This document shows positions 1 through 64,000 of a DNA stretch of 64,000 nt, one piece after another. Every line of letters starts with the position of its first letter. Position 1 is the first letter of the stretch. The translations under genes were made by a program, and so were the position numbers. The DNA comes from Verrucomicrobiota bacterium (GTDB lineage: Bacteria; Verrucomicrobiota; Verrucomicrobiia; Opitutales; Opitutaceae), in contig JACRKC010000021.1 of the NCBI GenBank assembly GCA_016235555.1, forward strand, positions 1 through 64,000, written 5' to 3'. Under the pieces are notes generated by a model. It ran no database searches. It had not been told where the DNA came from and worked only from the letters and a program-made list of their open reading frames with translations.

Positions 1-24
1 GCTCGCTTCGCTTTGGCGGGGAAT

Positions 25-81
25 TGGCACGGGTCTCCTGCCCCGTGGTGAACGGGATCACGGGTCAGGAGACCCGTGCCA
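25..81. repeat. Perfect inverted repeat (16-bp arms)
   Basis: The arms at 25-40 and 66-81 are exact reverse complements (TGGCACGGGTCTCCTG and its mirror) around a 25-base loop. No convincing gene lies before 378; the first 377 bases hold only this palindrome and the one at 258-362. Confidence 0.85.
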
Positions 82-257
82 CGAAACGGGCGATGGTGGG
101 GGCAAATCATGGTGGTTTGGTCAAATGCGCCGGAACTCGCTTCAGGGATCCTTATGGGGTCGGAGCGCCGCAGCGAAGTCGTGGCGGGGGAAGATTGGCG
201 GCGCAACCGGGCCGGCGGCAACCCGGCGGTCTGAGGCCGGGTTCCAGCGTGGTCGCG

Positions 258-362
258 CATGGTATACCAATCAAGCGTTACTTCCGGGCAACCCGCAGTT
301 GCGGCCGCGCCACACCGGTAAAACGGCCGCAGGTTCCACTTGACCCGTGGTATACCAGCATG
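258..362. repeat. Imperfect palindrome with GGTATACC arms
   Basis: GGTATACCA followed by TCAAG on the left is mirrored by CTTGACCCGTGGTATACC on the right, around an inner CGGCCGC-type stem. It lies directly before the GTG start of the first gene, so it may be part of that gene's leader. Confidence 0.6.
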
Positions 363-377
363 GCATGAGCGTGGCGC

Positions 378-1508
378 GTGAGCCGTTTCCCCGCCGTCCT
401 TCTGCCCCTGCTGGCGACCGCCGCGCTGGCCGCCGAGGTCGTGGAGCGTGTGCCCCGTGTTCGCGCCGCCGGCGTGATCGTCGCCTCGGCCGAGGCCGTC
501 GACTGGCGCTACCTCGCATTTCCCGCGCTGCTCGACCGAGGGGACGAGATTCTCGTGTCGTTCAAACGCGCCCGGTCGCACGCGCAGGACCCCGGCGCCG
601 CGCTCGATCTGGTGCGTCTCGACCCCACGACGGGCCGCGCGATCGATCGCCGCGCGATCGCCCAGCTCGACGGGCACATCATGCAGATGGGCGAGTGGGT
701 GCGGTTCGCCAATGGCGATATCGCCAACTACATCGATACCCAGGTGCCGGGGAAGGTCACCACGCGCGCCGGTTTGCGGGTCGTGCGCTCGACCGACGGC
801 GGCAGGACGTTTGGGCCGCTCGAGCGCGTCGGCCTCGTCGACGGCGTGGAATACGGCTACGCCTTCGACCACATCACGGAAGGCCGGACGACGTGGATGC
901 TCGCGATGACGTTCGCCAATCTCCCGGGCGGCAAGCAGGCGCCCAACGCCCGCGCGCCCGCCGGCTCGGTCGATGTGATCCGCTCGGACGACCACGGGAA
1001 GACGTGGCACTTCGTGCGCAACCTGAGCCACGAGTTCGGTGACGTGCCGATCAACGAAAGCGCGTTCATCCGCCACGGTGACGGCTGGATCGTGACGACG
1101 CGCGGCTACGACAGCCACGAGCGCCTGCACCTCACCGATGCGAGCTTCCGCGTCGTGCGCCAGACCGATCTCACGGCGACGCACGCGACCTTTCTCACGA
1201 GCCACATCGGCCGGCCGCGATTGTTTTCCCGCGATGGGCAAGTCTACCTGCTCGGCCGCAACGTGCGGGAAAAAGGAAAGCCCATGCAGCTCGCGCTCTT
1301 CCGCCTCGATGTCGTCGCGCTCGCTGTCGCCTCGTTCGCCGTGCTCGACAACGCCGAGCATGCGCGCGTGACCGACGGCTACTACACCGCACCGTGGTTC
1401 CGCGGCACCGGCGCCGATACGATGCTCCATCTCGTGACCTACAAAGGTCTGAACGGCCAGCCGCCGGACTTGGTGCACCTCGCGTTTCGCTGGGACGAGG
1501 TGAAATGA
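378..1508 (+). CDS. Secreted sialidase-like BNR/Asp-box protein
   Basis: A 376-residue exported protein of the six-bladed propeller sialidase superfamily, probably acting on glycans in the periplasm or outside the cell. The N-terminus is a short basic stretch, a Leu/Ala-rich hydrophobic core and an Ala-Leu-Ala-Ala cleavage region at about residues 5-19. Two Asp-box motifs (S-x-D-x-G-x-T-[FW]) are visible near residues 138-145 and 203-210. The start is GTG, the first candidate giving this signal peptide. The stop overlaps an ATG at 1505, so it heads an operon with the esterase, FAD oxidoreductase, kinase and PIG-L genes. I could not pick out a complete sialidase catalytic set (Arg triad, Tyr/Glu), so the substrate is unknown. 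Confidence 0.8.
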   Translation: MSRFPAVLLPLLATAALAAEVVERVPRVRAAGVIVASAEAVDWRYLAFPALLDRGDEILVSFKRARSHAQDPGAALDLVRLDPTTGRAIDRRAIAQLDGHIMQMGEWVRFANGDIANYIDTQVPGKVTTRAGLRVVRSTDGGRTFGPLERVGLVDGVEYGYAFDHITEGRTTWMLAMTFANLPGGKQAPNARAPAGSVDVIRSDDHGKTWHFVRNLSHEFGDVPINESAFIRHGDGWIVTTRGYDSHERLHLTDASFRVVRQTDLTATHATFLTSHIGRPRLFSRDGQVYLLGRNVREKGKPMQLALFRLDVVALAVASFAVLDNAEHARVTDGYYTAPWFRGTGADTMLHLVTYKGLNGQPPDLVHLAFRWDEVK

Positions 1509-1517
1509 TGAAGGTCC

Positions 1518-1732
1518 GTAGCCGCGAGCGTGACAGACTGTGTGAGAACGTGACGGTTGTAGCGGAAAGCGTGAGCTTTTCGCCCGAACGCGGGCCAAAT
1601 CCCACGAAAACCTTGCGGTTTCCGCTACACTTCGCGCGGCTGAACGAATGCCGCCGGATTTTCACACAGTCTGGTGAGCGAGTGGTTGGAAACAATGAGC
1701 GACTTCCTCCACTCGCTCACGCTCGCGGCTAC
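1518..1732. repeat. Nested REP-like element (GTAG...CTAC inside GTAG...CTAC)
   Basis: The outer element starts GTAGCCGCGAGCGTGA and ends with the mirror CTCACGCTCGCGGCTAC. Inside it, 1559-1628 is a second element starting GTAGCGGAAAGCG and ending GGTTTCCGCTAC. The outer stem type recurs at 26685-26744. The 3' part is read as the N-terminus of the esterase. Confidence 0.8.
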
Positions 1733-2551
1733 GGATCGTTTGTCCGCTCGCTGGCGCTCGCGGCTACGGCGATTGCCGCTTGCGCCACCGAGCGCATCAC
1801 CTTCGCCGAGATCGAGAGCACCGCCCTCGGCCGCACCCTGCCGGTCGCCGTCGTCGCACCCGAAAAACCCGCGCCCACCGGCCGCGCCCCCGTGCTGTTT
1901 TTCCTCCACGGCCGCGGTCGCACGCACCGCTCGCTCGTCGATTCGCCGGCTGCGCGTGCGGCCCTGCTCACCGCGCCGTTTTACGTCGTGCTGCCGCAGG
2001 GCGAGGACGGTTGGTATATCGATTCACCCGCGCGTCCGGCGGATCGCTACGCGACCTATCTCGGCGAAGTGATCGCGTGGGCGGAGAAAACCCTGCCGGT
2101 CTCCCGTGCGCCGGCGCGCACCGGCATCACCGGCTGGTCGATGGGCGGCTACGGTGCGGTGCACTACGCGGAGGCGAGCGGCGGCCGGTTTGGTTTCGTT
2201 TCGAGCATCATCGGCCTGCTCGACTATCCGCGGGCGGAGACCCTGCCGGAGGGCCGGAACTACAAGGTCGCCACCGCCCGCTTCACAGACGACCCCGCGA
2301 CGTGGACGCGGCTCAATCCGCTCCACGGCATCGAGTCCCTGCGCGGCGCGACGCTCACGCTCATGCTGGCGACACGCGGTTTCGAGCTGACGATGAACGA
2401 AAACTTCCTCGCCGCCCTCGCCGAGAAGCAACTGTCCGCGCGCGTGCATCGGCTGGAGGGCGGCCACGAGTTCCCGCTCGTCGAGCGCGCCGTCCCACTC
2501 GTGCTCGCCGATGCCGCGGAATTCTTCCAAAAGAGCAGCACCGCCCCGTGA
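1682..2551 (+). CDS. Exported esterase, alpha/beta-hydrolase (esterase D type)
   Basis: A carboxylesterase-like hydrolase that probably removes acyl groups from glycans taken up by this operon. From the GTG at 1682 it has 289 residues. Visible signatures are the FFLHGRG oxyanion loop, the nucleophile elbow G-W-S-M-G-G and a late G-G-H-E-F that supplies the catalytic histidine. The start is uncertain. The frame is open from before the sialidase stop, and an ATG at 1505 overlaps that stop. However, everything from 1518 to 1732 is palindromic repeat DNA, and the only signal-like stretch (S-L-A-L-A-A-T-A-I-A-A-C, ending in a lipobox-like IAAC) is itself repeat-derived or just beyond it. The gene ends in a GTGA overlap with the FAD oxidoreductase. 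Confidence 0.75.
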   Translation: MVGNNERLPPLAHARGYGSFVRSLALAATAIAACATERITFAEIESTALGRTLPVAVVAPEKPAPTGRAPVLFFLHGRGRTHRSLVDSPAARAALLTAPFYVVLPQGEDGWYIDSPARPADRYATYLGEVIAWAEKTLPVSRAPARTGITGWSMGGYGAVHYAEASGGRFGFVSSIIGLLDYPRAETLPEGRNYKVATARFTDDPATWTRLNPLHGIESLRGATLTLMLATRGFELTMNENFLAALAEKQLSARVHRLEGGHEFPLVERAVPLVLADAAEFFQKSSTAP

Positions 2552-4545
2552 GCACCGTCACCGAACACCGCCTGGACTGCGATCTCCTCGTTGCCGGCGG
2601 TGGCATGGCCGGCGTGTGTTGCGCGCTGGCCGCCGCCCGGCTCGGCACGCGCGTGATCCTCGTGCAGGACCGCGCGATGCTGGGCGGCAACGCCTCCTCC
2701 GAAATCCGCATGCACATCGTGGGTGCGACCGGCCTGCACGCCGGCCTGCCGCTCGTGCTGGAGCCGCGCGAAGGCGGCCTGATCGAGGAGATCCGCCTGG
2801 AACTCGCCGTGCGCAATCCCCAGCGCTCCGCCGCGCTGATGGATCTCACGCTCTACGAATTCTGCCGCGCCGAGCCGAACCTCACGCTCCTGCTCAACAC
2901 CACCGTCGTCGCCGCACGCGTGACCGCCGGCCGCATCACCGACGTCACCGCCGAGCGGCCCTCGACCGAGGATCGGTTCGTGATCACCGCGAAATCGTTT
3001 GCTGATTGCACCGGCGACGGGCGGCTCGCGCTGGAGGCCGGCGCGCCGTTCATGCGCGGACGCGAGGCCGCCGACGCGCATGGCGAAACGCTGGCGCCCG
3101 CCGCGGCCGACGCGAAGACCCTCGGCTCCACGATTCTCTTCCAAGCGAAGAGACACGACCGCCCCATGCCCTACACGCCGCCGCCGTGGGTGCGGCGCTT
3201 CACGCCGGCCGATTTCAAGTTCCGGCCTTTCGGCAAGGGCGGCTCCGACCTCGGCCTCGAATACGGTTACTGGTGGCTGGAGTGGGGCGGCCACCTCGAC
3301 ACCATCAAGGACAACGAGCGCATCCGCGATGAGTTGCTCGCCATCGCGCTCGGCATCTGGAACCACATCAAGAACGAGTCCGGCCTCGACGCCGCGCATT
3401 GGGCGCTCGAGTGGATCGGGTTTCTGCCGGGCAAACGCGAGAGCCGGCGCTTCATCGGCCAACACGTGCTGACGGAAGGCGACTTGTTCACGTCGCGCGC
3501 CTTTCCGGATGCGATCGCCTATGGCGGCTGGCCGATCGACACGCATCCGCCGGAGGGTGTCGATGCGCCCGATGAGCCACCCTGCACGCAGAATCACCTG
3601 CCGCACCTCTACGACATTCCGCTGCGCGCCTGCGTGGCGTCGACGTTGCGCAACCTGTTCTTCGCCGGGCGAAATATCTCGGCCACGCACATCGCCTTCG
3701 CCTCCACCCGCGTGATGGCGACGTGCGCCGTGATCGGCCAGGGCGTCGGCACCGCCGCCGCGCTCGCGCTGCGCGCCGGCGTCGAGCCCGCTGCGATTGC
3801 GGCCGATGGCGCCCTCGTCCGCCAAATCCAACAACGCCTGCTGCGCGACGATGCCTACCTCATCGGCCTGCCTCGCGCCGACGCCGACGACATTGCGTGC
3901 CACGCGACCGTTTTGGCCACGAGCGCCCAGTCCGGCGGCGAGCCCGCGCTAGTGCTCTCGGCGCAGACGCGCACGGTGCATGGCCTGCCTTTGGTTTCGG
4001 AGGGCGGCGCTCCGTCGCCGCCGCGTCCGTCCATCGGCGCCGACGGAGCGGCGCCCTCCGATTCGAACCGGCCTGCCAACCAATGGGAAAATGTTCTGAA
4101 GGAACTCGAGACCGGCCGCACCCAGGCGCTCTACACGAGCGCGCCGCCGGAGCGGGCGGCGCCCGGCACGCATCGCTGGATGAGCGATCCCGCCGCGGGC
4201 CTGCCCGCGACGCTGGAGTTGCGTTGGGCCGCGCCGGTCACGATCCGCGAGGTCCAGTTCATCTTCGACACCGGGTTGCACCGTTTTCTCACCCTTTCGC
4301 AGGCCGACGGCTATACGGCCCGCATGCTCTGGGGCCGGCCGCAGCCGGAGACGGTGCGCGACTATCGCCTCGAGGCCGAAACTGACGCCGGCTGGCAGCT
4401 GGTGCATCGCGAGGCGGGCAACTACCAGCGGCGGCGCGTGCATCGGCTCGCCGCCGTTGTGACGGCCCGGGCGCTGCGTCTCGTCGTCGAGGCCGCTCAT
4501 GGGCTCGATCATGCACGGGTGTGCGAGGTGCGTGTTTACAGTTGA
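2548..4545 (+). CDS. FAD-dependent oxidoreductase (FAD_oxidored family)
   Basis: A 665-residue flavoprotein, probably oxidising a sugar or uronate released by the neighbouring hydrolases. The Rossmann fingerprint G-G-G-M-A-G lies at residues 17-22 and is followed by an LVQD-type strand end. The LGGNASSE segment about 30 residues later is typical of the FAD_oxidored group common in Verrucomicrobiota and Planctomycetota. The last 130 residues look like a separate beta-rich, discoidin-like module. Between them, residues about 484-505 are encoded by a palindrome (3997-4061) and look like an inserted linker. The GTG start overlaps the esterase stop (GTGA), implying translational coupling. No signal peptide is seen, so it is presumably cytoplasmic; the substrate is unknown. 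Confidence 0.85.
   Translation: MSTVTEHRLDCDLLVAGGGMAGVCCALAAARLGTRVILVQDRAMLGGNASSEIRMHIVGATGLHAGLPLVLEPREGGLIEEIRLELAVRNPQRSAALMDLTLYEFCRAEPNLTLLLNTTVVAARVTAGRITDVTAERPSTEDRFVITAKSFADCTGDGRLALEAGAPFMRGREAADAHGETLAPAAADAKTLGSTILFQAKRHDRPMPYTPPPWVRRFTPADFKFRPFGKGGSDLGLEYGYWWLEWGGHLDTIKDNERIRDELLAIALGIWNHIKNESGLDAAHWALEWIGFLPGKRESRRFIGQHVLTEGDLFTSRAFPDAIAYGGWPIDTHPPEGVDAPDEPPCTQNHLPHLYDIPLRACVASTLRNLFFAGRNISATHIAFASTRVMATCAVIGQGVGTAAALALRAGVEPAAIAADGALVRQIQQRLLRDDAYLIGLPRADADDIACHATVLATSAQSGGEPALVLSAQTRTVHGLPLVSEGGAPSPPRPSIGADGAAPSDSNRPANQWENVLKELETGRTQALYTSAPPERAAPGTHRWMSDPAAGLPATLELRWAAPVTIREVQFIFDTGLHRFLTLSQADGYTARMLWGRPQPETVRDYRLEAETDAGWQLVHREAGNYQRRRVHRLAAVVTARALRLVVEAAHGLDHARVCEVRVYS
3997..4061. 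repeat. In-frame palindromic element inside the FAD oxidoreductase gene
   Basis: A 20-base arm beginning TCGGAGGGCGG is mirrored almost perfectly by one ending GGCGCCCTCCGA. It stays in frame and encodes a Ser/Gly/Pro/Ala-rich linker. A single related arm lies in frame in the PAP2 gene at 47972-47987. Confidence 0.75.
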
Positions 4546-4592
4546 GCGCGTGCGGCGCAGTTGTTGGTTTTCCCGTTTCACCTTTCGTCCGC

Positions 4593-5690
4593 TTGAGCCA
4601 CACGCCGCCTCCGCCCGAATTCAAACGCGTCATCGCCGCCTTCCCGCTACCCGGGCAGGTGCTGTCGGCGACGCCCTACGGCAACGGCCACATCAACGAG
4701 ACGTTCGTGACCGTGGTCGACGTCGGCCGCGGCACGCGCCGCTTCATCTTCCAGAAGATCAACCACAAGATTTTCAAGAAGGTCCCGGAGCTGATGCAGA
4801 ACATCACGCGTGTGACCGAGCACCTGCGGCTGCGGCAACCGCGCGGCCTGGCCCTCGTGTCGGCGAAGGACGGGCAGGACTATTACTTCGTTAACGGCGG
4901 CTGGTGGCGCGTCTACGATTTCATCGAGGGGGCGCACTCCGTGGAAACCATCGCCAAGGTCGCGCAGGCGCGTGAAGCGGCGCGGGCCTTTGGTGAATTC
5001 TCCGCGATGCTGGCCGACCTGCCTGGCGGACGGCTGCACGACACGATTCCGAATTTCCACCACACGCGCAGCCGCTTCGAGGCGCTGCGCCGCGCGGTCA
5101 CGGCCGACAAGACGAAGCGCGCCGTCGAAGTGAAACCCGAGATCGACTTCGCGTTCGCCCGCGAGGCCGACACCGACGTGCTGCTCGACCTCCTCGCGCG
5201 CGGCGAGATCACCGAGCGCGTCACGCACAACGACACCAAGATCAACAACCTGATGTTCGACAACGAGACCGGCCGCGCCGTGGCCGTGCTCGACCTCGAC
5301 ACGGTGATGCCCGGCCTCGCGCTCTACGATTTCGGCGACATGGTGCGCACCGCCGCGTGTTCGACCTTCGAGGACGACCAGGATCCCTCGCGCATGAAGG
5401 TGGTGCTGCCGTATTTCAAGGCGCTCGTGACCGGCTATCTCGAATCGGCGGGCGAGGTGCTCAACGCCACCGAGCGCGCGCACCTCGCGTTTTCCGGCAA
5501 GCTCATCGCCTTCGAGACGGGCCTGCGGTTCCTCACCGATTTCCTCGAGGGCGACGTCTATTTCCGCATCAAGCGCCCCCGCCACAACCTCGAGCGCTGC
5601 CGCACCCAGTTCGCCCTCGTGAAAAGCATCGAGGACAACCTCAAGGAGATGAACCGCCTCGTCGCCGAGGTGGAGAAGGCGAGGAAATGA
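4593..5690 (+). CDS. Aminoglycoside phosphotransferase-fold sugar kinase (NahK-like)
   Basis: A small-molecule kinase of the APH fold, closest by eye to N-acetylhexosamine 1-kinases (NahK), which phosphorylate C1 of GlcNAc or GalNAc. The catalytic loop reads H-N-D-T-K-I-N-N and the metal-binding motif is V-L-D-L-D-T, both with the expected spacing. About 365 residues from the TTG at 4593. Other in-frame starts are a TTG at 4542 that overlaps the upstream stop (TTGA, echoing ATGA and GTGA at the two previous junctions) and a GTG at 4521; similarity to the family seems to begin just after 4593. Fourth gene of the operon, pointing to amino-sugar salvage with the downstream PIG-L deacetylase. Confidence 0.8.
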   Translation: MSHTPPPPEFKRVIAAFPLPGQVLSATPYGNGHINETFVTVVDVGRGTRRFIFQKINHKIFKKVPELMQNITRVTEHLRLRQPRGLALVSAKDGQDYYFVNGGWWRVYDFIEGAHSVETIAKVAQAREAARAFGEFSAMLADLPGGRLHDTIPNFHHTRSRFEALRRAVTADKTKRAVEVKPEIDFAFAREADTDVLLDLLARGEITERVTHNDTKINNLMFDNETGRAVAVLDLDTVMPGLALYDFGDMVRTAACSTFEDDQDPSRMKVVLPYFKALVTGYLESAGEVLNATERAHLAFSGKLIAFETGLRFLTDFLEGDVYFRIKRPRHNLERCRTQFALVKSIEDNLKEMNRLVAEVEKARK

Positions 5691-5707
5691 AAAGGCGAAA
5701 AGTCTAA

Positions 5708-5812
5708 AACCACGGATGGACGCAGATGAACACGGATAAACCACCGTTTGTCATTTTTGCACCGCTCGGAATGACCGGCAAGAATCGTGTTCATTCGTGT
5801 CCATCCGTGGTT
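5708..5812. repeat. Palindrome of the CCACGGATGGAC family
   Basis: AACCACGGATGGAC at the left end is mirrored by GTCCATCCGTGGTT at the right, with inner GATGAACACG and CGTGTTCAT arms. It lies in the only sizeable gap of the operon, between kinase and deacetylase. A related element is at 14352-14426. Confidence 0.85.
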
Positions 5813-5823
5813 AATCTTCATCC

Positions 5824-6693
5824 ATGAAACTCGCCCGTCCCGAAGCCGACCTCTACGTCCCCGCCACCGGCCCGTCCGCCGGTCTCACGCCCGCCGCCGC
5901 GCTGGCCCGCACGACACACCTCTGCGTGATCGCGCACCAGGACGATATCGAGATCAACGCCTACCCGGCGGTCGCCGAGTGCTACGAAAAACCCGGCAAG
6001 TATTTCACCGGGGTCGTCATGACCAACGGCGCCGGCTCGGCCCGCACGGGCAGGTTTGCCCACGTGACCGATGCCGAGATGCAGCTCATCCGTCGCGACG
6101 AACAACGCCGCGCCGCCGACATCGGAAAATACAGCCTTCAGCTCCAGCTCGCGCACGCGAGCGGCGACGTGAAGAAGCCCGGCCACCCCGGCGTCGCCGC
6201 CGATCTCGCGGCGATCTTCGGTGGCTGCGGCCCGGCGCTCGAATGCGTCTACCTCCACCAGCCGGCCGACAAGCACGACACGCACGTCGGTTGCTTCCTG
6301 CGCTGCCTCGAGGCGATCCGCGCGCTGCCGCGCGACCAACGCCCGCGGCGCGTGCTCGGCGTCGAAGGCTGGCGCGATCTCGACTGGCTGGCCGACGCCG
6401 ACAAAGTCGCGATGAACGCGAGCCCGAATCCGAAACTCGCGGAAGAACTCGTGGGCGTCTTCGAGTCGCAGATCGCGGGCGGCAAGCGCTACGACCGCGC
6501 CGCGATCGGCCGCCGTGTCGCCAATGCCACCATGCTCTCGTCCCACGCCGTGGACTCGGTCGAAGCCGTCTCCTTCGCGATGGACCTGACGCCGCTCGTC
6601 GTCGACGAAAAGCTGAGCGCCCGCGACTTCACGCTGGCGCACATCGAAAAGCTGCGCGCGGACGTGGGGGGGCGGTTGGAGAAGTTGGGGTGA
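5824..6693 (+). CDS. PIG-L family (LmbE-like) deacetylase
   Basis: A zinc-dependent de-N-acetylase of the PIG-L/LmbE family, which removes acetyl groups from GlcNAc-type sugars and conjugates. The signature [AP]-H-P-D-D appears as A-H-Q-D-D at residues 37-41, with Gln for the usual Pro but the His and both Asp kept. A later H-D-T-H-V-G (about residue 155) fits the third zinc-ligand region. 289 residues, no signal peptide, so cytoplasmic. Last conserved gene of the operon that begins at 378. With the NahK-like kinase it suggests processing of N-acetylhexosamines; this pairing is inference from context. Confidence 0.85.
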   Translation: MKLARPEADLYVPATGPSAGLTPAAALARTTHLCVIAHQDDIEINAYPAVAECYEKPGKYFTGVVMTNGAGSARTGRFAHVTDAEMQLIRRDEQRRAADIGKYSLQLQLAHASGDVKKPGHPGVAADLAAIFGGCGPALECVYLHQPADKHDTHVGCFLRCLEAIRALPRDQRPRRVLGVEGWRDLDWLADADKVAMNASPNPKLAEELVGVFESQIAGGKRYDRAAIGRRVANATMLSSHAVDSVEAVSFAMDLTPLVVDEKLSARDFTLAHIEKLRADVGGRLEKLG

Positions 6694-6723
6694 GTGGCGG
6701 GCGAATCCTTCACAAATCAAACT

Positions 6724-7305
6724 ATGAACCTGAGAGTCATAGGCATACTGTTCACTGCCATAGTCTTGTTCGGTGGATGCGAGACCGCCTCAACCAAGAG
6801 TTCGCCTGAGTATCGGCGCGTCACTTTCGACGAATTCTTCGCCAAGCAAGTTGTCAGCCTGCCGCTCTCGTTTGAAATACCGGCCCAGTATGTTCATGCG
6901 ACCGGCCTGACCGTCCCTTCTACCTACTCCTATTGGATGAAGCGGGACGAGATTGCGAAAGCAGCCCGGACGCAGGATTTGCCGGGTAAAACAGGCTTTG
7001 TATATGGCAAACTCTCTTTGGATGTTGGTTTCGATCAGACCCGCGGTCGCTTTACGATCGAAGACGACTTTGAAAGCAAGGCCGCCCAAAGCGGATTGGA
7101 GATTTTGTCACGTAGAAAGCTCGAGATAAAAGGGCATGCGATCCTCGACTACATGACACGAGCGAGAAACGGAAATATCGTGTGCTCCTTGTATATTGCG
7201 ACGCGGATTGAGACGAACGCGCTCTACATCGCCTACCGCCCACCGGGAAACGACCTGACCCATGCGAAGGAAGTCTGGAACAGAATGGTTGGTTCGGTTC
7301 AGTAG
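6724..7305 (+). CDS. Hypothetical lipoprotein
   Basis: 193 residues with a classic lipoprotein signal: N-terminal Arg, hydrophobic core and lipobox L-F-G-G-C at about residues 16-20, so it is probably anchored in a membrane facing the periplasm. I do not recognise a domain. The ATG at 6724 is chosen because it gives a normal-length signal; the frame is open upstream to 6694. Base composition is clearly less GC-rich than the operon before it, with AT-rich codons common, suggesting separate acquisition. A second low-GC lipoprotein gene of similar size is at 43445. Confidence 0.7.
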   Translation: MNLRVIGILFTAIVLFGGCETASTKSSPEYRRVTFDEFFAKQVVSLPLSFEIPAQYVHATGLTVPSTYSYWMKRDEIAKAARTQDLPGKTGFVYGKLSLDVGFDQTRGRFTIEDDFESKAAQSGLEILSRRKLEIKGHAILDYMTRARNGNIVCSLYIATRIETNALYIAYRPPGNDLTHAKEVWNRMVGSVQ

Positions 7306-7339
7306 ATTTCAGACCAACTATCATGCACAGACTGTCGCT

Positions 7340-7530
7340 TCCGCCCAACGGGGCGAGATTCGACAGCCCGGGGCGACGCCCCTCGAAAACGGTGCCGAAC
7401 AAAACCCAAGCCCCGACAGGGCGTGATAGGAGCAGTCGCTCTTACGCCCCTTCAGGGCTTGGCGATCTTGAATACCGAAACCCCAGGGCCTTGCCCTGGG
7501 CTGTCGACGGACGCCCCGTTGGGGCTTACG
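7340..7530. repeat. Compound inverted repeat
   Basis: An inner palindrome pairs CCAAGCCCCGACAGGGCGT (7406-7424) with its near mirror at 7444-7462. An outer pair is GACAGCCCGGGGCGACG and CCCTGGGCTGTCGACG. The element fills the gap between two convergent genes and may act as a bidirectional transcription end. Confidence 0.7.
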
Positions 7531-7569
7531 GAATTTGACTTGGCCGTGGACGTAGCGCCCGACCGCGCC

Positions 7570-8883
7570 TCACTCCGCGATCCGATACAAATGCGTCCGC
7601 GTGCGGACGAAGAGGGCGTTGCCGCTCACGGCGGGGGAGGCGAGGCAGCCGGCGGCGAGGGTGTTTTCGGCGAGTTGCTGGAAGGCGCCACTCGTCGAGA
7701 GCACGTAGCCTTTGCCGGCTTCGTTGAAGCAGTAGAGCCGGTCGCCGGCGACGACCGGTGACGCGGAGAAATTGCCGCGCACGCGTTCGCTCCAGATCAC
7801 TTCGCCGGTGAGCGCGTTCCAGCAGGTGGCGATGCCGGCATCCTCGAGGCCGAAGAGGTGGTCGCCGACGAGCGTGAGGGCGGGCTTCTTCGGCGCGCTG
7901 GCCTTGGCTTTCCACGCGAGGGCGAGCTGGACGCCGGCGGGCGGAGGAGTCTCGGCATTGGCGTCGAGGATTTCGCCGCGTTTGCCGGGGCGGATCGCGA
8001 GGGTCTGCCCTTTGCCGAAACCCGAGGGCACGTAGACGAGGCCGTGGCCGACGACGGGGCGGGTGCTGGCGGAGTGGTTGGTGTGCTCCTCGACGCGCCA
8101 GAGTTCGTCGCCGGTGCGCGGCTCGTAGGCGTAGAGGGCCTTGGCGCCCTGGCTGAGAAGCACCCGCGCACCATCGATCGTGGCGACGTGGCAGGTGGCG
8201 AACGCCTTGCGAAAATCGCCCTCGGAGCGCGGCTTGCCGTCGGCGTCGAGGTCCTTGAAGTCGATCGAGCGCTCCTTGCGCCAGACGGTTTTCCCGGTGC
8301 GCTTGTCGAGCGCGACGATGAATTGGTGGTCGCTGCCGTCGAAATTCAGGAAGAGGAGATCGTCCCACAGGATCGGCGAGGAGCCGGCGCCACGGTAATG
8401 GTTGCACACGAAGTCGCGGCGTTCCCAAAGCACGGCACCGGTCTGGGTGTCGAGGCACGCCACACCCGGGGAGCCGAACGAAATGTAGACGCGGCCGGCC
8501 TCGATCGCGGGCGTGGGCGACGCGGGGCTGTTGAAGGGGTGGATGAACTGCGGCGTCTCGACCGTGAAGAGTTTCTGGTCGCGCAGGATCTTGCCCGAAT
8601 TCTTGTCGACGCAGAGCACACTCAGCTCGCGGGCATCGTCGGTCGCGGTCGTGAGCCAGATCTGGTCGCCCCAGATGACGGGGGACGACCAGCCCTTGCC
8701 GTGGAGGGCGGTCTTCCACTTCACGTTGGTCGTCTCGTTCCAGGTGAGCGGCGGCGTGGAGGTGGTGGTGCCGTCGCCGCGTGGACCGCGAAACTCGGGC
8801 CAGTTTGTGTCGGGCGCGGCGGCGAGCGGGAGCAGGGAGGCGGCGAGCAAGCCGGCGGCGATCAGCGGGGTGGGCTTCATCAC
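7570..8883 (-). CDS. Secreted PQQ-type beta-propeller protein
   Basis: A 437-residue exported protein built of PQQ-like (tryptophan-docking) propeller blades, with repeats such as SSPVIWGDQIW, ASPTPAIEAGRVY and SASPVVAGDRLY. The N-terminus (MMKPTPLIAAGLLAAS) is a clean Sec signal peptide ending around Ala-Ala-Ala. The mature protein begins WPEFRGPRGDG, a start typical of PQQ-propeller proteins in Planctomycetota and Verrucomicrobiota. Such proteins may be scaffolds or dehydrogenase relatives; no catalytic site is evident. Monocistronic, convergent with the lipoprotein gene and divergent from the phosphoesterase at 9043. Confidence 0.85.
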   Translation of the reverse strand: MMKPTPLIAAGLLAASLLPLAAAPDTNWPEFRGPRGDGTTTSTPPLTWNETTNVKWKTALHGKGWSSPVIWGDQIWLTTATDDARELSVLCVDKNSGKILRDQKLFTVETPQFIHPFNSPASPTPAIEAGRVYISFGSPGVACLDTQTGAVLWERRDFVCNHYRGAGSSPILWDDLLFLNFDGSDHQFIVALDKRTGKTVWRKERSIDFKDLDADGKPRSEGDFRKAFATCHVATIDGARVLLSQGAKALYAYEPRTGDELWRVEEHTNHSASTRPVVGHGLVYVPSGFGKGQTLAIRPGKRGEILDANAETPPPAGVQLALAWKAKASAPKKPALTLVGDHLFGLEDAGIATCWNALTGEVIWSERVRGNFSASPVVAGDRLYCFNEAGKGYVLSTSGAFQQLAENTLAAGCLASPAVSGNALFVRTRTHLYRIAE

Positions 8884-9042
8884 CCGAGTGACTTAGCGAG
8901 GTTCGGGAATTTTCCTACCAATAAAATCGCCCTGCCCCAAATCCTCTGAATTGAGGGCAGGAGTATTTTGTTGGCCGGAAGATTTCCAGACCGTGGCCCG
9001 GACGGGTGCGGCGCGAGGCTTGCGCCGGGCGACAGTCGTAGT

Positions 9043-11790
9043 GTGATTTTCTTCGTGCCTTCCATCTGCTCCCCTTGCGCCAAACTCCTCGGCGTCGCCA
9101 CCCTCGCTCTCGGACTCTGGCTGGCGGGGTGTGTGAGTGTCGGCTCTCAGCCGGGAATCGTGTCGACCGTGGAACGAGTCGGGCGCGGCGAGGCGGGGCG
9201 CGTCGTCACTCCGGTCAACCAGGTGCTCACCCCGCTCGGCCGCATCGTCGAGCTGCCCGGGCTCCGTCCGCAAGGGCTCGCGCTTTCGCCGGATGGCCGG
9301 TGGCTGATCGCATCCGGCAAGACCAACGAACTCGTGGTGATCGATCCCGTGGCGGGTGCGGTGAAGCAGCGCGTGGTGTTGCCCAACGACCAGCAGCAGG
9401 AACCGCAGCCCGGCGTCGTGTCGCCGAACATTCTCGAGCCCGACAAAAAGGGGCAGCTCAGCCACACGGGCCTGATCTTCTCGCGCGACGGGCGGCGGAT
9501 TTTCCTCAGCAACGTCAACGGCAACATCAAGGTCTTCGCCGTCGCCGACGATGGCACGGTGCGCGCCTCGCACACGCTGCCGCTCCCGCCCGCCAACGCC
9601 CCGCGCCGCAAGGAGGAAATCCCCAGCGGCCTCGCGCTCTCGCCGGACGGCACGCGGCTCTACGTGTGCGCGAATCTCTCCAACCAACTGCTCGAGCTCG
9701 AAGCGGCGACGGGCCAGGTGCTGCGCGCGTTTCCCGTCGGCGTGGCGCCCTACGATGTCGTGCTCGCCGGTGGCAAAGCCTATGTGAGCAACTGGGGCGG
9801 GCGCCGTCCGGGTGCCAATGATGAGGTGGGTCCCGCCGGTCGCGGCACCAGCGTGCGCGTCGACCCCGTCACGCAGATCGCCAACGAGGGCTCCGTGTCG
9901 ATCATCCCGCTCGCGCCCGAGGCGAAGTCCCGTGCGACCGAAGTGCTCACCGGCCGACACGCCAGCGCGCTCGCGGTGTCGCCGAATGGCCGTTACGTCG
10001 TCTGCGCCAACGCCGCCGCCGACAACCTCAGCGTGATCGACACGCGCACCGACGCCGTCGTCGAAACCATCTGGGTGAAGGCAAAGCCGAGCGACCTCTT
10101 CGGCGCTTCGCCCAACGCGCTCGTGTTCGAACCGTCGGGCCGCCGCCTCTACGTCGCCAACGGCACGCAGAACGCCGTCGCCGTCGTGCGCTTCGATCCG
10201 GCGGACCGCGAGTCAAAGCTCGAGGGCCTCATTCCCGTCGGCTGGTTTCCGGCGGCGCTCGTGTTCGACGCCGCGCGCCAGACGCTCGCCGTGGCGAACC
10301 TGAAGGGCCTGCCCGAGAAGAAACAAAAACCCGGTGGCGGCGAAAGAGCGCCGTCCGATGCGGCCGCGCTGGGATTCAATTCGAAGCAGTTCGCCGGCTC
10401 GCTCTCGCTCGTGCCGGTGCCCGCGGCGGGCGATTTGCCGAAACTGTCCGAGACCGTGCAGCGCAATCTCCGCCGCGACGCGATCGCGCAGGCGCGGTTG
10501 CCCGCGCGTCCCGGCCAGGCCGCGCGCGCGATCCCCGAGCGCGTCGGCGAGCCGAGCCGCATCAAACACGTCGTTTACGTCATCAAGGAGAACCGCACCT
10601 ACGACCAGGTGTTCGGCGCGCTCGGCAAAGGCAACGGCGACCCGGCGCTGTGCATTTTCGGCGAGGGCATCACGCCCAACCAGCACAAGCTCGTGCGCGA
10701 CTTCGTGCTGCTCGATAACACCTACTGTGCCGGCATCCTCAGCGCGGATGGCCACCAGTGGAGCACGACGGCGTTCGCCACGGATTACATGGAGAAGAGT
10801 TTCGCGGGCTTCCCGCGCAGCTACCCCGACGGCATGGGCGTCGACGAAGACGACGCGCTCGCCTACGCGCCGTCCGGCTTCATCTGGGACAACGCGCTCA
10901 AGCACCAGGTGAGCATACGCAACTACGGCGAGTTCATGGCGCCGGCCGTGCGCTGGGCCGACGGGCGCAAGGGCACGCCCAACTTCCTCGCGTGCTATCG
11001 CACATGGAAAGGCGAAGGCCGCGAGGCGGTGTTCGCGAGCTACCCGATGGTCGAGACGCTGCGGCCGTTTTCGCCGACCGGCTACGTGGGCTGGGGCATG
11101 GAAGTGCCGGATCAGGCGCGCGCGGATTTCTTCCTGCGCGAACTGCGCGAGGCCGAGGCGAAGGGCGAGTTTCCCGCGCTCACGCTCATCTGCCTGCCCA
11201 ACGACCACACGAGCGGCACCAAGGCCGGTTCGCCCACGCCCGCGGCCTGTGTGGCGGACAACGACCTCGCCTTCGGTCGCATCGTCGAAGGCCTGAGCCG
11301 CTCCCGCTTCTGGAAGGAGATGGCGATCTTCGCGATCGAGGACGACCCGCAGGCCGGTTGGGATCACGTGAGCGGCTACCGCACGACGGCGTATTGCATC
11401 AGCCCGTGGGCGAAGCGCGGCGCGGTCGTCAGCACGCAATACAACACCACGAGCCTCATCCGCACCATCGAGCAGATCCTCGGCCTGGCGCCGATGAACC
11501 AGTTCGACGCGAGCGCGACGCCGATGTTCGACTGCTTCCGCGAGGAGCCGGATTTCACGCCGTTCGTGTCCGTGCCCAACCGCGTGCCGCTCGACCAGAT
11601 GAACCCCGAGCCGGCCAAAATCGCCGACGCCGCGCTGCGCCGCGATGCGGTTGCGTCGGCGCGGATGAATTTCCGCGAAGTCGACAAGGCGCCCGAGGAC
11701 CAGCTCAACCGCATCCTCTGGCGCGCGATGAAAGGCAGCACCGTGCCGTATCCCGAGTGGGCGGTGACGGCGGATGATGACGAGAAGTAA
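9043..11790 (+). CDS. YVTN beta-propeller lipoprotein fused to a phosphoesterase domain
   Basis: About 915 residues. The first half is a YVTN-type propeller (repeated LALSPDG and LYVAN motifs). The second half is a phosphoesterase-family domain (PF04185 type) starting at the characteristic KHVVYVIKENRTYDQVFG segment, with later acidic and His motifs (NDHTSGT, EDDPQAGWDHV). A lipobox L-A-G-C near the end of the signal peptide predicts a lipid anchor. GTG codons at 9043 and 9055 both give normal signals; the frame stays open further upstream. A paralog with the same architecture is at 55447. Likely an extracytoplasmic phosphatase or phospholipase-like enzyme; substrate unknown. Confidence 0.85.
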   Translation: MIFFVPSICSPCAKLLGVATLALGLWLAGCVSVGSQPGIVSTVERVGRGEAGRVVTPVNQVLTPLGRIVELPGLRPQGLALSPDGRWLIASGKTNELVVIDPVAGAVKQRVVLPNDQQQEPQPGVVSPNILEPDKKGQLSHTGLIFSRDGRRIFLSNVNGNIKVFAVADDGTVRASHTLPLPPANAPRRKEEIPSGLALSPDGTRLYVCANLSNQLLELEAATGQVLRAFPVGVAPYDVVLAGGKAYVSNWGGRRPGANDEVGPAGRGTSVRVDPVTQIANEGSVSIIPLAPEAKSRATEVLTGRHASALAVSPNGRYVVCANAAADNLSVIDTRTDAVVETIWVKAKPSDLFGASPNALVFEPSGRRLYVANGTQNAVAVVRFDPADRESKLEGLIPVGWFPAALVFDAARQTLAVANLKGLPEKKQKPGGGERAPSDAAALGFNSKQFAGSLSLVPVPAAGDLPKLSETVQRNLRRDAIAQARLPARPGQAARAIPERVGEPSRIKHVVYVIKENRTYDQVFGALGKGNGDPALCIFGEGITPNQHKLVRDFVLLDNTYCAGILSADGHQWSTTAFATDYMEKSFAGFPRSYPDGMGVDEDDALAYAPSGFIWDNALKHQVSIRNYGEFMAPAVRWADGRKGTPNFLACYRTWKGEGREAVFASYPMVETLRPFSPTGYVGWGMEVPDQARADFFLRELREAEAKGEFPALTLICLPNDHTSGTKAGSPTPAACVADNDLAFGRIVEGLSRSRFWKEMAIFAIEDDPQAGWDHVSGYRTTAYCISPWAKRGAVVSTQYNTTSLIRTIEQILGLAPMNQFDASATPMFDCFREEPDFTPFVSVPNRVPLDQMNPEPAKIADAALRRDAVASARMNFREVDKAPEDQLNRILWRAMKGSTVPYPEWAVTADDDEK

Positions 11791-11845
11791 TACCAGTTAC
11801 GTTGCGGTTTGGCATTGTAGGCCCGGCCGGTGGCCGGGCAGCCCG
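11788..11845. repeat. Partial element: ATACCAGTTACG arm plus GTAGGCCCGG stem
   Basis: It starts within the stop of the phosphoesterase gene with TAATACCAGTTACG, followed by GTAGGCCCGGCCGGTGGCC. It matches the left half of the complete element at 55263-55372; the right arm is missing here. Confidence 0.65.
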
Positions 11846-11874
11846 CACTGGTTTAATTCAGCATCCAATCGATC

Positions 11875-12087
11875 ATGTCGATGAACTCTCCCTCGACCTT
11901 CGCGTGCCCCGCGTGCAGGCGCTCTCTCTATGACCGGAAGCGGACCACATGCGGCTATTGCGGGGCGCGGCTGCCCGACGATCTGCGTTTTTCCAAGCCG
12001 ATGCGCGATGCCTTGGAACGAGGCGACTTCACCGAAAAGGATCGGCTCGACATTCGGGTCGACGGTTCGGGTGATTATTCCCCGTGA
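11875..12087 (+). CDS. Small zinc-ribbon protein
   Basis: 70 residues. Two C-x-x-C knuckles (CPAC near residue 11, CGYC near residue 26) make a probable treble-clef or ribbon zinc site in the first half; the charged second half has no recognised domain. Such proteins are often partners or adaptors, but no function can be assigned. It ends one base before the stop of the convergent nuclease gene. Cysteine spacing and codon pattern support a real gene; length alone would not. Confidence 0.6.
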   Translation: MSMNSPSTFACPACRRSLYDRKRTTCGYCGARLPDDLRFSKPMRDALERGDFTEKDRLDIRVDGSGDYSP

Positions 12088-12088
12088 G

Positions 12089-13309
12089 CTACGCGCGCCG
12101 TCCCAGCTCGCGTTCGATTTCCGCCACAGTGGGCAGGCTGGATCGAAGCTTCTTCGGTAGCGAATCGACGAGCCGCGTGCGCCACTCGGCGACGCCGATG
12201 GGTTTCTTCAGGTCGCGGAGCGCATACTCGACGGTGAGGTGGTTCTTTTCCTGACAGAGGAGCAGGCCGAGGCTCGGCTGGTCGTCGCGGTGACGCATCT
12301 GCGCATCTACGGCCGAGAGATAGAAATTCATCTTGCCGGCGAACTCAGGCTGAAAGGCCTCCATCTTGAGATCGACGACCACAAAGCTGCGCAGACGGAG
12401 GTGATAGAAGAGCAGATCGAGATAGTAGTCCTGTCCGCCGACTTCGAGATGCACCTGCCGGCCGACGAAGGCGAAGCCGGTGCCGAGCGAAACGAGGAAC
12501 TGCTGAATATGATCGGCGAGCCCCTGTTCGAGGTCGCGCTCGCGTGCCGCCGGGCCGAGCGTGAGGAAATCGAAGAGGTAGGGATCGCGCAGCGTCTGCT
12601 GCGCGAGGTCGGACTGCGGCGGCGGGAGCGTGGCCGCGAAGTTGGTGACGGCTTTGCCGGCGCGGGCGTGGGCGCGCTGGGCGATCTGCACGGTGAGCAC
12701 GGAGCGGCTCCACCCGTGCGCGACGGCGGCCTGCATATACCAAGCCCGCGCGGCGCGGTCCTTCACCTTTTCGAGGAGGATGACGTGGTGTGCCCAAGGC
12801 AATTTTGCAGCGGCTTGCTGCAAAATAGGGGCGACCGGGTCGGCCAAATTCAATTTTGCCACCGGCGGTGGCAAAATCAGCGCGACCACATCCTTCGCGG
12901 ACGATTGTGCCGCAAGCTGTGGCACTTTTTCACTCTCAGGCAATTTTGCCACCGGCTGCGGCAAAATTGCGAACAACGCAGGATACTCGCGGTAGAACGC
13001 TACCATGCGGCCGAAGTTGCGCTCGGAGAAACCGGCCATATCCGGAAACTCCGCGTGCAAATCGGCCGCGAGCCGGGGGATGATGGCGGCCCCCCAACCG
13101 GCTTTTTTCTGATGCTCCGCGACGGCCCGGCCAAGGTCCCAGTAGAGCCGCAGCAGCTCGTGGTTGACGCGGGCGGCGGCCTGGAGCTGGGCGGAGCGGA
13201 CGCGGTGCTTCAGCGCCGCGAGCCATGGGACGTAGGCGGCGGGGAGGAGGGCGGTGGCGGTCCGCTGGGATTTCGGAGTCGGGCGAGCAGGGGTGGTCGC
13301 GGAGGCCAT
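12089..13309 (-). CDS. PDDEXK nuclease of the YhcG/DUF1016 family
   Basis: 406 residues. The N-terminal DUF1016_N region has the typical LLRLYWDLGRAV and FSERNFGRMVAFY segments. The C-terminal PD-(D/E)xK nuclease fold shows YYLDLLFYH followed by FVVVDLKME, giving the Asp and D-L-K catalytic residues. Family members are linked with recombination, restriction or phage functions; the role here is unknown. Between the two domains lie repeated ILPxPVAKL-like units, each encoded by a DNA palindrome (12800-12969). The start is the ATG at 13309; the frame is open far upstream but antisense to iolB, so a longer product is unlikely. Solitary gene with no methylase neighbour. Confidence 0.8.
   Translation of the reverse strand: MASATTPARPTPKSQRTATALLPAAYVPWLAALKHRVRSAQLQAAARVNHELLRLYWDLGRAVAEHQKKAGWGAAIIPRLAADLHAEFPDMAGFSERNFGRMVAFYREYPALFAILPQPVAKLPESEKVPQLAAQSSAKDVVALILPPPVAKLNLADPVAPILQQAAAKLPWAHHVILLEKVKDRAARAWYMQAAVAHGWSRSVLTVQIAQRAHARAGKAVTNFAATLPPPQSDLAQQTLRDPYLFDFLTLGPAARERDLEQGLADHIQQFLVSLGTGFAFVGRQVHLEVGGQDYYLDLLFYHLRLRSFVVVDLKMEAFQPEFAGKMNFYLSAVDAQMRHRDDQPSLGLLLCQEKNHLTVEYALRDLKKPIGVAEWRTRLVDSLPKKLRSSLPTVAEIERELGRRA
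12800..12969. repeat. Three in-frame hairpin repeats in the YhcG-type gene
   Basis: Perfect stems at 12802-12826 (10 bp, arm ATTTTGCAGC), 12853-12877 (11 bp, arm ATTTTGCCACC) and 12941-12969 (10 bp, arm CAATTTTGCC). Read on the minus strand each encodes I-L-[PQ]-x-x-[AV]-A-K-L. A degenerate fourth copy (V-P-Q-L-A-A-Q) lies between the second and third. Confidence 0.85.
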
Positions 13310-13481
13310 GACGGCGGGTAGGGATGAGGCTCGCGCGTTGGCGATGCAATCCTGCGAACCGATCAAGGCGGAGCGGCGCTTCGATTTGTTGCGGTCGGCC
13401 GGCGCGGTTCCCGTCGTGGTCCTGCGCCCCGGTGGATGCGCATGGTTGCCTGGCTGCCGGGAGTTTGCCACGGTCCCGGCC

Positions 13482-14333
13482 ATGCCCCAGCTCCTCCGCG
13501 CTTCCGACAATCGCAACCGCCCGCTCGTCGCGCCCGGCGATGGCGGCCCGCTCGCGCTCACGTATTTCAATCTGCTGCGGCTGCGTGCCGGCGAGTCGCA
13601 CACGCTCGATGTGCCGCAGTGCGAGTTGCTGTGCGTCGTGCTCACCGGACAGGCGGAGATCGCTGCGGGCGGGATGTCGTTCGAGCGGGTGGGACGCCGG
13701 GCCAGCATCTGGGATGGGTCGGCGGACTCGGTTTACTGCGGGACGTGTCCGCGCGTGACCGTGCGGGCATTGCGCGACGGCACCGAGGTCGCGGTGGCGG
13801 GCGGCGTGTGCGACCGGCCGTTCGCGCCGTTCCGGATCGCGCCGGAGGAAGTGGAAGCGGTCGAGGTGGGTTCGCACGACACGCATGCGCGCCGTCGCAT
13901 CTGCCACATCCTCGGCCAGAACGCCAACGGCCGTGCGGGCAACCTGCTGGTGAGCGAGCTCTACGGCGAGGAAGGCTGCTGGTCCGGTTATCCACCGCAC
14001 AAGCACGACACCGACCGCCTGCCCGAGGAGACGGACCACGAGGAACTCTACCATTACCGCTACCGGCCGGAGACCGGTTTCGGTGCGCAGTTTTGCTACG
14101 GAGCCGACGGCGGCGGGGCCGAGCCCGGTGTGGCAATGACCCGGCATGGCGACACGTTTCTCATCGACCGAGGCTATCATCCGACCGTTCGGGCTCCGGG
14201 ACATGAAGGCTATATCTTCACCGTGCTGGTGGGGCGGCGGCACCGCGGGCTCGTGCAGAGCTTCGAGCCGGCGCATGCGCACCTGATGGCGAAGATTCCG
14301 GGGATTCAGGCGATGCGGGATAAGTTTAGATAG
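13482..14333 (+). CDS. iolB: 5-deoxy-glucuronate isomerase
   Basis: The KduI/IolB-fold enzyme that converts 5-deoxy-D-glucuronate to 2-deoxy-5-keto-gluconate in myo-inositol catabolism. 283 residues, close to the family norm of about 270. The bicupin metal site is visible as YPPHKHD with a following acidic H-E-E-L-Y-H-Y-R segment and a later DRGYHP; this arrangement fits IolB better than KduI. The ATG at 13482 is the first start giving a normal N-terminus; reading further upstream would overlap the divergent nuclease gene. No other iol genes are in the window. The next gene is a gluconate dehydrogenase-like SDR, so it may act in a uronate or polyol route. Confidence 0.85.
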   Translation: MPQLLRASDNRNRPLVAPGDGGPLALTYFNLLRLRAGESHTLDVPQCELLCVVLTGQAEIAAGGMSFERVGRRASIWDGSADSVYCGTCPRVTVRALRDGTEVAVAGGVCDRPFAPFRIAPEEVEAVEVGSHDTHARRRICHILGQNANGRAGNLLVSELYGEEGCWSGYPPHKHDTDRLPEETDHEELYHYRYRPETGFGAQFCYGADGGGAEPGVAMTRHGDTFLIDRGYHPTVRAPGHEGYIFTVLVGRRHRGLVQSFEPAHAHLMAKIPGIQAMRDKFR

Positions 14334-14351
14334 GAAAACCCGGAAAGGTTT

Positions 14352-14426
14352 AAGCCACAGATTACACAGATGAACACAGATGTTTAGGCTTCTGAATCTG
14401 TGACCATCTGTGAAATCTGTGGCTAA
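14352..14426. repeat. Palindrome of the CCACAGATT family
   Basis: AGCCACAGATTACACAGATG on the left is mirrored by CATCTGTGAAATCTGTGGCT on the right. It ends one base before the ATG of the SDR gene, so it forms that gene's leader. Related in layout to 5708-5812. Confidence 0.85.
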
Positions 14427-14427
14427 G

Positions 14428-15198
14428 ATGAATCCCCTCTTCGATCTCACGGGTCGCACCGCGCTCGTCACCGGGTCCAGCCAGGGTCTCGGGCTCGCCA
14501 TGGCGCGCGGACTCGCCCAGGCCGGGGCCGCGATCGTGCTCAACGGGCGCGACGGGAAAAAACTCGCCACCACCGCCGAGGCGCTGCGGGTGGAGATCGC
14601 GCGCTCGCGGGTGGGGACGGCGGCCTTTGACGTGACCGATGGCGCGGCGGTCGCTGCGGCCGTGGAGAAGATCGAGGCGGAGTTCGCTCCGATCGACATC
14701 CTCGTGAACAACGCCGGCATCCAGCGCCGGGCGCCACTCGCGGAGATGACCGAAGCGCAGTGGCGCGAGGTGCTCGATACGAATCTCACCAGCGCCTTCC
14801 TCGTCGCGCGAGCCGTCGCGCCGCGCATGATCGCGCGCCGAGCGGGCAAGATCATCAACATCTGCTCGGTGATGAGTGACGTCACGCGGCCGACGATCGG
14901 CAACTACGCGGCGGCGAAGGGCGGGCTGAAGATGCTCACCAAGGCGATGGCGGTGGAGTGGGCGAAGCACGGCCTCCAGGCCAACGCGATCGCGCCGGGG
15001 TATTTTGCAACGGAACTCAACCGCTCCCTCATGGAAAACGTTGAGTTCAACAAGTGGATCTGTGGTCGGACGCCGGCCGGCCGGTGGGGCAAGCCTGAGG
15101 AATTGGTGGGTGCGGCGGTGTTCCTGGCGTCGCGCGCCAGCGATTTCGTGAACGGCCAGATGCTGGCGATCGACGGCGGGTTGCTGGCGGCGTTGTGA
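14428..15198 (+). CDS. Short-chain dehydrogenase, gluconate 5-dehydrogenase-like
   Basis: A 256-residue NAD(P)-dependent SDR. The cofactor motif T-G-S-S-Q-G-L-G is at residues 15-22, NNAG at about 94-97, the catalytic Ser at about 147, and Tyr160 and Lys164 form Y-x-x-x-K. The FDLTGRTALVTGSSQGLG opening is characteristic of gluconate 5-dehydrogenases (IdnO/Gno), which interconvert gluconate and 5-ketogluconate; 2-keto-3-deoxygluconate 5-dehydrogenase (KduD) is the main alternative. Following iolB, it may handle a related ketogluconate. The start at 14428 is preferred over upstream codons inside the palindrome. Confidence 0.8.
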   Translation: MNPLFDLTGRTALVTGSSQGLGLAMARGLAQAGAAIVLNGRDGKKLATTAEALRVEIARSRVGTAAFDVTDGAAVAAAVEKIEAEFAPIDILVNNAGIQRRAPLAEMTEAQWREVLDTNLTSAFLVARAVAPRMIARRAGKIINICSVMSDVTRPTIGNYAAAKGGLKMLTKAMAVEWAKHGLQANAIAPGYFATELNRSLMENVEFNKWICGRTPAGRWGKPEELVGAAVFLASRASDFVNGQMLAIDGGLLAAL

Positions 15199-15319
15199 GG
15201 ACGTGGACGAGATGTTCTCCCGCCCCGTGGATTGAAAACTGAGGCGAGACGCCTCAGCCCCGACTGCCCGACCTACATGGTTGCATCGCCCCGGGTGCAT
15301 CCTAGCTTGGGCCGGTTCC

Positions 15320-16651
15320 ATGCTGAGCGTCCCTCTCGAACTGACGATCATCGCCCTGTTGCTGCTGGCGAATGGCGTGCTCGCGATGGCGGAGATCGCG
15401 GTGGTGTCGGCGCGCAAGACCCGGCTGAAAAAACTCGCCGCCAAGGGCGACGTGCGCGCGCAGATCGCGTATGCGATCGCCGAGGAGCCCACGCGGTTTC
15501 TCTCGACCGTCCAGGTGGGGATCACGCTCGTGGGCGTGCTCGCGGGGGCCTTCGGCGGGCGGACGATGGCCGAGAACTTCGAGCGCCAGATCGCGGAATG
15601 GCCGGCCCTGGCCCCGCACGCCGAGGCGCTCGGCCTCGCCATCGTGGTGAGCGGGATCACGGTGGCGTCGGTGATCCTGGGCGAATTGGTGCCGAAGCGG
15701 CTCGGGTTGCACGCGCCGGAACGCGTGGCCGTGCTGCTCGCGCGACCGATCAACTGGCTTTCGCATATCGTCGCCCCGGTCGCGGCCGGGCTGACGTTTG
15801 TCACGGACCGCACCCTGCGGCTGGTCGGCATCGGGCAGCCCAAGGAGGCGCCGGTCACCGAGGAGGAGGTGCGCAACCTCGTCGAGCAGGGGGTGGAGAC
15901 GGGCGCGTTCAACCCCGCCGAGCAGCGGCTGGTCGAGAGCGTGCTCACGCTCGACCAGCGGCCGGTCACCTTGCTCATGACGCCGCGACCGAAGATCGTG
16001 TTCCTCAATCTCGACGACCCCGAGGAGGTGAACTGGCGGAGGATCGTCGCGAGCGGACACTCGTATTTTCCCGTCTATCAGAACCACCGGGACCAGATCG
16101 TGGGCATGGTGGCGGTGAAGGCGCTGTGGGCGCACTCCGCGATCGGCCTGCCGACGACGCTGAAGAACCTGCTCGTGCCGCCGCTGCTCGTCTCGGAGAA
16201 GATGACCGCGATCCAGTTGCTCGAGCAGTTCAAGAAGACCGGCAAGCACATCGCGGTCGTGACGGACGAGTTTGGCGCCGTGCAGGGGCTGGTGACGCTG
16301 ATCGATGTGATGGAAGCGATCGTGGGCGACCTGCCCGAGCGCGGCGGACGCGAGCAACCCGAGGCGAAACGGCGGGACGACGGCTCGTGGCTCGTCGATG
16401 CGACGATGCCGACGGGCGAGCTCAAGACCCTGCTGGCCCTCGATGCGCCGCTGCCGCACGAAGGCGCGGCGGATTTCCAGACGCTCGGCGGCTTCGTCGT
16501 CACCCAGTTCGGCCGCATCCCGGCCGCGGGTGACTGGTTTGAGTGGGGCGGCTGGCGGTTCGAGGTGGTCGACATGGACAAGCGTCGCGTCGACAAGGTG
16601 CTGATTGCCAAGGCGGCGACGGGTGCCGCGGAGCGGAAGAAGGCGGGCTGA
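15320..16651 (+). CDS. CNNM/CorC-type membrane protein with CBS domains
   Basis: 443 residues in the order of the HlyC/CorC (TlyC) family: an N-terminal DUF21/CNNM membrane domain with hydrophobic helices in about the first 170 residues, two CBS modules, and a C-terminal CorC/HlyC module (GGFVVTQFGRIPAAGDWFEW). The family is connected with magnesium/cobalt efflux or metal homeostasis; old hemolysin labels are misleading. The ATG at 15320 places the first helix (LELTIIALLLLANGVLAMAE) immediately after the start. It is followed by the respiratory operon but separated by 140-195 bp containing an FNR-like box, so it is probably a separate unit. Confidence 0.85.
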   Translation: MLSVPLELTIIALLLLANGVLAMAEIAVVSARKTRLKKLAAKGDVRAQIAYAIAEEPTRFLSTVQVGITLVGVLAGAFGGRTMAENFERQIAEWPALAPHAEALGLAIVVSGITVASVILGELVPKRLGLHAPERVAVLLARPINWLSHIVAPVAAGLTFVTDRTLRLVGIGQPKEAPVTEEEVRNLVEQGVETGAFNPAEQRLVESVLTLDQRPVTLLMTPRPKIVFLNLDDPEEVNWRRIVASGHSYFPVYQNHRDQIVGMVAVKALWAHSAIGLPTTLKNLLVPPLLVSEKMTAIQLLEQFKKTGKHIAVVTDEFGAVQGLVTLIDVMEAIVGDLPERGGREQPEAKRRDDGSWLVDATMPTGELKTLLALDAPLPHEGAADFQTLGGFVVTQFGRIPAAGDWFEWGGWRFEVVDMDKRRVDKVLIAKAATGAAERKKAG

Positions 16652-16741
16652 GCGCGGCCCGCCAAGGAGTGCGCACCGCGCATTAGCTGCGAGGCGGGAG
16701 GACGTTAGCGGCGCTGCATCCTGTCGGCCGGGGGGTAGACC

Positions 16742-16755
16742 TTGACTTAGATCAA
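16742..16755. promoter_or_regulatory. FNR/Crp-family binding site
   Basis: TTGAC-TTAG-ATCAA matches the FNR/Dnr/NnrR consensus (TTGAT-N4-ATCAA) at 9 of 10 half-site positions. It lies before the tetraheme cytochrome gene at the head of the nitrate operon, where oxygen- or NO-responsive control would be expected. If it acts as a class II site, transcription would begin near 16790; the expected -10 region there (CATCCT) is weak. Confidence 0.75.
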
Positions 16756-16846
16756 GGTTAGGCTGGCCGCGCTGGGGCATCCTGACCGCGACGTGCGACT
16801 CCGTAACCGAATACTCCGCGGCGACCCACCGGGCTGGCGACTGCCA

Positions 16847-17512
16847 GTGCCTCGGGCCGGTTCGGCTGCGCTCGTCGCGGCGGCGATCGTGGTGAGCACG
16901 GTGGGCGCGGTGCATTGGCTGCGCGGCGCAGAGGCGCCCCGTCCCGCCGATGCGCCACCGGTCCTGCCCGTCGTGGCCCGCCCGCCGGCCGAGCAGCCCA
17001 GAGTGGGCCTCGCGACCGACACCCACCTCGACAAAACGCCCCCGCGCAAAACCGTCGGCCTTGATCTCATCCGCAGCGGCTGGACCTACAATTGCATGGA
17101 GTGCCACAAGCTCATCACCGCGCGCTGGCACTACGATCGGCCGATGGTCGAGCACCAGGCGGTCAAGCTCGAGCACGGCAACAACCGCTTCTGCCTCAAC
17201 TGCCACCACCCGAAGAACCGCAGTGCGTTCGTCGATTACGATGGGGCCGAAATCGCGCAGAAGGATGCGGTGCAGCTCTGCGCCAAATGCCACGGCACCA
17301 CGCACCGCGACTGGCAGGCGGGCGTGCATGGGCGGCAGAATGGTTTTTGGAAGGCAGACGCTGGCGAGAAAACGAGGCTGAGTTGCATCCAGTGCCACGA
17401 CCCGCATCACCCGAAGTTCGCCGAGCAGAAGCCGCTCGCGCCTTTGCGTTATCCACCGCGCGGGGCCAACGCCCCGGCCGGCAATCCCGCCACCGCGAAA
17501 GCGAAGCACTGA
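16847..17512 (+). CDS. Tetraheme c-type cytochrome, first gene of the nitrate/ammonium module
   Basis: About 221 residues with four C-x-x-C-H haem motifs (CMECH, CLNCH, CAKCH, CIQCH) and several extra His that could be distal ligands. One N-terminal hydrophobic segment is an uncleaved anchor or signal, placing the haems in the periplasm. It precedes genes for an NrfC-like and an NrfD-like protein, the place held by NrfB in Nrf systems, so it probably shuttles electrons to the octaheme enzyme and perhaps NapAB. The GTG at 16847 is preferred because the FNR-like box predicts transcription from about 16790, too late for the in-frame GTG at 16793, which would give 18 more residues. Confidence 0.8.
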   Translation: MPRAGSAALVAAAIVVSTVGAVHWLRGAEAPRPADAPPVLPVVARPPAEQPRVGLATDTHLDKTPPRKTVGLDLIRSGWTYNCMECHKLITARWHYDRPMVEHQAVKLEHGNNRFCLNCHHPKNRSAFVDYDGAEIAQKDAVQLCAKCHGTTHRDWQAGVHGRQNGFWKADAGEKTRLSCIQCHDPHHPKFAEQKPLAPLRYPPRGANAPAGNPATAKAKH

Positions 17513-17518
17513 CCTCCG

Positions 17519-18493
17519 ATGCACCCCGAGCCACAAAACGAGGTCAGTCCGAAGACCATCGAGCAGGTTTACCAGCCGATGAACCGCCGGACGTTCCTCA
17601 AGGGCACCGCGGCCTCGATGGTCGGCCTCGCCGGGCTCACCGCCGCGCTCAAGCCCCTGCTCGAACTCGAGGCCGGCGCCGTCACCCTCGACGATCTCCT
17701 CCAAAAACATTATCGCGAACTCAAGCCCAACGACCTCAAGCGCATCATGGCCACGCTCGCGGTGAAGACCGAGGCGGAGCACGGTGTGCGGCCGACGCTG
17801 CGCGACCTCAAGCCGCTCGACGGCGTCGAGTTCGGCTACGCGCTCAACCTGACGCGTTGCATCGGCTGCCGGAAGTGCGCGCACGCCTGCCTCAAGGAGA
17901 ACAACCAGTCGCGCGGCGACGCCGACGACATCGAGATGGCCTACATCCGCGTGCTCGAGCTGGACAAGGGCGCGATCAACCTCGAAACCTCGAACGTCTA
18001 CTACGACCCGGCGAAGGTCCCGCAAAAGGACAAATATTACATGCCGGTGCAGTGCCAGCAGTGCCGGCAGTCGCCCTGCACGAAAGTCTGCCCGGTGCAG
18101 GCCACGTGGCAGGAGAAGGACGGCGTGGTGGTCGTCGACTACAACTGGTGCATCGGCTGCCGCTATTGCATGGCCGCCTGCCCCTACGATGCGCGCCGCT
18201 TCAACTACCAGAAGCCCACCATCGCCAAGGAGGCGATCAACCCGAACCAGAGTTACCTGAGCAACCGCATCCGGCCGAAGGGCGTGGTGGAGAAGTGCAC
18301 GTTCTGCCTCCACCGCACGCGCGACGGCAAATACCCCGCGTGCCTCGAGGTATGCCCGACGGGCGCGCGCGTGTTCGGCAACCTCCGCGATCCCAAGAGC
18401 GAGATTAACTACATCCTGAACAACAAGCGCGTCTACGTCCTCAAGGAGGAGGTCGGGACGCTGCCGCGCTTCTACTACTTCTTCGACAAATGA
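17519..18493 (+). CDS. Tat-exported ferredoxin-like subunit with four [4Fe-4S] motifs (NrfC/DsrO type)
   Basis: 324 residues. The twin-arginine signal N-R-R-T-F-L-K-G is at residues 22-29; a second ATG at 17579 (M-N-R-R) would give a more usual signal length. Sixteen cysteines form four cluster motifs: C114/117/120/124, C179/182/187/191, C211/214/217/221 and C260/263/275/279. This is the electron-transfer subunit that partners NrfD-family membrane proteins in Nrf, Dsr, Hyb and Psr complexes. It ends in an ATGA overlap with the NrfD-like gene, supporting a complex. It should pass electrons from the membrane quinol site to the tetraheme cytochrome. Confidence 0.9.
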   Translation: MHPEPQNEVSPKTIEQVYQPMNRRTFLKGTAASMVGLAGLTAALKPLLELEAGAVTLDDLLQKHYRELKPNDLKRIMATLAVKTEAEHGVRPTLRDLKPLDGVEFGYALNLTRCIGCRKCAHACLKENNQSRGDADDIEMAYIRVLELDKGAINLETSNVYYDPAKVPQKDKYYMPVQCQQCRQSPCTKVCPVQATWQEKDGVVVVDYNWCIGCRYCMAACPYDARRFNYQKPTIAKEAINPNQSYLSNRIRPKGVVEKCTFCLHRTRDGKYPACLEVCPTGARVFGNLRDPKSEINYILNNKRVYVLKEEVGTLPRFYYFFDK

Positions 18494-19716
18494 GAGACTA
18501 CGTCACCTTCCTGTGGCGCGTGTGGCGGCTCTCGTGGCAGGGGAGCGCCAAATACTACACGTGGATGTCGATCCTCACCGTGCTCGTGCTGGTCGGCCTG
18601 CACGCGTGGGCGCGGCAGTTTGTCGACGGCCTGCAGACCACCGGCATGACCAACCAGGTCAGCTGGGGCGCCTACATCGCCAACTTCACCTTCCTCGTCG
18701 GCGTGGCGGCGGCGGCCGTGATGCTCGTGATCCCCGCCTACATCTACAAGAAGGAGCACATGCACGAGGTCGTGCTCTTCGGGGAGTTGATGGCGATCGC
18801 CGTGATCGTGATGTGCCTGTTGTTCGTGACCGTCGACCTCGGCCGGCCGGATCGCTTCCTCCACATGATCCCGCCGTTTGGCGTGTTTAATTTTCCCGGC
18901 TCGATCCTCTCGTGGGACGTGATCGTGCTCAACGGCTACCTGCTGATCAACCTGCACATCGCGAGCTACCTCCTCTACAGTCGCTACCGGCAGCAGGAGC
19001 CGACGAAGAAATTCTACATTCCGTTCGTCTTCCTCTCGATCTTCTGGGCGGTGAGCATCCACACGGTCACGGCGTTTCTCTACGTGGGACTCGCGGGCCG
19101 CTCCTACTGGCACCATCCGCTCGTGCCGTCGCGGTTCCTGGCCTCGGCGTTTGTGGCCGGACCCGCGCTGATGGTGCTCGCGTTCCAGATCATCCGCCGC
19201 ACGACGCGCTACTGGATCGGCGACCAGCCGATTTTCACGCTCCGGATGCTCATGACCGTCGCGATGATCATCAATATGTTCCTGCTCGGCTGCGAACTCT
19301 TCACCGAGTTCTACTACCCGACGCAGCACGCCGCGGCGGCGCACTATTTGTATTTCGGTCTGCACGGCCACTCCGGTCTCGTGCCATGGATCTGGACGGC
19401 CATCGGCCTCGACGTGATCGGCCTCGTGTTGCTCGTCTCGCCGGCGAGCCGGCAGATCGCCGGCCTGAACATCGCCTGCGTGGCGTGTTTCTTCGGCATC
19501 TGGATCGAGAAGGGCATGGGCCTCATCATTCCGGGCTTCGTGCCGACGCCGCTCGGCCAGGTGGTCGAGTATCTGCCCACGCTCAACGAGACGCTCGTGT
19601 GCCTCGGCATCTGGGCCTTCGGCACGCTGATGTATTCGTGGATGCTCCACGTCGCCGTCCCGATCATGAACGGCAGCCTCCGCGCCCGCCCCGAACTCAA
19701 ACCCGCCACTCTCTAA
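18490..19716 (+). CDS. NrfD-family quinol dehydrogenase membrane subunit, ten-helix type
   Basis: 408 residues with about ten hydrophobic segments, matching the long NrfD/PsrC group (DsrP, HybB, QrcD) better than eight-helix NrfD. The N-Q-V-S-W-G-A-Y-I-A-N segment in helix 2 and conserved His/Arg loops fit the family's quinone-binding half. Predicted role: oxidise menaquinol at the periplasmic side and reduce the co-encoded four-cluster protein. The start ATG overlaps the upstream stop (ATGA). It replaces NapC or NrfH, neither of which is in the window. Confidence 0.9.
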   Translation: MRDYVTFLWRVWRLSWQGSAKYYTWMSILTVLVLVGLHAWARQFVDGLQTTGMTNQVSWGAYIANFTFLVGVAAAAVMLVIPAYIYKKEHMHEVVLFGELMAIAVIVMCLLFVTVDLGRPDRFLHMIPPFGVFNFPGSILSWDVIVLNGYLLINLHIASYLLYSRYRQQEPTKKFYIPFVFLSIFWAVSIHTVTAFLYVGLAGRSYWHHPLVPSRFLASAFVAGPALMVLAFQIIRRTTRYWIGDQPIFTLRMLMTVAMIINMFLLGCELFTEFYYPTQHAAAAHYLYFGLHGHSGLVPWIWTAIGLDVIGLVLLVSPASRQIAGLNIACVACFFGIWIEKGMGLIIPGFVPTPLGQVVEYLPTLNETLVCLGIWAFGTLMYSWMLHVAVPIMNGSLRARPELKPATL

Positions 19717-19733
19717 TCAACCAACCGCCTCCA

Positions 19734-21182
19734 ATGAAAACCCCGCTCGTCAAATTGCTCGCGACCGCCGTCCTCGTCTTCGCCGCGACCGGTCCGCTGC
19801 GCGCCGCCGGCTTCATCCTCAAGGAAATCTCGCCGCAGAGCGCCGCCTGCGCCGCCTGCCACAAGAAGGAAAGCGCGGTGATCTACGAGCAGTGGGGCGG
19901 CTCCAAGCACTACCGCGCCAACATCGGCTGCTTCGAGTGCCACACGGCCAACGAGAAGGACCCGGACGCCTACGAGCACTACGGCCAGTTCATCTCGACG
20001 ATCGTCACGCCGAAGGACTGCGGGCGCTGCCACGAAAAGGAAGTGCAGGAGTTCACCTCGTCGCACCACGCCAAGGCCGGCCGCATCCTCGGCTCGCTCG
20101 ACAACACCCTCGCCGAAGTGGTCGAGGGCAACCGCGGCTTCAAGACCGCGGCGTATCCCGATGGCGTCAGCTCCGCGGCCGTCAACGGCTGCTGGCAATG
20201 CCACGGCAGCGAAGTGAAGGTGCTCAAGAGCGGCCGCCTCGATCCCGCCACGTGGCCCAACACCGGCATCGGCCGCATCAATCCCGACGGCAGCGAAGGC
20301 TCCTGCTCCGCCTGCCATTCGCGCCATGCGTTCAGCGCGGCCCAGGCCCGCTCGCCGGACAACTGCGGCAAATGCCACATGGGTCCCGACCACCCGCAGA
20401 TCGAGATCTACAACGAGTCGAAGCACGGCATCGCGTTCCGCGCCAACGTCGACAAGATGAATCTCAACAACGCCAAGTGGATCGTGGGCGAGGATTACAG
20501 CGCCGCGCCGACCTGCGCCACCTGCCACATGAGCGCTACGAAGGACCAGGGCGTCACCCACGACGTCGGCCTGCGCATCTCGTGGAACAACCGCCCGGAG
20601 ATCTCCGTCCGGCCCGAGATCGCCGACGCCAAGCTCGGTCTCCCCGGCAAAGACATTCCGTGGGAAAAGCGCCGCGCCAACATGCAGAACGTCTGCGTGA
20701 ACTGCCACAACGTGAACTACGTCCAGGCGTTTTATCAGCAGTATGATTCCCTGATCGATCTCTACCACGGCAAGTATGCCGAGCCCGGCCTCGCGCTCTA
20801 CAAGGCGGTGAAGCCGCTGCTCCCCGGCCCGCAGTTCAGCAACAAGGTCGACTTCACCTGGTATGAAATCTGGCACCACGAAGGCCGCCGCGCCCGGCAC
20901 GGCGCCTCGATGATGGGCCCCGACATCACGCACTGGCACGGCACCTACGAGGTCGCGAAGCACTTCTACTCGAAATACATTCCCGAGCTGCGGGAGGTCG
21001 CGGAGAAGAACAAGGACTCCAGCGACCCCGCCAAGAAGGAGGGCGCCGCCAAGCTGCAGAAGCTGATCGACGACACGCTCAACAGCGACAACCACAAGTG
21101 GTTCCTCGGCAAGATGGACGCCGCCGAGAAGACCCGCCGCGAACAACAGGTGAAGGAATTCCAGCAACGCTACTCGAAGTAG
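19734..21182 (+). CDS. Octaheme cytochrome c of the hydroxylamine oxidoreductase class
   Basis: 482 residues with a Sec signal peptide (about residues 1-24) and eight C-x-x-C-H motifs at residues 39, 66, 96, 153, 191, 211, 261 and 321; no ninth motif is seen. Haem-motif order and the conserved C-terminal segment (residues 375-407, with HHEGRRARHG and DITHWHG) fit the HAO-like family. Oxidative HAO oxidises hydroxylamine, whereas reductive relatives in Epsilonproteobacteria are thought to reduce nitrite or hydroxylamine to ammonium. Linkage to nap genes and to a quinol dehydrogenase favours the reductive direction. The place of a P460 crosslinking Tyr appears to be occupied by Ile or His, but that needs an alignment. 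Confidence 0.85.
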   Translation: MKTPLVKLLATAVLVFAATGPLRAAGFILKEISPQSAACAACHKKESAVIYEQWGGSKHYRANIGCFECHTANEKDPDAYEHYGQFISTIVTPKDCGRCHEKEVQEFTSSHHAKAGRILGSLDNTLAEVVEGNRGFKTAAYPDGVSSAAVNGCWQCHGSEVKVLKSGRLDPATWPNTGIGRINPDGSEGSCSACHSRHAFSAAQARSPDNCGKCHMGPDHPQIEIYNESKHGIAFRANVDKMNLNNAKWIVGEDYSAAPTCATCHMSATKDQGVTHDVGLRISWNNRPEISVRPEIADAKLGLPGKDIPWEKRRANMQNVCVNCHNVNYVQAFYQQYDSLIDLYHGKYAEPGLALYKAVKPLLPGPQFSNKVDFTWYEIWHHEGRRARHGASMMGPDITHWHGTYEVAKHFYSKYIPELREVAEKNKDSSDPAKKEGAAKLQKLIDDTLNSDNHKWFLGKMDAAEKTRREQQVKEFQQRYSK

Positions 21183-21192
21183 CGCGCCCGCC

Positions 21193-21465
21193 GTGCCCAT
21201 CTCCTCCTACGTTCTCCGTTGCGCACCGCAGGATCAGCCTGCGGTGCGCCGCGCTTTGACCAAACTCGACGGTGTGACCGCCGGCGAGTCCACCGACGCC
21301 GGCCTCCCGGTCGTCGCCGACACCGCCACGACGCGCGCCGCGGAAGAACTGGGCGAGCGCCTGCAACAAGTGCCCGGCGTGAAGTCCGCCGTGCTCGTCT
21401 ACCATAACTTCGAGGACGTCGCGGACGAAGTCGCGCCGCTGCCGAAGAGTTTCCGCACGAACTGA
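21193..21465 (+). CDS. napD: NapD maturation chaperone
   Basis: 90 residues of the ferredoxin-fold NapD family, which binds the Tat signal of NapA and delays export until the molybdenum cofactor is in place. It begins PISSYVLRC and has the family hallmark G-V-K-S-A-V-L-V-Y-H-N-F-E-D near the C-terminus. Starts with GTG 11 bases after the octaheme gene and is separated from napA by a palindromic repeat. Confidence 0.9.
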   Translation: MPISSYVLRCAPQDQPAVRRALTKLDGVTAGESTDAGLPVVADTATTRAAEELGERLQQVPGVKSAVLVYHNFEDVADEVAPLPKSFRTN

Positions 21466-21518
21466 TCCGTTTGGAGGCCGTCATGCACTTTTATCCGAAA
21501 AGACGAACGGACTCCGCG

Positions 21519-21588
21519 GTAGGGCAGGTCTGTGACCTGCCCTCTTACGCCATGAGTGTTCGCCGGGCAGGTCACAGACCTGCCCTAC
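21519..21588. repeat. REP-like palindrome between napD and napA
   Basis: Starts GTAGGGCAGGTCTGTGACC and ends with the mirror GGTCACAGACCTGCCCTAC. Same stem type as 25341-25506 and 45645-45711. Its position inside an operon could attenuate or stabilise the mRNA. Confidence 0.85.
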
Positions 21589-21656
21589 TCCCAGCCAGCA
21601 CCCAGCTCAGAGTTCATCACAGGCTCTAGCCCCCTCCGCCCAACCCCCGATTGACC

Positions 21657-24014
21657 ATGCAAACGAACCGTCGTGAATTTCTGAGACAGGCTGCGCTCGC
21701 CTTTGCCTCGAGCGTGCTGGCCGGCGCGCTGCCCCGCAACCTGGGTGCCGCCACCGCCGAGGGCGCCGATGGACTCGTCTGGCACAAGGCGCCGTGCCGT
21801 TTCTGCGGCACCGGCTGCGGCGTGATGGTGGGCGTGAAGGACGGCCGCGTCGTCGCCGTGCAAGGCGACTTGGAGGCGCCCGTCAACCGCGGCCTGCTCT
21901 GCGCCAAGGGCTATCACGCCGGCGTCGCGCTCTACGGCAAGGACCGCCTCACCACGCCACTCATCCGCAAGGGCGGCAAGCTCACGCCAGTCTCGTGGGA
22001 CGAGGCGATCGACACGATCGCGAAGGAGGTCATGCGGAGCCCGGCCACGTTTGCCTTCTACGGCTCGGGCCAGTGGACGATTTGCGAGGGCTACGTCGCG
22101 ATGAAGTTCATGAAGGGCGGCCTGGGTAACAATCACGTCGATCCCAACGCCCGGCTCTGCATGGCCAGCGCCGTCACCGGCATGATTTCCACCTACGGCG
22201 TGGACGAACCCAGCGGCTGCTACGACGACTTCGATGTGGCGGACACCTTCATCCTCTGGGGTAACAACCCCGCCGAGATGCATCCCGTGCTCTGGTCCCG
22301 CATCATCGACCGCCGCGCCAAGGGCCAGAAGGTCGAGGTCATCGACATGGGCACGCGTCGCACGCGCAGCACCGAGGAGGCGGACCATTACCTCGAGTTC
22401 ATCCCGCAGGGCGACCTCGCCATTGCCAACGGCATCTGCCACCTGCTCGTCAAGTCCGGCCGCTACGACAAGGCCTGGGTCGCCAAGCACTGCAACTTCC
22501 GCAAAGGCGGCGACGCCGACGGCGAGGCGATGACGTTCGAGGAGTATGCCAAGTGGCTCGAAACCTACACGCCCGAGTTCGTCCAGAAGGTCGCCGGCAT
22601 CCGCCCCGCGCAGCTCCAGTTGCTCGCCGATCGCTTCGCCGAGCCGAACCGGAAGATCGTTTCGCTCTGGTGCATGGGCATGAACCAGCACACGCGCGGC
22701 ACATGGATCAACAACCTCGTCTACAACGTCCATTTTCTCAGCGGCAAGTTCGGCAAGCCCGGCAGCACGGCGTTTTCGCTCACCGGCCAGCCGAGCGCGT
22801 GCGGCACCTGCCGCGAAGTCGGCACGCTCGGCCACGCGCTGCCCGGCGGCCGCCTTGTCGCCAACGAGGACCACCGCAAGCAATGCGAGGAACTCTGGAA
22901 GCTCCCCGCCGGCCGCATCAACGCGAAGCCCGGCCACCACGCCGTCGCGATGTTCGACGCGCTGCAAAAGGGCGAGCTCACCGGCTGCTGGGTGCAGGTG
23001 ACGAATCCCGCGCAGACGATGCCGAACCTCAACGGCCTCACGAGCAAACTGAAGGAGCGCTTCCTCGTCGTCTCGGACATCTATCCCACCGTCACCACCG
23101 ACCAGGCCACGGTCGTGCTCCCCAGCGCGATGTGGGTCGAGAAGAACGGCATGTTCGGCAACAGCGAGCGCCGCACGCAGCAGTGGTTCAAGCTCATCAA
23201 CGCGCCCGGCGACGCCCGCGACGACGTGTGGCAGACCATCGCCGTCGCGCGGAAGTGCTACGAACTCGGCCACCCCGGCATGAAGGACAAAAACGGGGAC
23301 TTCCTCTTCACGTTCAAGGACGCGGCGGGCAAGGTGATCGAGCTGTGGAAGTGGGACGTGTTCAAAAACGCGAACGCCGACCAGCTGCTCTTCACCGAGT
23401 ATCGCGAGTTCACGATGATGAAGAAATACTTCGTGGCGCCCTACGAGGAACTCGTGAAGGCCCGCGGGATGCGCTGGCCCGTCGTGCAGGACAAGGCCAC
23501 GGGCGTCTGGCGCGAGACCCCGCGCCGTTTCGTCGAGGGCGAGGATCCGTTCGTCGAGCCGGGCCGCGGCGTGGATTTCTACTGGGGCAAGCTCAAGGAT
23601 CACAAAGCGCTCATCTGGGCGCGGCCCTACGAGGCGCCGCCCGAGGTGCCGGACAAGGAGTATCCGTTCTGGCTCTGCACCGGCCGCGTGCTTGAGCACT
23701 GGCACACGGGCACGATGACGCGCCGCGTGCCGCAGCTGCACCGCGCGATGCCGAAGTCCTACGTGGAGCTGAATCCCGAGGACGCCGCGCGGCTCAACAT
23801 CTCGACCGGCGACCAGTTGAAGATCAAATCGCGGCGCGGCGAACTGAAGCTGCCGGCGTGGATCAACGGCCGCTCGACGCCGGCCCGCGGCTCGGTGTTC
23901 GTGCCGTTCTTCGCCGAGGAATCGCTCATCAACCTCGTCACGCTCGAGGCGCACTGCCCGATCTCGAAGGAGCCGGACTACAAGAAGTGCGCCGTGAGCA
24001 TCGCCAAGGCCTGA
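21657..24014 (+). CDS. napA: Periplasmic nitrate reductase catalytic subunit
   Basis: 785 residues from the ATG at 21657. The Tat signal N-R-R-E-F-L-R-Q is at residues 4-11. One [4Fe-4S] site is C47-x2-C50-x3-C54 with C82. The predicted molybdenum ligand is Cys168 in N-A-R-L-C-M-A-S-A, the NapA-type context. Size and the MGMNQHTRGTW, TGQPSAC and TGRVLEHWHTGTMT segments place it in NapA rather than assimilatory NasA or formate dehydrogenase. Reduces nitrate to nitrite in the periplasm with bis-MGD cofactor. No NapF, G, H or C is encoded nearby. Confidence 0.95.
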   Translation: MQTNRREFLRQAALAFASSVLAGALPRNLGAATAEGADGLVWHKAPCRFCGTGCGVMVGVKDGRVVAVQGDLEAPVNRGLLCAKGYHAGVALYGKDRLTTPLIRKGGKLTPVSWDEAIDTIAKEVMRSPATFAFYGSGQWTICEGYVAMKFMKGGLGNNHVDPNARLCMASAVTGMISTYGVDEPSGCYDDFDVADTFILWGNNPAEMHPVLWSRIIDRRAKGQKVEVIDMGTRRTRSTEEADHYLEFIPQGDLAIANGICHLLVKSGRYDKAWVAKHCNFRKGGDADGEAMTFEEYAKWLETYTPEFVQKVAGIRPAQLQLLADRFAEPNRKIVSLWCMGMNQHTRGTWINNLVYNVHFLSGKFGKPGSTAFSLTGQPSACGTCREVGTLGHALPGGRLVANEDHRKQCEELWKLPAGRINAKPGHHAVAMFDALQKGELTGCWVQVTNPAQTMPNLNGLTSKLKERFLVVSDIYPTVTTDQATVVLPSAMWVEKNGMFGNSERRTQQWFKLINAPGDARDDVWQTIAVARKCYELGHPGMKDKNGDFLFTFKDAAGKVIELWKWDVFKNANADQLLFTEYREFTMMKKYFVAPYEELVKARGMRWPVVQDKATGVWRETPRRFVEGEDPFVEPGRGVDFYWGKLKDHKALIWARPYEAPPEVPDKEYPFWLCTGRVLEHWHTGTMTRRVPQLHRAMPKSYVELNPEDAARLNISTGDQLKIKSRRGELKLPAWINGRSTPARGSVFVPFFAEESLINLVTLEAHCPISKEPDYKKCAVSIAKA

Positions 24015-24020
24015 GGAGGT
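24014..24020 (+). promoter_or_regulatory. Strong Shine-Dalgarno for napB
   Basis: AGGAGGT ends four bases before the napB ATG at 24025 and begins at the last base of the napA stop. Most other genes in the window lack such a strong site, so napB translation is probably efficient and coupled to napA. Confidence 0.8.
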
Positions 24021-24024
24021 CCCC

Positions 24025-24651
24025 ATGAAACTCCGCACCCTCCCGCTCCTGCTCGCCGCGCTCGCGGCGGCGGGGCTGACGCGGTTCTCGGCGGCCGAGA
24101 AACCCGCCGCCGCGCCGGCCAGTCCGCCGTTCCAAAACGAGCCGCGCAGCTTCGCCCAACCGATCCGCGAGACGCCCGTCGGTTCCTCCAGCCGTCTCGG
24201 CGATCGCGCCTTCCTCGGCGCGCCGCCGCCGATGCCGCACACCTTCGCCGGCGATCGCGACGGACGTTACTGCATGGAATGCCACGCGCGCGTGGCGCGC
24301 ATCGAGAAACGCCAGAGTGCCATCGCGCCGGTGCCGCACGCGGAGTTTTCGCAGTGCCAGCAATGCCACGTCTCCGGCGTGAACAAGACCCTCGCGCCGT
24401 TCCGCGAAAACGCGTTCGTCGGCCTCGACCTGCCGGGCAAGGGCACGCGCGCCCACGCGTATGCGCCGCCCACGATCCCGCACAAGACGTTCATGCGCGA
24501 CAACTGTCAGTCGTGCCACGGCCCGATGGGCAAGCAGCGCATCGCCTCGCCGCACCCGTGGCGCAGCCAGTGCCAGCAATGCCACGTGCCCGACGCCGCG
24601 AAGAACTACGACCGGCCGCTGCCGTGGGAGAAATTGGGCGGCAACCTGTAG
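24025..24651 (+). CDS. napB: NapB-like cytochrome with four haem motifs (duplicated diheme unit)
   Basis: 208 residues with a Sec signal peptide. Ordinary NapB carries two C-x-x-C-H motifs; this protein has four (CMECH, CQQCH, CQSCH, CQQCH). The halves repeat one pattern: P-P-x-[MI]-P-H, a first haem motif, an I-A-x-P-H segment, then CQQCHV. The first half is about residues 70-118 and the second about 148-192, implying tandem duplication of a NapB diheme unit. It should accept electrons from a donor cytochrome and pass them to NapA. It follows napA by ten bases. Confidence 0.85.
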   Translation: MKLRTLPLLLAALAAAGLTRFSAAEKPAAAPASPPFQNEPRSFAQPIRETPVGSSSRLGDRAFLGAPPPMPHTFAGDRDGRYCMECHARVARIEKRQSAIAPVPHAEFSQCQQCHVSGVNKTLAPFRENAFVGLDLPGKGTRAHAYAPPTIPHKTFMRDNCQSCHGPMGKQRIASPHPWRSQCQQCHVPDAAKNYDRPLPWEKLGGNL

Positions 24652-24684
24652 CGCCGGTCATGCAGAAGAAATCAGCGATGCGTT

Positions 24685-24754
24685 GTAGCAGCCGAGGTGA
24701 CGAGGCTGGCGGATACAATGCACCGTGCCCCGGCCTCCTCACGTCGGCCGCTAC
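24685..24754. repeat. REP-like palindrome (GTAGCAGCCGAGG type)
   Basis: Starts GTAGCAGCCGAGGTGACGAGG and ends CCTCACGTCGGCCGCTAC. Same stem family at 38461-38530, 46962-47031, 48261-48330 and 51124-51193. Confidence 0.8.
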
Positions 24755-24786
24755 GAGCGACGGCATGGTTCCGATTTAGAGCCACC

Positions 24787-25344
24787 ATGAGCGCCACCGA
24801 CTTCCTCGCTGAACTCCGCCAGATGTCCGGGGCCGAGCTCGAGCAGCTCGGCCAGCAGAGTCTGCGCGAGCACGTGGTCGCGCAGGCGCAGGTCGCACGG
24901 GGCAAACACGCGCCCTTCATGGGCCACCAGCTCGACGCGCTGCTGCGCGATCCCGAGTGCCTGCGGCATCCGGTGCGGCTCGTGTTCGAGTTCGGCGAGA
25001 TGGCCCTGCACCAGTTCGGCCAGCCCGACATCGACTGGCGCAACACCGCCGAGGATGGCCGGGTGCTCTACCTGCGTCCGATGCTGCGCGAGCGCCCGGA
25101 GCAGGTGTTGCTCGCCGTCGCCTATCTGATCCCGCTCGTGAACTACGGCGACGTCGTCACCGACGACGTGTGCATCGCCTACGGCGCGGCGCTGCTCGGG
25201 CTGGAGCCGGCTGATTTCTACGCGCGCATCTGCGCGCTCGCCGACGAGGTTGGCGCCGAGGTGCGCACGGCGGGTGCGAATGACGACGAGCCGCTGCGCC
25301 CCGCCGCGCCCATGCGGATCGAGTCCTGCGGCTGCGGCGAGTAG
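24787..25344 (+). CDS. Unknown 185-residue protein at the end of the nap cluster
   Basis: No family recognised. No signal peptide or membrane segment, so cytoplasmic. Mostly helical in appearance, with aromatic/acidic stretches around residues 75-130 and a short Cys-containing tail, C-G-C-G, directly before the stop that resembles a metal-binding end. The position after napB suggests an accessory or maturation role, but that is context only. The stop codon TAG is supplied by the GTAG at the start of the next palindrome. Confidence 0.7.
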   Translation: MSATDFLAELRQMSGAELEQLGQQSLREHVVAQAQVARGKHAPFMGHQLDALLRDPECLRHPVRLVFEFGEMALHQFGQPDIDWRNTAEDGRVLYLRPMLRERPEQVLLAVAYLIPLVNYGDVVTDDVCIAYGAALLGLEPADFYARICALADEVGAEVRTAGANDDEPLRPAAPMRIESCGCGE

Positions 25345-25506
25345 GGCGGGTCTGTGACCCGCCCCCGAACGGAAAATAGCTCTGATCGCCGATGGCACGG
25401 CGGAGCCTGGATCCATGCTCGCGGCGCGGACTCGCGCCGTGTTCAGCCGTGGAATCCGTGGTGGAAATTTGGGACGATCGATGGGCGGGTCACAGACCCG
25501 CCCTAC
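25341..25506. repeat. REP-like palindrome supplying stop codons to two convergent genes
   Basis: Starts GTAGGGCGGGTCTGTGACCC and ends with the mirror GGGTCACAGACCCGCCCTAC. TAG of the left GTAG ends the 185-residue gene; on the other strand the right end supplies TAG for the FG-GAP gene. The centre (25380-25480) holds no gene. Confidence 0.9.
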
Positions 25507-26663
25507 TTGGCGCCGGTCTCGTTCCAGTAGATGACGACGTTCTTCGTCGCGCGGCCGGCGGCGATGACGTCGAGGCGGCCGTCGCCGTTGAGGTCGGCGA
25601 GCTTCAGGTCTTCGCAAGCCATCGTGTTGTCGTCGATCAGCGCGTGCATGGTCCACGCGGAGCCGTCGGGCTTGGTCGCGGCGTAGAGCTTGAGGCCGAC
25701 TTTGTCGCCGGGCTTGTTCCCGCGCCAGCCGACGACGATTTGGTCGGAGCCGACGCCGAGCAAATCGCCGGTGGCGAGGGCGTGGCCTTGGAGGAGGGAT
25801 TCGTCGAGGACGGTGCGTTTCGAAGTGTGCAGGATGTCACTGCCGTAGTGGACGAGCTGATTGCCGTGCATCGGCTCAATGGTCACAGTAAACTTGCTGC
25901 GGTCTGGCGCGCGGCCCGCTCGGACTTCGCCAGCCGGCGCTGTGGTGACGGGGCCTACGAGAGAGTGATTCCAATCAGAATCGTGAATCGTGATGCGTTT
26001 TATTCCCTCCTGCGTTGCCACGAGCGCCTCAGGGAACCGCACAACTTCGAAGTTGTGCGTCGCATGGACAGCCGTTGTTTCATCGAAAATCGAGAAAGGC
26101 TGGTTACTTTCTTTCCAAGGCCAGTCGTAGCCAAGAAACTTCACGCCCTCGCCAGCGTTGTTCTTGTTGCCTCGACCGTGAAGCGGGAGGACCGCGAGGA
26201 ACCATTTTTGGTTTCTGCGTTGCATCCAGTGCATCCGATGCGTCGTCGGCTCATGGGGGAGGCGAACAGGTGTCCACCGCTGCGTGCGATCGGCGGGGGC
26301 TTCGAGGAGGAAGATGGCGCCGCTGTTCACGGTGTCGCCCGGGTTCCATTCGGCACCGACGGCGACTTCGCATTTGCCGTCGCCGTCGAGGTCGCGGGCG
26401 GCGATGCACACGTTGTCCTTCGGCGTGAGGTTCTCGGCCATCACGAACTTTTCCCACGTCGGGTTGCGATACCACACGATCTGTTTCGCGTCGGCCAACA
26501 GGATGTCGGCCTTGCCGTCGCCATCGACGTCGGCGACCGCGAGACCGTAGCCGATTTGGATTTTCGGGTCGATGGTCTGGGGGCGGACGCGGAGGGCGGG
26601 GAGATCGGCGGCGAAGGCGGACGACGTGCCGGCGAGCACGGCGAGGAGGGCGCGGAGCTTCAT
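25503..26663 (-). CDS. Secreted FG-GAP/VCBS-repeat protein
   Basis: 386 residues from the ATG at 26663, with a Sec signal (MKLRALLAVLAGTSSAFA). Calcium-binding FG-GAP motifs read D-V-D-G-D-G-K-A-D, D-L-D-G-D-G-K-C-E and D-L-N-G-D-G-R-L-D, marking propeller blades; this suggests an extracellular binding protein of unknown ligand. The frame continues upstream through a palindrome at 26685-26744, which is not taken as coding. The middle (about 25875-26290 in DNA) is less GC-rich and lacks the DGDG repeats, as if from another source. Confidence 0.8.
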   Translation of the reverse strand: MKLRALLAVLAGTSSAFAADLPALRVRPQTIDPKIQIGYGLAVADVDGDGKADILLADAKQIVWYRNPTWEKFVMAENLTPKDNVCIAARDLDGDGKCEVAVGAEWNPGDTVNSGAIFLLEAPADRTQRWTPVRLPHEPTTHRMHWMQRRNQKWFLAVLPLHGRGNKNNAGEGVKFLGYDWPWKESNQPFSIFDETTAVHATHNFEVVRFPEALVATQEGIKRITIHDSDWNHSLVGPVTTAPAGEVRAGRAPDRSKFTVTIEPMHGNQLVHYGSDILHTSKRTVLDESLLQGHALATGDLLGVGSDQIVVGWRGNKPGDKVGLKLYAATKPDGSAWTMHALIDDNTMACEDLKLADLNGDGRLDVIAAGRATKNVVIYWNETGAK

Positions 26664-26684
26664 GGGAGTGGGGTGGCGGAGTTC

Positions 26685-26744
26685 GTAGCCGCGAGCGTGA
26701 GCGAGTGGAACTCCGAAATCCACTCACTCACGCTCGCGGCTACA
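26685..26744. repeat. REP-like palindrome (GTAGCCGCGAGCG type)
   Basis: Starts GTAGCCGCGAGCGTGAGCG and ends ACGCTCGCGGCTAC. Same stem as the outer element at 1518-1732. First of five palindromes that fill the 634-bp gap 26664-27297, in which I see no gene. Confidence 0.85.
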
Positions 26745-26777
26745 TGGGGCGGGCGGAATGAGGGAGCCGCGCAGTGG

Positions 26778-26928
26778 GGGCGCATCTCAGTTTTCTGCGA
26801 AGTGCGCGCCAGAGGGTGGGTCGGGTGCTCCGCGCACGGCCAGTTGACTTCAGTTTTCACCCGCCCTTGGCCGCCCGCGGAGCGGCCGGCCCACCTTTCG
26901 CCTCGCGGCAAGAAAGTGAGATGCGCCC
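26778..26928. repeat. Composite palindrome with GGGCGCATCTCA ends
   Basis: The left end GGGCGCATCTCAGTTTTC mirrors the right end GAAAGTGAGATGCGCCC; an inner GC-rich stem reads GCTCCGCG/CGCGGAGC. Related copies are at 35361-35476 and 52110-52263 with different interiors. Confidence 0.8.
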
Positions 26929-26932
26929 GGCT

Positions 26933-27001
26933 GTAGCGGCGGTCTGCGACCGCCGTCGAGGCACCAAGGGTCTGCGTCCGGCGGTCATAGACCGCCGCTA
27001 C
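26933..27001. repeat. REP-like palindrome (GTAGCGGCGGTC type)
   Basis: Starts GTAGCGGCGGTCTGCGACC and ends GGTCATAGACCGCCGCTAC. Nearly identical to 58879-58947, including flanking sequence such as AACCAAGGCAT. Confidence 0.85.
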
Positions 27002-27038
27002 AACCAAGGCATTCAGATTTTTGACCTCGCTTCCTGTT

Positions 27039-27146
27039 ATACCAACGTCCCGCAGCTTTCAGACTTTCCGTTGTAGGCCCGCCCGCTGGGCGGGCAGTCC
27101 GGCCACCGGCCGGGCCTACAGTCCAAAATCAAGGTGACGTTGGTAT
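27039..27146. repeat. Nested palindrome: ATACCAACGTC arms around a GTAGGCCC stem
   Basis: Outer arms ATACCAACGTC and GACGTTGGTAT enclose 27073-27119, which starts GTAGGCCCGCCCG and ends CGGGCCTAC. Same layout as 55263-55372. Confidence 0.85.
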
Positions 27147-27201
27147 TACACCCGGCGCTCGCGGTGACATGGGCGGACGGCATGAGGGAGTCGCGCAGTG
27201 G

Positions 27202-27287
27202 GGTGGAGCGCGTTGACCTCAACGCGCGTGGTGGGGAGACGATCGCGCGATTCGCCTGACCAACGCGTTGGGTCAACGCGTTCCACC
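27202..27287. repeat. Palindrome with GGTGGAGCGCGTTGACC ends
   Basis: The left arm GGTGGAGCGCGTTGACCTC pairs with the right arm GGGTCAACGCGTTCCACC. Same family as 47061-47177. Ends 11 bases before the TonB receptor stop. Confidence 0.8.
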
Positions 27288-27297
27288 CCGGAGGAAC

Positions 27298-30200
27298 TCA
27301 GAACTCGAAGGAGCTCGTGAGCGTCCACTTGTTCGGCTGCGGGATGCGGGCGCTGGCGATCTGGCCGTTGGGTTGCGCGGAGGCGGCGATGAGTTCGTCG
27401 GAAGCGAGCAGGTCGCGGATGTTCAGCTGCACGGACCAGCGCACCTTGTTGTCGAGAATCCGGCGGTCGTAGCGAATCCACCCGTCGAAGTTGATCTGGT
27501 CGCTGCCGTAATAGGGCTGGGTGATGTCGGAGACCCAGGAGCCGGCGGCGTTTTTCACCGGTTTGAAGCCGATGGCGACGCGATCCTGCCAGCGGGCGGC
27601 GCCGCCGATGCTGAAGCCGGCGAGGCGGCCGGTGCGGAAATCATAATTGGTCACCGCGTTGAAGCGCCACTTGCGCATCTCCTGCACGGGGGCGCCGTTC
27701 GACGCGAGGGCGTTGAGGTAGGGCACATACATGTTGGTGATGGCGAGATTGCCGAGCTGCGAGGTGCCGAAGGAGCCGAAGTAGGTGATGTCCTCGAGGC
27801 CTTCCATTTCGCGGATGTTGGTCGCGAGCTGGCCGTTGCCGTCCTTCCAGAGCGGGAGGTTGCGCTTGATGAACTCGGTGAAATCGGCGCCGACGTTGGA
27901 CTTTTTCGCTTCCTGGCGGGCGGCGTTGAAAGTGATGCGCCAGTGGCGGGTGGGGTTGTAGGTGCCTTCGAACTCCCAGCCTTCGGAGACGGTGTCGGCG
28001 ACATTGCCGACGTTGGGCGGGCGGGTGGCGCTCCAGTTGCCACCGTTGGCGGCCTGGGTGAAGTTCCAGCTCGAGGCGAGCAGCGGGTCGACGGGACGGA
28101 GCCACTCTTCGCGGGTGCGCTGGGTGAACCAGAGGTTGCGCGCGGTGGTCTCGGCGGCGGTGAGCGCGGGGTTGAGCACGTTGGCCTGCAGGGGGTTCGT
28201 GAGGCTGGCGCGGAGCGGGAGGTAGCGGGGATCGCTCGGGTTGAAGCCGAACCACTTGTTGATGACGACCTCGCTGACGTTGGCCTGGCGCATGCCGTTC
28301 ATGGCGCGGGTGACGTCGTTGCCGGGCCAGAACGTGTTGTAGAACGTGGCGCTGTCGTTGGATTGGGAGGTCTTGTAACGGTTGACGCGGAGGGTGAATT
28401 TCTGGTCGAGCGCGGAGAGCGTGATGCCGTAGTCCTTGGTCTTGCCGGCGGGCGGGGCGAACGGGCGGCCGTAGACGTCGGCGATGGTGGACGAGGGGTG
28501 GAAGTTACGGGATTCGTTGTAGGCGAGCGAGAGGTCGAGGCCGCGCGGGAGGCGTTTCTTGATGAAATCGGGCAGGTGCAGGACACCGCTCCAGCTGATG
28601 GTCTCATCCTCGGCGGGGATGGTGGGTGCGGCGGGGAGCCGCCAGGCGGGGTTGTAGGGATCGGTCTCCCCGGTGACGGAGGCGAGGCGGGCGGGGCCGG
28701 CGTCGCGCAGCGCGAAATCGTCGGCGCGCCAGCCGACGAGGCCGACGAGTTTGTCGCTCAACAAGTAGCCCTGCCAGACGGCGGATTTGCTTTTGGTGCG
28801 GGCGGAGTTTTTGGAGGCGCCGGAGTAGAGCTTGGAGACGTCGCGCTCGGTGGCGCTGATGGTGGTGACGGGGACGCGGACCATCTGGTTGACGCGGGCA
28901 TCGAAGAGCAGGGCGGTGCCGCCGGCCTGGGGCGTGTGGAGCGCGGTGATGCCGGAGATGTTGGCGCCGGCGGGCGAGGAGAGGTTGGCAATCGAGCCGC
29001 CGAGGTAGTGGACGCCGGCGTAGCCGGGGTAGGTGGTGGCGGTGGGGTTGTTGGCGTAGACGTTGGCCTCGAGGCCGTAGGAGTAGCCGTTGATGCTGCG
29101 GTTGAACTGGTCGATCTGCTGATCGGTGTAGGTGCCGGTGAAGGTGTGCTTGCCGAACCAGCGCAGCCAGCCGGGTTGGCGCCGGGCATCGATCGTGGCG
29201 TAAGCGGTGGCGCGGCGGGCGTCGCGCGTGGTGTCGGCGTAGTTGTTGCCGATGGAGTCGGAGGCGACGTAGGGGCGGCCGAAGTTGGGGTTGGGCGAGC
29301 CGTCGACGAGCTTGCCGTTCATGTCGACGAAAATCGTGTAGGCGTCGAAGCCGAACATGCCGAAATTGTTCCGGTTGAAAACCTGGCGGTCGTAGGCGAG
29401 TTCGAAGCCGACGAGGTCGCGCAGGAAAGTCTGGCGGAAGGTGGCGTTGACGGCGCGGAACATGGACTGCTCGCGCTTGTTGGGGCCGTCGAGGAGCGTG
29501 TCGTAGAAGTTGAAGACGGACGGATCGCGGAGTTCCTGGTAACGCCACAGGCCGACGTAGGCTTCGCCGGCGGGGGCGTGGGCGCGGTTGAGGAAGAAGT
29601 TCACGTTGTTGCCCTGGGCGAGATAGGCGCCGACGGCATACATCTGGGTGAACGGCGTGCCGCCGCGGCTGATCATGAAGGGCGGGACGCCGTTGCCGCC
29701 CTGCACGGCGGAGTTCGGATCGGTGAACACGGCGCCGATCTGACCGATCCAGCGGCCGGTGGCGCCGAGGTGGGCGAAGAGGAGCGGGTTGCTGGTGACC
29801 GAGGTGGGATTGGTCGGATCGATGACGACCTTGTTGAGAATGTTATACCAGACGGAGAGGCCGTCCTGCGGGGCGGTGGGGCGGGGGCGGTTGGAATTTT
29901 GGTGACCGCCTTCATAGGAGACCTGGAGCTGCGTGAGGCCGTCCTTCACGATGCGCGACTCCCACTTGAGGGAGGTGAAGAGGCGGCGGTCCTGCTCATA
30001 GGCGGGTTTCTGCCGGTAGCGTTCGACGCGATCGAGCAGGATGGTGCGCAGGGCGAGCTGGCCGGGGAGGATGGACGCGTTGAAGTCGACCACTTCGCGA
30101 TGCGACTCATAGGCTCCGATGCTCTGCTGGTAGGAGAACGAGGTCTTCTTGAGGTTCGCGGATTTCAGCTGGTTGTTGATGATGCCGGCCGGGCTGCCGA

Positions 30201-30789
30201 GGCCGAAGAGGATGGCGTTGGCGCCGCGCGAGATGTCGACGCGCTCGGTGTTGTAGGAGTCGAGCGGGATGTCGGTGAGGAAGAAATCGCGGGTGAGGTC
30301 GGCGCCGGCGAGACCGCGGACGCGGGTGGAGTTCTGCGGACTCTGGAGCAGCGCCTCGGCGTTGGCGAAACCGTTGCCGGTGCTGACCCCGGAGAAATTG
30401 CCAAGCACACCGCCCACCTCGGTGCCCGTCGTGTAGACGAGGACGTCACGGGCGTTGACGGAGGCGGTGTCGGCGAGGAACTGCGAGGTGACGACGGAGA
30501 TCGCCGCGCCCACGTCACGCAGATCGGTGCGCAGGCGCGTGCCGGCGAGCGTGCTGGTGGCGGCGTAGCCGGTGTCGACGTTGTCCTGCACGACGAAGGG
30601 CGTGAGCTGGACGGCCTCCTCCGGGGCGGCGGAGGTGGTGGCGGCAGCGGTGGTTTTCGGGGGTGTGGCCGACTGGGCCACAAGCGCGGACGCAGTGAGC
30701 ACGGCGGCACCAAGAGCGCGCGAAGCGAACAAACGGAACGGAGTGAGTGGCGCACGCAGCGCGCTGCGCCTGACGGGTTGGGTGGTCAT
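27298..30789 (-). CDS. TonB-dependent outer-membrane receptor
   Basis: 1163 residues with a long signal region, a plug domain starting near QLTPFVVQDNVDTGYAATST and a beta-barrel ending in Phe (S-F-E-F), the usual outer-membrane insertion signal. The LTPFVV...GYAAT opening is typical of the large receptor family of Opitutaceae. No SusD-like lipoprotein is adjacent, so uptake differs from Bacteroidota SusCD. Divergent from the ceramidase-like gene at 30927 across 137 bp; the likely substrate is a glycan or lipid fragment. The ATG at 30789 is chosen for its basic n-region; an upstream start at 30843 would add 18 residues. Confidence 0.9.
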   Translation of the reverse strand: MTTQPVRRSALRAPLTPFRLFASRALGAAVLTASALVAQSATPPKTTAAATTSAAPEEAVQLTPFVVQDNVDTGYAATSTLAGTRLRTDLRDVGAAISVVTSQFLADTASVNARDVLVYTTGTEVGGVLGNFSGVSTGNGFANAEALLQSPQNSTRVRGLAGADLTRDFFLTDIPLDSYNTERVDISRGANAILFGLGSPAGIINNQLKSANLKKTSFSYQQSIGAYESHREVVDFNASILPGQLALRTILLDRVERYRQKPAYEQDRRLFTSLKWESRIVKDGLTQLQVSYEGGHQNSNRPRPTAPQDGLSVWYNILNKVVIDPTNPTSVTSNPLLFAHLGATGRWIGQIGAVFTDPNSAVQGGNGVPPFMISRGGTPFTQMYAVGAYLAQGNNVNFFLNRAHAPAGEAYVGLWRYQELRDPSVFNFYDTLLDGPNKREQSMFRAVNATFRQTFLRDLVGFELAYDRQVFNRNNFGMFGFDAYTIFVDMNGKLVDGSPNPNFGRPYVASDSIGNNYADTTRDARRATAYATIDARRQPGWLRWFGKHTFTGTYTDQQIDQFNRSINGYSYGLEANVYANNPTATTYPGYAGVHYLGGSIANLSSPAGANISGITALHTPQAGGTALLFDARVNQMVRVPVTTISATERDVSKLYSGASKNSARTKSKSAVWQGYLLSDKLVGLVGWRADDFALRDAGPARLASVTGETDPYNPAWRLPAAPTIPAEDETISWSGVLHLPDFIKKRLPRGLDLSLAYNESRNFHPSSTIADVYGRPFAPPAGKTKDYGITLSALDQKFTLRVNRYKTSQSNDSATFYNTFWPGNDVTRAMNGMRQANVSEVVINKWFGFNPSDPRYLPLRASLTNPLQANVLNPALTAAETTARNLWFTQRTREEWLRPVDPLLASSWNFTQAANGGNWSATRPPNVGNVADTVSEGWEFEGTYNPTRHWRITFNAARQEAKKSNVGADFTEFIKRNLPLWKDGNGQLATNIREMEGLEDITYFGSFGTSQLGNLAITNMYVPYLNALASNGAPVQEMRKWRFNAVTNYDFRTGRLAGFSIGGAARWQDRVAIGFKPVKNAAGSWVSDITQPYYGSDQINFDGWIRYDRRILDNKVRWSVQLNIRDLLASDELIAASAQPNGQIASARIPQPNKWTLTSSFEF

Positions 30790-30926
30790 CGGTGGCAGGG
30801 GGTGGTTGGGGAAAGCGTGCCAGCGCGTGACGCAGGCGTTCAAGAGCTGATTCGTTTTAGCCCGCGGGGCGTAGTGGCCGTTGCTACGCTTGAACCGGTC
30901 TCCGGTTGGCCTACGGTCGCTGCACC

Positions 30927-32330
30927 ATGCCCCGCCCCGCCTTTGTCCTGCGTTATTGTCCTGGTTATGGGCGCGTCGCGCTCCTGTGGGTGATCACATT
31001 GGCGGGCGGGCGGATCGGGGCGGAGGAGATGTGGCGCGCGGGAGCCGCGTCCGTGGCGATCACACCGGAGAAGAATCTGTGGATGGCGGGATTCGCAGCG
31101 CGCACGCGGCCGGCGGAGGGGAAGGAGACGGACCTTTTCGCCAAGGCGCTGGTGCTGGAAGATGCGCGGGGCCGGCGTTTCGTGGTGGTGACGCTGGACT
31201 TGATCGGCGTGCCGAGGGTGTTGCGGCAAGCGGTTGAGCGACGCGTGCGGGAGGCGCACGGGCTCGCGGCGGAATCGTTGCTGCTGAATGCCTCGCATAC
31301 ACACAGCGGGCCGGAGTTCCGCTCGCGTTGGGTGAGCGCGAAGCCCGAGGAGCTGGCGCTCCGTCCGGAGGCGGAGGAATATGTGCGGTCGCTGGAAGAC
31401 AAGCTGGTCGCGGTGGTGGGCGAGGCGTTGAAGCAGCTTGCGCCTGCCCAGCTCGGCTATTCGCACGCCCGGGCGGGCTTCGCCATGAACCGCCGGTTGC
31501 CGACGCCGCGCGGCTTCCAGAACAGTGCGAATCCCGACGGGCCGGTCGACCACGACGTGCCGGTGCTGCGCGTGACGAGTCCGGACGGAAAACAGCTGCG
31601 CGCGGTGCTCTTCGGCTACGCATGTCATGCCACGACCCTCGCGCTTTATCAGTGGAATGCCGATTACGCCGGTTACGCGCAGACCGGCGTCGAAGCGGCG
31701 CATCCCGGCGCGGTCGCGCTCTTCCTCAATGGTGCGAGCGGCGACCAGAATCCCTACCCGCGCGGCACGGTCGAACTCGCGCGCCAGCACGGGCGCGCGC
31801 TGGCCAATGGCGTCGAGACGGCCTTGGGTGTGGCGCCGCGGTTGGTGCGCGGCGAATTGCGCGTGGCGCTCGCCGAGATTGCGCTCGATTACGGGCCGAA
31901 ACCGACGCGCGAAGATTTTCAGGTGCGCGCCGCATCGAAAGACGCGGTCGAGGTGGCGCACGCGAAATTCTTTCTGGGGAAACTCGACGCGGGCGAGGCG
32001 TTGCCGGCGAGTTATCCTTATCCGGTGCAGGTGGTGCGACTCGGCGACGCGGTGCTGCTCGCCGCACTCGGCGGCGAAGTGTGCGTGGACTACGCGCTGC
32101 GCCTGAAACGCGAACTCGCGGGCGATGGTGCGGTGTGGCTGGCGGGTTATTCGAACGATGTCATGGGCTACATCCCGAGCCGGCGCGTGCGCCGCGAAGG
32201 CGGTTACGAAGCCGAAGGCGCGATGCGCTACAGCTCCGTGCATCCGGCGCCGTGGGACGAGGCGCTGGAGGAACGCATCGTGGCGAAGGTGCACGAGCTG
32301 TCGTCGCAGGTGCGACCGGGCGCCCGCTAA
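30927..32330 (+). CDS. Exported neutral/alkaline ceramidase-like hydrolase
   Basis: 467 residues with a signal peptide ending near Gly-Ala-Glu. Motifs of the N-terminal ceramidase domain are visible: A-S-H-T-H-S-G-P (zinc ligands), Y-A-C-H-A-T and N-G-A-S-G-D-Q-N-P. True neutral ceramidases have a catalytic Ser in G-D-V-S-P-N at the last position; here it is different, so the reaction may not be ceramide hydrolysis. A second member is at 39074. The ATG at 30927 is used; the TonB receptor gene is divergent. Confidence 0.8.
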   Translation: MPRPAFVLRYCPGYGRVALLWVITLAGGRIGAEEMWRAGAASVAITPEKNLWMAGFAARTRPAEGKETDLFAKALVLEDARGRRFVVVTLDLIGVPRVLRQAVERRVREAHGLAAESLLLNASHTHSGPEFRSRWVSAKPEELALRPEAEEYVRSLEDKLVAVVGEALKQLAPAQLGYSHARAGFAMNRRLPTPRGFQNSANPDGPVDHDVPVLRVTSPDGKQLRAVLFGYACHATTLALYQWNADYAGYAQTGVEAAHPGAVALFLNGASGDQNPYPRGTVELARQHGRALANGVETALGVAPRLVRGELRVALAEIALDYGPKPTREDFQVRAASKDAVEVAHAKFFLGKLDAGEALPASYPYPVQVVRLGDAVLLAALGGEVCVDYALRLKRELAGDGAVWLAGYSNDVMGYIPSRRVRREGGYEAEGAMRYSSVHPAPWDEALEERIVAKVHELSSQVRPGAR

Positions 32331-32351
32331 TCGGGCAATCTGGCTGGATGT

Positions 32352-35333
32352 TCAGGCGGCGGCCATGGCGCGCAGGCAGGCGATGACCGCGGGCAAGGAC
32401 GAGAAGCGGCTGAGGCTTACGCCCACCGCCCCGCCGCCCGGGCTGGTCTCGACGAATTCCGGGTCCGGCGTCAGGGCAAAACGCCGGTAGAACGCAACGC
32501 GAAGAAACTGCTTCACGGCTTCGGGATCGACGCGGGTCGTATCCAGGTGGGCCTGGAAATAATCGCCCTGGCCGGCGGCGTTGACGCGGACGGCCACGGC
32601 GTCCTCGCCAAACGCCCGCTTCAACATCGCTTCCGCGAGGTCGATCAGCGCGAGGCCGCGGAAGAAGCTGCCACCGGCCCAGAGGTGAAACTCGGGCGGA
32701 ACCGCGCCGGCGAGCGTGGCGTCGTCGAGCTCCGCATCGAAATCATACGGTTTCGCGCCGCAGCGTTCGAGCCAGGCAGCGAGGCGCTCGGGGCCGGCGA
32801 GTCCCGTTTCCCATGGCTGCTCTTGCTCCAAGACGGCGCGTTCCGGCAGCCGCTGCGGGTCGATGGCCAGGCTGCGGTCGCCGCGCTGCGACCGCGTCAC
32901 ACATGCGATCCACTCCCCGGGATGGCGGATGAGGTGGAAGTTTTTCGCGACCTCGCTGAAGAGGTAGGCCACCATCGCACGCAGCGGGACGCCGGGCTCC
33001 GTGTGGCGAAACCGCGGTTCCCGCCAACCCGCAAACAGTGCCTCGATCGTGGTGTCGGCTTTGCCGAGGGCTGCGGTGCGATCCAGGTTATGCACGCGTT
33101 GCAGCTCGCCGGCATACCAGTCGCGCTCGGCGACGACGCGCGCGCGCAACTCATCCCGGGCGATTCGGCGGGGCAGGCGGGCAAGGACCGCGGCGGCCCA
33201 AGCGCGGTTGGCGGTGTCCAACCGGCCGTCGTCGAGGAGATCGGCCTCGATCTTCTTGAAGAAATCCTGATCCACCGGCAGACGCGTGAGAATCGCGGCG
33301 ATTTCAGCGGATTTGCCGGTGAGTTTGCGCCACTCCCCCGCGGTCAGCCGCTCATCCGAGGTGGTTTCCGCATAGAGACCACCTGACCACCGCCACGCGG
33401 TGCGATCACGCTCTACACTGTAAGGAAAGATAACCCGGAAGCGATCGGCGGGCACGGGATAGGTGGCCAGGATCCGGTAGTTGTCCGCGGGGTTGGATGA
33501 AATCAACGTGCCTTGGCCGACGCGGCCTTTCTGCTCGGTGGCCTGATCGAGTGAGCCCGCGCGCACGCCGGTGCCGTATTCGGCCTGACAGGCCAGATGG
33601 ACCAGCACATCGCCCGGCACCTCGAGCCGGAACAGGTGGTTCAACGCGTTCTTGGTGGCGACCGTCAGTGCCGATGAACTGGAGAAGCCGCCTTGCGGAA
33701 TATCGCCGGTGCACAGGAGCCGCAGGCCGCCGAACCGATGGCGCCCCAACTGTTGCTGCACCCGGGCGCCGAGGTGGCCGTCGCGCAGCGTGCGGAATGA
33801 CGCGAGGGCATTCGCGACGAGGGCGAAGGGCCGGCGCATGTTGGATGCCACGCGCAGGCTCGGTGGCGGCAACGGCAGTCCCTTTTTCCGCCGGGCTTCA
33901 ATTTCGTCGTCACTGAAGTAGCCGAGGGAGAGCAGGAGCGTTTCGCTCATGCGGGTGCCGAAATGCTCGTAGGAATGCCAGTCGGCGATCTCGGCGCCGG
34001 GAAACATGATCTCGTCGTCGGCGGCGAGGTGGTTGATGTTCTCGCGATATTTCGGGTTGAGCGGATAGAGGTGAAGCCGCCGGTCGTCGGTGGCCTGGGC
34101 GACGACGACGATTTGTTCGCCGCTGGCCTCGGAGCCGGCGCCGATCGGCATCTGCCAGGCCGGGCCGAAAAAACGCCCCATGTCGGGATGCATGAACGCG
34201 ATTCGCAGCCGGCCGCCGGAGATGCCGATCGCCACCGGATCTGCCCCGGCGCAGCCGAGTTTCTCCCGTGCGTCACTCTCGACGATTTCCGCCAGCTGGC
34301 GGGCGATCGAGGCGATCTGGTTTTTCGGGCGTCCGGCGGCGATGGCTTGGGCGGCGCCTTCGACTTCGTCCGGCGTGGGGGTGACCGCGTCGAGGCCCTG
34401 CTGGCGCCGAAGCACGCCCTCCAGCACCGCCAGGTCTCCGGGTCGGGTGACGTCGGCGCACAACAGATCGTAGTCGGAGTCAGCAGGCTCGGTGGTGATC
34501 GTGCGGATTTCACCGCCCTCGGCCGCAAGCGCCTCGACGATGTCGGTCAGATAAAACTGCCCTTGGGCGTTGGCGTTGTTCAGCGGCGAGAGCAGACGAT
34601 GGAGCGTCCGGGCGCGGATCGCGTAGAGCGGGCAGTTGGTCTCCGTGAGATTGTGCAGCGCCTGGCGGGTGACGGCGTCGCTCTCCGCCGCGATGTCCTT
34701 TTCCTCCACGATGCGCGTGACGCGGCCCGCTTCGTTGCGCAGGACACGGCCCTTGCCCAGATGACGCGGCGGCTGGTGGCGCGCCGTGAGCAGCGTGAGA
34801 TCGGCTTCATTGTCTTTGGTGTGCTTGTCGAGGAGACGGCGGAACGTCTCCGTCGGGACGATCCGGTCGCCCATGGTGACGACCGCCAGCGGGTTTGCGG
34901 GCAGGATCGCGGCAAGGGAGAAGGCCTCGAACACGGCGAATGCCGTCCCGGCGGCGGGGTCGTCGGACAACACGTAGACGTTATCCGGCCCAAGGGCGCG
35001 GGAGACCGTTTCGTGCCGGTAGCCGACGATTGCGACGACGGGAGGCGCGGGGGAAAACGTCGCGCGGAAATTATCAATCGAGTGCCGTGCCAGGGGCGTG
35101 CCGCCGACCGGCTGGATGCACTTGGGCTCGGCGCCAAACCGCGTGCCCCGGCCGGCGGCCAGCACCACCAGCAGCGGCGCGCCGGCGGGCCAGGTGATTT
35201 CCGGCGCGCGAGGCGCGGAGGCCCCGGCGGATGGAAGCGTGAAGACTTTTTCGGCAGCGAGCCGGACGGTCGCGGAGAGAGTGGCCACGATGGTTGAAAC
35301 CAGCACTTTCGACTTGGGCGATGGGCGGCTCAA
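32352..35333 (-). CDS. Fusion of a sugar nucleotidyltransferase and a GHMP kinase
   Basis: About 993 residues. Residues about 53-290 are a GlmU/MobA-like nucleotidyltransferase with L-A-A-G-R-G-T-R-F-G and a later P-K-C-I-Q-P-V-G-G. Residues about 365-993 are a galactokinase-like GHMP kinase: G-D-I-P-Q-G-G-F-S-S-S-S-A is the ATP-binding motif and S-P-G-G-G-A-V-G-V-S-L the C-terminal motif. The galactokinase signature G-E-H-T-D-Y is absent and seems replaced by FMHPDMG. Predicted salvage: kinase makes a sugar-1-phosphate that the transferase converts to an NDP-sugar, the domain order of FKP (fucokinase/GDP-fucose pyrophosphorylase). The start is a TTG; GTG codons follow at 35309 and 35288. Confidence 0.8.
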   Translation of the reverse strand: MSRPSPKSKVLVSTIVATLSATVRLAAEKVFTLPSAGASAPRAPEITWPAGAPLLVVLAAGRGTRFGAEPKCIQPVGGTPLARHSIDNFRATFSPAPPVVAIVGYRHETVSRALGPDNVYVLSDDPAAGTAFAVFEAFSLAAILPANPLAVVTMGDRIVPTETFRRLLDKHTKDNEADLTLLTARHQPPRHLGKGRVLRNEAGRVTRIVEEKDIAAESDAVTRQALHNLTETNCPLYAIRARTLHRLLSPLNNANAQGQFYLTDIVEALAAEGGEIRTITTEPADSDYDLLCADVTRPGDLAVLEGVLRRQQGLDAVTPTPDEVEGAAQAIAAGRPKNQIASIARQLAEIVESDAREKLGCAGADPVAIGISGGRLRIAFMHPDMGRFFGPAWQMPIGAGSEASGEQIVVVAQATDDRRLHLYPLNPKYRENINHLAADDEIMFPGAEIADWHSYEHFGTRMSETLLLSLGYFSDDEIEARRKKGLPLPPPSLRVASNMRRPFALVANALASFRTLRDGHLGARVQQQLGRHRFGGLRLLCTGDIPQGGFSSSSALTVATKNALNHLFRLEVPGDVLVHLACQAEYGTGVRAGSLDQATEQKGRVGQGTLISSNPADNYRILATYPVPADRFRVIFPYSVERDRTAWRWSGGLYAETTSDERLTAGEWRKLTGKSAEIAAILTRLPVDQDFFKKIEADLLDDGRLDTANRAWAAAVLARLPRRIARDELRARVVAERDWYAGELQRVHNLDRTAALGKADTTIEALFAGWREPRFRHTEPGVPLRAMVAYLFSEVAKNFHLIRHPGEWIACVTRSQRGDRSLAIDPQRLPERAVLEQEQPWETGLAGPERLAAWLERCGAKPYDFDAELDDATLAGAVPPEFHLWAGGSFFRGLALIDLAEAMLKRAFGEDAVAVRVNAAGQGDYFQAHLDTTRVDPEAVKQFLRVAFYRRFALTPDPEFVETSPGGGAVGVSLSRFSSLPAVIACLRAMAAA

Positions 35334-35360
35334 CGCAGAAGTTCACGCGCGTGCCTGCCG

Positions 35361-35476
35361 GGGCGCATCTCACTTTCCTGCACTGCGGAGGGGCGCTTTT
35401 CCGAGCGCCCAAGCTCGGCGGTTGAAAACCGCCGCTCCTTCGCTCTCTCCGGACTGCAAGAAACTGGGATGCGCCC
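35361..35476. repeat. Composite palindrome filling a divergent promoter region
   Basis: The left end GGGCGCATCTCACTTTCC mirrors a right end with CTGGGATGCGCCC. Inside, a stem pairs GGAGGGGCGCTTTTCC and CGGCGGTTGAAAACCGCCG-type arms as at 40487-40533. It occupies most of the 219 bp between two divergent genes. Confidence 0.75.
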
Positions 35477-35552
35477 TGCCTGCCGCCGGGCGGCAGTGCT
35501 GGCTTGTCACGTCCGTGGTTGAGTCTTGGATCGGGCGAGCCTCATCCCCGCC

Positions 35553-37031
35553 ATGCCGATCCTCAGCCGTCGTTCCTTTGTCCTCAAATCCGCCGCCGCG
35601 TTGAGCGTCGGCGCGCTCACCACGCGCGGGCTCCGGCCCTCGACGTGGGCGGCATCGGCCGGCGCCAACGAGGCGATCCGCATCGGCGTGATCGGTCTCG
35701 GCGGCAAGGGCACGCAGCACATGAACATCCTCGCGAAGCGCGCCGACACGCGCGTGGTCGCGCTCTGCGATCTCGACCCGGTGGCGCTCGCGCGGGCGAA
35801 GAAGAGTTTCGAGGGGAAACAGGTCGTGCCGTTCACGACGAACGATCCGCGGGAGCTGCTCGCGCGCGCGGACGTCGATGCGGTGTTTGTCGTCACCGGC
35901 AACCAGTGGCACGCGCTGCTCGCGGTGTGGGCCTGCCAGGCCGGCAAGGACGTCTACGTTGAAAAGCCGATGACCCACACCGTGTGGGAAGGCCGCAAGC
36001 TCATCGAGGCCGCCGCGAAATACAAACGGGTGGTGCAGGTGGGCACGCAGTATCGCTCGGAGAGCGGGCTCGCCGCCGGCATCAAGTGGCTGCACGAGGG
36101 CCGGCTCGGGAAACTCAAATACGTCCACTGCCTCTACCTCTCGCGCCGCGGTCCGATCGGAAAGCGCACACCGTGGTATCCGACCGACGTCAACTACGAC
36201 CTCTTCTGCGGCCCGACGCCTGTGGTGCCGCTCGAGCGCGACAAGCTGCACTACGACTGGCACTGGATGTGGCACACCGGCAACGGCGAGCTCGGTAACA
36301 ACGGCGTGCACCTGCTCGACATCGCGCGCCGCATCGTGCGCAGCGAGGCGCCGCCGCGCCGCGTGCTCGGCCTCGGCGGGCGCTATGTGGTCGACGACTG
36401 CGCGGAGACGCCCAACACGCAGCTCGCGTTCTATGATTATCCCGAGGCGCCGGTGATCTACGAGGGCCGCGCGCTGCCGGCGAAGCCCGACGTGAATTAC
36501 TCGGACGCGATCCACGGCACGCGCGTGGGGGTCGCCGCGGTGTGCGAAGGCGGTTACCTCGCCGGCCTGACCGGTTGCGCGGCCTACGATCCGAGCGGCA
36601 AGGTGATTGAAAAATTCGGCGGCGATGGCGGCGGCGCCACGCACCTCAACAACTTCCTCTCCGCCGTGCGCAGCCGGCGCGCGTTGGACCTCGCGGCGCC
36701 GCCCGAGATCGGGCACGGCTCGGCCGGCCTCTGCCATTTCGGCAACATCTCGCTGCGCGTCGGCGCGCCCGCCGCGCCCGCGCAGATCGCCAAGGCGCTG
36801 GAGTCGATGCCCGTGGCCGGCGAACTCGCGCGCAATATGCAGGCGCATCTCGGCGTGCACGGCGTCGATCTCACGAAACAGAAACTGGCGCTCGGTCCGT
36901 GGATGGATCTCGAGCCGAGCGGCGACGGCATCGTGAAGCTCGACTCCGGTGACGAGGCGGCGCTCGCCCGCGCGCGTTACCTGCTGCACGAGGCGCAACG
37001 CCCGCCGTTTGTGATTCCGGAAAAGGTATGA
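35553..37031 (+). CDS. Tat-exported Gfo/Idh/MocA-family oxidoreductase
   Basis: 492 residues. The Tat signal S-R-R-S-F-V-L-K is near residues 5-12; then the NAD-binding Rossmann motif G-V-I-G-L-G-G-K-G and the family motif E-K-P-M-T-H. The GNGELGNNGVHLLDIAR segment and length match the secreted MocA-like dehydrogenases abundant in Planctomycetota and Verrucomicrobiota, thought to act on glycan-derived sugars with bound cofactor. The stop overlaps an ATG of the sialidase-like frame (ATGA at 37028), so the two form an operon. The start is the ATG directly before the Tat motif. Confidence 0.9.
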   Translation: MPILSRRSFVLKSAAALSVGALTTRGLRPSTWAASAGANEAIRIGVIGLGGKGTQHMNILAKRADTRVVALCDLDPVALARAKKSFEGKQVVPFTTNDPRELLARADVDAVFVVTGNQWHALLAVWACQAGKDVYVEKPMTHTVWEGRKLIEAAAKYKRVVQVGTQYRSESGLAAGIKWLHEGRLGKLKYVHCLYLSRRGPIGKRTPWYPTDVNYDLFCGPTPVVPLERDKLHYDWHWMWHTGNGELGNNGVHLLDIARRIVRSEAPPRRVLGLGGRYVVDDCAETPNTQLAFYDYPEAPVIYEGRALPAKPDVNYSDAIHGTRVGVAAVCEGGYLAGLTGCAAYDPSGKVIEKFGGDGGGATHLNNFLSAVRSRRALDLAAPPEIGHGSAGLCHFGNISLRVGAPAAPAQIAKALESMPVAGELARNMQAHLGVHGVDLTKQKLALGPWMDLEPSGDGIVKLDSGDEAALARARYLLHEAQRPPFVIPEKV

Positions 37032-37084
37032 AGGCCATGGGACGGTTCCCGCCCAGCACGGCTGACACCACAACTGAACGATCT

Positions 37085-37155
37085 GAACAAGAAGGCCGGG
37101 AAGAGCGGAAAGATCGGGCACTGACGCCTTCCCGTCCTTCCCGAACTTCCTGTTC
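37085..37155. repeat. Palindrome of the AAGGCCGGGAAG family
   Basis: GAACAAGAAGGCCGGGAAG at the left is mirrored by CCTTCCCG with CTTCCTGTTC at the right. The same arms form the outer element at 58808-59015. It lies between the coupled ATG at 37028 and the signal peptide of the sialidase-like gene. Confidence 0.75.
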
Positions 37156-37180
37156 CAAAATTCTGTTCGGTTCTTCAACT

Positions 37181-38446
37181 TTGTATTACGGGTGGCTGGC
37201 GCTTTGCGCCGTGGTTGTGCGCGCGAGCGCCGCCGACGAAAAACCCTTCCACTCCGCGGAACTGCTCTTTCCACTCGAAGCGTGGCACAACCACGGGTCG
37301 TGCATCGTCGAGACCGCCGCCGGCGATTTGCTCGTGTGCTGGTTTCACGGCTCCGGCGAGCGCAAGGCCGACGATGTGATCATCGAAGGCGCGCGGCTCC
37401 GGCGGGGCGAAAAGACGTGGAGCGCGCGTTTCCAGCTCGCCGATACGCCCGGCTATCCCGACGGCAACCCGTGCATGACCCTCGGCCCGGATGGCCGCCT
37501 GTGGCTGTTCTACACGACCATCCTCGCGCACACGTGGGAGAGCGCGCTGCTGAAGGTGCGCACGAGCCGCGACTACGCCGGCGACCGTGCGCCGCGCTGG
37601 GAGACGAGCGAAGTGGTGCACGTGACGCCCGGCGCGGAGTTCGAGGCCGCGGTCGCCCGCCGGCTGCCGGAGCTGGAAACCGCCTTGAAACAACTCCCGC
37701 TCACCGACAAGCAGCGGAAGGAGTCCGGGGAGTTTCTCGATGCGATGCGGCGGCACACCGGCGACGAACTTTACCGCCGCCTCGGCTGGATGACGCGCGC
37801 GCATCCCGTGTGGCTCGACGGCGGCCGGCTGATCGTGCCGCTTTACCACGATGGATTCAGTTTTTCGCTGATGGCGTTCACCGACGATGGCGGGCGCACG
37901 TGGCGCACGAGCACGCCGCTCATCGGCGCCGGCAACATCCAGCCGAGCCTCGTCGCGCGCCGCGACGGCTCGCTCGTGGCCTACATGCGCGACAACGGTC
38001 CGCCGCCGCATCGCGTGCAGGCGAGCGAGTCGCCGGATCGCGGCGAGACGTGGTCGACGGTGGTCGACCTCGATCTACCCAACCCCGGCGCCGGCACCGA
38101 CCTGATCAAGCTGCGCAACGGCCACTGGGTGTTCATCGGCAACGACACGGAGCAGGGCCGCCACAGTCTCGCGGTGAAAATTTCCGACGACGAGGGGCAC
38201 ACGTGGAAATGGACGCGTCACCTCGAGCGCGACGCGCCCGGTGCGGCGGCCGGATCGTATCACTATCCGTCGATCATCCAGACGCGCGACGGCTCGCTGC
38301 ATACGAGCTACAGCTATTTTCTCAGCCGCAACGCCGTGCCGAAACCCGCCGGCGGCGAACCCGCGACGAAGGCGATCAAGCACGCGCACTTCAACGAGGC
38401 GTGGGTGCAGGCCGGCGACGGAAAGCAGGCGTCGACCGAGCCGTAA
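37181..38446 (+). CDS. Secreted sialidase-like protein (BNR_2)
   Basis: 421 residues from the TTG at 37181, which gives an immediate signal peptide (M-Y-Y-G-W-L-A-L-C-A-V-V-V-R-A-S-A-A). The frame is open back to an ATG at 37028 that overlaps the oxidoreductase stop, but the extra 51 residues are hydrophilic and partly palindrome-encoded. Asp-box-like motifs D-D-G-G-R-T-W, D-R-G-E-T-W and D-E-G-H-T-W mark propeller blades; the NHGSCIVET and HPVWLDGGRLIVPLY segments fit BNR_2 exo-sialidases. Likely a periplasmic or extracellular glycosidase-like enzyme paired with the upstream oxidoreductase. Confidence 0.8.
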   Translation: MYYGWLALCAVVVRASAADEKPFHSAELLFPLEAWHNHGSCIVETAAGDLLVCWFHGSGERKADDVIIEGARLRRGEKTWSARFQLADTPGYPDGNPCMTLGPDGRLWLFYTTILAHTWESALLKVRTSRDYAGDRAPRWETSEVVHVTPGAEFEAAVARRLPELETALKQLPLTDKQRKESGEFLDAMRRHTGDELYRRLGWMTRAHPVWLDGGRLIVPLYHDGFSFSLMAFTDDGGRTWRTSTPLIGAGNIQPSLVARRDGSLVAYMRDNGPPPHRVQASESPDRGETWSTVVDLDLPNPGAGTDLIKLRNGHWVFIGNDTEQGRHSLAVKISDDEGHTWKWTRHLERDAPGAAAGSYHYPSIIQTRDGSLHTSYSYFLSRNAVPKPAGGEPATKAIKHAHFNEAWVQAGDGKQASTEP

Positions 38447-38460
38447 CCCTACCGTCGGCC

Positions 38461-38530
38461 GTAGCCGCCGACGTGAGGAGGCGGGCGATGAGTGAACGAC
38501 TGCCACCAGCCTCGTGACCTTGGCTGCTAC
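38461..38530. repeat. REP-like palindrome (GTAGCCGCCGACG type)
   Basis: Starts GTAGCCGCCGACGTGAGGAGG and ends TTGGCTGCTAC. First of three elements in the gap 38447-39073, where I see no gene. Confidence 0.75.
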
Positions 38531-38646
38531 CTCGCTGCGCGGATTTCGTCTGCATCGTTGGCTGAGTGGCGCGGATGGTCGGCTCGCTGGTGCTTGCCGC
38601 TACGGAGATCGCAACGGCAGGGCGGCTGCCGGGTTTGTCATCCCTG

Positions 38647-38768
38647 ATACCATTTACGGCTCGAATCTGGACTGTAGGGGCGCCGCTTGTCGGCGCCCAG
38701 GTTGCGCAGCGCGGGCGTCGTCAAGCGACGCCCCTACCAAGAGACCAAAAGCGAGACGTAACTGGTTT
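38647..38768. repeat. Nested palindrome: ATACCATTTACG arms around a GTAGGGGCG stem
   Basis: The outer arm ATACCATTTACG pairs with CGTAACTGGTTTT-type sequence. The inner element 38674-38737 starts GTAGGGGCGCCGC and ends CGACGCCCCTAC. Confidence 0.75.
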
Positions 38769-38804
38769 TACTGGATTCGCATCATTGGGTGACAGCGGTG
38801 GTCC

Positions 38805-38906
38805 GGGGAGCGCCCGCGTCCCGCGGGCTGCCCTCGGCGTCCCGCCGAGGGCCTCGGAGGTGTCGGCGAGACGCCGGCCCGAGCACCCGAGACGGGCGCG
38901 CTCCCC
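38805..38906. repeat. Inverted repeat with GGGGAGCGCCCGCG ends
   Basis: The end arms GGGGAGCGCCCGCG and CGGGCGCGCTCCCC enclose two smaller GC-rich stems. Single arms of the GTAGCGGCC type follow at about 38981-39003 just before the ceramidase-like gene. Confidence 0.6.
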
Positions 38907-39073
38907 AAACCGCCGGACTCTCTGCCGCCCAATTTCGCGTGACACAGTGGATGACAAACGTCGTTCGTCCCAACGCCGCCGGCCTCGTCACCTCGGCCGC
39001 TACGGGGCGGATGCTTCCGGCGCTTGCGGTGTGCGTGGTCGGACGATTGCGTGGGAAAAACCGCCGCTCCCCC

Positions 39074-40456
39074 ATGACCCCACGTATGCCCTTCGCGTTG
39101 CTTGCGCTGACCATCCTGCTGGCGTCGCCGTCCTCGCGCGCAGCGGGGCCGCTGGTCCCGGTCGGCGTCGCCCGCCTGGATGCCACCCCCGACACGCCGG
39201 TCATGCTGGCGGGCTACCAGCAACGCACCGACGAAGCGCGGATCGTCGCCGCACCCCTGCACGTGCGCGCGCTCGCGATCGGCTCCGATGCGGACGGGCC
39301 GGTGGTGCTCGTGGCCGCCGAGGTGATCGCGATGAGCGAGGCGCTGAGCGAAGCCGTCGCCGCCGCCGTCCGCGCGCAGCACCCCGCCATCACCCGCGAG
39401 CGCATCGCCGTGTGCGCGACGCATCAGCACACCGGACCCGCAATCGCGGGCGCGATCCCGTTCATGTTTTCGCGCGACCTGCCGGCGGAGGCGACCGCGC
39501 ACATCGCGCGCTTCACGGATCGTTTGCGGGAAAAGATGATCGCGGCGGCGTTCGCCGCCCTCGCCGATCGCAAGCCCGCGCGGCTTTCCTGGGCGCAGGG
39601 CACGGCGAGTTTCGCCGTCAACCGCCGGAAAATCGTCGACGGCAAACACGCCGGCTACACCGACCAACCGGGCGGCGTGGTGGACCACGCGCTGCCGGTG
39701 CTGCGCGCGGTGGACGAAAGCGGGGCCGTGCGGGCGGTGCTCGTGAACTACGCGTGCCACTGCACGGTGCTGAAGGGCGGCGACAACTTCATCCACCCCG
39801 ACTGGGCCGGCGATGCGGCCACCCGCCTCGAGGCCGCCCATCCGGGCGCCGCGGCGCTCGTGACGATCGGTTGCGGGGCCGATGCCGACCCGCAGCCGCG
39901 CGGTTTGCCCGAGGTCGCCACGCACGGGAAAACCGTGGCGGCGGAGGTGGCGCGGTTGTTCGCCGGCGAGCTGCGCCCGGTGGGCCGCGTGACGAGCGCG
40001 AAGTTCCAGCGGATCGCGATCCCGGTGGCGCGCACGGTGACGCGCGGGGAGTTGCGGGAGCGACTCAAGGGCAAGCCCAACGTCGCCTACGCCGCCGCGC
40101 AGTTCTTGCGGAGGCTCGACGCCGGGCAGCCGCTGCCGGCGGGAATCGACTATCCGGTGCAGGCGTGGGCGTTTGGCGATGAGTTCGCGATGGTGTTTCT
40201 GGGCGGCGAGGTGGTCGCGGATTATGCGTTGCGCTTGAAGCGCGAACTCGGCGCGGCGCGCGTGTGGGTCAACGCCTACGCGAACCACGTGCCGTGCTAC
40301 ATCCCGTCGACGCGCATCCTGGCGGAGGGCGGCTACGAAGCGGAGGCCGCGATGGACTACTACGGCCTGCCCACGCGCCTCGCGCCCGACGTGGAGGAGC
40401 GCATCGTGCGCACGGTGCACGCGCTGCTGCCGGCGGGGTTTGCGGCGCGGCGGTAA
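39074..40456 (+). CDS. Second exported ceramidase-like hydrolase
   Basis: 460 residues with a signal peptide (M-P-F-A-L-L-A-L-T-I-L-L-A-S-P-S-S-R-A). Same family as the gene at 30927: A-T-H-Q-H-T-G-P, Y-A-C-H-C-T and a Y-A-N-H-V-P-C-Y-I-P-S segment. The Gly-rich motif reads C-G-A-D-A-D-P, so the catalytic Ser region is even further from true ceramidase than in its paralog. In-frame codons upstream lie in repeat DNA and are not used; ATG at 39074 or 39086. It leads into the sulfatase cluster but is 165 bp from it. Confidence 0.75.
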   Translation: MTPRMPFALLALTILLASPSSRAAGPLVPVGVARLDATPDTPVMLAGYQQRTDEARIVAAPLHVRALAIGSDADGPVVLVAAEVIAMSEALSEAVAAAVRAQHPAITRERIAVCATHQHTGPAIAGAIPFMFSRDLPAEATAHIARFTDRLREKMIAAAFAALADRKPARLSWAQGTASFAVNRRKIVDGKHAGYTDQPGGVVDHALPVLRAVDESGAVRAVLVNYACHCTVLKGGDNFIHPDWAGDAATRLEAAHPGAAALVTIGCGADADPQPRGLPEVATHGKTVAAEVARLFAGELRPVGRVTSAKFQRIAIPVARTVTRGELRERLKGKPNVAYAAAQFLRRLDAGQPLPAGIDYPVQAWAFGDEFAMVFLGGEVVADYALRLKRELGAARVWVNAYANHVPCYIPSTRILAEGGYEAEAAMDYYGLPTRLAPDVEERIVRTVHALLPAGFAARR

Positions 40457-40486
40457 GCGGAGGACCGGCGAGGCGGGCGGAGCGGC

Positions 40487-40533
40487 GGTTTTCCAACCGC
40501 CGATGTTTGGGCGCTTGGAAAAGCGCCCCTCCG
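40487..40533. repeat. Two-stem palindrome between ceramidase-like and sulfatase genes
   Basis: GGAGCGGCGGTTTTCCAACC and GGGCGCTTGGAAAAGCGCCC-type stems lie in the reverse order of those inside 35361-35476. Confidence 0.7.
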
Positions 40534-40620
40534 TTGCTGGCGGCAGTGCGACGCGCAGCGGAGCTTTTTGAAGTCGCGCAGCGCAGCGGGAAACGCGAGC
40601 GTGGGCGACCCCGATTTCCC

Positions 40621-41991
40621 ATGATGAAACGTTCGCTCCTGCTTTCCTGCGCGATGGCCCTCGGTTGGCTCTCGGTGCGTGCCGCCGAATCATCCCGTCC
40701 GAACATCCTCCTCATCGTTTCCGACGACCAAGGCTACGCCGACACCGGCTTCCAGGGCGCGAAGGACATCCCGACGCCGCACCTCGACCGGCTCGCGAAA
40801 TCCGGCGTGCGCTTCACCAGCGGGTCGGTCACGCATCCGTTCTGTTCGCCGACGCGCGCCGGGCTCATGGCCGGACGTTACCAGCAGCGTTTCGGCCATG
40901 AACGGAATCCCTTCTACGAACCCACCGATCACCGCGAAGGGCTGCCGACGAGCGAGACGCTGCTGCCGGCGCGGATGCGCGACGCCGGCTACGTGACGGG
41001 CTGGATCGGCAAGTGGCACCTCGGCGCGGCGCCGGAGTTCGCCCCGCAGAAACGCGGGTTTGCCGAGACGTATGGCTTCATCGGCGGCGGGCACCGTTTC
41101 CGCGAGTGGCAGATCAATGCCGCGGTCGAATACCAGGTCCCGATCGAGCGCAACGGCGTGACGGTCGGGACGCCGGCGCATCTCACGGAGGCGTTCGGCC
41201 GCGAGGCGGCGGCGTTTGTGAAGCGGCACGCGAGCGAACCGTGGTTTCTCTACCTCGCCTTCAACGCGCCCCACACGCCCCACGAGCCCACGCCCGAGCG
41301 ACTCGCGCGCTTCGCCGTGATCAAGGATCCCACGCGCCAGAAATACGCCGCGCAGGTGAGCCTGATGGACGACGCCATCGGCGAGACGCTCGCCGCGCTG
41401 CACGAGAGCGGGCAGGAGTCGCGCACGCTCGTGTTTTTCTTCTCCGACAACGGCGGGCCGGTCGGCATCAACGGCTCCGACAACACGCCGCTGCGCGGGG
41501 CCAAAGGCACCGTCTACGAAGGCGGCGTGCGCGTGCCGTTCCTGATCGCCTGGCCCGGAAAAATCTCCGGCGGACGCAGCGACGACCGGCCGGTGAGTTC
41601 GGTGGATGTGTTCGCCACGTCGCTCGCCGTGGCCGGCGCGCCGATGCCGACGGACAGGAAATACGACAGCGTCAACCTGCTGCCTTATCTCACCGGTGAG
41701 AAATCCGGCGCGCCGCACGAGCGGCTCTTCTGGCGCAACGGTGCCCTGCTCGCCGTGCGCGAAGGCGACTGGAAGCTCGTGCGCGGCGCGGGCAAGTCCG
41801 ACGAACTCTACCATCTCGCGAGCGACATCGGCGAATCGCGCGACGTCGCCGCGGCCAACCCCGCCGTGCTCGCGCGCCTCGCGGGTGCGCTGGAGGCGTG
41901 GAACAAGGAGTTGATCGATCCGGTGTTCCCCGGCCTTTCGCTCCACCCGAACGCCAAGAAGAAGGCGGGAAAAAACAAGAAAACGCCGTAG
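40621..41991 (+). CDS. Secreted sulfatase (arylsulfatase A-like)
   Basis: 456 residues; signal peptide ends near V-R-A-A. The sulfatase signature C-S-P-T-R is at residues 75-79, with Cys75 to be converted to formylglycine; metal ligands fit D-D-Q at 35-37 and the later S-D-N-G-G. G-K-W-H-L is the second signature. Hydrolyses sulfate esters on polysaccharides outside the cytoplasm; no formylglycine-generating enzyme is in the window. The C-terminus is a Lys-rich tail (about K-K-K-A-G-K-N-K-K), shared in kind with the two other sulfatases here. Confidence 0.9.
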   Translation: MMKRSLLLSCAMALGWLSVRAAESSRPNILLIVSDDQGYADTGFQGAKDIPTPHLDRLAKSGVRFTSGSVTHPFCSPTRAGLMAGRYQQRFGHERNPFYEPTDHREGLPTSETLLPARMRDAGYVTGWIGKWHLGAAPEFAPQKRGFAETYGFIGGGHRFREWQINAAVEYQVPIERNGVTVGTPAHLTEAFGREAAAFVKRHASEPWFLYLAFNAPHTPHEPTPERLARFAVIKDPTRQKYAAQVSLMDDAIGETLAALHESGQESRTLVFFFSDNGGPVGINGSDNTPLRGAKGTVYEGGVRVPFLIAWPGKISGGRSDDRPVSSVDVFATSLAVAGAPMPTDRKYDSVNLLPYLTGEKSGAPHERLFWRNGALLAVREGDWKLVRGAGKSDELYHLASDIGESRDVAAANPAVLARLAGALEAWNKELIDPVFPGLSLHPNAKKKAGKNKKTP

Positions 41992-42060
41992 CCACCTTCT
42001 GAGTAACGCGGGCGGCCCCGACCCGTCTCTTTGGCACTGTTACTCGATGCTCTCCACCCC

Positions 42061-43374
42061 ATGAAACGCACCCTACTCTCGCTCGTCGCGGCGTTGCTCA
42101 CCGCCGGTTCCGCCGTCGCCGCGTCGGTCTCACGACCCAACATCGTCCTCATCCTCGCCGACGACCTCGGGCTCGACGGAGTGAGCTGCTACGGCGCCGA
42201 TGTGCGCAAGACGCCCAACATCGACAAGCTCGCCGCGGGCGGCGTGCGCTTTGAGACGTGCTACGCTTCCCCGCTCTGCGGCCCCACGCGCTGCCTGCTC
42301 AACACGGGCCGCTATGCGTTCCGCACCGGCGGCATCACCAACATGTCGTGGCGCCCGGGCGGTCCCGGGGCGAAATCCGCCGACGAGCGCCCGGTGGCGC
42401 GGGTGCTGAAAGAGGCCGGCTACGCCACCGGCATGGCTGGCAAATGGCGGCAGGTCGGCGAGACGCCGAAGGACTGGGGTTACGACGAATACACCACCGA
42501 TCCGACAGCGGGCGGGTGGTATTGGCAGACCACGCATCAGCAGCACACCGGCGAGAAGACCGTGCCCGAGGGCACCTACGCGGGCGATGTCGTGCACCAG
42601 TTCGCGGTCGACTTCATGCGCCGCCACAAGGACCAGCCGTTCTTCTTCTACTACTCGATGCACCACGTGCACGGCCCGATCCTGCGCACCTCCGATTCCG
42701 CCAAGGACACCACCGACATCGGAAAACTCTACAACGACAACATCGCCTACATGGACAAGCAGGTGGGCGCCGTGGTCGCCGAGCTCGAGAAACTCGGCGT
42801 GCGCGACAACACGCTCGTGATCTTCACCGCTGACAACGGCACCGCGCTCGACTTCCCCACCACGATCGGCGGCCGCGCGATCAACGGCAAGAAAGGCACC
42901 ATGCTCGAAGGCGGCTCGCGCGTGGCGTTCATCGCCAACTGGCCGCGCGTCACGCCCGCCGGACGGGTGTCGACGGACATCATCAGCTTTGCCGATCTCC
43001 TCCCGACCTTCGCCGACGTGGCCGAGGCAAAGCTCCCCGCCGGCTTCAAATACGACGGCGTGAGTTTCGCCACGCAGCTCCACGGCCAAGCGGGCAACCC
43101 GCGCAGCTACGCCTACGTGCAACTCGGCGGGAACTGGTATGTGCGCGAGCGCGGCTACAAGATGAACCAGGCGCACGAACTCTTCGACATGAGCGATGCG
43201 CCGTTCGTCGAGAAACCCGTGCCCGCGTCGGCCGACACATCCGAGAGCAAGGCCGCCCGGCAGCGCCTCACGACGATCCTCGCCGACCTCAACCCCGCCG
43301 GCGGCAAGACCGACAACAACGCCGACGGCACGCCGAAGCAGAAAAAGAACAAGAAGAAGAACAAACAGGAGTGA
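42061..43374 (+). CDS. Secreted sulfatase
   Basis: 437 residues with a Sec signal peptide (M-K-R-T-L-L-S-L-V-A-A-L-L). The active-site motif C-G-P-T-R is at residues 73-77 and keeps the downstream T-G; metal-binding D-D is near residues 34-35 and T-A-D-N-G later. The second signature is G-K-W-R rather than the usual G-K-W-H, a change at a conserved active-site position. The tail is strongly basic (K-Q-K-K-N-K-K-K-N-K). It follows the first sulfatase by 69 bp. Confidence 0.88.
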   Translation: MKRTLLSLVAALLTAGSAVAASVSRPNIVLILADDLGLDGVSCYGADVRKTPNIDKLAAGGVRFETCYASPLCGPTRCLLNTGRYAFRTGGITNMSWRPGGPGAKSADERPVARVLKEAGYATGMAGKWRQVGETPKDWGYDEYTTDPTAGGWYWQTTHQQHTGEKTVPEGTYAGDVVHQFAVDFMRRHKDQPFFFYYSMHHVHGPILRTSDSAKDTTDIGKLYNDNIAYMDKQVGAVVAELEKLGVRDNTLVIFTADNGTALDFPTTIGGRAINGKKGTMLEGGSRVAFIANWPRVTPAGRVSTDIISFADLLPTFADVAEAKLPAGFKYDGVSFATQLHGQAGNPRSYAYVQLGGNWYVRERGYKMNQAHELFDMSDAPFVEKPVPASADTSESKAARQRLTTILADLNPAGGKTDNNADGTPKQKKNKKKNKQE

Positions 43375-43444
43375 ACTGCTCTCGCCGCACCTAACAAGCA
43401 GGCGTAGCGTCGTGTTCAGTGCAGGAGAATGACACAATTAGGCA

Positions 43445-43981
43445 ATGAAGGCTGTCTTTGCGTTATCGATTTTAGCCGTCGTTGCAGCACTTCTTGCCGG
43501 TTGCGAAAGTTCACCAGCGTCCGGTCGCGTGGGTGGCATCGCTTACTCCAAGGACGAGCATGAGATTCGCATGGCCATTTACTCCGAGCGCATCAAAAAC
43601 GACGGCAAGTGGTGGGTAATTCCGGAGCATGATGCGTTCGTCGAAGATTTCGGACAACGCACAGGAATCAGGCGAGTTATCGGTGGCCTTGATCGGCCTG
43701 CCATTCGTATTGTGCGCGCAGAAGAACGCTCGGCTTTCAGCATGGCCGTTGGAAAGGTAGTTGTATCTGGCGACACAGCGAAAGCTTGGGTCAGTGAAGA
43801 AGGCCCACAAGGGTCCGAGATTTCCTTGCGTAGGGACGGGGGAGTTTGGCGGATCACGAAATGGCAGGTCATGTGGATAGTCCGAAAGGTGCCGAACGAG
43901 TCGAAGGTGCAAACGACCGGACTTGTGACGAGTCGTGTCCACGCACGCCTCTCGCCAATTTCCGACGTGGTTCATCTGTGA
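43445..43981 (+). CDS. Hypothetical lipoprotein between two sulfatases
   Basis: 178 residues with a lipoprotein signal (hydrophobic core and lipobox L-A-G-C at residues 17-20). No family recognised; the middle is beta-rich and ends with a Trp-containing segment. Clearly less GC-rich than both flanking sulfatase genes, with more A/T-ending codons, like the lipoprotein at 6724. It may be a recent insertion in the sulfatase cluster, or a co-transcribed surface protein. Confidence 0.7.
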   Translation: MKAVFALSILAVVAALLAGCESSPASGRVGGIAYSKDEHEIRMAIYSERIKNDGKWWVIPEHDAFVEDFGQRTGIRRVIGGLDRPAIRIVRAEERSAFSMAVGKVVVSGDTAKAWVSEEGPQGSEISLRRDGGVWRITKWQVMWIVRKVPNESKVQTTGLVTSRVHARLSPISDVVHL

Positions 43982-44009
43982 CCATGCAAATTTCGCTCCG
44001 CCTCGCCCC

Positions 44010-45467
44010 ATGAAAAATACCCTCCGCCTCGCAGTTGCGGCCCTCGCTCTCGCGTCCGCCGCCCTCGCCGCCGACACCAAGCCCAACATCATCTACGTCC
44101 TCGCCGACGATCTCGGCTACACGGACGTCGCCTGCTTCGGCTCGAAATACTACGAGACGCCGAACATCGATCGCCTCGCCAAGCAGGGCATGCGGTTCAC
44201 CAACTACCACAATTGCCAGAACTGCACGCCCACGCGTGCTGCGATCATGAGCGGCCAGTATGGCGCGCGCACCGGCGTCTACACCGTCGGCGGCATCGAT
44301 CGCTTCGCGTGGAATTCACGACCACTGCGCCCGGTCGACAACGTCACCAACCTGCCGCTCGACCGCATTTTGCTCCCCGCCACGCTCAAGACCGCCGGCT
44401 ACGCCACCGCGATGTTCGGCAAGTGGCACATCGGCCAGCAGGGCGATTACCTGCCGGGCAAGCGCGGGTTCGACGAGGCGATCGTGAGCATGGGCGCGCA
44501 CTTCGACTTCGAGACCAACCCGAAGACCGACTACCCGAAGGGCCAGTATCTCGCCGATTTTCTCACGGACAAGGCGGTCGATTTCATCCGGCGCAAAAAG
44601 GACGGGCCGTTCTTCCTTTATCTGCCGCATTTCGGCGTCCACTCGCCGCACCACGCGAAACCGGAGTTGATCGCGAAATTCAAACCGAAGCCCGGGGTGG
44701 GCGGCCACGACAACCCGACCTACGCCGCGATGATCGCGAGCGTGGACGAGAGTGTCGGCCGCATCATGGCGCTGCTCGACGAGCTCAAGATCGCCGACAA
44801 CACCGTGCTGATCTTCTCCAGCGACAACGGCGGCGTGGGCGGCTACATCCGCGAAGGCATCAAGAAGGGCAACGGCGGCGACATCACCGACAACGCGCCG
44901 CTGCGCAGCGGCAAGGGCAGCCTCTACGAAGGCGGCACGCGCGTGCCGTTCATCGTGCGCTGGCCCGGCCGCATCGCGCCCGGCACCGCCAACAACACGC
45001 CGCTCGTCCACGTCGACATGTATCCGACGTTCGCCGCGCTGGCCGGTGCGAAATTGCCCGGGCAGCAGGTGTTCGACGGCGAAAGTTTCGCGCCCCTCAT
45101 GCTCGGTGCGAAGGCGCAGCTGAAGCGCGACGCGTTTTACCAGCATTTTCCCGGTTACCTCGGCGCGGGCGTGGACCAGTGGCGCACGACGCCGGTCACG
45201 ACGATCACCGCGGGCGACTGGAAGTTGATGGAGTTCCTCGAAGACGGGAAAATCGAGCTCTACAATCTCCGCGAGGACATCGGGGAAAAGAACAACCTGG
45301 CCGCGACCAGCCCCGAGAAACGGCAGGAACTCTACGCCAAGCTCGTCGCCTGGCGCACCGCCATCAAGGCACCGATGCCGACGAAGAACGAGCCGACGGC
45401 CGCCGCAGATTCCGGTGAGAAAAAGAAAAAAGGCGGGAAGAAGAAGGCGGCAAAGCAGGAGAACTGA
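44010..45467 (+). CDS. Secreted sulfatase
   Basis: 485 residues; signal peptide ends A-A-L-A-A. The motif C-T-P-T-R is at residues 72-76, D-D-L near 33-35, G-K-W-H-I as the second signature and S-S-D-N-G-G for the metal site, so all key residues are present. It ends in a Lys-rich tail. Third sulfatase of a same-strand run, 28 bp after the lipoprotein. Three sulfatases with differing cores suggest a heterogeneously sulfated polysaccharide as substrate. Confidence 0.92.
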   Translation: MKNTLRLAVAALALASAALAADTKPNIIYVLADDLGYTDVACFGSKYYETPNIDRLAKQGMRFTNYHNCQNCTPTRAAIMSGQYGARTGVYTVGGIDRFAWNSRPLRPVDNVTNLPLDRILLPATLKTAGYATAMFGKWHIGQQGDYLPGKRGFDEAIVSMGAHFDFETNPKTDYPKGQYLADFLTDKAVDFIRRKKDGPFFLYLPHFGVHSPHHAKPELIAKFKPKPGVGGHDNPTYAAMIASVDESVGRIMALLDELKIADNTVLIFSSDNGGVGGYIREGIKKGNGGDITDNAPLRSGKGSLYEGGTRVPFIVRWPGRIAPGTANNTPLVHVDMYPTFAALAGAKLPGQQVFDGESFAPLMLGAKAQLKRDAFYQHFPGYLGAGVDQWRTTPVTTITAGDWKLMEFLEDGKIELYNLREDIGEKNNLAATSPEKRQELYAKLVAWRTAIKAPMPTKNEPTAAADSGEKKKKGGKKKAAKQEN

Positions 45468-45488
45468 GCAAACGCCAGAAGTCCCGAG

Positions 45489-45563
45489 GTAGCGGCGGGC
45501 CTCCCTGCCCGCCGGTTCAGGATTTTCGCCCGAGCGTCGGCGGGCAGGGACGCCCGCCGCTGC
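45489..45563. repeat. REP-like palindrome (GTAGCGGCGGGCC type)
   Basis: Starts GTAGCGGCGGGCCTCCC and ends GACGCCCGCCGCTGC, the final CTAC mutated to CTGC. A near copy is at 52009-52082. With the next repeat it fills the gap 45468-45778; no gene seen. Confidence 0.75.
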
Positions 45564-45644
45564 GGAAGGGCAAACCTCTGCCGACGACTTCTGCTGCCTC
45601 GCGTCGAGATAGTCGCGCGGCTTCTCCGGAGCGGGTTCCTGGAG

Positions 45645-45711
45645 CAGGGCGGGTCTGTGACCCGCCCTCGAACACGCATCGCCCGAAAGGGCTTGTCACA
45701 GACCTGCCTAC
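45645..45711. repeat. REP-like palindrome (GGGCGGGTCTGTGACC type)
   Basis: Starts AGGGCGGGTCTGTGACCCG and ends CACAGACCTGCCTAC, an imperfect copy of 21519-21588 and 25341-25506. Confidence 0.75.
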
Positions 45712-45778
45712 CTCGGAGCGCCCGTCCCCATCATCGTCCAACTCGACCTCGGCGCGCCGCCCGCCTACCGTCCGGCCC

Positions 45779-46915
45779 ATGTCCGGATCAGTGGCACTCG
45801 TTTCCTTGGACCACACCCGCGCCGCGGATCGCCGCCGCTTCCTGCGGCTGGCCCATCGCCTCTATCGCAATGATCCGCTCTGGGTGGCACCGCTCGACTC
45901 CGAGGCGCATCAGGTGCTCGCGCCGCAGAATCCGTTTTTCCAACACGCCCGGATGCAGTTGTGGGTCGCGGTGCGCCACGGCGCGGACGTCGGGCGCATC
46001 GCGGGCATCGTCGATGCCACGCACAACGCCGTGCATGGCGAGCGCGCGGCCCATTTCGGATTCTTGGAGAGTGTGGACGATGTCGCGGTGACGGCGGTGC
46101 TGTTCGAGGCGGTGAGCGCGTGGGCGCGCGCGGCCGGTTGCGATCGTCTCGTCGGGCCGATGAACCCCTCGATCAACGATGAGTGCGGCCTGTTGATCGA
46201 CGGCTTCGATTCGTCGCCTGTGCTGATGATGACCTACAATCCGCCCTACCTGCGCCGGCTGGTGGAGGCGGCGGGGTTTGCGAAGGCGAAGGATCTGATC
46301 GCATTCTACCTCGACCTGGCGGAGGCGCCGCTGGTGCGGTTGGAACGGATCGCGGCCGACTTCCGGCGCCGGCATCCGCAGCTCACGGTGCGGCCGGTGC
46401 TGAAGTCGACGGTCGCGGCCGATGTGCCGAAGTTGAAACGAGTCTTCAACGAGGCGTGGGAAAAAAACTGGGGCGCCGTGCCGCTCACCGATGGCGAGAT
46501 CAACCTGCTCGCCGAGCGGCTCGTGCCGCTCGTGGTGGAGGGCCTGGTGTGGATCGCGGAGCAGGGCGGCGAGGTGGCGGGCTTCCTCCTCGCGGTGCCG
46601 GATGCGAATGAGATTCTCCGGCCGCTGCGCGGGCGTATGCTTTCACCCGGATTGGTGAAGGCGCTGCCGTATCTGCTCGGCTGGAAGCAACCGCGGTTGC
46701 TGCGCGTGGTGGCGCTGGGCACGCGACGCGAGTTTCGCCGGCGCGGACTCGAAGCGATGATGTTCGCGGAGTCGCTGCGCAAGGCGCACGCGCTGGGTTT
46801 CGCCGGTGCCGAGGCCTCGTGGATTCTCGAAGACAACGTGCCGCTGCTGCGGTTGCTCGAGGCGTTTTCGGCGAAACCCTACAAGACCTACCGCGTCTAC
46901 GCGCGACCCGTGTGA
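45779..46915 (+). CDS. GNAT-like acyltransferase of unknown substrate
   Basis: 378 residues. The sequence looks like a pair of GNAT-fold domains: an N-terminal half with G-R-I-A-G-I-V-D and a C-terminal half with G-F-L-L-A-V-P-D, then a V-A-L-G-T-R-R-E-F-R-R-R-G-L segment resembling the acetyl-CoA loop. No signal peptide. Related large GNAT-like proteins are widespread and mostly uncharacterised. Monocistronic, flanked by palindromes on both sides. Confidence 0.7.
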   Translation: MSGSVALVSLDHTRAADRRRFLRLAHRLYRNDPLWVAPLDSEAHQVLAPQNPFFQHARMQLWVAVRHGADVGRIAGIVDATHNAVHGERAAHFGFLESVDDVAVTAVLFEAVSAWARAAGCDRLVGPMNPSINDECGLLIDGFDSSPVLMMTYNPPYLRRLVEAAGFAKAKDLIAFYLDLAEAPLVRLERIAADFRRRHPQLTVRPVLKSTVAADVPKLKRVFNEAWEKNWGAVPLTDGEINLLAERLVPLVVEGLVWIAEQGGEVAGFLLAVPDANEILRPLRGRMLSPGLVKALPYLLGWKQPRLLRVVALGTRREFRRRGLEAMMFAESLRKAHALGFAGAEASWILEDNVPLLRLLEAFSAKPYKTYRVYARPV

Positions 46916-46961
46916 GCGCGGGCGTCTGGACCAACGTTGCAGTCGGATGGTGCGAAAGAAA

Positions 46962-47031
46962 GTAGCCGCCGAGGTCACGAGACTGGAAATTGCGATTCAC
47001 CCCAGGCCGGGCTCCTCACGTCGGCCTCTAC
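46962..47031. repeat. REP-like palindrome (GTAGCCGCCGAGG type)
   Basis: Starts GTAGCCGCCGAGGTCACGAG and ends CCTCACGTCGGCCTCTAC. Fills, with the next element, the gap between convergent genes. Confidence 0.8.
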
Positions 47032-47060
47032 GCTCGACTGCACGACCCTGGCTGAGTCGA

Positions 47061-47177
47061 GGTGGAGCGGCTTGACCTCAACGCGCTGGTTTGAAGGTGG
47101 GAGCGGGTTTACCCCGCGACTCCTCGGGGCGTAAAGCCCCTCCCACAAAAAGCGCGTTGGGGTCAACGCGCTCCACC
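47061..47177. repeat. Nested palindrome with GGTGGAGCG ends
   Basis: Outer arms GGTGGAGCGGCTTGACCTC and GGGTCAACGCGCTCCACC as at 27202-27287. An inner palindrome (GTGGGAGCGGGTTTACC ... GCCCCTCCCAC) has been inserted, which the other copy lacks. Confidence 0.8.
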
Positions 47178-47193
47178 TCGATCCCGCCGTCGA

Positions 47194-48159
47194 TCAGGCC
47201 GGACCGTGCGACGCCGGCCGACAGGAACCCTCGGCGCGCGCGTAAAGGGCCTGGGCGGCGGGCAGGAACACCGCCAGCGCGATCAGCCCGCCGAGCACGT
47301 CGACCGCGTAGTGGGCCTGCGTGTAGACCGTCGAAAACACGATGCTGACCGCGAAAAGCAGGTGCACCCAGCGGACGCGCCGCAGATAGCGCCAGGAAAA
47401 CCACGCGGTGACGAAGGCCACCGCCACATGACTGCTGGGAAACGCGGCGCCGGGGATTTCCGCATGGCGCTCGATCAACCCGAAAATCCTGCGCGCCGGT
47501 TCGCCGCCGTCCGCTGCGGGGGCGGGCGCAGGGGCGTGACCATAGAGCGAGACGAACGCGGCTCGCTCCGGCGTATCGGCGAACAGCACCCGCGGTCCGA
47601 CCGCCGGGACAAACAGGTAGATCGCGTAGCACGCGTAGAACACCAGCGACACCACGGTCACGAAATGGCGGAATGCGGCGGTGTTCTGCACGAGCAGCCA
47701 CACGCCCACGCCACCGACCAACAGGTAGTAGCTCAAATACGAGACGTGCATCAACTCGCTGAACAGCGGGTGCGTCGCCGCGGCCGGAAACTCCACGGCC
47801 GGCTGGCAGCCGAAGAGCGCGTGATCGGCGCGCAGCAGCCACGGGTCCAGCCGCGGCGTGCCGAGCAGGCGATTCACGATCGCGATTTCGGTGTAGCAGC
47901 CGGTGTAGAGCAGGATCGGGTAAAGTTCGCGCAGGTAGCCCCAGAATCCGCGGTCCATGCTTGGAGCGGATGGAGCGGCGCCCTCCGAAAGTCTGCCCTC
48001 ATCCTGGCGCGAGATCAGCGCGTGCAGGCCGGCGACAACCACGAGGTGGGTGGCCACCAACGCGACCCAGTGGTCGCCGCGCCACGCGAGCGCGACCAGC
48101 GCGACGAAGAGTAGATAGCCCTGCGTGGCGTAATCGACGAGGCGGTAGCGGCTTAGCAT
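47194..48159 (-). CDS. PAP2-superfamily integral membrane phosphatase
   Basis: 321 residues with about six membrane helices. The phosphatase motifs are P-S-S-H-V-A-V-A-F and, later, H-Y-A-V-D-V-L-G-G, giving the two catalytic His of the type-2 phosphatidic acid phosphatase/inositol-phosphotransferase (PAP2_3) group. Likely acts on lipid phosphates. A Ser/Gly/Ala/Pro-rich loop near residue 60 is encoded by a palindrome arm (47972-47987) like that in the FAD oxidoreductase. Monocistronic. Confidence 0.85.
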   Translation of the reverse strand: MLSRYRLVDYATQGYLLFVALVALAWRGDHWVALVATHLVVVAGLHALISRQDEGRLSEGAAPSAPSMDRGFWGYLRELYPILLYTGCYTEIAIVNRLLGTPRLDPWLLRADHALFGCQPAVEFPAAATHPLFSELMHVSYLSYYLLVGGVGVWLLVQNTAAFRHFVTVVSLVFYACYAIYLFVPAVGPRVLFADTPERAAFVSLYGHAPAPAPAADGGEPARRIFGLIERHAEIPGAAFPSSHVAVAFVTAWFSWRYLRRVRWVHLLFAVSIVFSTVYTQAHYAVDVLGGLIALAVFLPAAQALYARAEGSCRPASHGPA

Positions 48160-48260
48160 GGGTCAGAGCCGGAAATGGTCCGGACGCCTGGCGCCGGAAC
48201 GGCTCGTCGCCGGCGCCCCACGACGAAGTAGGAACAGCGCAATGGAGGTCCACGCCGCGC

Positions 48261-48330
48261 GTAGCCGTCGAGGTGACGAGGCGGGCGGTGCCGATTCACC
48301 TCAGACCGGCCTCCTCACCTCGGCCGCTAC
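48261..48330. repeat. REP-like palindrome (GTAGCCGTCGAGG type)
   Basis: Starts GTAGCCGTCGAGGTGACG and ends CCTCACCTCGGCCGCTAC. Confidence 0.85.
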
Positions 48331-48359
48331 GTTCGTCGGCATCGCCCGGTCGATCTTCT

Positions 48360-48788
48360 TTACGAACGCGCCGGCGTGCGCGTGGTTTTCCACGTGCCGA
48401 CGCCGGCGCCCTCGGCCGTGGTGCTGTCGTAGCTGCCTTCGAGCGTGTCGTCCTTCAGCTCACCCTTCAGGTGGCTCGACGCCGCGGTGCCCTGGATTTC
48501 CCAGCCGATCACGAGGTCGATCTTGTTGCCTTCGACCTTCAGCGACTTGGTGGTCGCGGGCACATCGGTGCCGTCGAACGTGAAGGTCGCTACCGCGGTC
48601 CACGCGGCTTCCTGGTTCCGGGTGAATTTCAATTTGAGCGCGCCGCCGACATCGTTTTGCCCGCGCCACTGGCCAGCGTAGTCGCCGGCGAGTGCCGGCC
48701 TGGCGGCGGGTTTGACCTCGGCGCCGAACGCGATCGTGCAGGCGGTCAGGCCTGCCAACCAAAGGGTGATGAAGCGGAGTAGTTTCAT
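48360..48788 (-). CDS. Small secreted protein of unknown function
   Basis: 142 residues from the ATG at 48788, with a Sec signal (M-K-L-L-R-F-I-T-L-W-L-A-G-L) and a cleavage region near F-G-A-E. The mature part reads as a small beta-barrel-like unit (G-D-Y-A-G-Q-W-R-G, G-T-A-A-S-S-H-L-K-G, L-E-G-S-Y-D-S), resembling uncharacterised single-domain secreted proteins. The open frame continues upstream but without a better start. Divergent from the symporter gene. Confidence 0.7.
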   Translation of the reverse strand: MKLLRFITLWLAGLTACTIAFGAEVKPAARPALAGDYAGQWRGQNDVGGALKLKFTRNQEAAWTAVATFTFDGTDVPATTKSLKVEGNKIDLVIGWEIQGTAASSHLKGELKDDTLEGSYDSTTAEGAGVGTWKTTRTPARS

Positions 48789-48972
48789 GGTGGCGGCGGG
48801 CAACGTAGTTGGGCGTTTCCGCGGAGTGCGAGCATGGAAAGGGGACGGGCGCCGTCCGATGCACGGAATCGCCCGCGGGGCGGGGTGAAATTTCAGGCGC
48901 GCGCGCATGATTGCCGGCAACTATCGCTCGCACTGCGCCGTTTCGGACCCTTCACTTTTCGCCCCAAACCCC

Positions 48973-51090
48973 ATGAAGTTTTTCGGCCTCCACTGGATCG
49001 ACTGCGCCATTTTGCTCGCCTACATCGTTGCCGTCCTCGCCATCGGGAAGATCTTTTCCCACGGCGTGAAGGATGGGAAGGATTTCTTCCTCGGCGGACG
49101 CTCGCTCGGCAAGTGGCTCCAGTTTTTCCTGAGCTTCGGCAACATGACCGACCCCGGCCAGGCCGCCACGACGGCCAGCTCCGTTTACCGGCAGGGCGCC
49201 GGCGGCGCGTGGCTCGCGCTCATCACGCTGTTCCTCACGCCCTACTACTGGTTCATGAACGTCTGGTTCCGCCGCGTGCGGCTCACGACGATGGCGGATC
49301 TCTTTGCCGACCGTTTCGGCAGCACGTTTCTCGCGACGCTCTACGCGATCACGATGCTGATGGTGGCGATCGTCGGCGTGATCGCGGGCGGGAACGTCGT
49401 CGCGCTGAAGACGCTCCAGCCGCTCATGGTGAAAGATCCGGCGATCTACTCGGTGGAGGAGAAACAGCGCGTGGCCGACTACCATGAGTTCGCCGAGCTG
49501 CGGAAACAGCGCCAGGCCGCACCGCTCCCCGAGGTGACGGCGAAGCGCTACGACGAGCTCAACGATTATTACAAACGCGGCGCGCTCCAGCCTTACGTGA
49601 GCTACCTCAAACCCGTCGCGTTCTACCTCGTGTCGACCGGGCTCGTGGCGATCTTCATCATGCTCGGCGGCCTCAAGGCCTCCGCCGTCGTCGACGCCAT
49701 CCAGGCGATCCTCGTCGTGCTGATTTCGGTGATCTTGATTCCGTTCGGGCTGGCGCGAATAGGCGGTTTCACGGCGCTGCACGAGAAAGTGCCCGCGGTG
49801 ATGTTCAACCTGTTCGGCGGCGACACGGCCTCGGAATACACGTGGTATTCGATCGGTGCGCTGTTGCTCGTGCAGTTGATCGGGATCGGCGGCACGCAGG
49901 GCAACATGGCGATCTCGGGTTCGGCCAAGGACGAATTTGCCGCGCGGCTCGGCGCCGTGACCGGCGGCTTCGGCAAGCGCTTCGTCACGATCGCGTGGGC
50001 CTTCTGCGGCTTGATCGCGATCGCCCTGTTTGGTCCGAGCCTCTCCGATCCGGATCAGGCGTGGGGCCTGATGACGCGTGAGCTGCTGCCGGTGGGGCTG
50101 ATCGGTCTCATGATCACGGGCATCCTCGGCGGGAAAATCGCGCTGCTCGGCGCGCAGTCCGTGGTGCTCTCCGGCCTCGTGGTGAAAAACCTCTACGAGC
50201 CCCTCGTGCGCGGCCGCTCGGAGCGGCATTACATGATCGTGGCGCGCCTCGCGGTGCCGGCGCTGCTCGCCGCGGGCGTGCTTGTCGGGTTGTTCCTCAA
50301 CAGCATCGTGGCGATCCTGAAGTTCGCGATCGTGTTGCTGTTGGTGTGGGGCGTGCCGATCACGACGCTGTTTCTCTGGCGGCGCGTGACGGAGCGGGCC
50401 GTGGTCGTGCAGGTGATCGCCACCCTGCTGCTGATCGCGGTGGTGCCGGCCGTGGTGCCGGCGATCCCGTCGCTCGCCCGTTCGGAAAAACTCACGCTGC
50501 TCACACGCGAGCGCGTCGCGACCACGCAGGTGGCGGCGACGTCGGCCGAGGTGAAGGCCGGGCTCGCGCCGAAAGAGGGTGCGACCATCACCAAGACGCG
50601 CCGCATCGAGCCGGTGTCGGTGTTCTTCGAGGAGGGCATCGTGCGGGTCGACCCGAAGGACCCGAACTCGCCGAAGACCGGCAAGGGCCTGTTCCGCCCG
50701 GAGGTGTGGCTGCTGTCGGCGGTGGGCTGCGATGTCGCCGGCTTCAACTCGGCGCAGCTGCTCACGACCCGTTACCTGGTGGATTTCCTGCTGCCGGTGG
50801 TGATCCTCATCGCGATGAGCCTGCTGACGCAACCGACCGATCCGGTGCGCGTGGCGCGCTTTTATGCGCGGATCAAGACGCCGGTGGCCGCGACGCTCGA
50901 CGAGGACGCGAAGGCGGTGGAGGCGAGCTACGCCGATCCGACGCGCTACGATCACCTGAAGCTCTGGCCGGATTCGAACTGGGAGTTCACCAAGTGGGAC
51001 AAAGTCGACGCGATCGGCTTCGCCTGCTGCTGCGGCCTAGTGGTGGTGGTGCTGCTCGTCTTCAAGGCGGTCGTGACGATCGGGGGCTGA
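48973..51090 (+). CDS. Sodium:solute symporter family transporter
   Basis: 705 residues, longer than the usual 480-600. The N-terminal half has SSF features: F-F-L-G-G-R-S-L-G-K-W near residue 40 and a T-D-P-G-Q-A-A-T-T-A helix start. Two long hydrophilic inserts (about residues 160-200, and the region around 510-580) lie between helices and explain the extra length. Likely imports sugars, organic acids or amino acids with sodium. The ATG at 48973 places the first helix immediately. It precedes the PepE-like gene by 127 bp with a palindrome between. Confidence 0.85.
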   Translation: MKFFGLHWIDCAILLAYIVAVLAIGKIFSHGVKDGKDFFLGGRSLGKWLQFFLSFGNMTDPGQAATTASSVYRQGAGGAWLALITLFLTPYYWFMNVWFRRVRLTTMADLFADRFGSTFLATLYAITMLMVAIVGVIAGGNVVALKTLQPLMVKDPAIYSVEEKQRVADYHEFAELRKQRQAAPLPEVTAKRYDELNDYYKRGALQPYVSYLKPVAFYLVSTGLVAIFIMLGGLKASAVVDAIQAILVVLISVILIPFGLARIGGFTALHEKVPAVMFNLFGGDTASEYTWYSIGALLLVQLIGIGGTQGNMAISGSAKDEFAARLGAVTGGFGKRFVTIAWAFCGLIAIALFGPSLSDPDQAWGLMTRELLPVGLIGLMITGILGGKIALLGAQSVVLSGLVVKNLYEPLVRGRSERHYMIVARLAVPALLAAGVLVGLFLNSIVAILKFAIVLLLVWGVPITTLFLWRRVTERAVVVQVIATLLLIAVVPAVVPAIPSLARSEKLTLLTRERVATTQVAATSAEVKAGLAPKEGATITKTRRIEPVSVFFEEGIVRVDPKDPNSPKTGKGLFRPEVWLLSAVGCDVAGFNSAQLLTTRYLVDFLLPVVILIAMSLLTQPTDPVRVARFYARIKTPVAATLDEDAKAVEASYADPTRYDHLKLWPDSNWEFTKWDKVDAIGFACCCGLVVVVLLVFKAVVTIGG

Positions 51091-51123
51091 TGAGGACGAC
51101 GTGCTGCCGGATTCCGCATCGTG

Positions 51124-51193
51124 GTAGCCGCCGAGGTGACGAGGCGGGCGACGGCAGTTCAGCGCAAGCCGGCCTCCTTACGCCGGCCGCTAC
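51124..51193. repeat. REP-like palindrome (GTAGCCGCCGAGG type)
   Basis: Starts GTAGCCGCCGAGGTGACGAGG and ends CCTTACGCCGGCCGCTAC. Confidence 0.85.
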
Positions 51194-51217
51194 CTGCGTT
51201 TCAACGTTCGAGCACTC

Positions 51218-52012
51218 ATGATGCGACGATTTCGGTCACTGATTTTTTGCGGCGTGTGTGCCGCCGCGGCCGTGCTGGCCGCGGCCGAATTCCGCACGTC
51301 GCCGCAGGCCTCGGTGATGGTGATCGGCGGCGCCACGATGAGCGGTGAGCATTTCCTCCCCGAGGTGCTCGCGCCGCTACGCGCGCATTTCGCCGGCTGC
51401 AAACGCCTCGCGCTCGTGCTGCACGCATCGCACCCGACGGAACGCGACGCGATGGAGGCGCGGCTGCAGAAGGCCTTCGCCGAGGTGGGTCCGATCACGG
51501 CGATGTCGCTGCACCGGCTCGATGCTGCCAGCGCGCGCGATTTACTGCAGCAGGCCGACGGCATCGTCGTGGGCGGTGGCGAGACCTTTGTGCTGCTCGG
51601 CGAACTCTACCGCACGGGACAGCTCGAACTCATTCGCGAACGGGTTCTCGCCGGCGTGCCCTACATGGGCTCGAGCGCGGGCGCGAATGTCGCCGGCCTG
51701 CTCATCGGCACGACGAACGATTTTCCCACGGCGGAGATTCCGTCGCGTGACGCGCTCGGCGTTTTCCCGGCGGTCATCAACCCGCACCATCCGCTGCCGG
51801 CGGCGAAGGCCGACTACGATTCGCGCGTCGGCAAGCTGAAGGCCTACCTGCGTTTCAATCCCGGTGAGACCGTGCTCGCACTCGCCAACGCTTCCTCCGC
51901 GCGCCTGCACGAGGGCCGGGTGACGATCGTCGGCGGCACGGCGTGGCTGTATCGCGCCGGCGCGGTGCAGCCGCTGCCGGTCGGGCAGGTGGTGCCGGAG
52001 CTCGTGAGGTAG
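51218..52012 (+). CDS. Exported peptidase S51 (dipeptidase E/cyanophycinase-like)
   Basis: 264 residues with a signal peptide (about residues 1-22). Nucleophile Ser153 sits in M-G-S-S-A-G-A-N, the G-G-G-E-T-F loop is at 119-124, and an N-P-H-H-P segment gives the catalytic His at about 190. These are the S51 family elements; PepE itself, which cleaves Asp-X dipeptides, is cytoplasmic, so the signal peptide is unusual and hints at an extracellular peptide- or cyanophycin-degrading role. The final TAG lies inside the GTAG that opens the next palindrome. Confidence 0.8.
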   Translation: MMRRFRSLIFCGVCAAAAVLAAAEFRTSPQASVMVIGGATMSGEHFLPEVLAPLRAHFAGCKRLALVLHASHPTERDAMEARLQKAFAEVGPITAMSLHRLDAASARDLLQQADGIVVGGGETFVLLGELYRTGQLELIRERVLAGVPYMGSSAGANVAGLLIGTTNDFPTAEIPSRDALGVFPAVINPHHPLPAAKADYDSRVGKLKAYLRFNPGETVLALANASSARLHEGRVTIVGGTAWLYRAGAVQPLPVGQVVPELVR

Positions 52013-52082
52013 CCGCGGGAGTCCCTGCCCGCCGGTTCAGGACATTCGCCAAACGCCGGCGGGCAGAGACGCCCGCTGCTAC
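52009..52082. repeat. REP-like palindrome overlapping the peptidase stop
   Basis: Starts GTAGCCGCGGGAGTCCCTG and ends GACGCCCGCTGCTAC; the first TAG is the stop codon of the S51 peptidase gene. Close relative of 45489-45563. Confidence 0.85.
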
Positions 52083-52109
52083 GCCGAGCCATCTCGGGCG
52101 CCGGAGATA

Positions 52110-52263
52110 GGGCGGAGCTCACTTTTTTGCAGCAAGCCGAAAGGTGGGCCGGCTGCTCCGCGGGCGGCCAGGAGCGAGCGGGAATCGTCGCGCGCTGGCC
52201 GGGCGCGGAGCGCCCGGCCCACCCTGCGATGCGGGCACATCGCAGGAAACCGAGATGCGCCCC
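52110..52263. repeat. Composite palindrome of the GGGCGCATCTCA family
   Basis: Third copy: a left end near GGGCGGAGCTCACTTTTT and a right end CGAGATGCGCCC, with a GTGGGCCGG...CCGGCCCAC inner stem. The gap 52013-52363 holds this and the preceding element; no gene seen. Confidence 0.7.
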
Positions 52264-52363
52264 CGGAGAAAGCGCCCGTCCGTGCCAGCTTGCGGCTTGG
52301 CTCATTGCGTGACTTGCTTGGCCTGACCCCGCCCGTGCTTTCACGGCCAACCAAGCCCACCCC

Positions 52364-55204
52364 ATGAACGCGCTTCGCTCCGCTGTGCCGCTGCTTTTCC
52401 TCACATCGATGGTGCGGGCGCAAACGGCGCCTCCGCCCGCGCCGCCGCAGCAGGGCGCCGCACCCACCGGCGAGACCGTCACCCTCTCGGCCTTCGAGGT
52501 GCGCAGCGAGTCGGACACCGGCTACGTGGCGTCTTCCGCGATGTCCGGCACGCGCACCAACGAGCTGCTCGAGAACATGCCCAACTCGATCTCGGTGATG
52601 ACGCAGGAGTTTCTGCAGGACCTCGCGATGAACAGCTACTTCGACGCGGTCGATTTCGCGATGAACGCCGAGAACATCGCCAACGATCTCGGCACGGTCG
52701 GCGCCGTCGTGGGCAACCGCGGCGGCAACCAGGTCAACATCCGCGGCCTCGCCAGCGTGCGCCAGCTGCGCGACGGCTTTCCGTGGTATCTCTCGACCGA
52801 CAGCTACAACACGGAGCGCATCGAATTCAGCCGCGGCCCCGGCGGGCTGGCCTACGGCGACGTCGATGCCGGCGGCTCGATCAACATCGGCAGCAAACGA
52901 GCGAACTTCCAGCGCCGGGCCAGCGTGCAGGTGCGCTACGACAGCTTCGGCACGCAACGCTACTCGCTCGACACCAACCAGCCGCTCGTGCCCGGCCGGG
53001 CCGGGGTGCGGTTCAACGCGATCAAGTCGGAGGTGGAGATGTTCAAGCAGCGCATGGGCCGCGATCTCGAAGGCTACGCGCTCGCGTTTCGCCTCGAGCC
53101 CTTCAAGGACCGCCGCACGCAGATCGATGTCTTTGGCGAGCGGGGCCACACCACCTACCACCTCGGCCACCTCGGGCCGACGGACAGCCGCATCGCCTAC
53201 CTCCCCGGCACGGGCAACAGCAACCTCGACGCCGACCCGAACCGCGCCGGCACGCAGGTGAACGGCGTCGGCATGCAGCAGCTCCGCGCGCCCACCGCGG
53301 TCGCGCACGCCTTCGTCGAGGTCGGCGGCGTGATCAACAACTGGCAGTCCACGACGACGAACACGTTTCGCATCACGACGACCAACACCGCTGCCGCCGC
53401 GACTTCGGCCACGGACCCCCAGAACCCGAACCGCTACCCGCTGCGCCGCATCCCCGAGAGCATCATTCCCCTGCGCGAGGATTGGGCCGGGCCCGACAAC
53501 AAGATGTCGTCGAAATACCACGCCTACACGGTCGAGCTGAAACACGCGTTCAGCAACCGGCTCAGCGGCCTCGTGGCGTTCAACGCCCAGTTCGACGAGA
53601 CGCAGCGCAAACAGACCTACTCGAGCCTCGCGAGCGTCGGCGGCGTCGCGGGCCGCAGCGTGCACGTCGATGTGAATCCCATTTTGCCCAACCCCAACGG
53701 TGCCGGCACCGTGACCAATCCGAACTACGGCCAGATGTATATTGTGCACGCGCCGCTCTTCAATCCCGACGGCCACGACATCATGGGCTGGCGCGGCCAG
53801 GTGGTCTACGATGCGAAGCTCCCGTGGGGCATCACCCAGCGCATCGTCGCCGGCGTCAATTACCGCCACGAGGAAAACTACCAGGACAACTACGGCTATT
53901 CGCTCACGAAGGAGGAGATCGCGAAGCGCGGCTACACGACGGGCCAGGCGGCTTACTTCAACAACAGCCTCGTCTACCCGATCCACTACCTGCGCGACGG
54001 CAACTCGGACCGCGAGCTCGGCTGGAGCGTGCGCCCCGGCCTCACGCAGTTGTTCCGCCACAACGCCGGCAGCGGCGTCAACCGCCGGCTCGACCAGAGC
54101 CTCATGTCGGGCTCCGTCAATCTCCTCGGCTCCTATTTCGGCGGGCAGGTGCGCACGAGCCTCGGCCTCAGCCGCGACCACTGGTTGCAGAGCGCGAGCC
54201 TCCCGACCACGGCCGACACGACCAACTTCAACCAGCAGACCTTTTTCAACGCCGACGGATCGCGCATCCCCAACGACGGCCTCCGCAAGCTGGACGTGCC
54301 GGTCTTCCCGTTCGCCGACGACTGGAGCACCAACCAGACCTATGGCGCCGTGTGGCACGTGCGTCCCTGGCTCTCGTTCACGGCGGGCTATTTCGAGTCG
54401 TCGCAGTTCTCCGACAATTACGGCACCGACCTCACGGGCGGTGCGCTGATGCCGCTCACGGGTGAGGGCGCCGATTTCAGCGCGCGCCTCAAGCTCCTCG
54501 GCGGCAAGCTGGAGCTGACCGTGACGCGTTTCGCCACGAAGCAGGAAAATCTCAACGCGACGCTCGATGCCGCCGTGCGCGACGAACTCGCGCCGCTGCT
54601 CGCGAAACCGTTCGCCAACCTGGTCGACTACCGCGATCGCACCGCCAAGGGCTGGGAGTTCCAGATCGCCGGCAACATCACGCGCAGCTGGACGGTGCTC
54701 GCCGGCTATTCGAACAACCAGACGGAGTTCACGCGTTTCTTCCCGCTGCTCGGCGCCTTTCTCACCGAAGCGCGTGCCACCGCCAAGGCGCGCGGTCTCG
54801 ACCCTGACGGTGCGACCGCGCTGACGATGCAGTATCTCGAGGATCAGGAGGGGGTGATCTCGCTGACCAAGCGGGCCACGGCCAGCCTGACGACGCGCTA
54901 CAGCTTCACCGAAGGCCGGCTCAAGGGCGCGAACGCCGGCGTCGCCGCCCGCTGGGCGCGGGGCCGGGACCGCGCGGGCGTCACCATCTCCGGCGTGCAG
55001 GTGCTGCCGCCGATCACGACGGAGGCCTACTTGCTGGTGAATCCGTTTGTCAGTTACCGCCGGAAGCTCGGCCGCTACAACGTGACTGCGCAGCTCAACG
55101 TGAACAACGCCTTCGACGTGAAGGTGGACGTGGGCAACGGTTACACGTGGACCCGCTACACCGAGCCGCGGCAGTATGTGACGACCGTGACGGTGGGCTT
55201 CTGA
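52364..55204 (+). CDS. TonB-dependent outer-membrane receptor
   Basis: 946 residues; signal peptide ends near V-R-A-Q. The plug starts at V-T-L-S-A-F-E-V-R-S-E-S-D-T-G-Y and contains N-I-R-G-L; the barrel ends in Phe (V-T-V-G-F). It belongs to the same Opitutaceae-type receptor class as 27298-30789 but is about 220 residues shorter, so a different substrate is likely. It follows the peptidase and symporter genes, which could make it the outer-membrane step of a peptide or glycopeptide uptake set. No SusD partner. Confidence 0.9.
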   Translation: MNALRSAVPLLFLTSMVRAQTAPPPAPPQQGAAPTGETVTLSAFEVRSESDTGYVASSAMSGTRTNELLENMPNSISVMTQEFLQDLAMNSYFDAVDFAMNAENIANDLGTVGAVVGNRGGNQVNIRGLASVRQLRDGFPWYLSTDSYNTERIEFSRGPGGLAYGDVDAGGSINIGSKRANFQRRASVQVRYDSFGTQRYSLDTNQPLVPGRAGVRFNAIKSEVEMFKQRMGRDLEGYALAFRLEPFKDRRTQIDVFGERGHTTYHLGHLGPTDSRIAYLPGTGNSNLDADPNRAGTQVNGVGMQQLRAPTAVAHAFVEVGGVINNWQSTTTNTFRITTTNTAAAATSATDPQNPNRYPLRRIPESIIPLREDWAGPDNKMSSKYHAYTVELKHAFSNRLSGLVAFNAQFDETQRKQTYSSLASVGGVAGRSVHVDVNPILPNPNGAGTVTNPNYGQMYIVHAPLFNPDGHDIMGWRGQVVYDAKLPWGITQRIVAGVNYRHEENYQDNYGYSLTKEEIAKRGYTTGQAAYFNNSLVYPIHYLRDGNSDRELGWSVRPGLTQLFRHNAGSGVNRRLDQSLMSGSVNLLGSYFGGQVRTSLGLSRDHWLQSASLPTTADTTNFNQQTFFNADGSRIPNDGLRKLDVPVFPFADDWSTNQTYGAVWHVRPWLSFTAGYFESSQFSDNYGTDLTGGALMPLTGEGADFSARLKLLGGKLELTVTRFATKQENLNATLDAAVRDELAPLLAKPFANLVDYRDRTAKGWEFQIAGNITRSWTVLAGYSNNQTEFTRFFPLLGAFLTEARATAKARGLDPDGATALTMQYLEDQEGVISLTKRATASLTTRYSFTEGRLKGANAGVAARWARGRDRAGVTISGVQVLPPITTEAYLLVNPFVSYRRKLGRYNVTAQLNVNNAFDVKVDVGNGYTWTRYTEPRQYVTTVTVGF

Positions 55205-55216
55205 AGGTGGAGCCCC

Positions 55217-55404
55217 AGTCGTGGACGAGGCGGGACACCGCGTTTCGCGGACGCGAGGGCTCATACCAGTTACGGTGTGCTTTGAGACTGTAGGCCCGGC
55301 CGGTGGCCGGGCTGCCCGCCCACCGGGCGGGCCTACAAGATCAGGAGTCTCAAAGCGCGCTGTAACTGGTATCAGGCCCGAGGCGGGACGCCTCGTCCAC
55401 GACT
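55217..55404. repeat. Triple-nested palindrome
   Basis: Outer arms AGTCGTGGACGAG and CTCGTCCACGACT (55217-55404) enclose ATACCAGTTACG...TGTAACTGGTAT (55263-55372), which encloses a GTAGGCCCGG...GGGCCTAC stem (55290-55336). Each layer recurs elsewhere in the window in whole or part. Confidence 0.9.
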
Positions 55405-55446
55405 CCATACTTGGCTCGCGCGGATCGGCCGCTACGGTCGCGCGCC

Positions 55447-57975
55447 ATGAGAACTACCCTGTTCCGCGTGCTGGCGATGATGGCGGCGGCCGGCGTGGCG
55501 GCTGCGGCGACGAAGACTCCCGCGACACTGCCCGGTCTCCAGCGCGACGGTTCCGTGCTGCTACCGAACCAGTGGTCGCTGCGCCCGGTGGGACGGCACC
55601 TCGCGGTCGGCGATTTTCCCGTGCAGATCGCGCTGCATCCCGGCGGCGCCTACGCGGCGGTGCTGCACAGCGGCTGGGGACAGCACGAGGTGCGGGTGCT
55701 CGAAGTGAAGGGGCACCGCGAGATTTCGCGGGTCACGCTCGACGAGTCGTTTTACGGCCTCGTCTGGTCACCGGACGGCAAAAAACTCTACGCCAGCGGC
55801 GCCGCGGCGGAGGTGGTGCACGCATTTGATTTCAAAGGCGGCTACCTGACCGAGCATCGGGAACTGGCCGTGCGCCCGGCGCAGGAGCGCGGGGTGCCCG
55901 CCGGTCTCGCCATCACCGGCGATGGCGCGGCGCTTTACGTGGCCGAGTTGTGGGGCCAGCGGGTGACGAAACTCTCCACCACCGATGCGCGCCAGCTCTG
56001 GTCACGCCAGCTCGCCGCGCCGCAGGGCGGCACCGCGATGCAGCACGACGAGGCCCGCACCGACGCCGGGGCGGCGCAGGCCGCGCCGTTTCCCTACACG
56101 TGCCTGGCCGACGAACGCAGCGGCCGCGTGTTCGTGAGCCTGTGGGCGGCGTCCGCCGTGCTCGTGCTCGATGCGAAGACCGGTGCGGAACTCGCGCGCT
56201 GGCCCACCGGTCCGCACCCGTGCGAAATGCTGCTGGCGAAGGACGGCCGGCTTTTTGTCGCCGAGGCGAACCACAACACCGTCGCCATCCTCGACACCGC
56301 CACCGGCCGTCTCACCGAGCGGCTCAGCGCGGCGCTCTATCCCAGCGCCCCGCCGGGCTCGATGCCCAACAGCCTCGCGCTCTCGCCCGATGGCGAGCTG
56401 CTCTTCGTCGCCAACGCCAACAACAACAACATCGCGGTCTTTGACGTCGAGACCACCGGCAAGGCGCGCTCGCTCGGGTTCATCCCGGTGGGCTGGTTTC
56501 CCACGAGCGTGCGCGTCTCACGCGACGGCAAGCACCTCCTCGTCGCCAACGGCAAGGGCAACACCTCGGCGGCCAACCCGCGCGGTCCGTTCCCCGGCAC
56601 GCCCGTGCCGCGCAACCTCCAGGAATACATCGGCGGACTCTTCCAGGGCACGGTCACGCAGATCGACCTGCCGGCGGCGAAGAAGCGCACCGAGCAGTTC
56701 GGCGCGTGGTCGAAGACGGCGTTCGAGTGCTCGCCGCTCGACGCGGCCGGTGCCGCGCGCGGCCAGCGTCCGGCCGGCAACCCGATCCCGGCGAAGGTCG
56801 GTGATCCCTCGCCGATCAAGCACGTGATCTATGTCATTCGCGAAAACCGCACCTACGACCAGGTCTTCGGCGACCTCGAGATCGGCAACGGCGACCCGCG
56901 GCTCTGCCTGTTCCCGGAAAACGTGACGCCCAACGCCCACGCGCTCGCGCGCGAATTCGTGTTGCTCGACAACCTTTACGCGGACGGCGAGGTGAGCGCT
57001 GACGGTCACGAGTGGACGATGGGCGCGATCGCGACCGACTTCGTGGAAAAACACTGGCCGCTCAGCTACGGCCACAACGCGAAAAAGAAATACGACTACC
57101 CCGCCGAAGGCCGCTTCCCGGTCGCGTTTCCCGCCAACGGCTACCTTTGGAACCGCGCCGCCGAGGCCGGCGTGAGCTACCGCAGCTACGGTGAGTTTTG
57201 CACCACGCCGGAACGCGGCCCCGAACTCTCCGCGCCCTCGATCCCGATCCTGAAAGGCCATATCGACCCCTTTTACCGCGCGTGGGATCTCGACTACCCG
57301 GACGTGAAACGGGCCGAGCGCTTCATCGCCGAGCTCCGGCGCTTCGAGCGCGAGGGCGGCATGCCCCGCCTCCAAGTGATGCGCCTCGGCAACGACCACA
57401 CCCAAGGCACGCGTGCCGGCAAGCCCACGCCCACCGCGCAGGTGGCCGACAACGATCTCGCCCTCGGCCGCCTCGTCGAAGCGGTCAGCAAATCGAAGTT
57501 CTGGGCCGACACCGCAATCTTCGTGCTCGAAGACGACGCGCAGAACGGCCCCGACCACGTCGACGCCCACCGCATGCCCGGTTTCGTGATCAGCGCGTGG
57601 AGCAAACGCCGCGCGATCGACTCCACGCTCTACTCGACCACGAGCATGCTCCGCACGATGGAACTCATCCTCGGGCTCCAGCCGATGTCGCAGTTCGACG
57701 CCGCCGCGATGCCGATGTGGGGCTGCTTCGCGGACAAGCCCGACCTCACGCCCTTTACGGCGCGGGCCGCACAGGTCGATCTCGAGGCGAAGAGCACGGC
57801 GATGTCGTGGGGCGCGCGCGAGTCGCAGAAGATGGATTTCTCAGAGCCCGACAAGGCCGACGACATCAAGCTGAACCAGATCGTGTGGCGCAGCGTGCGC
57901 GGCGCCGACAGCCCGATGCCCGCCCCGATCCGCGCGGCGTTCTACAAGTCGCACAAGAAGGATGCGGATGATTAG
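55447..57975 (+). CDS. YVTN beta-propeller and phosphoesterase fusion, second copy
   Basis: 842 residues with a Sec signal rather than a lipobox. The layout matches the gene at 9043: propeller blades (SLALSPDGELLFVAN) followed by the phosphoesterase domain beginning KHVIYVIRENRTYDQVFG, with NDHTQGT and EDDAQNGPDHVD motifs. The acidic and His residues that would bind metal are kept in both copies. The start is the ATG at 55447; the frame is open upstream in repeat DNA. Substrate unknown, perhaps organic phosphate or phospholipid. Confidence 0.88.
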   Translation: MRTTLFRVLAMMAAAGVAAAATKTPATLPGLQRDGSVLLPNQWSLRPVGRHLAVGDFPVQIALHPGGAYAAVLHSGWGQHEVRVLEVKGHREISRVTLDESFYGLVWSPDGKKLYASGAAAEVVHAFDFKGGYLTEHRELAVRPAQERGVPAGLAITGDGAALYVAELWGQRVTKLSTTDARQLWSRQLAAPQGGTAMQHDEARTDAGAAQAAPFPYTCLADERSGRVFVSLWAASAVLVLDAKTGAELARWPTGPHPCEMLLAKDGRLFVAEANHNTVAILDTATGRLTERLSAALYPSAPPGSMPNSLALSPDGELLFVANANNNNIAVFDVETTGKARSLGFIPVGWFPTSVRVSRDGKHLLVANGKGNTSAANPRGPFPGTPVPRNLQEYIGGLFQGTVTQIDLPAAKKRTEQFGAWSKTAFECSPLDAAGAARGQRPAGNPIPAKVGDPSPIKHVIYVIRENRTYDQVFGDLEIGNGDPRLCLFPENVTPNAHALAREFVLLDNLYADGEVSADGHEWTMGAIATDFVEKHWPLSYGHNAKKKYDYPAEGRFPVAFPANGYLWNRAAEAGVSYRSYGEFCTTPERGPELSAPSIPILKGHIDPFYRAWDLDYPDVKRAERFIAELRRFEREGGMPRLQVMRLGNDHTQGTRAGKPTPTAQVADNDLALGRLVEAVSKSKFWADTAIFVLEDDAQNGPDHVDAHRMPGFVISAWSKRRAIDSTLYSTTSMLRTMELILGLQPMSQFDAAAMPMWGCFADKPDLTPFTARAAQVDLEAKSTAMSWGARESQKMDFSEPDKADDIKLNQIVWRSVRGADSPMPAPIRAAFYKSHKKDADD

Positions 57976-58022
57976 TGAGCGGTGCCGGTTCATCGCCCGA
58001 TACTCAGGGGCATCGTCACAAG

Positions 58023-58132
58023 ATAGGGACGGCTCTCCGAGCCGTCCTGAGTTCCACGTAGCGCACGCCTTTGGGCACCTGATGGCGCGACGTTTGTCGC
58101 ACACCCAGGACGCCTCGGAGAGGCGTCCCTAC
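58023..58132. repeat. REP-like palindrome (TAGGGACGGC type)
   Basis: TAGGGACGGCTCTCCGAGCC is mirrored loosely by GGAGAGGCGTCCCTAC, with two inner hairpins (GGCTCTCCGAGCC and GCCTCGGAGAGGC). It lies between convergent genes and may end transcription both ways. Confidence 0.7.
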
Positions 58133-58133
58133 C

Positions 58134-58802
58134 TCAGCCCGCCTTTTTCGACGCCCTGAGCAGCTCCCGCAGTGCATCGGCCGCGATCCAACGGGCGGCG
58201 CGGGAGTCGAGACGCTGAATTCGTTTGGCCTCGGCGATCGCGGCGCGGTGGAGGCGTGGGTTGCGTTTGCCGATCTGGCGCAGGGCCCAGTTGACGGCTT
58301 TCTTCACGAAATTGCGCTCGTCGGTCGCCTCGCGGGTGATGATCGGCAGAAAGCGAAGGAAGATCTCGTCGGGCAGTTCCTTCCGATGCACGGCCATGCC
58401 GGCCATGATCGCGAAGCCGGTGCGTTTCACGAACCCGGCGCGGCGCGCGCTCCACGCGTGCGCGAGCGACTCCGCGAAGGGCGTGCGGTCGAGCAGGAAA
58501 GCGAGGGCGTCGGTCGCAGCCCAGTTGTCGCAGTCGTTGACCCAGGTGCTGGCCTGCGCGCGGGTGAGCTGCTTCGGATCGGCGACGAGGGTGGCGAGCA
58601 CACGGGCTTCCTGGATCGGGTGGGACCAGAGTGCGAGGGCGAGGGCGTGGTCGCGCCGGTGGGCGCGGGCGAGATCGCGGAGCACGGGCATCGCGATGCC
58701 GAGCTGCTCGGCGTGCGAGGTGATGCCGAACCGGCGCTGGCCCTCGACGTTGCGCGGGTTGCGCAGCGTGCGCAGGTGGGCGACGATTTTGGCGGCGATC
58801 AT
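58134..58802 (-). CDS. AlkD-like DNA alkylation repair (HEAT-repeat) protein
   Basis: 222 residues of the AlkD/AlkC superfamily, all-helical HEAT-repeat DNA glycosylases that remove alkylated bases. The SHPIQEARVLATLV and WVNDCDNWAATDAL segments (the latter matches the W-x-x-x-x-D-x-W catalytic surface) and the late VNWALRQIGKRN are characteristic. No signal peptide. Flanked by palindromes on both sides. Confidence 0.85.
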   Translation of the reverse strand: MIAAKIVAHLRTLRNPRNVEGQRRFGITSHAEQLGIAMPVLRDLARAHRRDHALALALWSHPIQEARVLATLVADPKQLTRAQASTWVNDCDNWAATDALAFLLDRTPFAESLAHAWSARRAGFVKRTGFAIMAGMAVHRKELPDEIFLRFLPIITREATDERNFVKKAVNWALRQIGKRNPRLHRAAIAEAKRIQRLDSRAARWIAADALRELLRASKKAG

Positions 58803-58807
58803 GAGAG

Positions 58808-59015
58808 GAACAGGAAGGCCGGGAAGCGCGGGAAGGCAGGTTGGCCGGGCTGCAAGAGGAAGTGAGGTCAGTTGCGTTGTAGCGGCGGTCTATGACCGCT
58901 GTCGATGCGCCAAGGGTGCTCGTCCGGCGGTCATAGACCGCCGCTACAACCAAGGCATGCAAATTTTGACCGCACTTTCTGTTACGCCCGGTTGTTCTTC
59001 CCGGCCTTCCTGTTC
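58808..59015. repeat. Nested palindrome: AAGGCCGGGAAG arms around GTAGCGGCGGTC stem
   Basis: Outer arms GAACAGGAAGGCCGGGAAG and CTTCCCGGCCTTCCTGTTC enclose 58879-58947, which is nearly identical to 26933-27001. It fills the gap before the DAHP synthase stop. Confidence 0.85.
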
Positions 59016-59018
59016 AGA

Positions 59019-60074
59019 TCATTGCTTCCGCCGGGCGCGCACGGCTTCGGCGAGCGTATTAAACACGGGAAGCGTCTGCTCCCACGACAGGCACGCGTCG
59101 GTGATGCTGCGGCCAGGCACGAGCGGGCGGGCGCGGTAGTCCTGCGTGCCGCCGAGGAGGTTGCTCTCGATCATGGTCGCGACGATGGCGCGCTCGCCGG
59201 CGGCGAGTTGCGCGGCGAGATCGGCGGCGACGGCGGGCTGGCGCGCTGGGTCCTTGCCGCTGTTGGCGTGCGAGCAGTCGACCATGAGGAAGGGTTTGAC
59301 GCCGTTCTTCTCCAGCAAGGCGGCGGCGGCGCGGACGTGTTCGCGGGAGAAATTCGGTCCGCGCGTGCCGCCGCGCAGCACGAGGTGGGTGTGTTCGTTG
59401 CCGGCGGTGGAGAGGATCGCGGGGGCGCCATCGCGCGTGAGCGACGGAAACCAATGCGGGGCGCGCGCGGCGCGGATGGCATCGATGGCCACCTGCACAT
59501 CGCCGTCGGTGCGGTTTTTGAAGCCGACGGGCATCGAGAGGCCCGAGGCGAGCTCGCGATGCACCTGGCTCTCGACGGTGCGCGCACCGATGGCGCCCCA
59601 CGAAACGAGATCGGCGTAGTATTGGCCGAGGGTGGTATCGAGGAACTCGTTGGCGACGGGCAGACCGAGCGCGGTGACCTCGAGGAGGAGTTTGCGCGCG
59701 AGCTGGAGGCCGTAGGTGATCTCGAAGGTGTCGTCGAGGCCGGGGTCGTTGATGAGGCCTTTCCAGCCGGTGACGGTTCGCGGTTTCTCGAAATAAACGC
59801 GCATCGCGATGAGGAGATCCGCAGCGTGCAGGCGCGCGGCGTCGCGCAGGCGCTCCGCATACTCGACCGCGCCGGCAGGATCGTGGATGGAGCACGGGCC
59901 GACCACGACGAGCAGGCGGTCATCCGCGCCGGTGACGATGCGCGCGATGTCACGGCGGGCAGTGGCGATCAGCGCGGCGCCGGCGTCGGGTAACGGCAAT
60001 TCGGCCTCGAGCACCGCGGGGGCGATGAGCGGCCGTTGGGCGCGGATGCGCAGGTCGAAGGTCGGTTCGTGCAT
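59019..60074 (-). CDS. aroG: 3-deoxy-7-phosphoheptulonate (DAHP) synthase, AroG/AroF class
   Basis: 351 residues, the length of E. coli AroG. First enzyme of the shikimate pathway: condenses PEP and erythrose 4-phosphate. Class I-alpha motifs are present: V-V-G-P-C-S-I-H-D near residue 57, G-W-K-G-L-I-N-D-P, G-F-K-N-R-T-D-G and D-C-S-H-A-N, with metal-binding Cys, His and Glu (N-E-H, I-E-S-N-L) in place. Whether it is the AroF, G or H isozyme in feedback control cannot be told. It starts 32 bp after the unknown gene at 60107, with which it may be co-transcribed. Confidence 0.92.
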   Translation of the reverse strand: MHEPTFDLRIRAQRPLIAPAVLEAELPLPDAGAALIATARRDIARIVTGADDRLLVVVGPCSIHDPAGAVEYAERLRDAARLHAADLLIAMRVYFEKPRTVTGWKGLINDPGLDDTFEITYGLQLARKLLLEVTALGLPVANEFLDTTLGQYYADLVSWGAIGARTVESQVHRELASGLSMPVGFKNRTDGDVQVAIDAIRAARAPHWFPSLTRDGAPAILSTAGNEHTHLVLRGGTRGPNFSREHVRAAAALLEKNGVKPFLMVDCSHANSGKDPARQPAVAADLAAQLAAGERAIVATMIESNLLGGTQDYRARPLVPGRSITDACLSWEQTLPVFNTLAEAVRARRKQ

Positions 60075-60106
60075 GGAAAATTCCGATGCGACCGGTGACG
60101 TGCGTT

Positions 60107-61450
60107 TCACGCGAGAAGTTTCTGGGCTTCGTTCACCAGCGGGGAGCGGGCGAGGGTGACGGCGGCGGGGGCGGCGACGCCGTGCTTCGCGGCGCGGGCG
60201 CGGAGCGTGAGCCAGGCGAGCGAGGCGATTTCGCCGGAGGCGGCGTGCGGTGCGGCCTGCGCGAGCGAGTCGGCGGGCGGCGCGAACGAGTCGAGGCTGA
60301 GGATGCCTTTCTCGACGACGAAGAGGCCGAGCGAGGCGCCGAGCGTGTCGAGCCAGGCGCGCGGGCGGGCGGGCGGCGCGTAGACGAGCGCGGCGCTGGC
60401 GGGCGACCATTCCATGTAGGTGCGAAGTTCGGTGTAGAGCTGGGTGAGCGCGGCGTCGGCGGTGGCGGGTGTCCAGCGGGCGGTGAAGGTCTTGCGCTCG
60501 CGATAGGATTTCACCTCCCACACGCGGAGGGTCACCTGATAGTCGCCGTCGGTGGCGCGCAGGGCGCCGGTGACGATGTAGTCGAGCCCGCCCTCGGTGG
60601 TGTCGACCAACTGGCGGAGGTTTTCGAGCGTCCACTCGCCGCCGAACAGCATCGGCAACGCGGGGGCACCCGGCGGATGGAAGAGGCCGATGGCGGTGAT
60701 CGGCGCATACGAGGGGGAGAAGTAGAGTGCCTCGCAGAGCCAGAGCGGGAGCGCGCGGGAGAGGCGGCCGAGTTCGTCCTCGGGCAGTTTCATCGCGGCG
60801 GTGACATCGGCGACGCCGGGCAGGGCGAGCTGGGCAAACGCGATGCGACGGAGCCGTCCGTCCTTGGGCGGGAGCAATTGCGCGGCCATCGGTTCGAGGC
60901 CGTAGAACCAGACGGGCTTGCTGATCGTGATGAGGCCGACCCTGGGCACTTCGACGCCCGGCGGCGGCGCGCCGGGACCGGGGGCGGTGTGGTCGTTGAG
61001 CAGTTCGGCGATCGCGTTGGAGAAACCGTGCAGGCGGTCCTCGAGTTCGGGGCGTTCGAGGGCGAAGAGGATGTCGAGCACGTGCTGCGCAGCGTCGGCG
61101 TTGCGCACGGCGAGATAGGCTTGGAGGAGATTGAGGCCCGTGGCGGGGCCGTGGCGCTCGGCGTCGTAGCGCGGGGCGATGAGCTCGACAATCTCGGCCA
61201 CGTGGCCGCGCGAGCCGAGGTCGCCGGAGACGGTGACGAGCACGTCGGCGCGTTCGCCGGCGGTGGCGAGGACTTCTTCGTAGATGGCGAGGGCGCCGGG
61301 CAGGTCTTTGGCGTCGAGTGTCTCGCGGGCGGCGGCGAGGCGGGCGAGCGCGCCGGATTGGGCGCCGGCCGGAGCCGGAGTGGCCGGGGTGTTGTCGGAC
61401 GCGGCGCCGGGCGCCGGTTTTTTCGCGGAGAAACGGTCAAAAAATCCCAT
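60107..61450 (-). CDS. Conserved protein of unknown function
   Basis: 447 residues from M-G-F-F-D-R-F. No family recognised. A short Pro/Ala-rich linker follows the start, then helical repeat-like sequence (A-R-E-T-L-D-A-K-D-L-P-G-A-L-A-I-Y-E-E-V-L) suggestive of TPR units; the second half has several long beta-like stretches. No signal peptide. One of three copies of a palindromic operator (61591-61613) lies 141 bp upstream, so the HTH protein encoded just beyond may control it. Confidence 0.7.
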   Translation of the reverse strand: MGFFDRFSAKKPAPGAASDNTPATPAPAGAQSGALARLAAARETLDAKDLPGALAIYEEVLATAGERADVLVTVSGDLGSRGHVAEIVELIAPRYDAERHGPATGLNLLQAYLAVRNADAAQHVLDILFALERPELEDRLHGFSNAIAELLNDHTAPGPGAPPPGVEVPRVGLITISKPVWFYGLEPMAAQLLPPKDGRLRRIAFAQLALPGVADVTAAMKLPEDELGRLSRALPLWLCEALYFSPSYAPITAIGLFHPPGAPALPMLFGGEWTLENLRQLVDTTEGGLDYIVTGALRATDGDYQVTLRVWEVKSYRERKTFTARWTPATADAALTQLYTELRTYMEWSPASAALVYAPPARPRAWLDTLGASLGLFVVEKGILSLDSFAPPADSLAQAAPHAASGEIASLAWLTLRARAAKHGVAAPAAVTLARSPLVNEAQKLLA

Positions 61451-61590
61451 GCCGGCGAGCAAAACGCGGCGCGACGCTGGGGCGAGGCAAAGTTGTGCCG
61501 GCACGGTGGCGGCGGGCGCGGCGCGCGGCTGCACCGCGACCCGAATCCACTCCGCGGCGCGCGGATGGCGACCGCGTCCGGCCGGGCCAA

Positions 61591-61613
61591 TTTGTAACGT
61601 AATACGTTACAAA
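61591..61613. promoter_or_regulatory. Palindromic operator-like site A
   Basis: A perfect 23-bp palindrome: half-site TTTGTAACGTA, a central A, then its mirror. Between the HTH-like gene stop and the start of the 447-residue gene. Sites B and C share the core. Confidence 0.8.
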
Positions 61614-61635
61614 CCCTGCGGCGAACGCGGCGGCA

Positions 61636-62010
61636 CTACGCGAGGTCGTGGCCTTCGCTGCGCGTCTGGAGCCAGACCAGCAGCAACAGCGTCCGCTCGG
61701 CATCCGGAAGCTGGCGACGCGCGCGCAACATGTCGTGAAGCCGCTGACGGGGAAGCCCGAGGATGCGGGCGAGGCGGGATTTTTCGCCGCGACGGGAGAG
61801 TTGGGCCCGGGTGGCGGCGGCGAGTTCGTTCCAGAGCGGTGTGGCGGCGCCGGGCTTCAGGGTTTCGCCGCGGCGGGGCCGGTGCGCGCGGACCGCACTC
61901 TGCAACGACGCCCGGATCGACTTGGCGGCAGCCTCCATCAGCGCCACGGCGAGACCGGCCGGAATGTCGAGTTGGGCGGGGAGGCGGACGGGGAGGTGCG
62001 CGTTTTTCAT
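61636..62010 (-). CDS. Small helix-turn-helix-like protein flanked by palindromes
   Basis: 124 residues from the ATG at 62010. The C-terminal part (K-S-R-L-A-R-I-L-G-L-P-R-Q-R-L-H-D-M-L-R) reads as an HTH of the Cro/XRE sort, with recognition helix R-Q-R-L-H-D-M-L; an Arg/Leu-rich helix follows. The N-terminal half is helical with no known domain. The frame reaches back to a GTG at 62052 that lies in palindrome B, less likely as start. Perfect palindromes lie at 62050-62076 and 62129-62153 upstream and 61591-61613 downstream; binding is a prediction, not seen. Alternatives: a phage-type repressor or a partition-like factor. Confidence 0.65.
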   Translation of the reverse strand: MKNAHLPVRLPAQLDIPAGLAVALMEAAAKSIRASLQSAVRAHRPRRGETLKPGAATPLWNELAAATRAQLSRRGEKSRLARILGLPRQRLHDMLRARRQLPDAERTLLLLVWLQTRSEGHDLA

Positions 62011-62049
62011 CAGGCCCGACGTTGTCGACCGCGCCACCCGGTGCCAAGG

Positions 62050-62076
62050 CACTTGTAACGTATTACGTTACAAGTG
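62050..62076. promoter_or_regulatory. Palindromic operator-like site B
   Basis: A perfect 27-bp palindrome: half-site CACTTGTAACGTA, a central T, and its mirror. It ends about 40 bases before the ATG of the HTH-like gene, a typical operator position for autoregulation. Confidence 0.85.
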
Positions 62077-62128
62077 GCCGGAGCGGGGGCGGGTCAGCGG
62101 TTGGGATCGCGGGGGTGGAGCGAACCGG

Positions 62129-62153
62129 GTTTGTAACGTAATACGTTACAAAC
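62129..62153. promoter_or_regulatory. Palindromic operator-like site C
   Basis: A perfect 25-bp palindrome: half-site GTTTGTAACGTA, a central A, and its mirror. Its centre is 78 bp from that of site B, about seven and a half helical turns. Confidence 0.85.
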
Positions 62154-62221
62154 GTCGCGACGCGGGGGGGGCGTGGCGACCGGCGTGAGGGGGACGGACG
62201 CGGAGCGGGCGCCCCGGGGCG

Positions 62222-62743
62222 TCAGGCGATCAGGAGATAGACGCGGCGGTCGCCGGTGGTGGCGGGTTGGAGCGGGCGGATTTCCGCGGACTGGGGTTCG
62301 ACGAGGAGAAAATCGCCGTCGCACGTGATCATCCAGTTCATCGCGTGGGCGGCGGCGGCGCGGCCGGTCCAGAGTTCCTCGCCCCAGATGATGCCGAAGC
62401 AGTAGGCAAACTGGCGGCGCTTCTTCCGATAGGCGGCCTGGCAGAAATGGGATTTGAGCACGTAGGCGAAGTCCTCGCAGTCGAAGCGGAAGCGCGCGTA
62501 GTCCTGCGCGTCGAGGTGGCTGTTGCGGATGATGGTCCGGGCTTCGTCGGGATGGGGCAGGTAGTATTCGCGGTCGCCGAGGATGGCGCCGTGCTGGTAG
62601 GTCGGGTCCGGAATCCACCGGCCGCGGAAGAGTCGCGCGATATGCCGCTGGATTTTCTTTTTCGACCAATAGACGGGCTGGTGCCGGCGGGAGTGGTGCC
62701 AGCCGTGCAACCAGCGGCACTCGGAAGCGTTTTTTTTCGGCAT
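62222..62743 (-). CDS. Putative papain-like cysteine peptidase or transglutaminase-fold protein
   Basis: 173 residues, no signal peptide. F-D-C-E-D-F-A (Cys89), H-A-M-N-W (His133) and V-E-P-Q-S (Glu149/Gln151) are spaced like the Cys-His-polar triad of papain-like and transglutaminase-like folds, including bacterial proteins related to the MOA agglutinin C-terminal domain. The fold assignment is by motif only. The N-terminus is rich in Trp, His and Arg. On the minus strand between the 66-residue gene and the HTH gene. Confidence 0.6.
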   Translation of the reverse strand: MPKKNASECRWLHGWHHSRRHQPVYWSKKKIQRHIARLFRGRWIPDPTYQHGAILGDREYYLPHPDEARTIIRNSHLDAQDYARFRFDCEDFAYVLKSHFCQAAYRKKRRQFAYCFGIIWGEELWTGRAAAAHAMNWMITCDGDFLLVEPQSAEIRPLQPATTGDRRVYLLIA

Positions 62744-62812
62744 GGAGAAAGCGCGCCCCGGATCGACAGGGCGCGCAGGGATGAGCGTGGGCCGGGAAGC
62801 AGTGAGCGCGGG

Positions 62813-63013
62813 CTACCGGCGGGTCTTCTTTTTGGCCGGCTTCTTCTTCGCGGGCTTTTTCCTGGCCGGCTTCTTTTTCTTCTTCTTCCGCTTGTCGGGC
62901 TCTTTGGTGTCGTCGTCGGGTTCTTTCGTATCGTCGTCCGGTTCCTTGGTGTCGTCGGACCACAGCGCGAGCAGGGCGAGTTCGTCGTCGAGGCGTTCTT
63001 CTTCTTCTTTCAT
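62813..63013 (-). CDS. Small bipolar protein: acidic repeats plus histone H1-like tail
   Basis: 66 residues from the ATG at 63013. After M-K-E-E-E-E-R-L-D come three copies of the heptad D-D-T-K-E-P-D (21-base DNA period), then an abrupt switch to K-K-P-A repeats (P-A-R-K-K-P-A-K-K-K-P-A) ending K-K-T-R-R. The basic half resembles Lys/Ala/Pro-rich H1-like nucleoid proteins; the acidic half is unusual for these. It may be a DNA- or RNA-binding regulator or scaffold; it could also be a low-complexity frame, but repeats preserved in one frame argue for coding. Confidence 0.6.
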   Translation of the reverse strand: MKEEEERLDDELALLALWSDDTKEPDDDTKEPDDDTKEPDKRKKKKKKPARKKPAKKKPAKKKTRR

Positions 63014-63068
63014 GGGAGCATTTCGGGGGGGGGGCTGACCGTTGGAGGTGGACGCGTGCCGGGGGCGG

Positions 63069-64000
63069 TCAGGAAACCACCGGCGGCGTGGAAAGGAGGG
63101 CGAGCGCCGCGGCTTCGACGGCGGCGAACAGCGTGGCACCCCGGCCGGCCTCGGCCGGTTGCGCGGCCCAGACGTGCAGGGCCTGGCAGGCGGCGCGCAG
63201 GGGTTCGTCCGCGAGCACGTCGGCGCTGTTCTTGAGATAGTGGCTGTGGCGTCGCACGAGCGGCCAGTCGGCGGAGCGGAGGGCGTGGCGCAGATCGTCG
63301 AGCACGCGCGGCGTCTCGGCGCCGAATTGCGCGAGGAGCCGGCGGCGCAATTCGTCCGGCACCTCGGGCGGGCGCGCGCCGGCGTGGCGGGCCTGGAACA
63401 CCGGCGCCGCGCGCAGATGCTCGTCGAGCGTGGCCTCGCTCACGGGTTTCGCGAGAAAGCGATCCATGCCGGCGGCGATGGCGGCGGCTTCGTCCTCGGG
63501 TTGGGCGTGCGCGCTCAGGCCGACGAGCCAGGGGTTCGCGTCGCCGGGCCCGACCGCCGCGCGGATCGCCGTGGCGGCGCCGAGTCCGTCGAGAAACGGC
63601 ATCGAAAGGTCGAGGATCACGATGTCGTGCCGGCGGGCGCGATAGGCGGCGACGGCGGCGGCCCCATCGGCGACGGCCTCGGTGTCGGCGCCGTTTTTGC
63701 GCATGAGGATCTGGAGCCACTCGCGCACGAGGGTGTTGTCCTCGGCGAGGAGGATGCGCAGGCCGTGGTAGGCGAGGCGGGCGGGCGGCGTGGTCTCGGT
63801 GGCGCGCGGGAGCGGGGCCTCCCGCAGCGGCAGGCGCACGGTGAAAATGGAACCGCCGCCGGGATTGTCGGTGTGCCCGACGGAGCCGCCCATCGCGCTG
63901 CACAGGCCCGACACGAGCGCGAGGCCGAGGCCGGTGCCCTCGGTGCCGGTCGAGCCTTCGAGGCGCACGAATGGCTGGAACAACTGCGCGCGGCGCGAGG
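63069..64000 (-). CDS. Hybrid sensor histidine kinase (3' end, truncated by the window)
   Basis: The visible 310 residues hold, in order, the end of an ATPase domain (G-T-G-L-G-L-A-L-V-S, G2 box), a receiver domain (I-L-L-A-E-D-N and phosphoacceptor Asp in D-I-V-I-L-D-L-S-M-P, Lys in L-A-K-P-V) and a C-terminal HPt-like domain with phosphorelay His in H-S-H-Y-L-K-N-S. It is a phosphorelay kinase; the sensor region and start lie beyond 64000. No partner response regulator is in view. Confidence 0.88.
   Translation of the reverse strand, partial: SRRAQLFQPFVRLEGSTGTEGTGLGLALVSGLCSAMGGSVGHTDNPGGGSIFTVRLPLREAPLPRATETTPPARLAYHGLRILLAEDNTLVREWLQILMRKNGADTEAVADGAAAVAAYRARRHDIVILDLSMPFLDGLGAATAIRAAVGPGDANPWLVGLSAHAQPEDEAAAIAAGMDRFLAKPVSEATLDEHLRAAPVFQARHAGARPPEVPDELRRRLLAQFGAETPRVLDDLRHALRSADWPLVRRHSHYLKNSADVLADEPLRAACQALHVWAAQPAEAGRGATLFAAVEAAALALLSTPPVVS

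Follow-up and report, generated by a model that had tools for sequence, protein, structure and literature searches.

A small helix-turn-helix (HTH) gene and the three palindromes that bracket it (Table 1) lie in the window, the 64-kb stretch of an Opitutaceae draft genome (8.03 Mb, 140 contigs) analysed here. All three palindromes share the 21-bp core TTGTAACGTAWTACGTTACAA, perfect in each, with perfect matches to TTGTAACGTANTACGTTACAA at 61592-61612, 62053-62073 and 62131-62151. A search of the window allowing up to three mismatches found no fourth match, and the core is expected there by chance a mean of 0.00 times (100 shuffles). Two of the sites are upstream of the HTH gene, about 42 and 120 bp before its start, and the third lies about 23 bp past its stop codon, ahead of the next gene, which encodes 447 aa if read from an ATG and 475 aa if a GTG further upstream is the start. 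This arrangement, including the differing extensions at the palindrome ends and the lack of further copies in the 64 kb, had been described in a first-pass annotation of this DNA, and our analysis bears it out. A scan for sigma-70-like promoters, and for that type only, found none under the upstream sites. On that side of the HTH gene, the neighbouring gene (62222-62743, minus strand) has matches over the cut-offs to PF18021 (agglutinin C-terminal) and PF18022 (ricin-type lectin C-terminal), and 62813-63013 on the same strand encodes a small protein with DDTKEPD repeats and a lysine/alanine/proline-rich tail.

Table 1. Features of the HTH locus, in window positions.
Feature	Coordinates	Strand	Description
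HTH gene	61636..62010	-	124 aa; ATG at 62010, stop ends at 61636; XRE/lambda-repressor-like fold predicted
Predicted recognition helix, residues 88-95 (R88 Q R90 L H D M L)	61726..61749	-	Residues 88 and 90 co-vary with the palindrome
Palindrome TTTGTAACGTAATACGTTACAAA	61591..61613	.	Perfect, 23 bp; centre 33 bp past the HTH stop codon
Palindrome CACTTGTAACGTATTACGTTACAAGTG	62050..62076	.	Perfect, 27 bp; edge of the core about 42 bp before the HTH start; presumably the proximal operator
Palindrome GTTTGTAACGTAATACGTTACAAAC	62129..62153	.	Perfect, 25 bp; 78 bp centre to centre from the palindrome at 62050..62076

The HTH protein has no convincing match among the Pfam, NCBIfam and PHROG models (none over the Pfam or NCBIfam cut-offs), and no relative of solved structure was found by sequence; assignment to a known protein family was rejected on these grounds. 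The nearest Pfam signals for its family are YdaS_toxin and HTH_3, below cut-off or weak, with HTH_3 weakly matched in 4 of 13 members. AlphaFold2, run on 24 relatives, predicts an all-helical protein (mean pLDDT 81): a long helix at the N-terminus is joined by a basic linker to an HTH domain of four helices, in which helix 3 spans residues 88-95. The best fold matches in the PDB are mostly lambda-repressor-like DNA-binding domains, namely those of P22 c2, the 434 repressor, C proteins, SinR and HigA2; none is significant by E-value, although they are consistent in kind. We therefore place the protein, as a prediction from these models, in an XRE/lambda-repressor-like family that has no name in Pfam, NCBIfam or PHROGs.

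Relatives of the protein occur in 130 of 252 Opitutaceae genomes, with up to eight copies per genome, and none were found in the 13 other families of the order that were sampled. Named records are nearly all Opitutaceae or Opitutia MAGs, or bins labelled only as Verrucomicrobia, and one comes from a bin labelled Akkermansiaceae. Viral contigs yielded neither a relative of the protein nor a match to the palindrome, and a viral origin was rejected for this reason. No neighbour or partner family, toxins included, recurs next to the HTH gene. An operon with the neighbours and a toxin-antitoxin pair were accordingly both discarded as candidates. HigA/HipB antitoxins and YdaS-like HTH proteins do resemble the family through the YdaS sequence match (weak and below cut-off) and weak HigA2 and HipB fold matches, but they differ from it in that no conserved partner gene adjoins the genes studied here and no family model exceeds its cut-off. 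Since the neighbours vary between genomes and conservation is confined to the HTH-palindrome unit, the earlier proposal of a single switch that also controls the 447-residue gene finds no support.

To ask how general the bracket is, we scored odd-centred TAWTA palindromes beside the HTH gene in 107 non-redundant relatives with both flanks present. A palindrome was found upstream in 82 of these, downstream in 78, on both sides in 70 and on at least one side in 90; these counts are lower bounds, as palindromes more degenerate than the detector allows, or further from the gene, are missed. Some of the genomes are drafts, and a simple gene finder of our own supplied the gene calls. Applied to 33 HTH genes, the detector picked up 66 palindromes in 25.5 kb of adjacent DNA, against none in 51 kb of control sequence taken at those loci. 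The centre of the nearest upstream palindrome lies a median of 38 bp before the start given by the family model. The half-sites themselves differ between relatives (GTCACGTA, GTCACCTA, GTCACTTA, GTAACGTA, GTCAACTA, GTCATCTA, TTCACTTA and others), with 17 types over 91 loci and at least 37 changes on the protein tree. The first-pass annotation had reasoned that many copies unlinked to the gene, or sites lost where the gene is kept, would point to a mere dispersed repeat. Many unlinked copies do exist genome-wide, as described below, but relatives that retain the gene retain the sites as well, so the palindrome is not an unrelated dispersed repeat; with both bracket and specificity conserved, that candidate was rejected.

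The half-sites change together with the protein, without exception among the 91 loci. Residue 88, the first of helix 3, is Arg or Lys with G at half-site position -8 (85/85) and Pro or Ala with T (6/6). Residue 90 is Arg with C or T at position -4 (81/81) and Thr, Ala or Gln with A (10/10), a base that residue 87 also tracks. The association scores for -8 and -4 peak in helix 3, and no clean reader residue emerged for the weaker positions -3 and -6. Contact between arginine and guanine at the start of a recognition helix is textbook behaviour. On a protein tree built without the covarying columns, residue 90 and base -4 each change four times, residue 88 and base -8 each change twice, and the residue and base changes coincide. 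The independent pairs tested (3 and 1 on supported branches, respectively) are all concordant, although they are too few for a significant sign test. We take this covariation, which reads as a recognition code at residues 88 and 90, as strong evidence for binding of each HTH protein to its own palindrome. With the bracketing conserved as well, the HTH protein is the likely cognate binder, as the annotation had suggested.

Palindromes on the same side of an HTH gene are also spaced in a regular manner. The 42 non-redundant same-side spacings cluster near 46, 56, 66, 77, 88 and 100 bp, with a best period of 11.0 bp (R 0.60); none of 5000 random sets did as well. The 78-bp spacing of the upstream pair in the window fits this series. 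Such placement on the same face of the helix suggests cooperative binding to double-stranded DNA. Distances that span the gene are not phased, and looping phased across the HTH gene was rejected as a result.

Outside the locus, the 21-bp core is dispersed through the host genome. A genome-wide count, proposed in the annotation, gave 18 perfect copies (15 of them beyond the locus), none with one mismatch and four with two. Their consensus is GTTTGTAACGTAWTACGTTACAAAC, with no longer flank in common. They form 13 site clusters, of which 10 are intergenic and three lie inside genes as called by our simple gene finder; several copies fall within coding sequence, in readable frames.

What might such copies do? 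One possible answer, though to us a doubtful one, is that the protein is a conventional XRE autorepressor whose regulon is scattered, the dispersed copies serving as operators in the promoters of target genes. Palindrome-autoregulated XRE regulators are well known (PMC12565409), and the majority of intergenic copies have a gene start no more than about 250 bp away, with three loci in divergent promoters. Like the repressors of lambda and P22 and the restriction controller proteins, the protein has a predicted HTH fold, odd-centred upstream palindromes and spaced operators. However, the genes beside the copies form no coherent set (a gyrA end, a uvrA-like interior, rpiB-like and dipeptidase-like genes, identified by eye from translations), which is unlike a usual regulon, and the copies in coding sequence and the intergenic one after the gyrA-like gene also fit poorly. 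Moreover, relatives have the downstream site as often as the upstream one, which does not fit simple autoregulation; a conserved operator there, tens of perfect dispersed copies and the genome-wide co-switching described below set the system apart from known autoregulated XRE proteins.

A system that organises the chromosome, with parS- or matS-like sites, seems improbable. It would account for a dedicated binder with roughly 10-60 near-perfect sites in each genome, some of them inside genes; ParB/parS, MatP/matS, SlmA and Noc likewise pair a chromosome-wide set of palindromes with one binder. Yet the sites are spread round two complete chromosomes (G038 and G020), where uniformity was not rejected (KS p 0.34 and 0.30; Rayleigh 0.39 and 0.05), and the suggestion of a parS-like site with its binder is thus unsupported in the sense of a clustered centromere. 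The gene is also absent from about half of the Opitutaceae members and present in up to eight copies in others, unlike a vertically universal system with one binder, and site positions turn over between species.

Even less probable, to the point of being remote, is that the palindromes are bidirectional transcription terminators, forming RNA hairpins, that flank the gene by chance. Some do lie 20-50 bp after stop codons and give good hairpin folds. The search for terminator-like sites gave no call at the window palindromes, however; some copies are in coding sequence and others in divergent promoters, and terminators would not be expected to covary with a recognition helix.

The host genome encodes a second member of the family (C70:12012), 47% identical, with a palindrome of its own. 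This palindrome, GTCATCCATTAGATGAC, is asymmetric; counting closely similar forms, the genome has 59 copies of it, most of them in inverted pairs spaced 55-57 bp, and it too stands on both sides of its gene. An alignment of 14 pairs shows invariant ends around a spacer that has diverged, apart from a CCTCTGG/CCAGAGG motif present in either orientation in most pairs. Palindromic arms can also be long. Those of the bracketing palindromes are often perfect up to 22 bp, with locus-specific outer sequence, and past 12 bp every additional position pairs with a probability of about 0.7 (0.25 expected). At position -11 of the paralogue family, the halves match in 30 of 36 cases against 21.8 expected. 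Such arms exceed the footprint of a dimer, so dimer binding alone does not explain them.

These features recall REP/REPIN elements, where the gene always lies between copies of its own palindrome and the inverted doublets combine constant ends with a spacer that varies (PMC2817692, PMC3116915). Here too, a small gene sits between its own palindromes, dispersed copies and inverted doublets occur, and a genome may hold several private families. It is conceivable, though we would put the chance well below even, that the whole is a REPtron-like selfish system of self-copying palindromes, in which the HTH protein replaces the RAYT transposase or directs a host nuclease and regulation is secondary. 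The gene between its own palindromes, the many copies, the paired arrangement with conserved ends and diverged spacer, the long arms that fold as strong hairpins, the presence of copies within MITE-like repeats, and gains where relatives have none would all be explained. The protein, however, is of the HTH DNA-binding type and lacks the HUH/Tyr catalytic centre: Pfam Y1_Tnp matches neither the window protein nor 12 relatives. Nor does a RAYT of the host genome appear to act on the palindromes, a candidate rejected because, among ten Y1 transposase matches, none of the six loci checked has a palindrome beside it. Unlike REPs, the 18 host copies are symmetric sites of the GTTTGT...ACAAAC type that share no GTAG/GTRG head, copy numbers are lower (about 10-60) and spacings are helically phased, which points to binding of double-stranded DNA. 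The spacers of paired copies are mutually unlike, a poor fit to recent copying, and several orthologous copies have changed by point mutation in place. The system thus has the architecture of a REPtron and lacks both its enzyme and its GTAG head; it is REPtron-like in layout only.

The partnership can be followed between species in genus g46, six species of which have the HTH gene at a single conserved locus (for G120 the search recovered just one flank of this locus, and no HTH gene or palindrome was seen there). In G123 the orthologous bracket is of the GTCACTTA type, while its relatives carry GTCACGTA. The dispersed copies follow: GTCACTTA occurs 35 times in G123 vs 1, 0, 0 and 0 times in G124, G126, G121 and G120, and GTCACGTA occurs 9 times in G123 vs 29, 21, 11 and 0 times in the same four genomes. 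Within a glycosyltransferase-like gene, the switch has happened in place, with GTCACTTAATAAGTGAC in G123 and GTCACGTATTACGTGAC in the sisters, and half-switched sites are also present. Sister species have intact or point-mutated copies at the same positions, and other G123 copies stand where the sisters have none. Clean empty sites were not found in the sister species; orthologous positions are intact, mutated or not alignable. Taken together, the in-place changes and the copies absent from sisters show that the set of sites both evolves in place and turns over. Although this is one case, it suggests that the dispersed family tracks the specificity of the protein through evolution, and so is probably bound and maintained.

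We consider the most likely explanation, at a probability of roughly 0.7, to be a partnership of protein and site: an autoregulated dimeric HTH protein that acts cooperatively on phased private palindromes, which also form a REPIN-like dispersed family. The 124-aa protein would bind its palindrome as a symmetric dimer, with residues 88 and 90 of the recognition helix reading positions -8 and -4 of each half-site. Dimers on neighbouring palindromes would share one face of the helix and probably bind cooperatively. Binding at the upstream sites would most likely repress the promoter of the HTH gene itself; autoregulation is the natural reading of these sites. The site just past the stop codon is a regular second part of the bracket, and may act as a roadblock, in bridging, or as the operator of the gene that follows. 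The same palindrome is dispersed through the genome as singles and phased pairs, with 18 perfect copies for this protein and 59 for the paralogue. The analysis shows the layout of the locus, the conserved bracket, the covariation of residues and bases, the co-switching in one species and the helical phasing; dimer binding, cooperativity and autorepression are inferred. Two genomes (G001 and G004) contain such palindromes with no partner gene detected, which counts against this explanation.

A broader and much more tentative proposal is that Opitutaceae carry REPIN-like palindromic elements whose dedicated partner is a small HTH protein rather than a transposase. Several private and mutually specific pairs per genome would then co-evolve genome-wide through a readable code, and the partner would perhaps maintain or propagate the elements by binding phased pairs.

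The binding principle is already known, as autoregulated XRE-family proteins with palindromic operators have been described (PMC12565409). We found no described system of this kind in the literature on Verrucomicrobia, and in a mostly non-subscription literature no description of the two-sided bracket, a REPIN-like family with an HTH partner, the phased pairs or the genome-wide switching; these features are without a precedent that we could find. A protein family unnamed in Pfam, NCBIfam and PHROGs nevertheless has legible DNA targets. With sites on both sides of each gene, well over 100 pairs of protein and site are legible in genomes and available for tests of the evolution of DNA specificity, and G123, where roughly 35 sites match the changed specificity, is an uncommon natural example in which an entire set of sites has shifted along with its binder. 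Should the REPIN-like reading hold, a binding protein can keep dispersed palindromes with no transposase in the partnership.

Several smaller observations concern the repeats themselves. One complete relative has palindromes that repeat at intervals of 172-173 or 344-345 bp, as though they belonged to a longer tandem unit (G038:C1:470692-471053, 2177998-2178358 and 4103154-4103515). The CCTCTGG/CCAGAGG spacer motif adjoins T- or A-runs at loci L379, L382 and L388-L397 (at about 364-440), and motifs resembling it also lie beside palindromes in genus g46. Three similar coding regions (L379, L381 and L391) carry the paralogue's palindrome at apparently the same position, each time within an open gene call. 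Genus g46 also has a MITE-like repeat of about 115 bp (L189, L193, L195, L198, L202 and L217, at about 1145-1275 in each), with a central GTCACGTAWTACGTGAC palindrome between the terminal inverted repeats TAGTATTACTCTGTTA...TAACAGAGTAATACTA.
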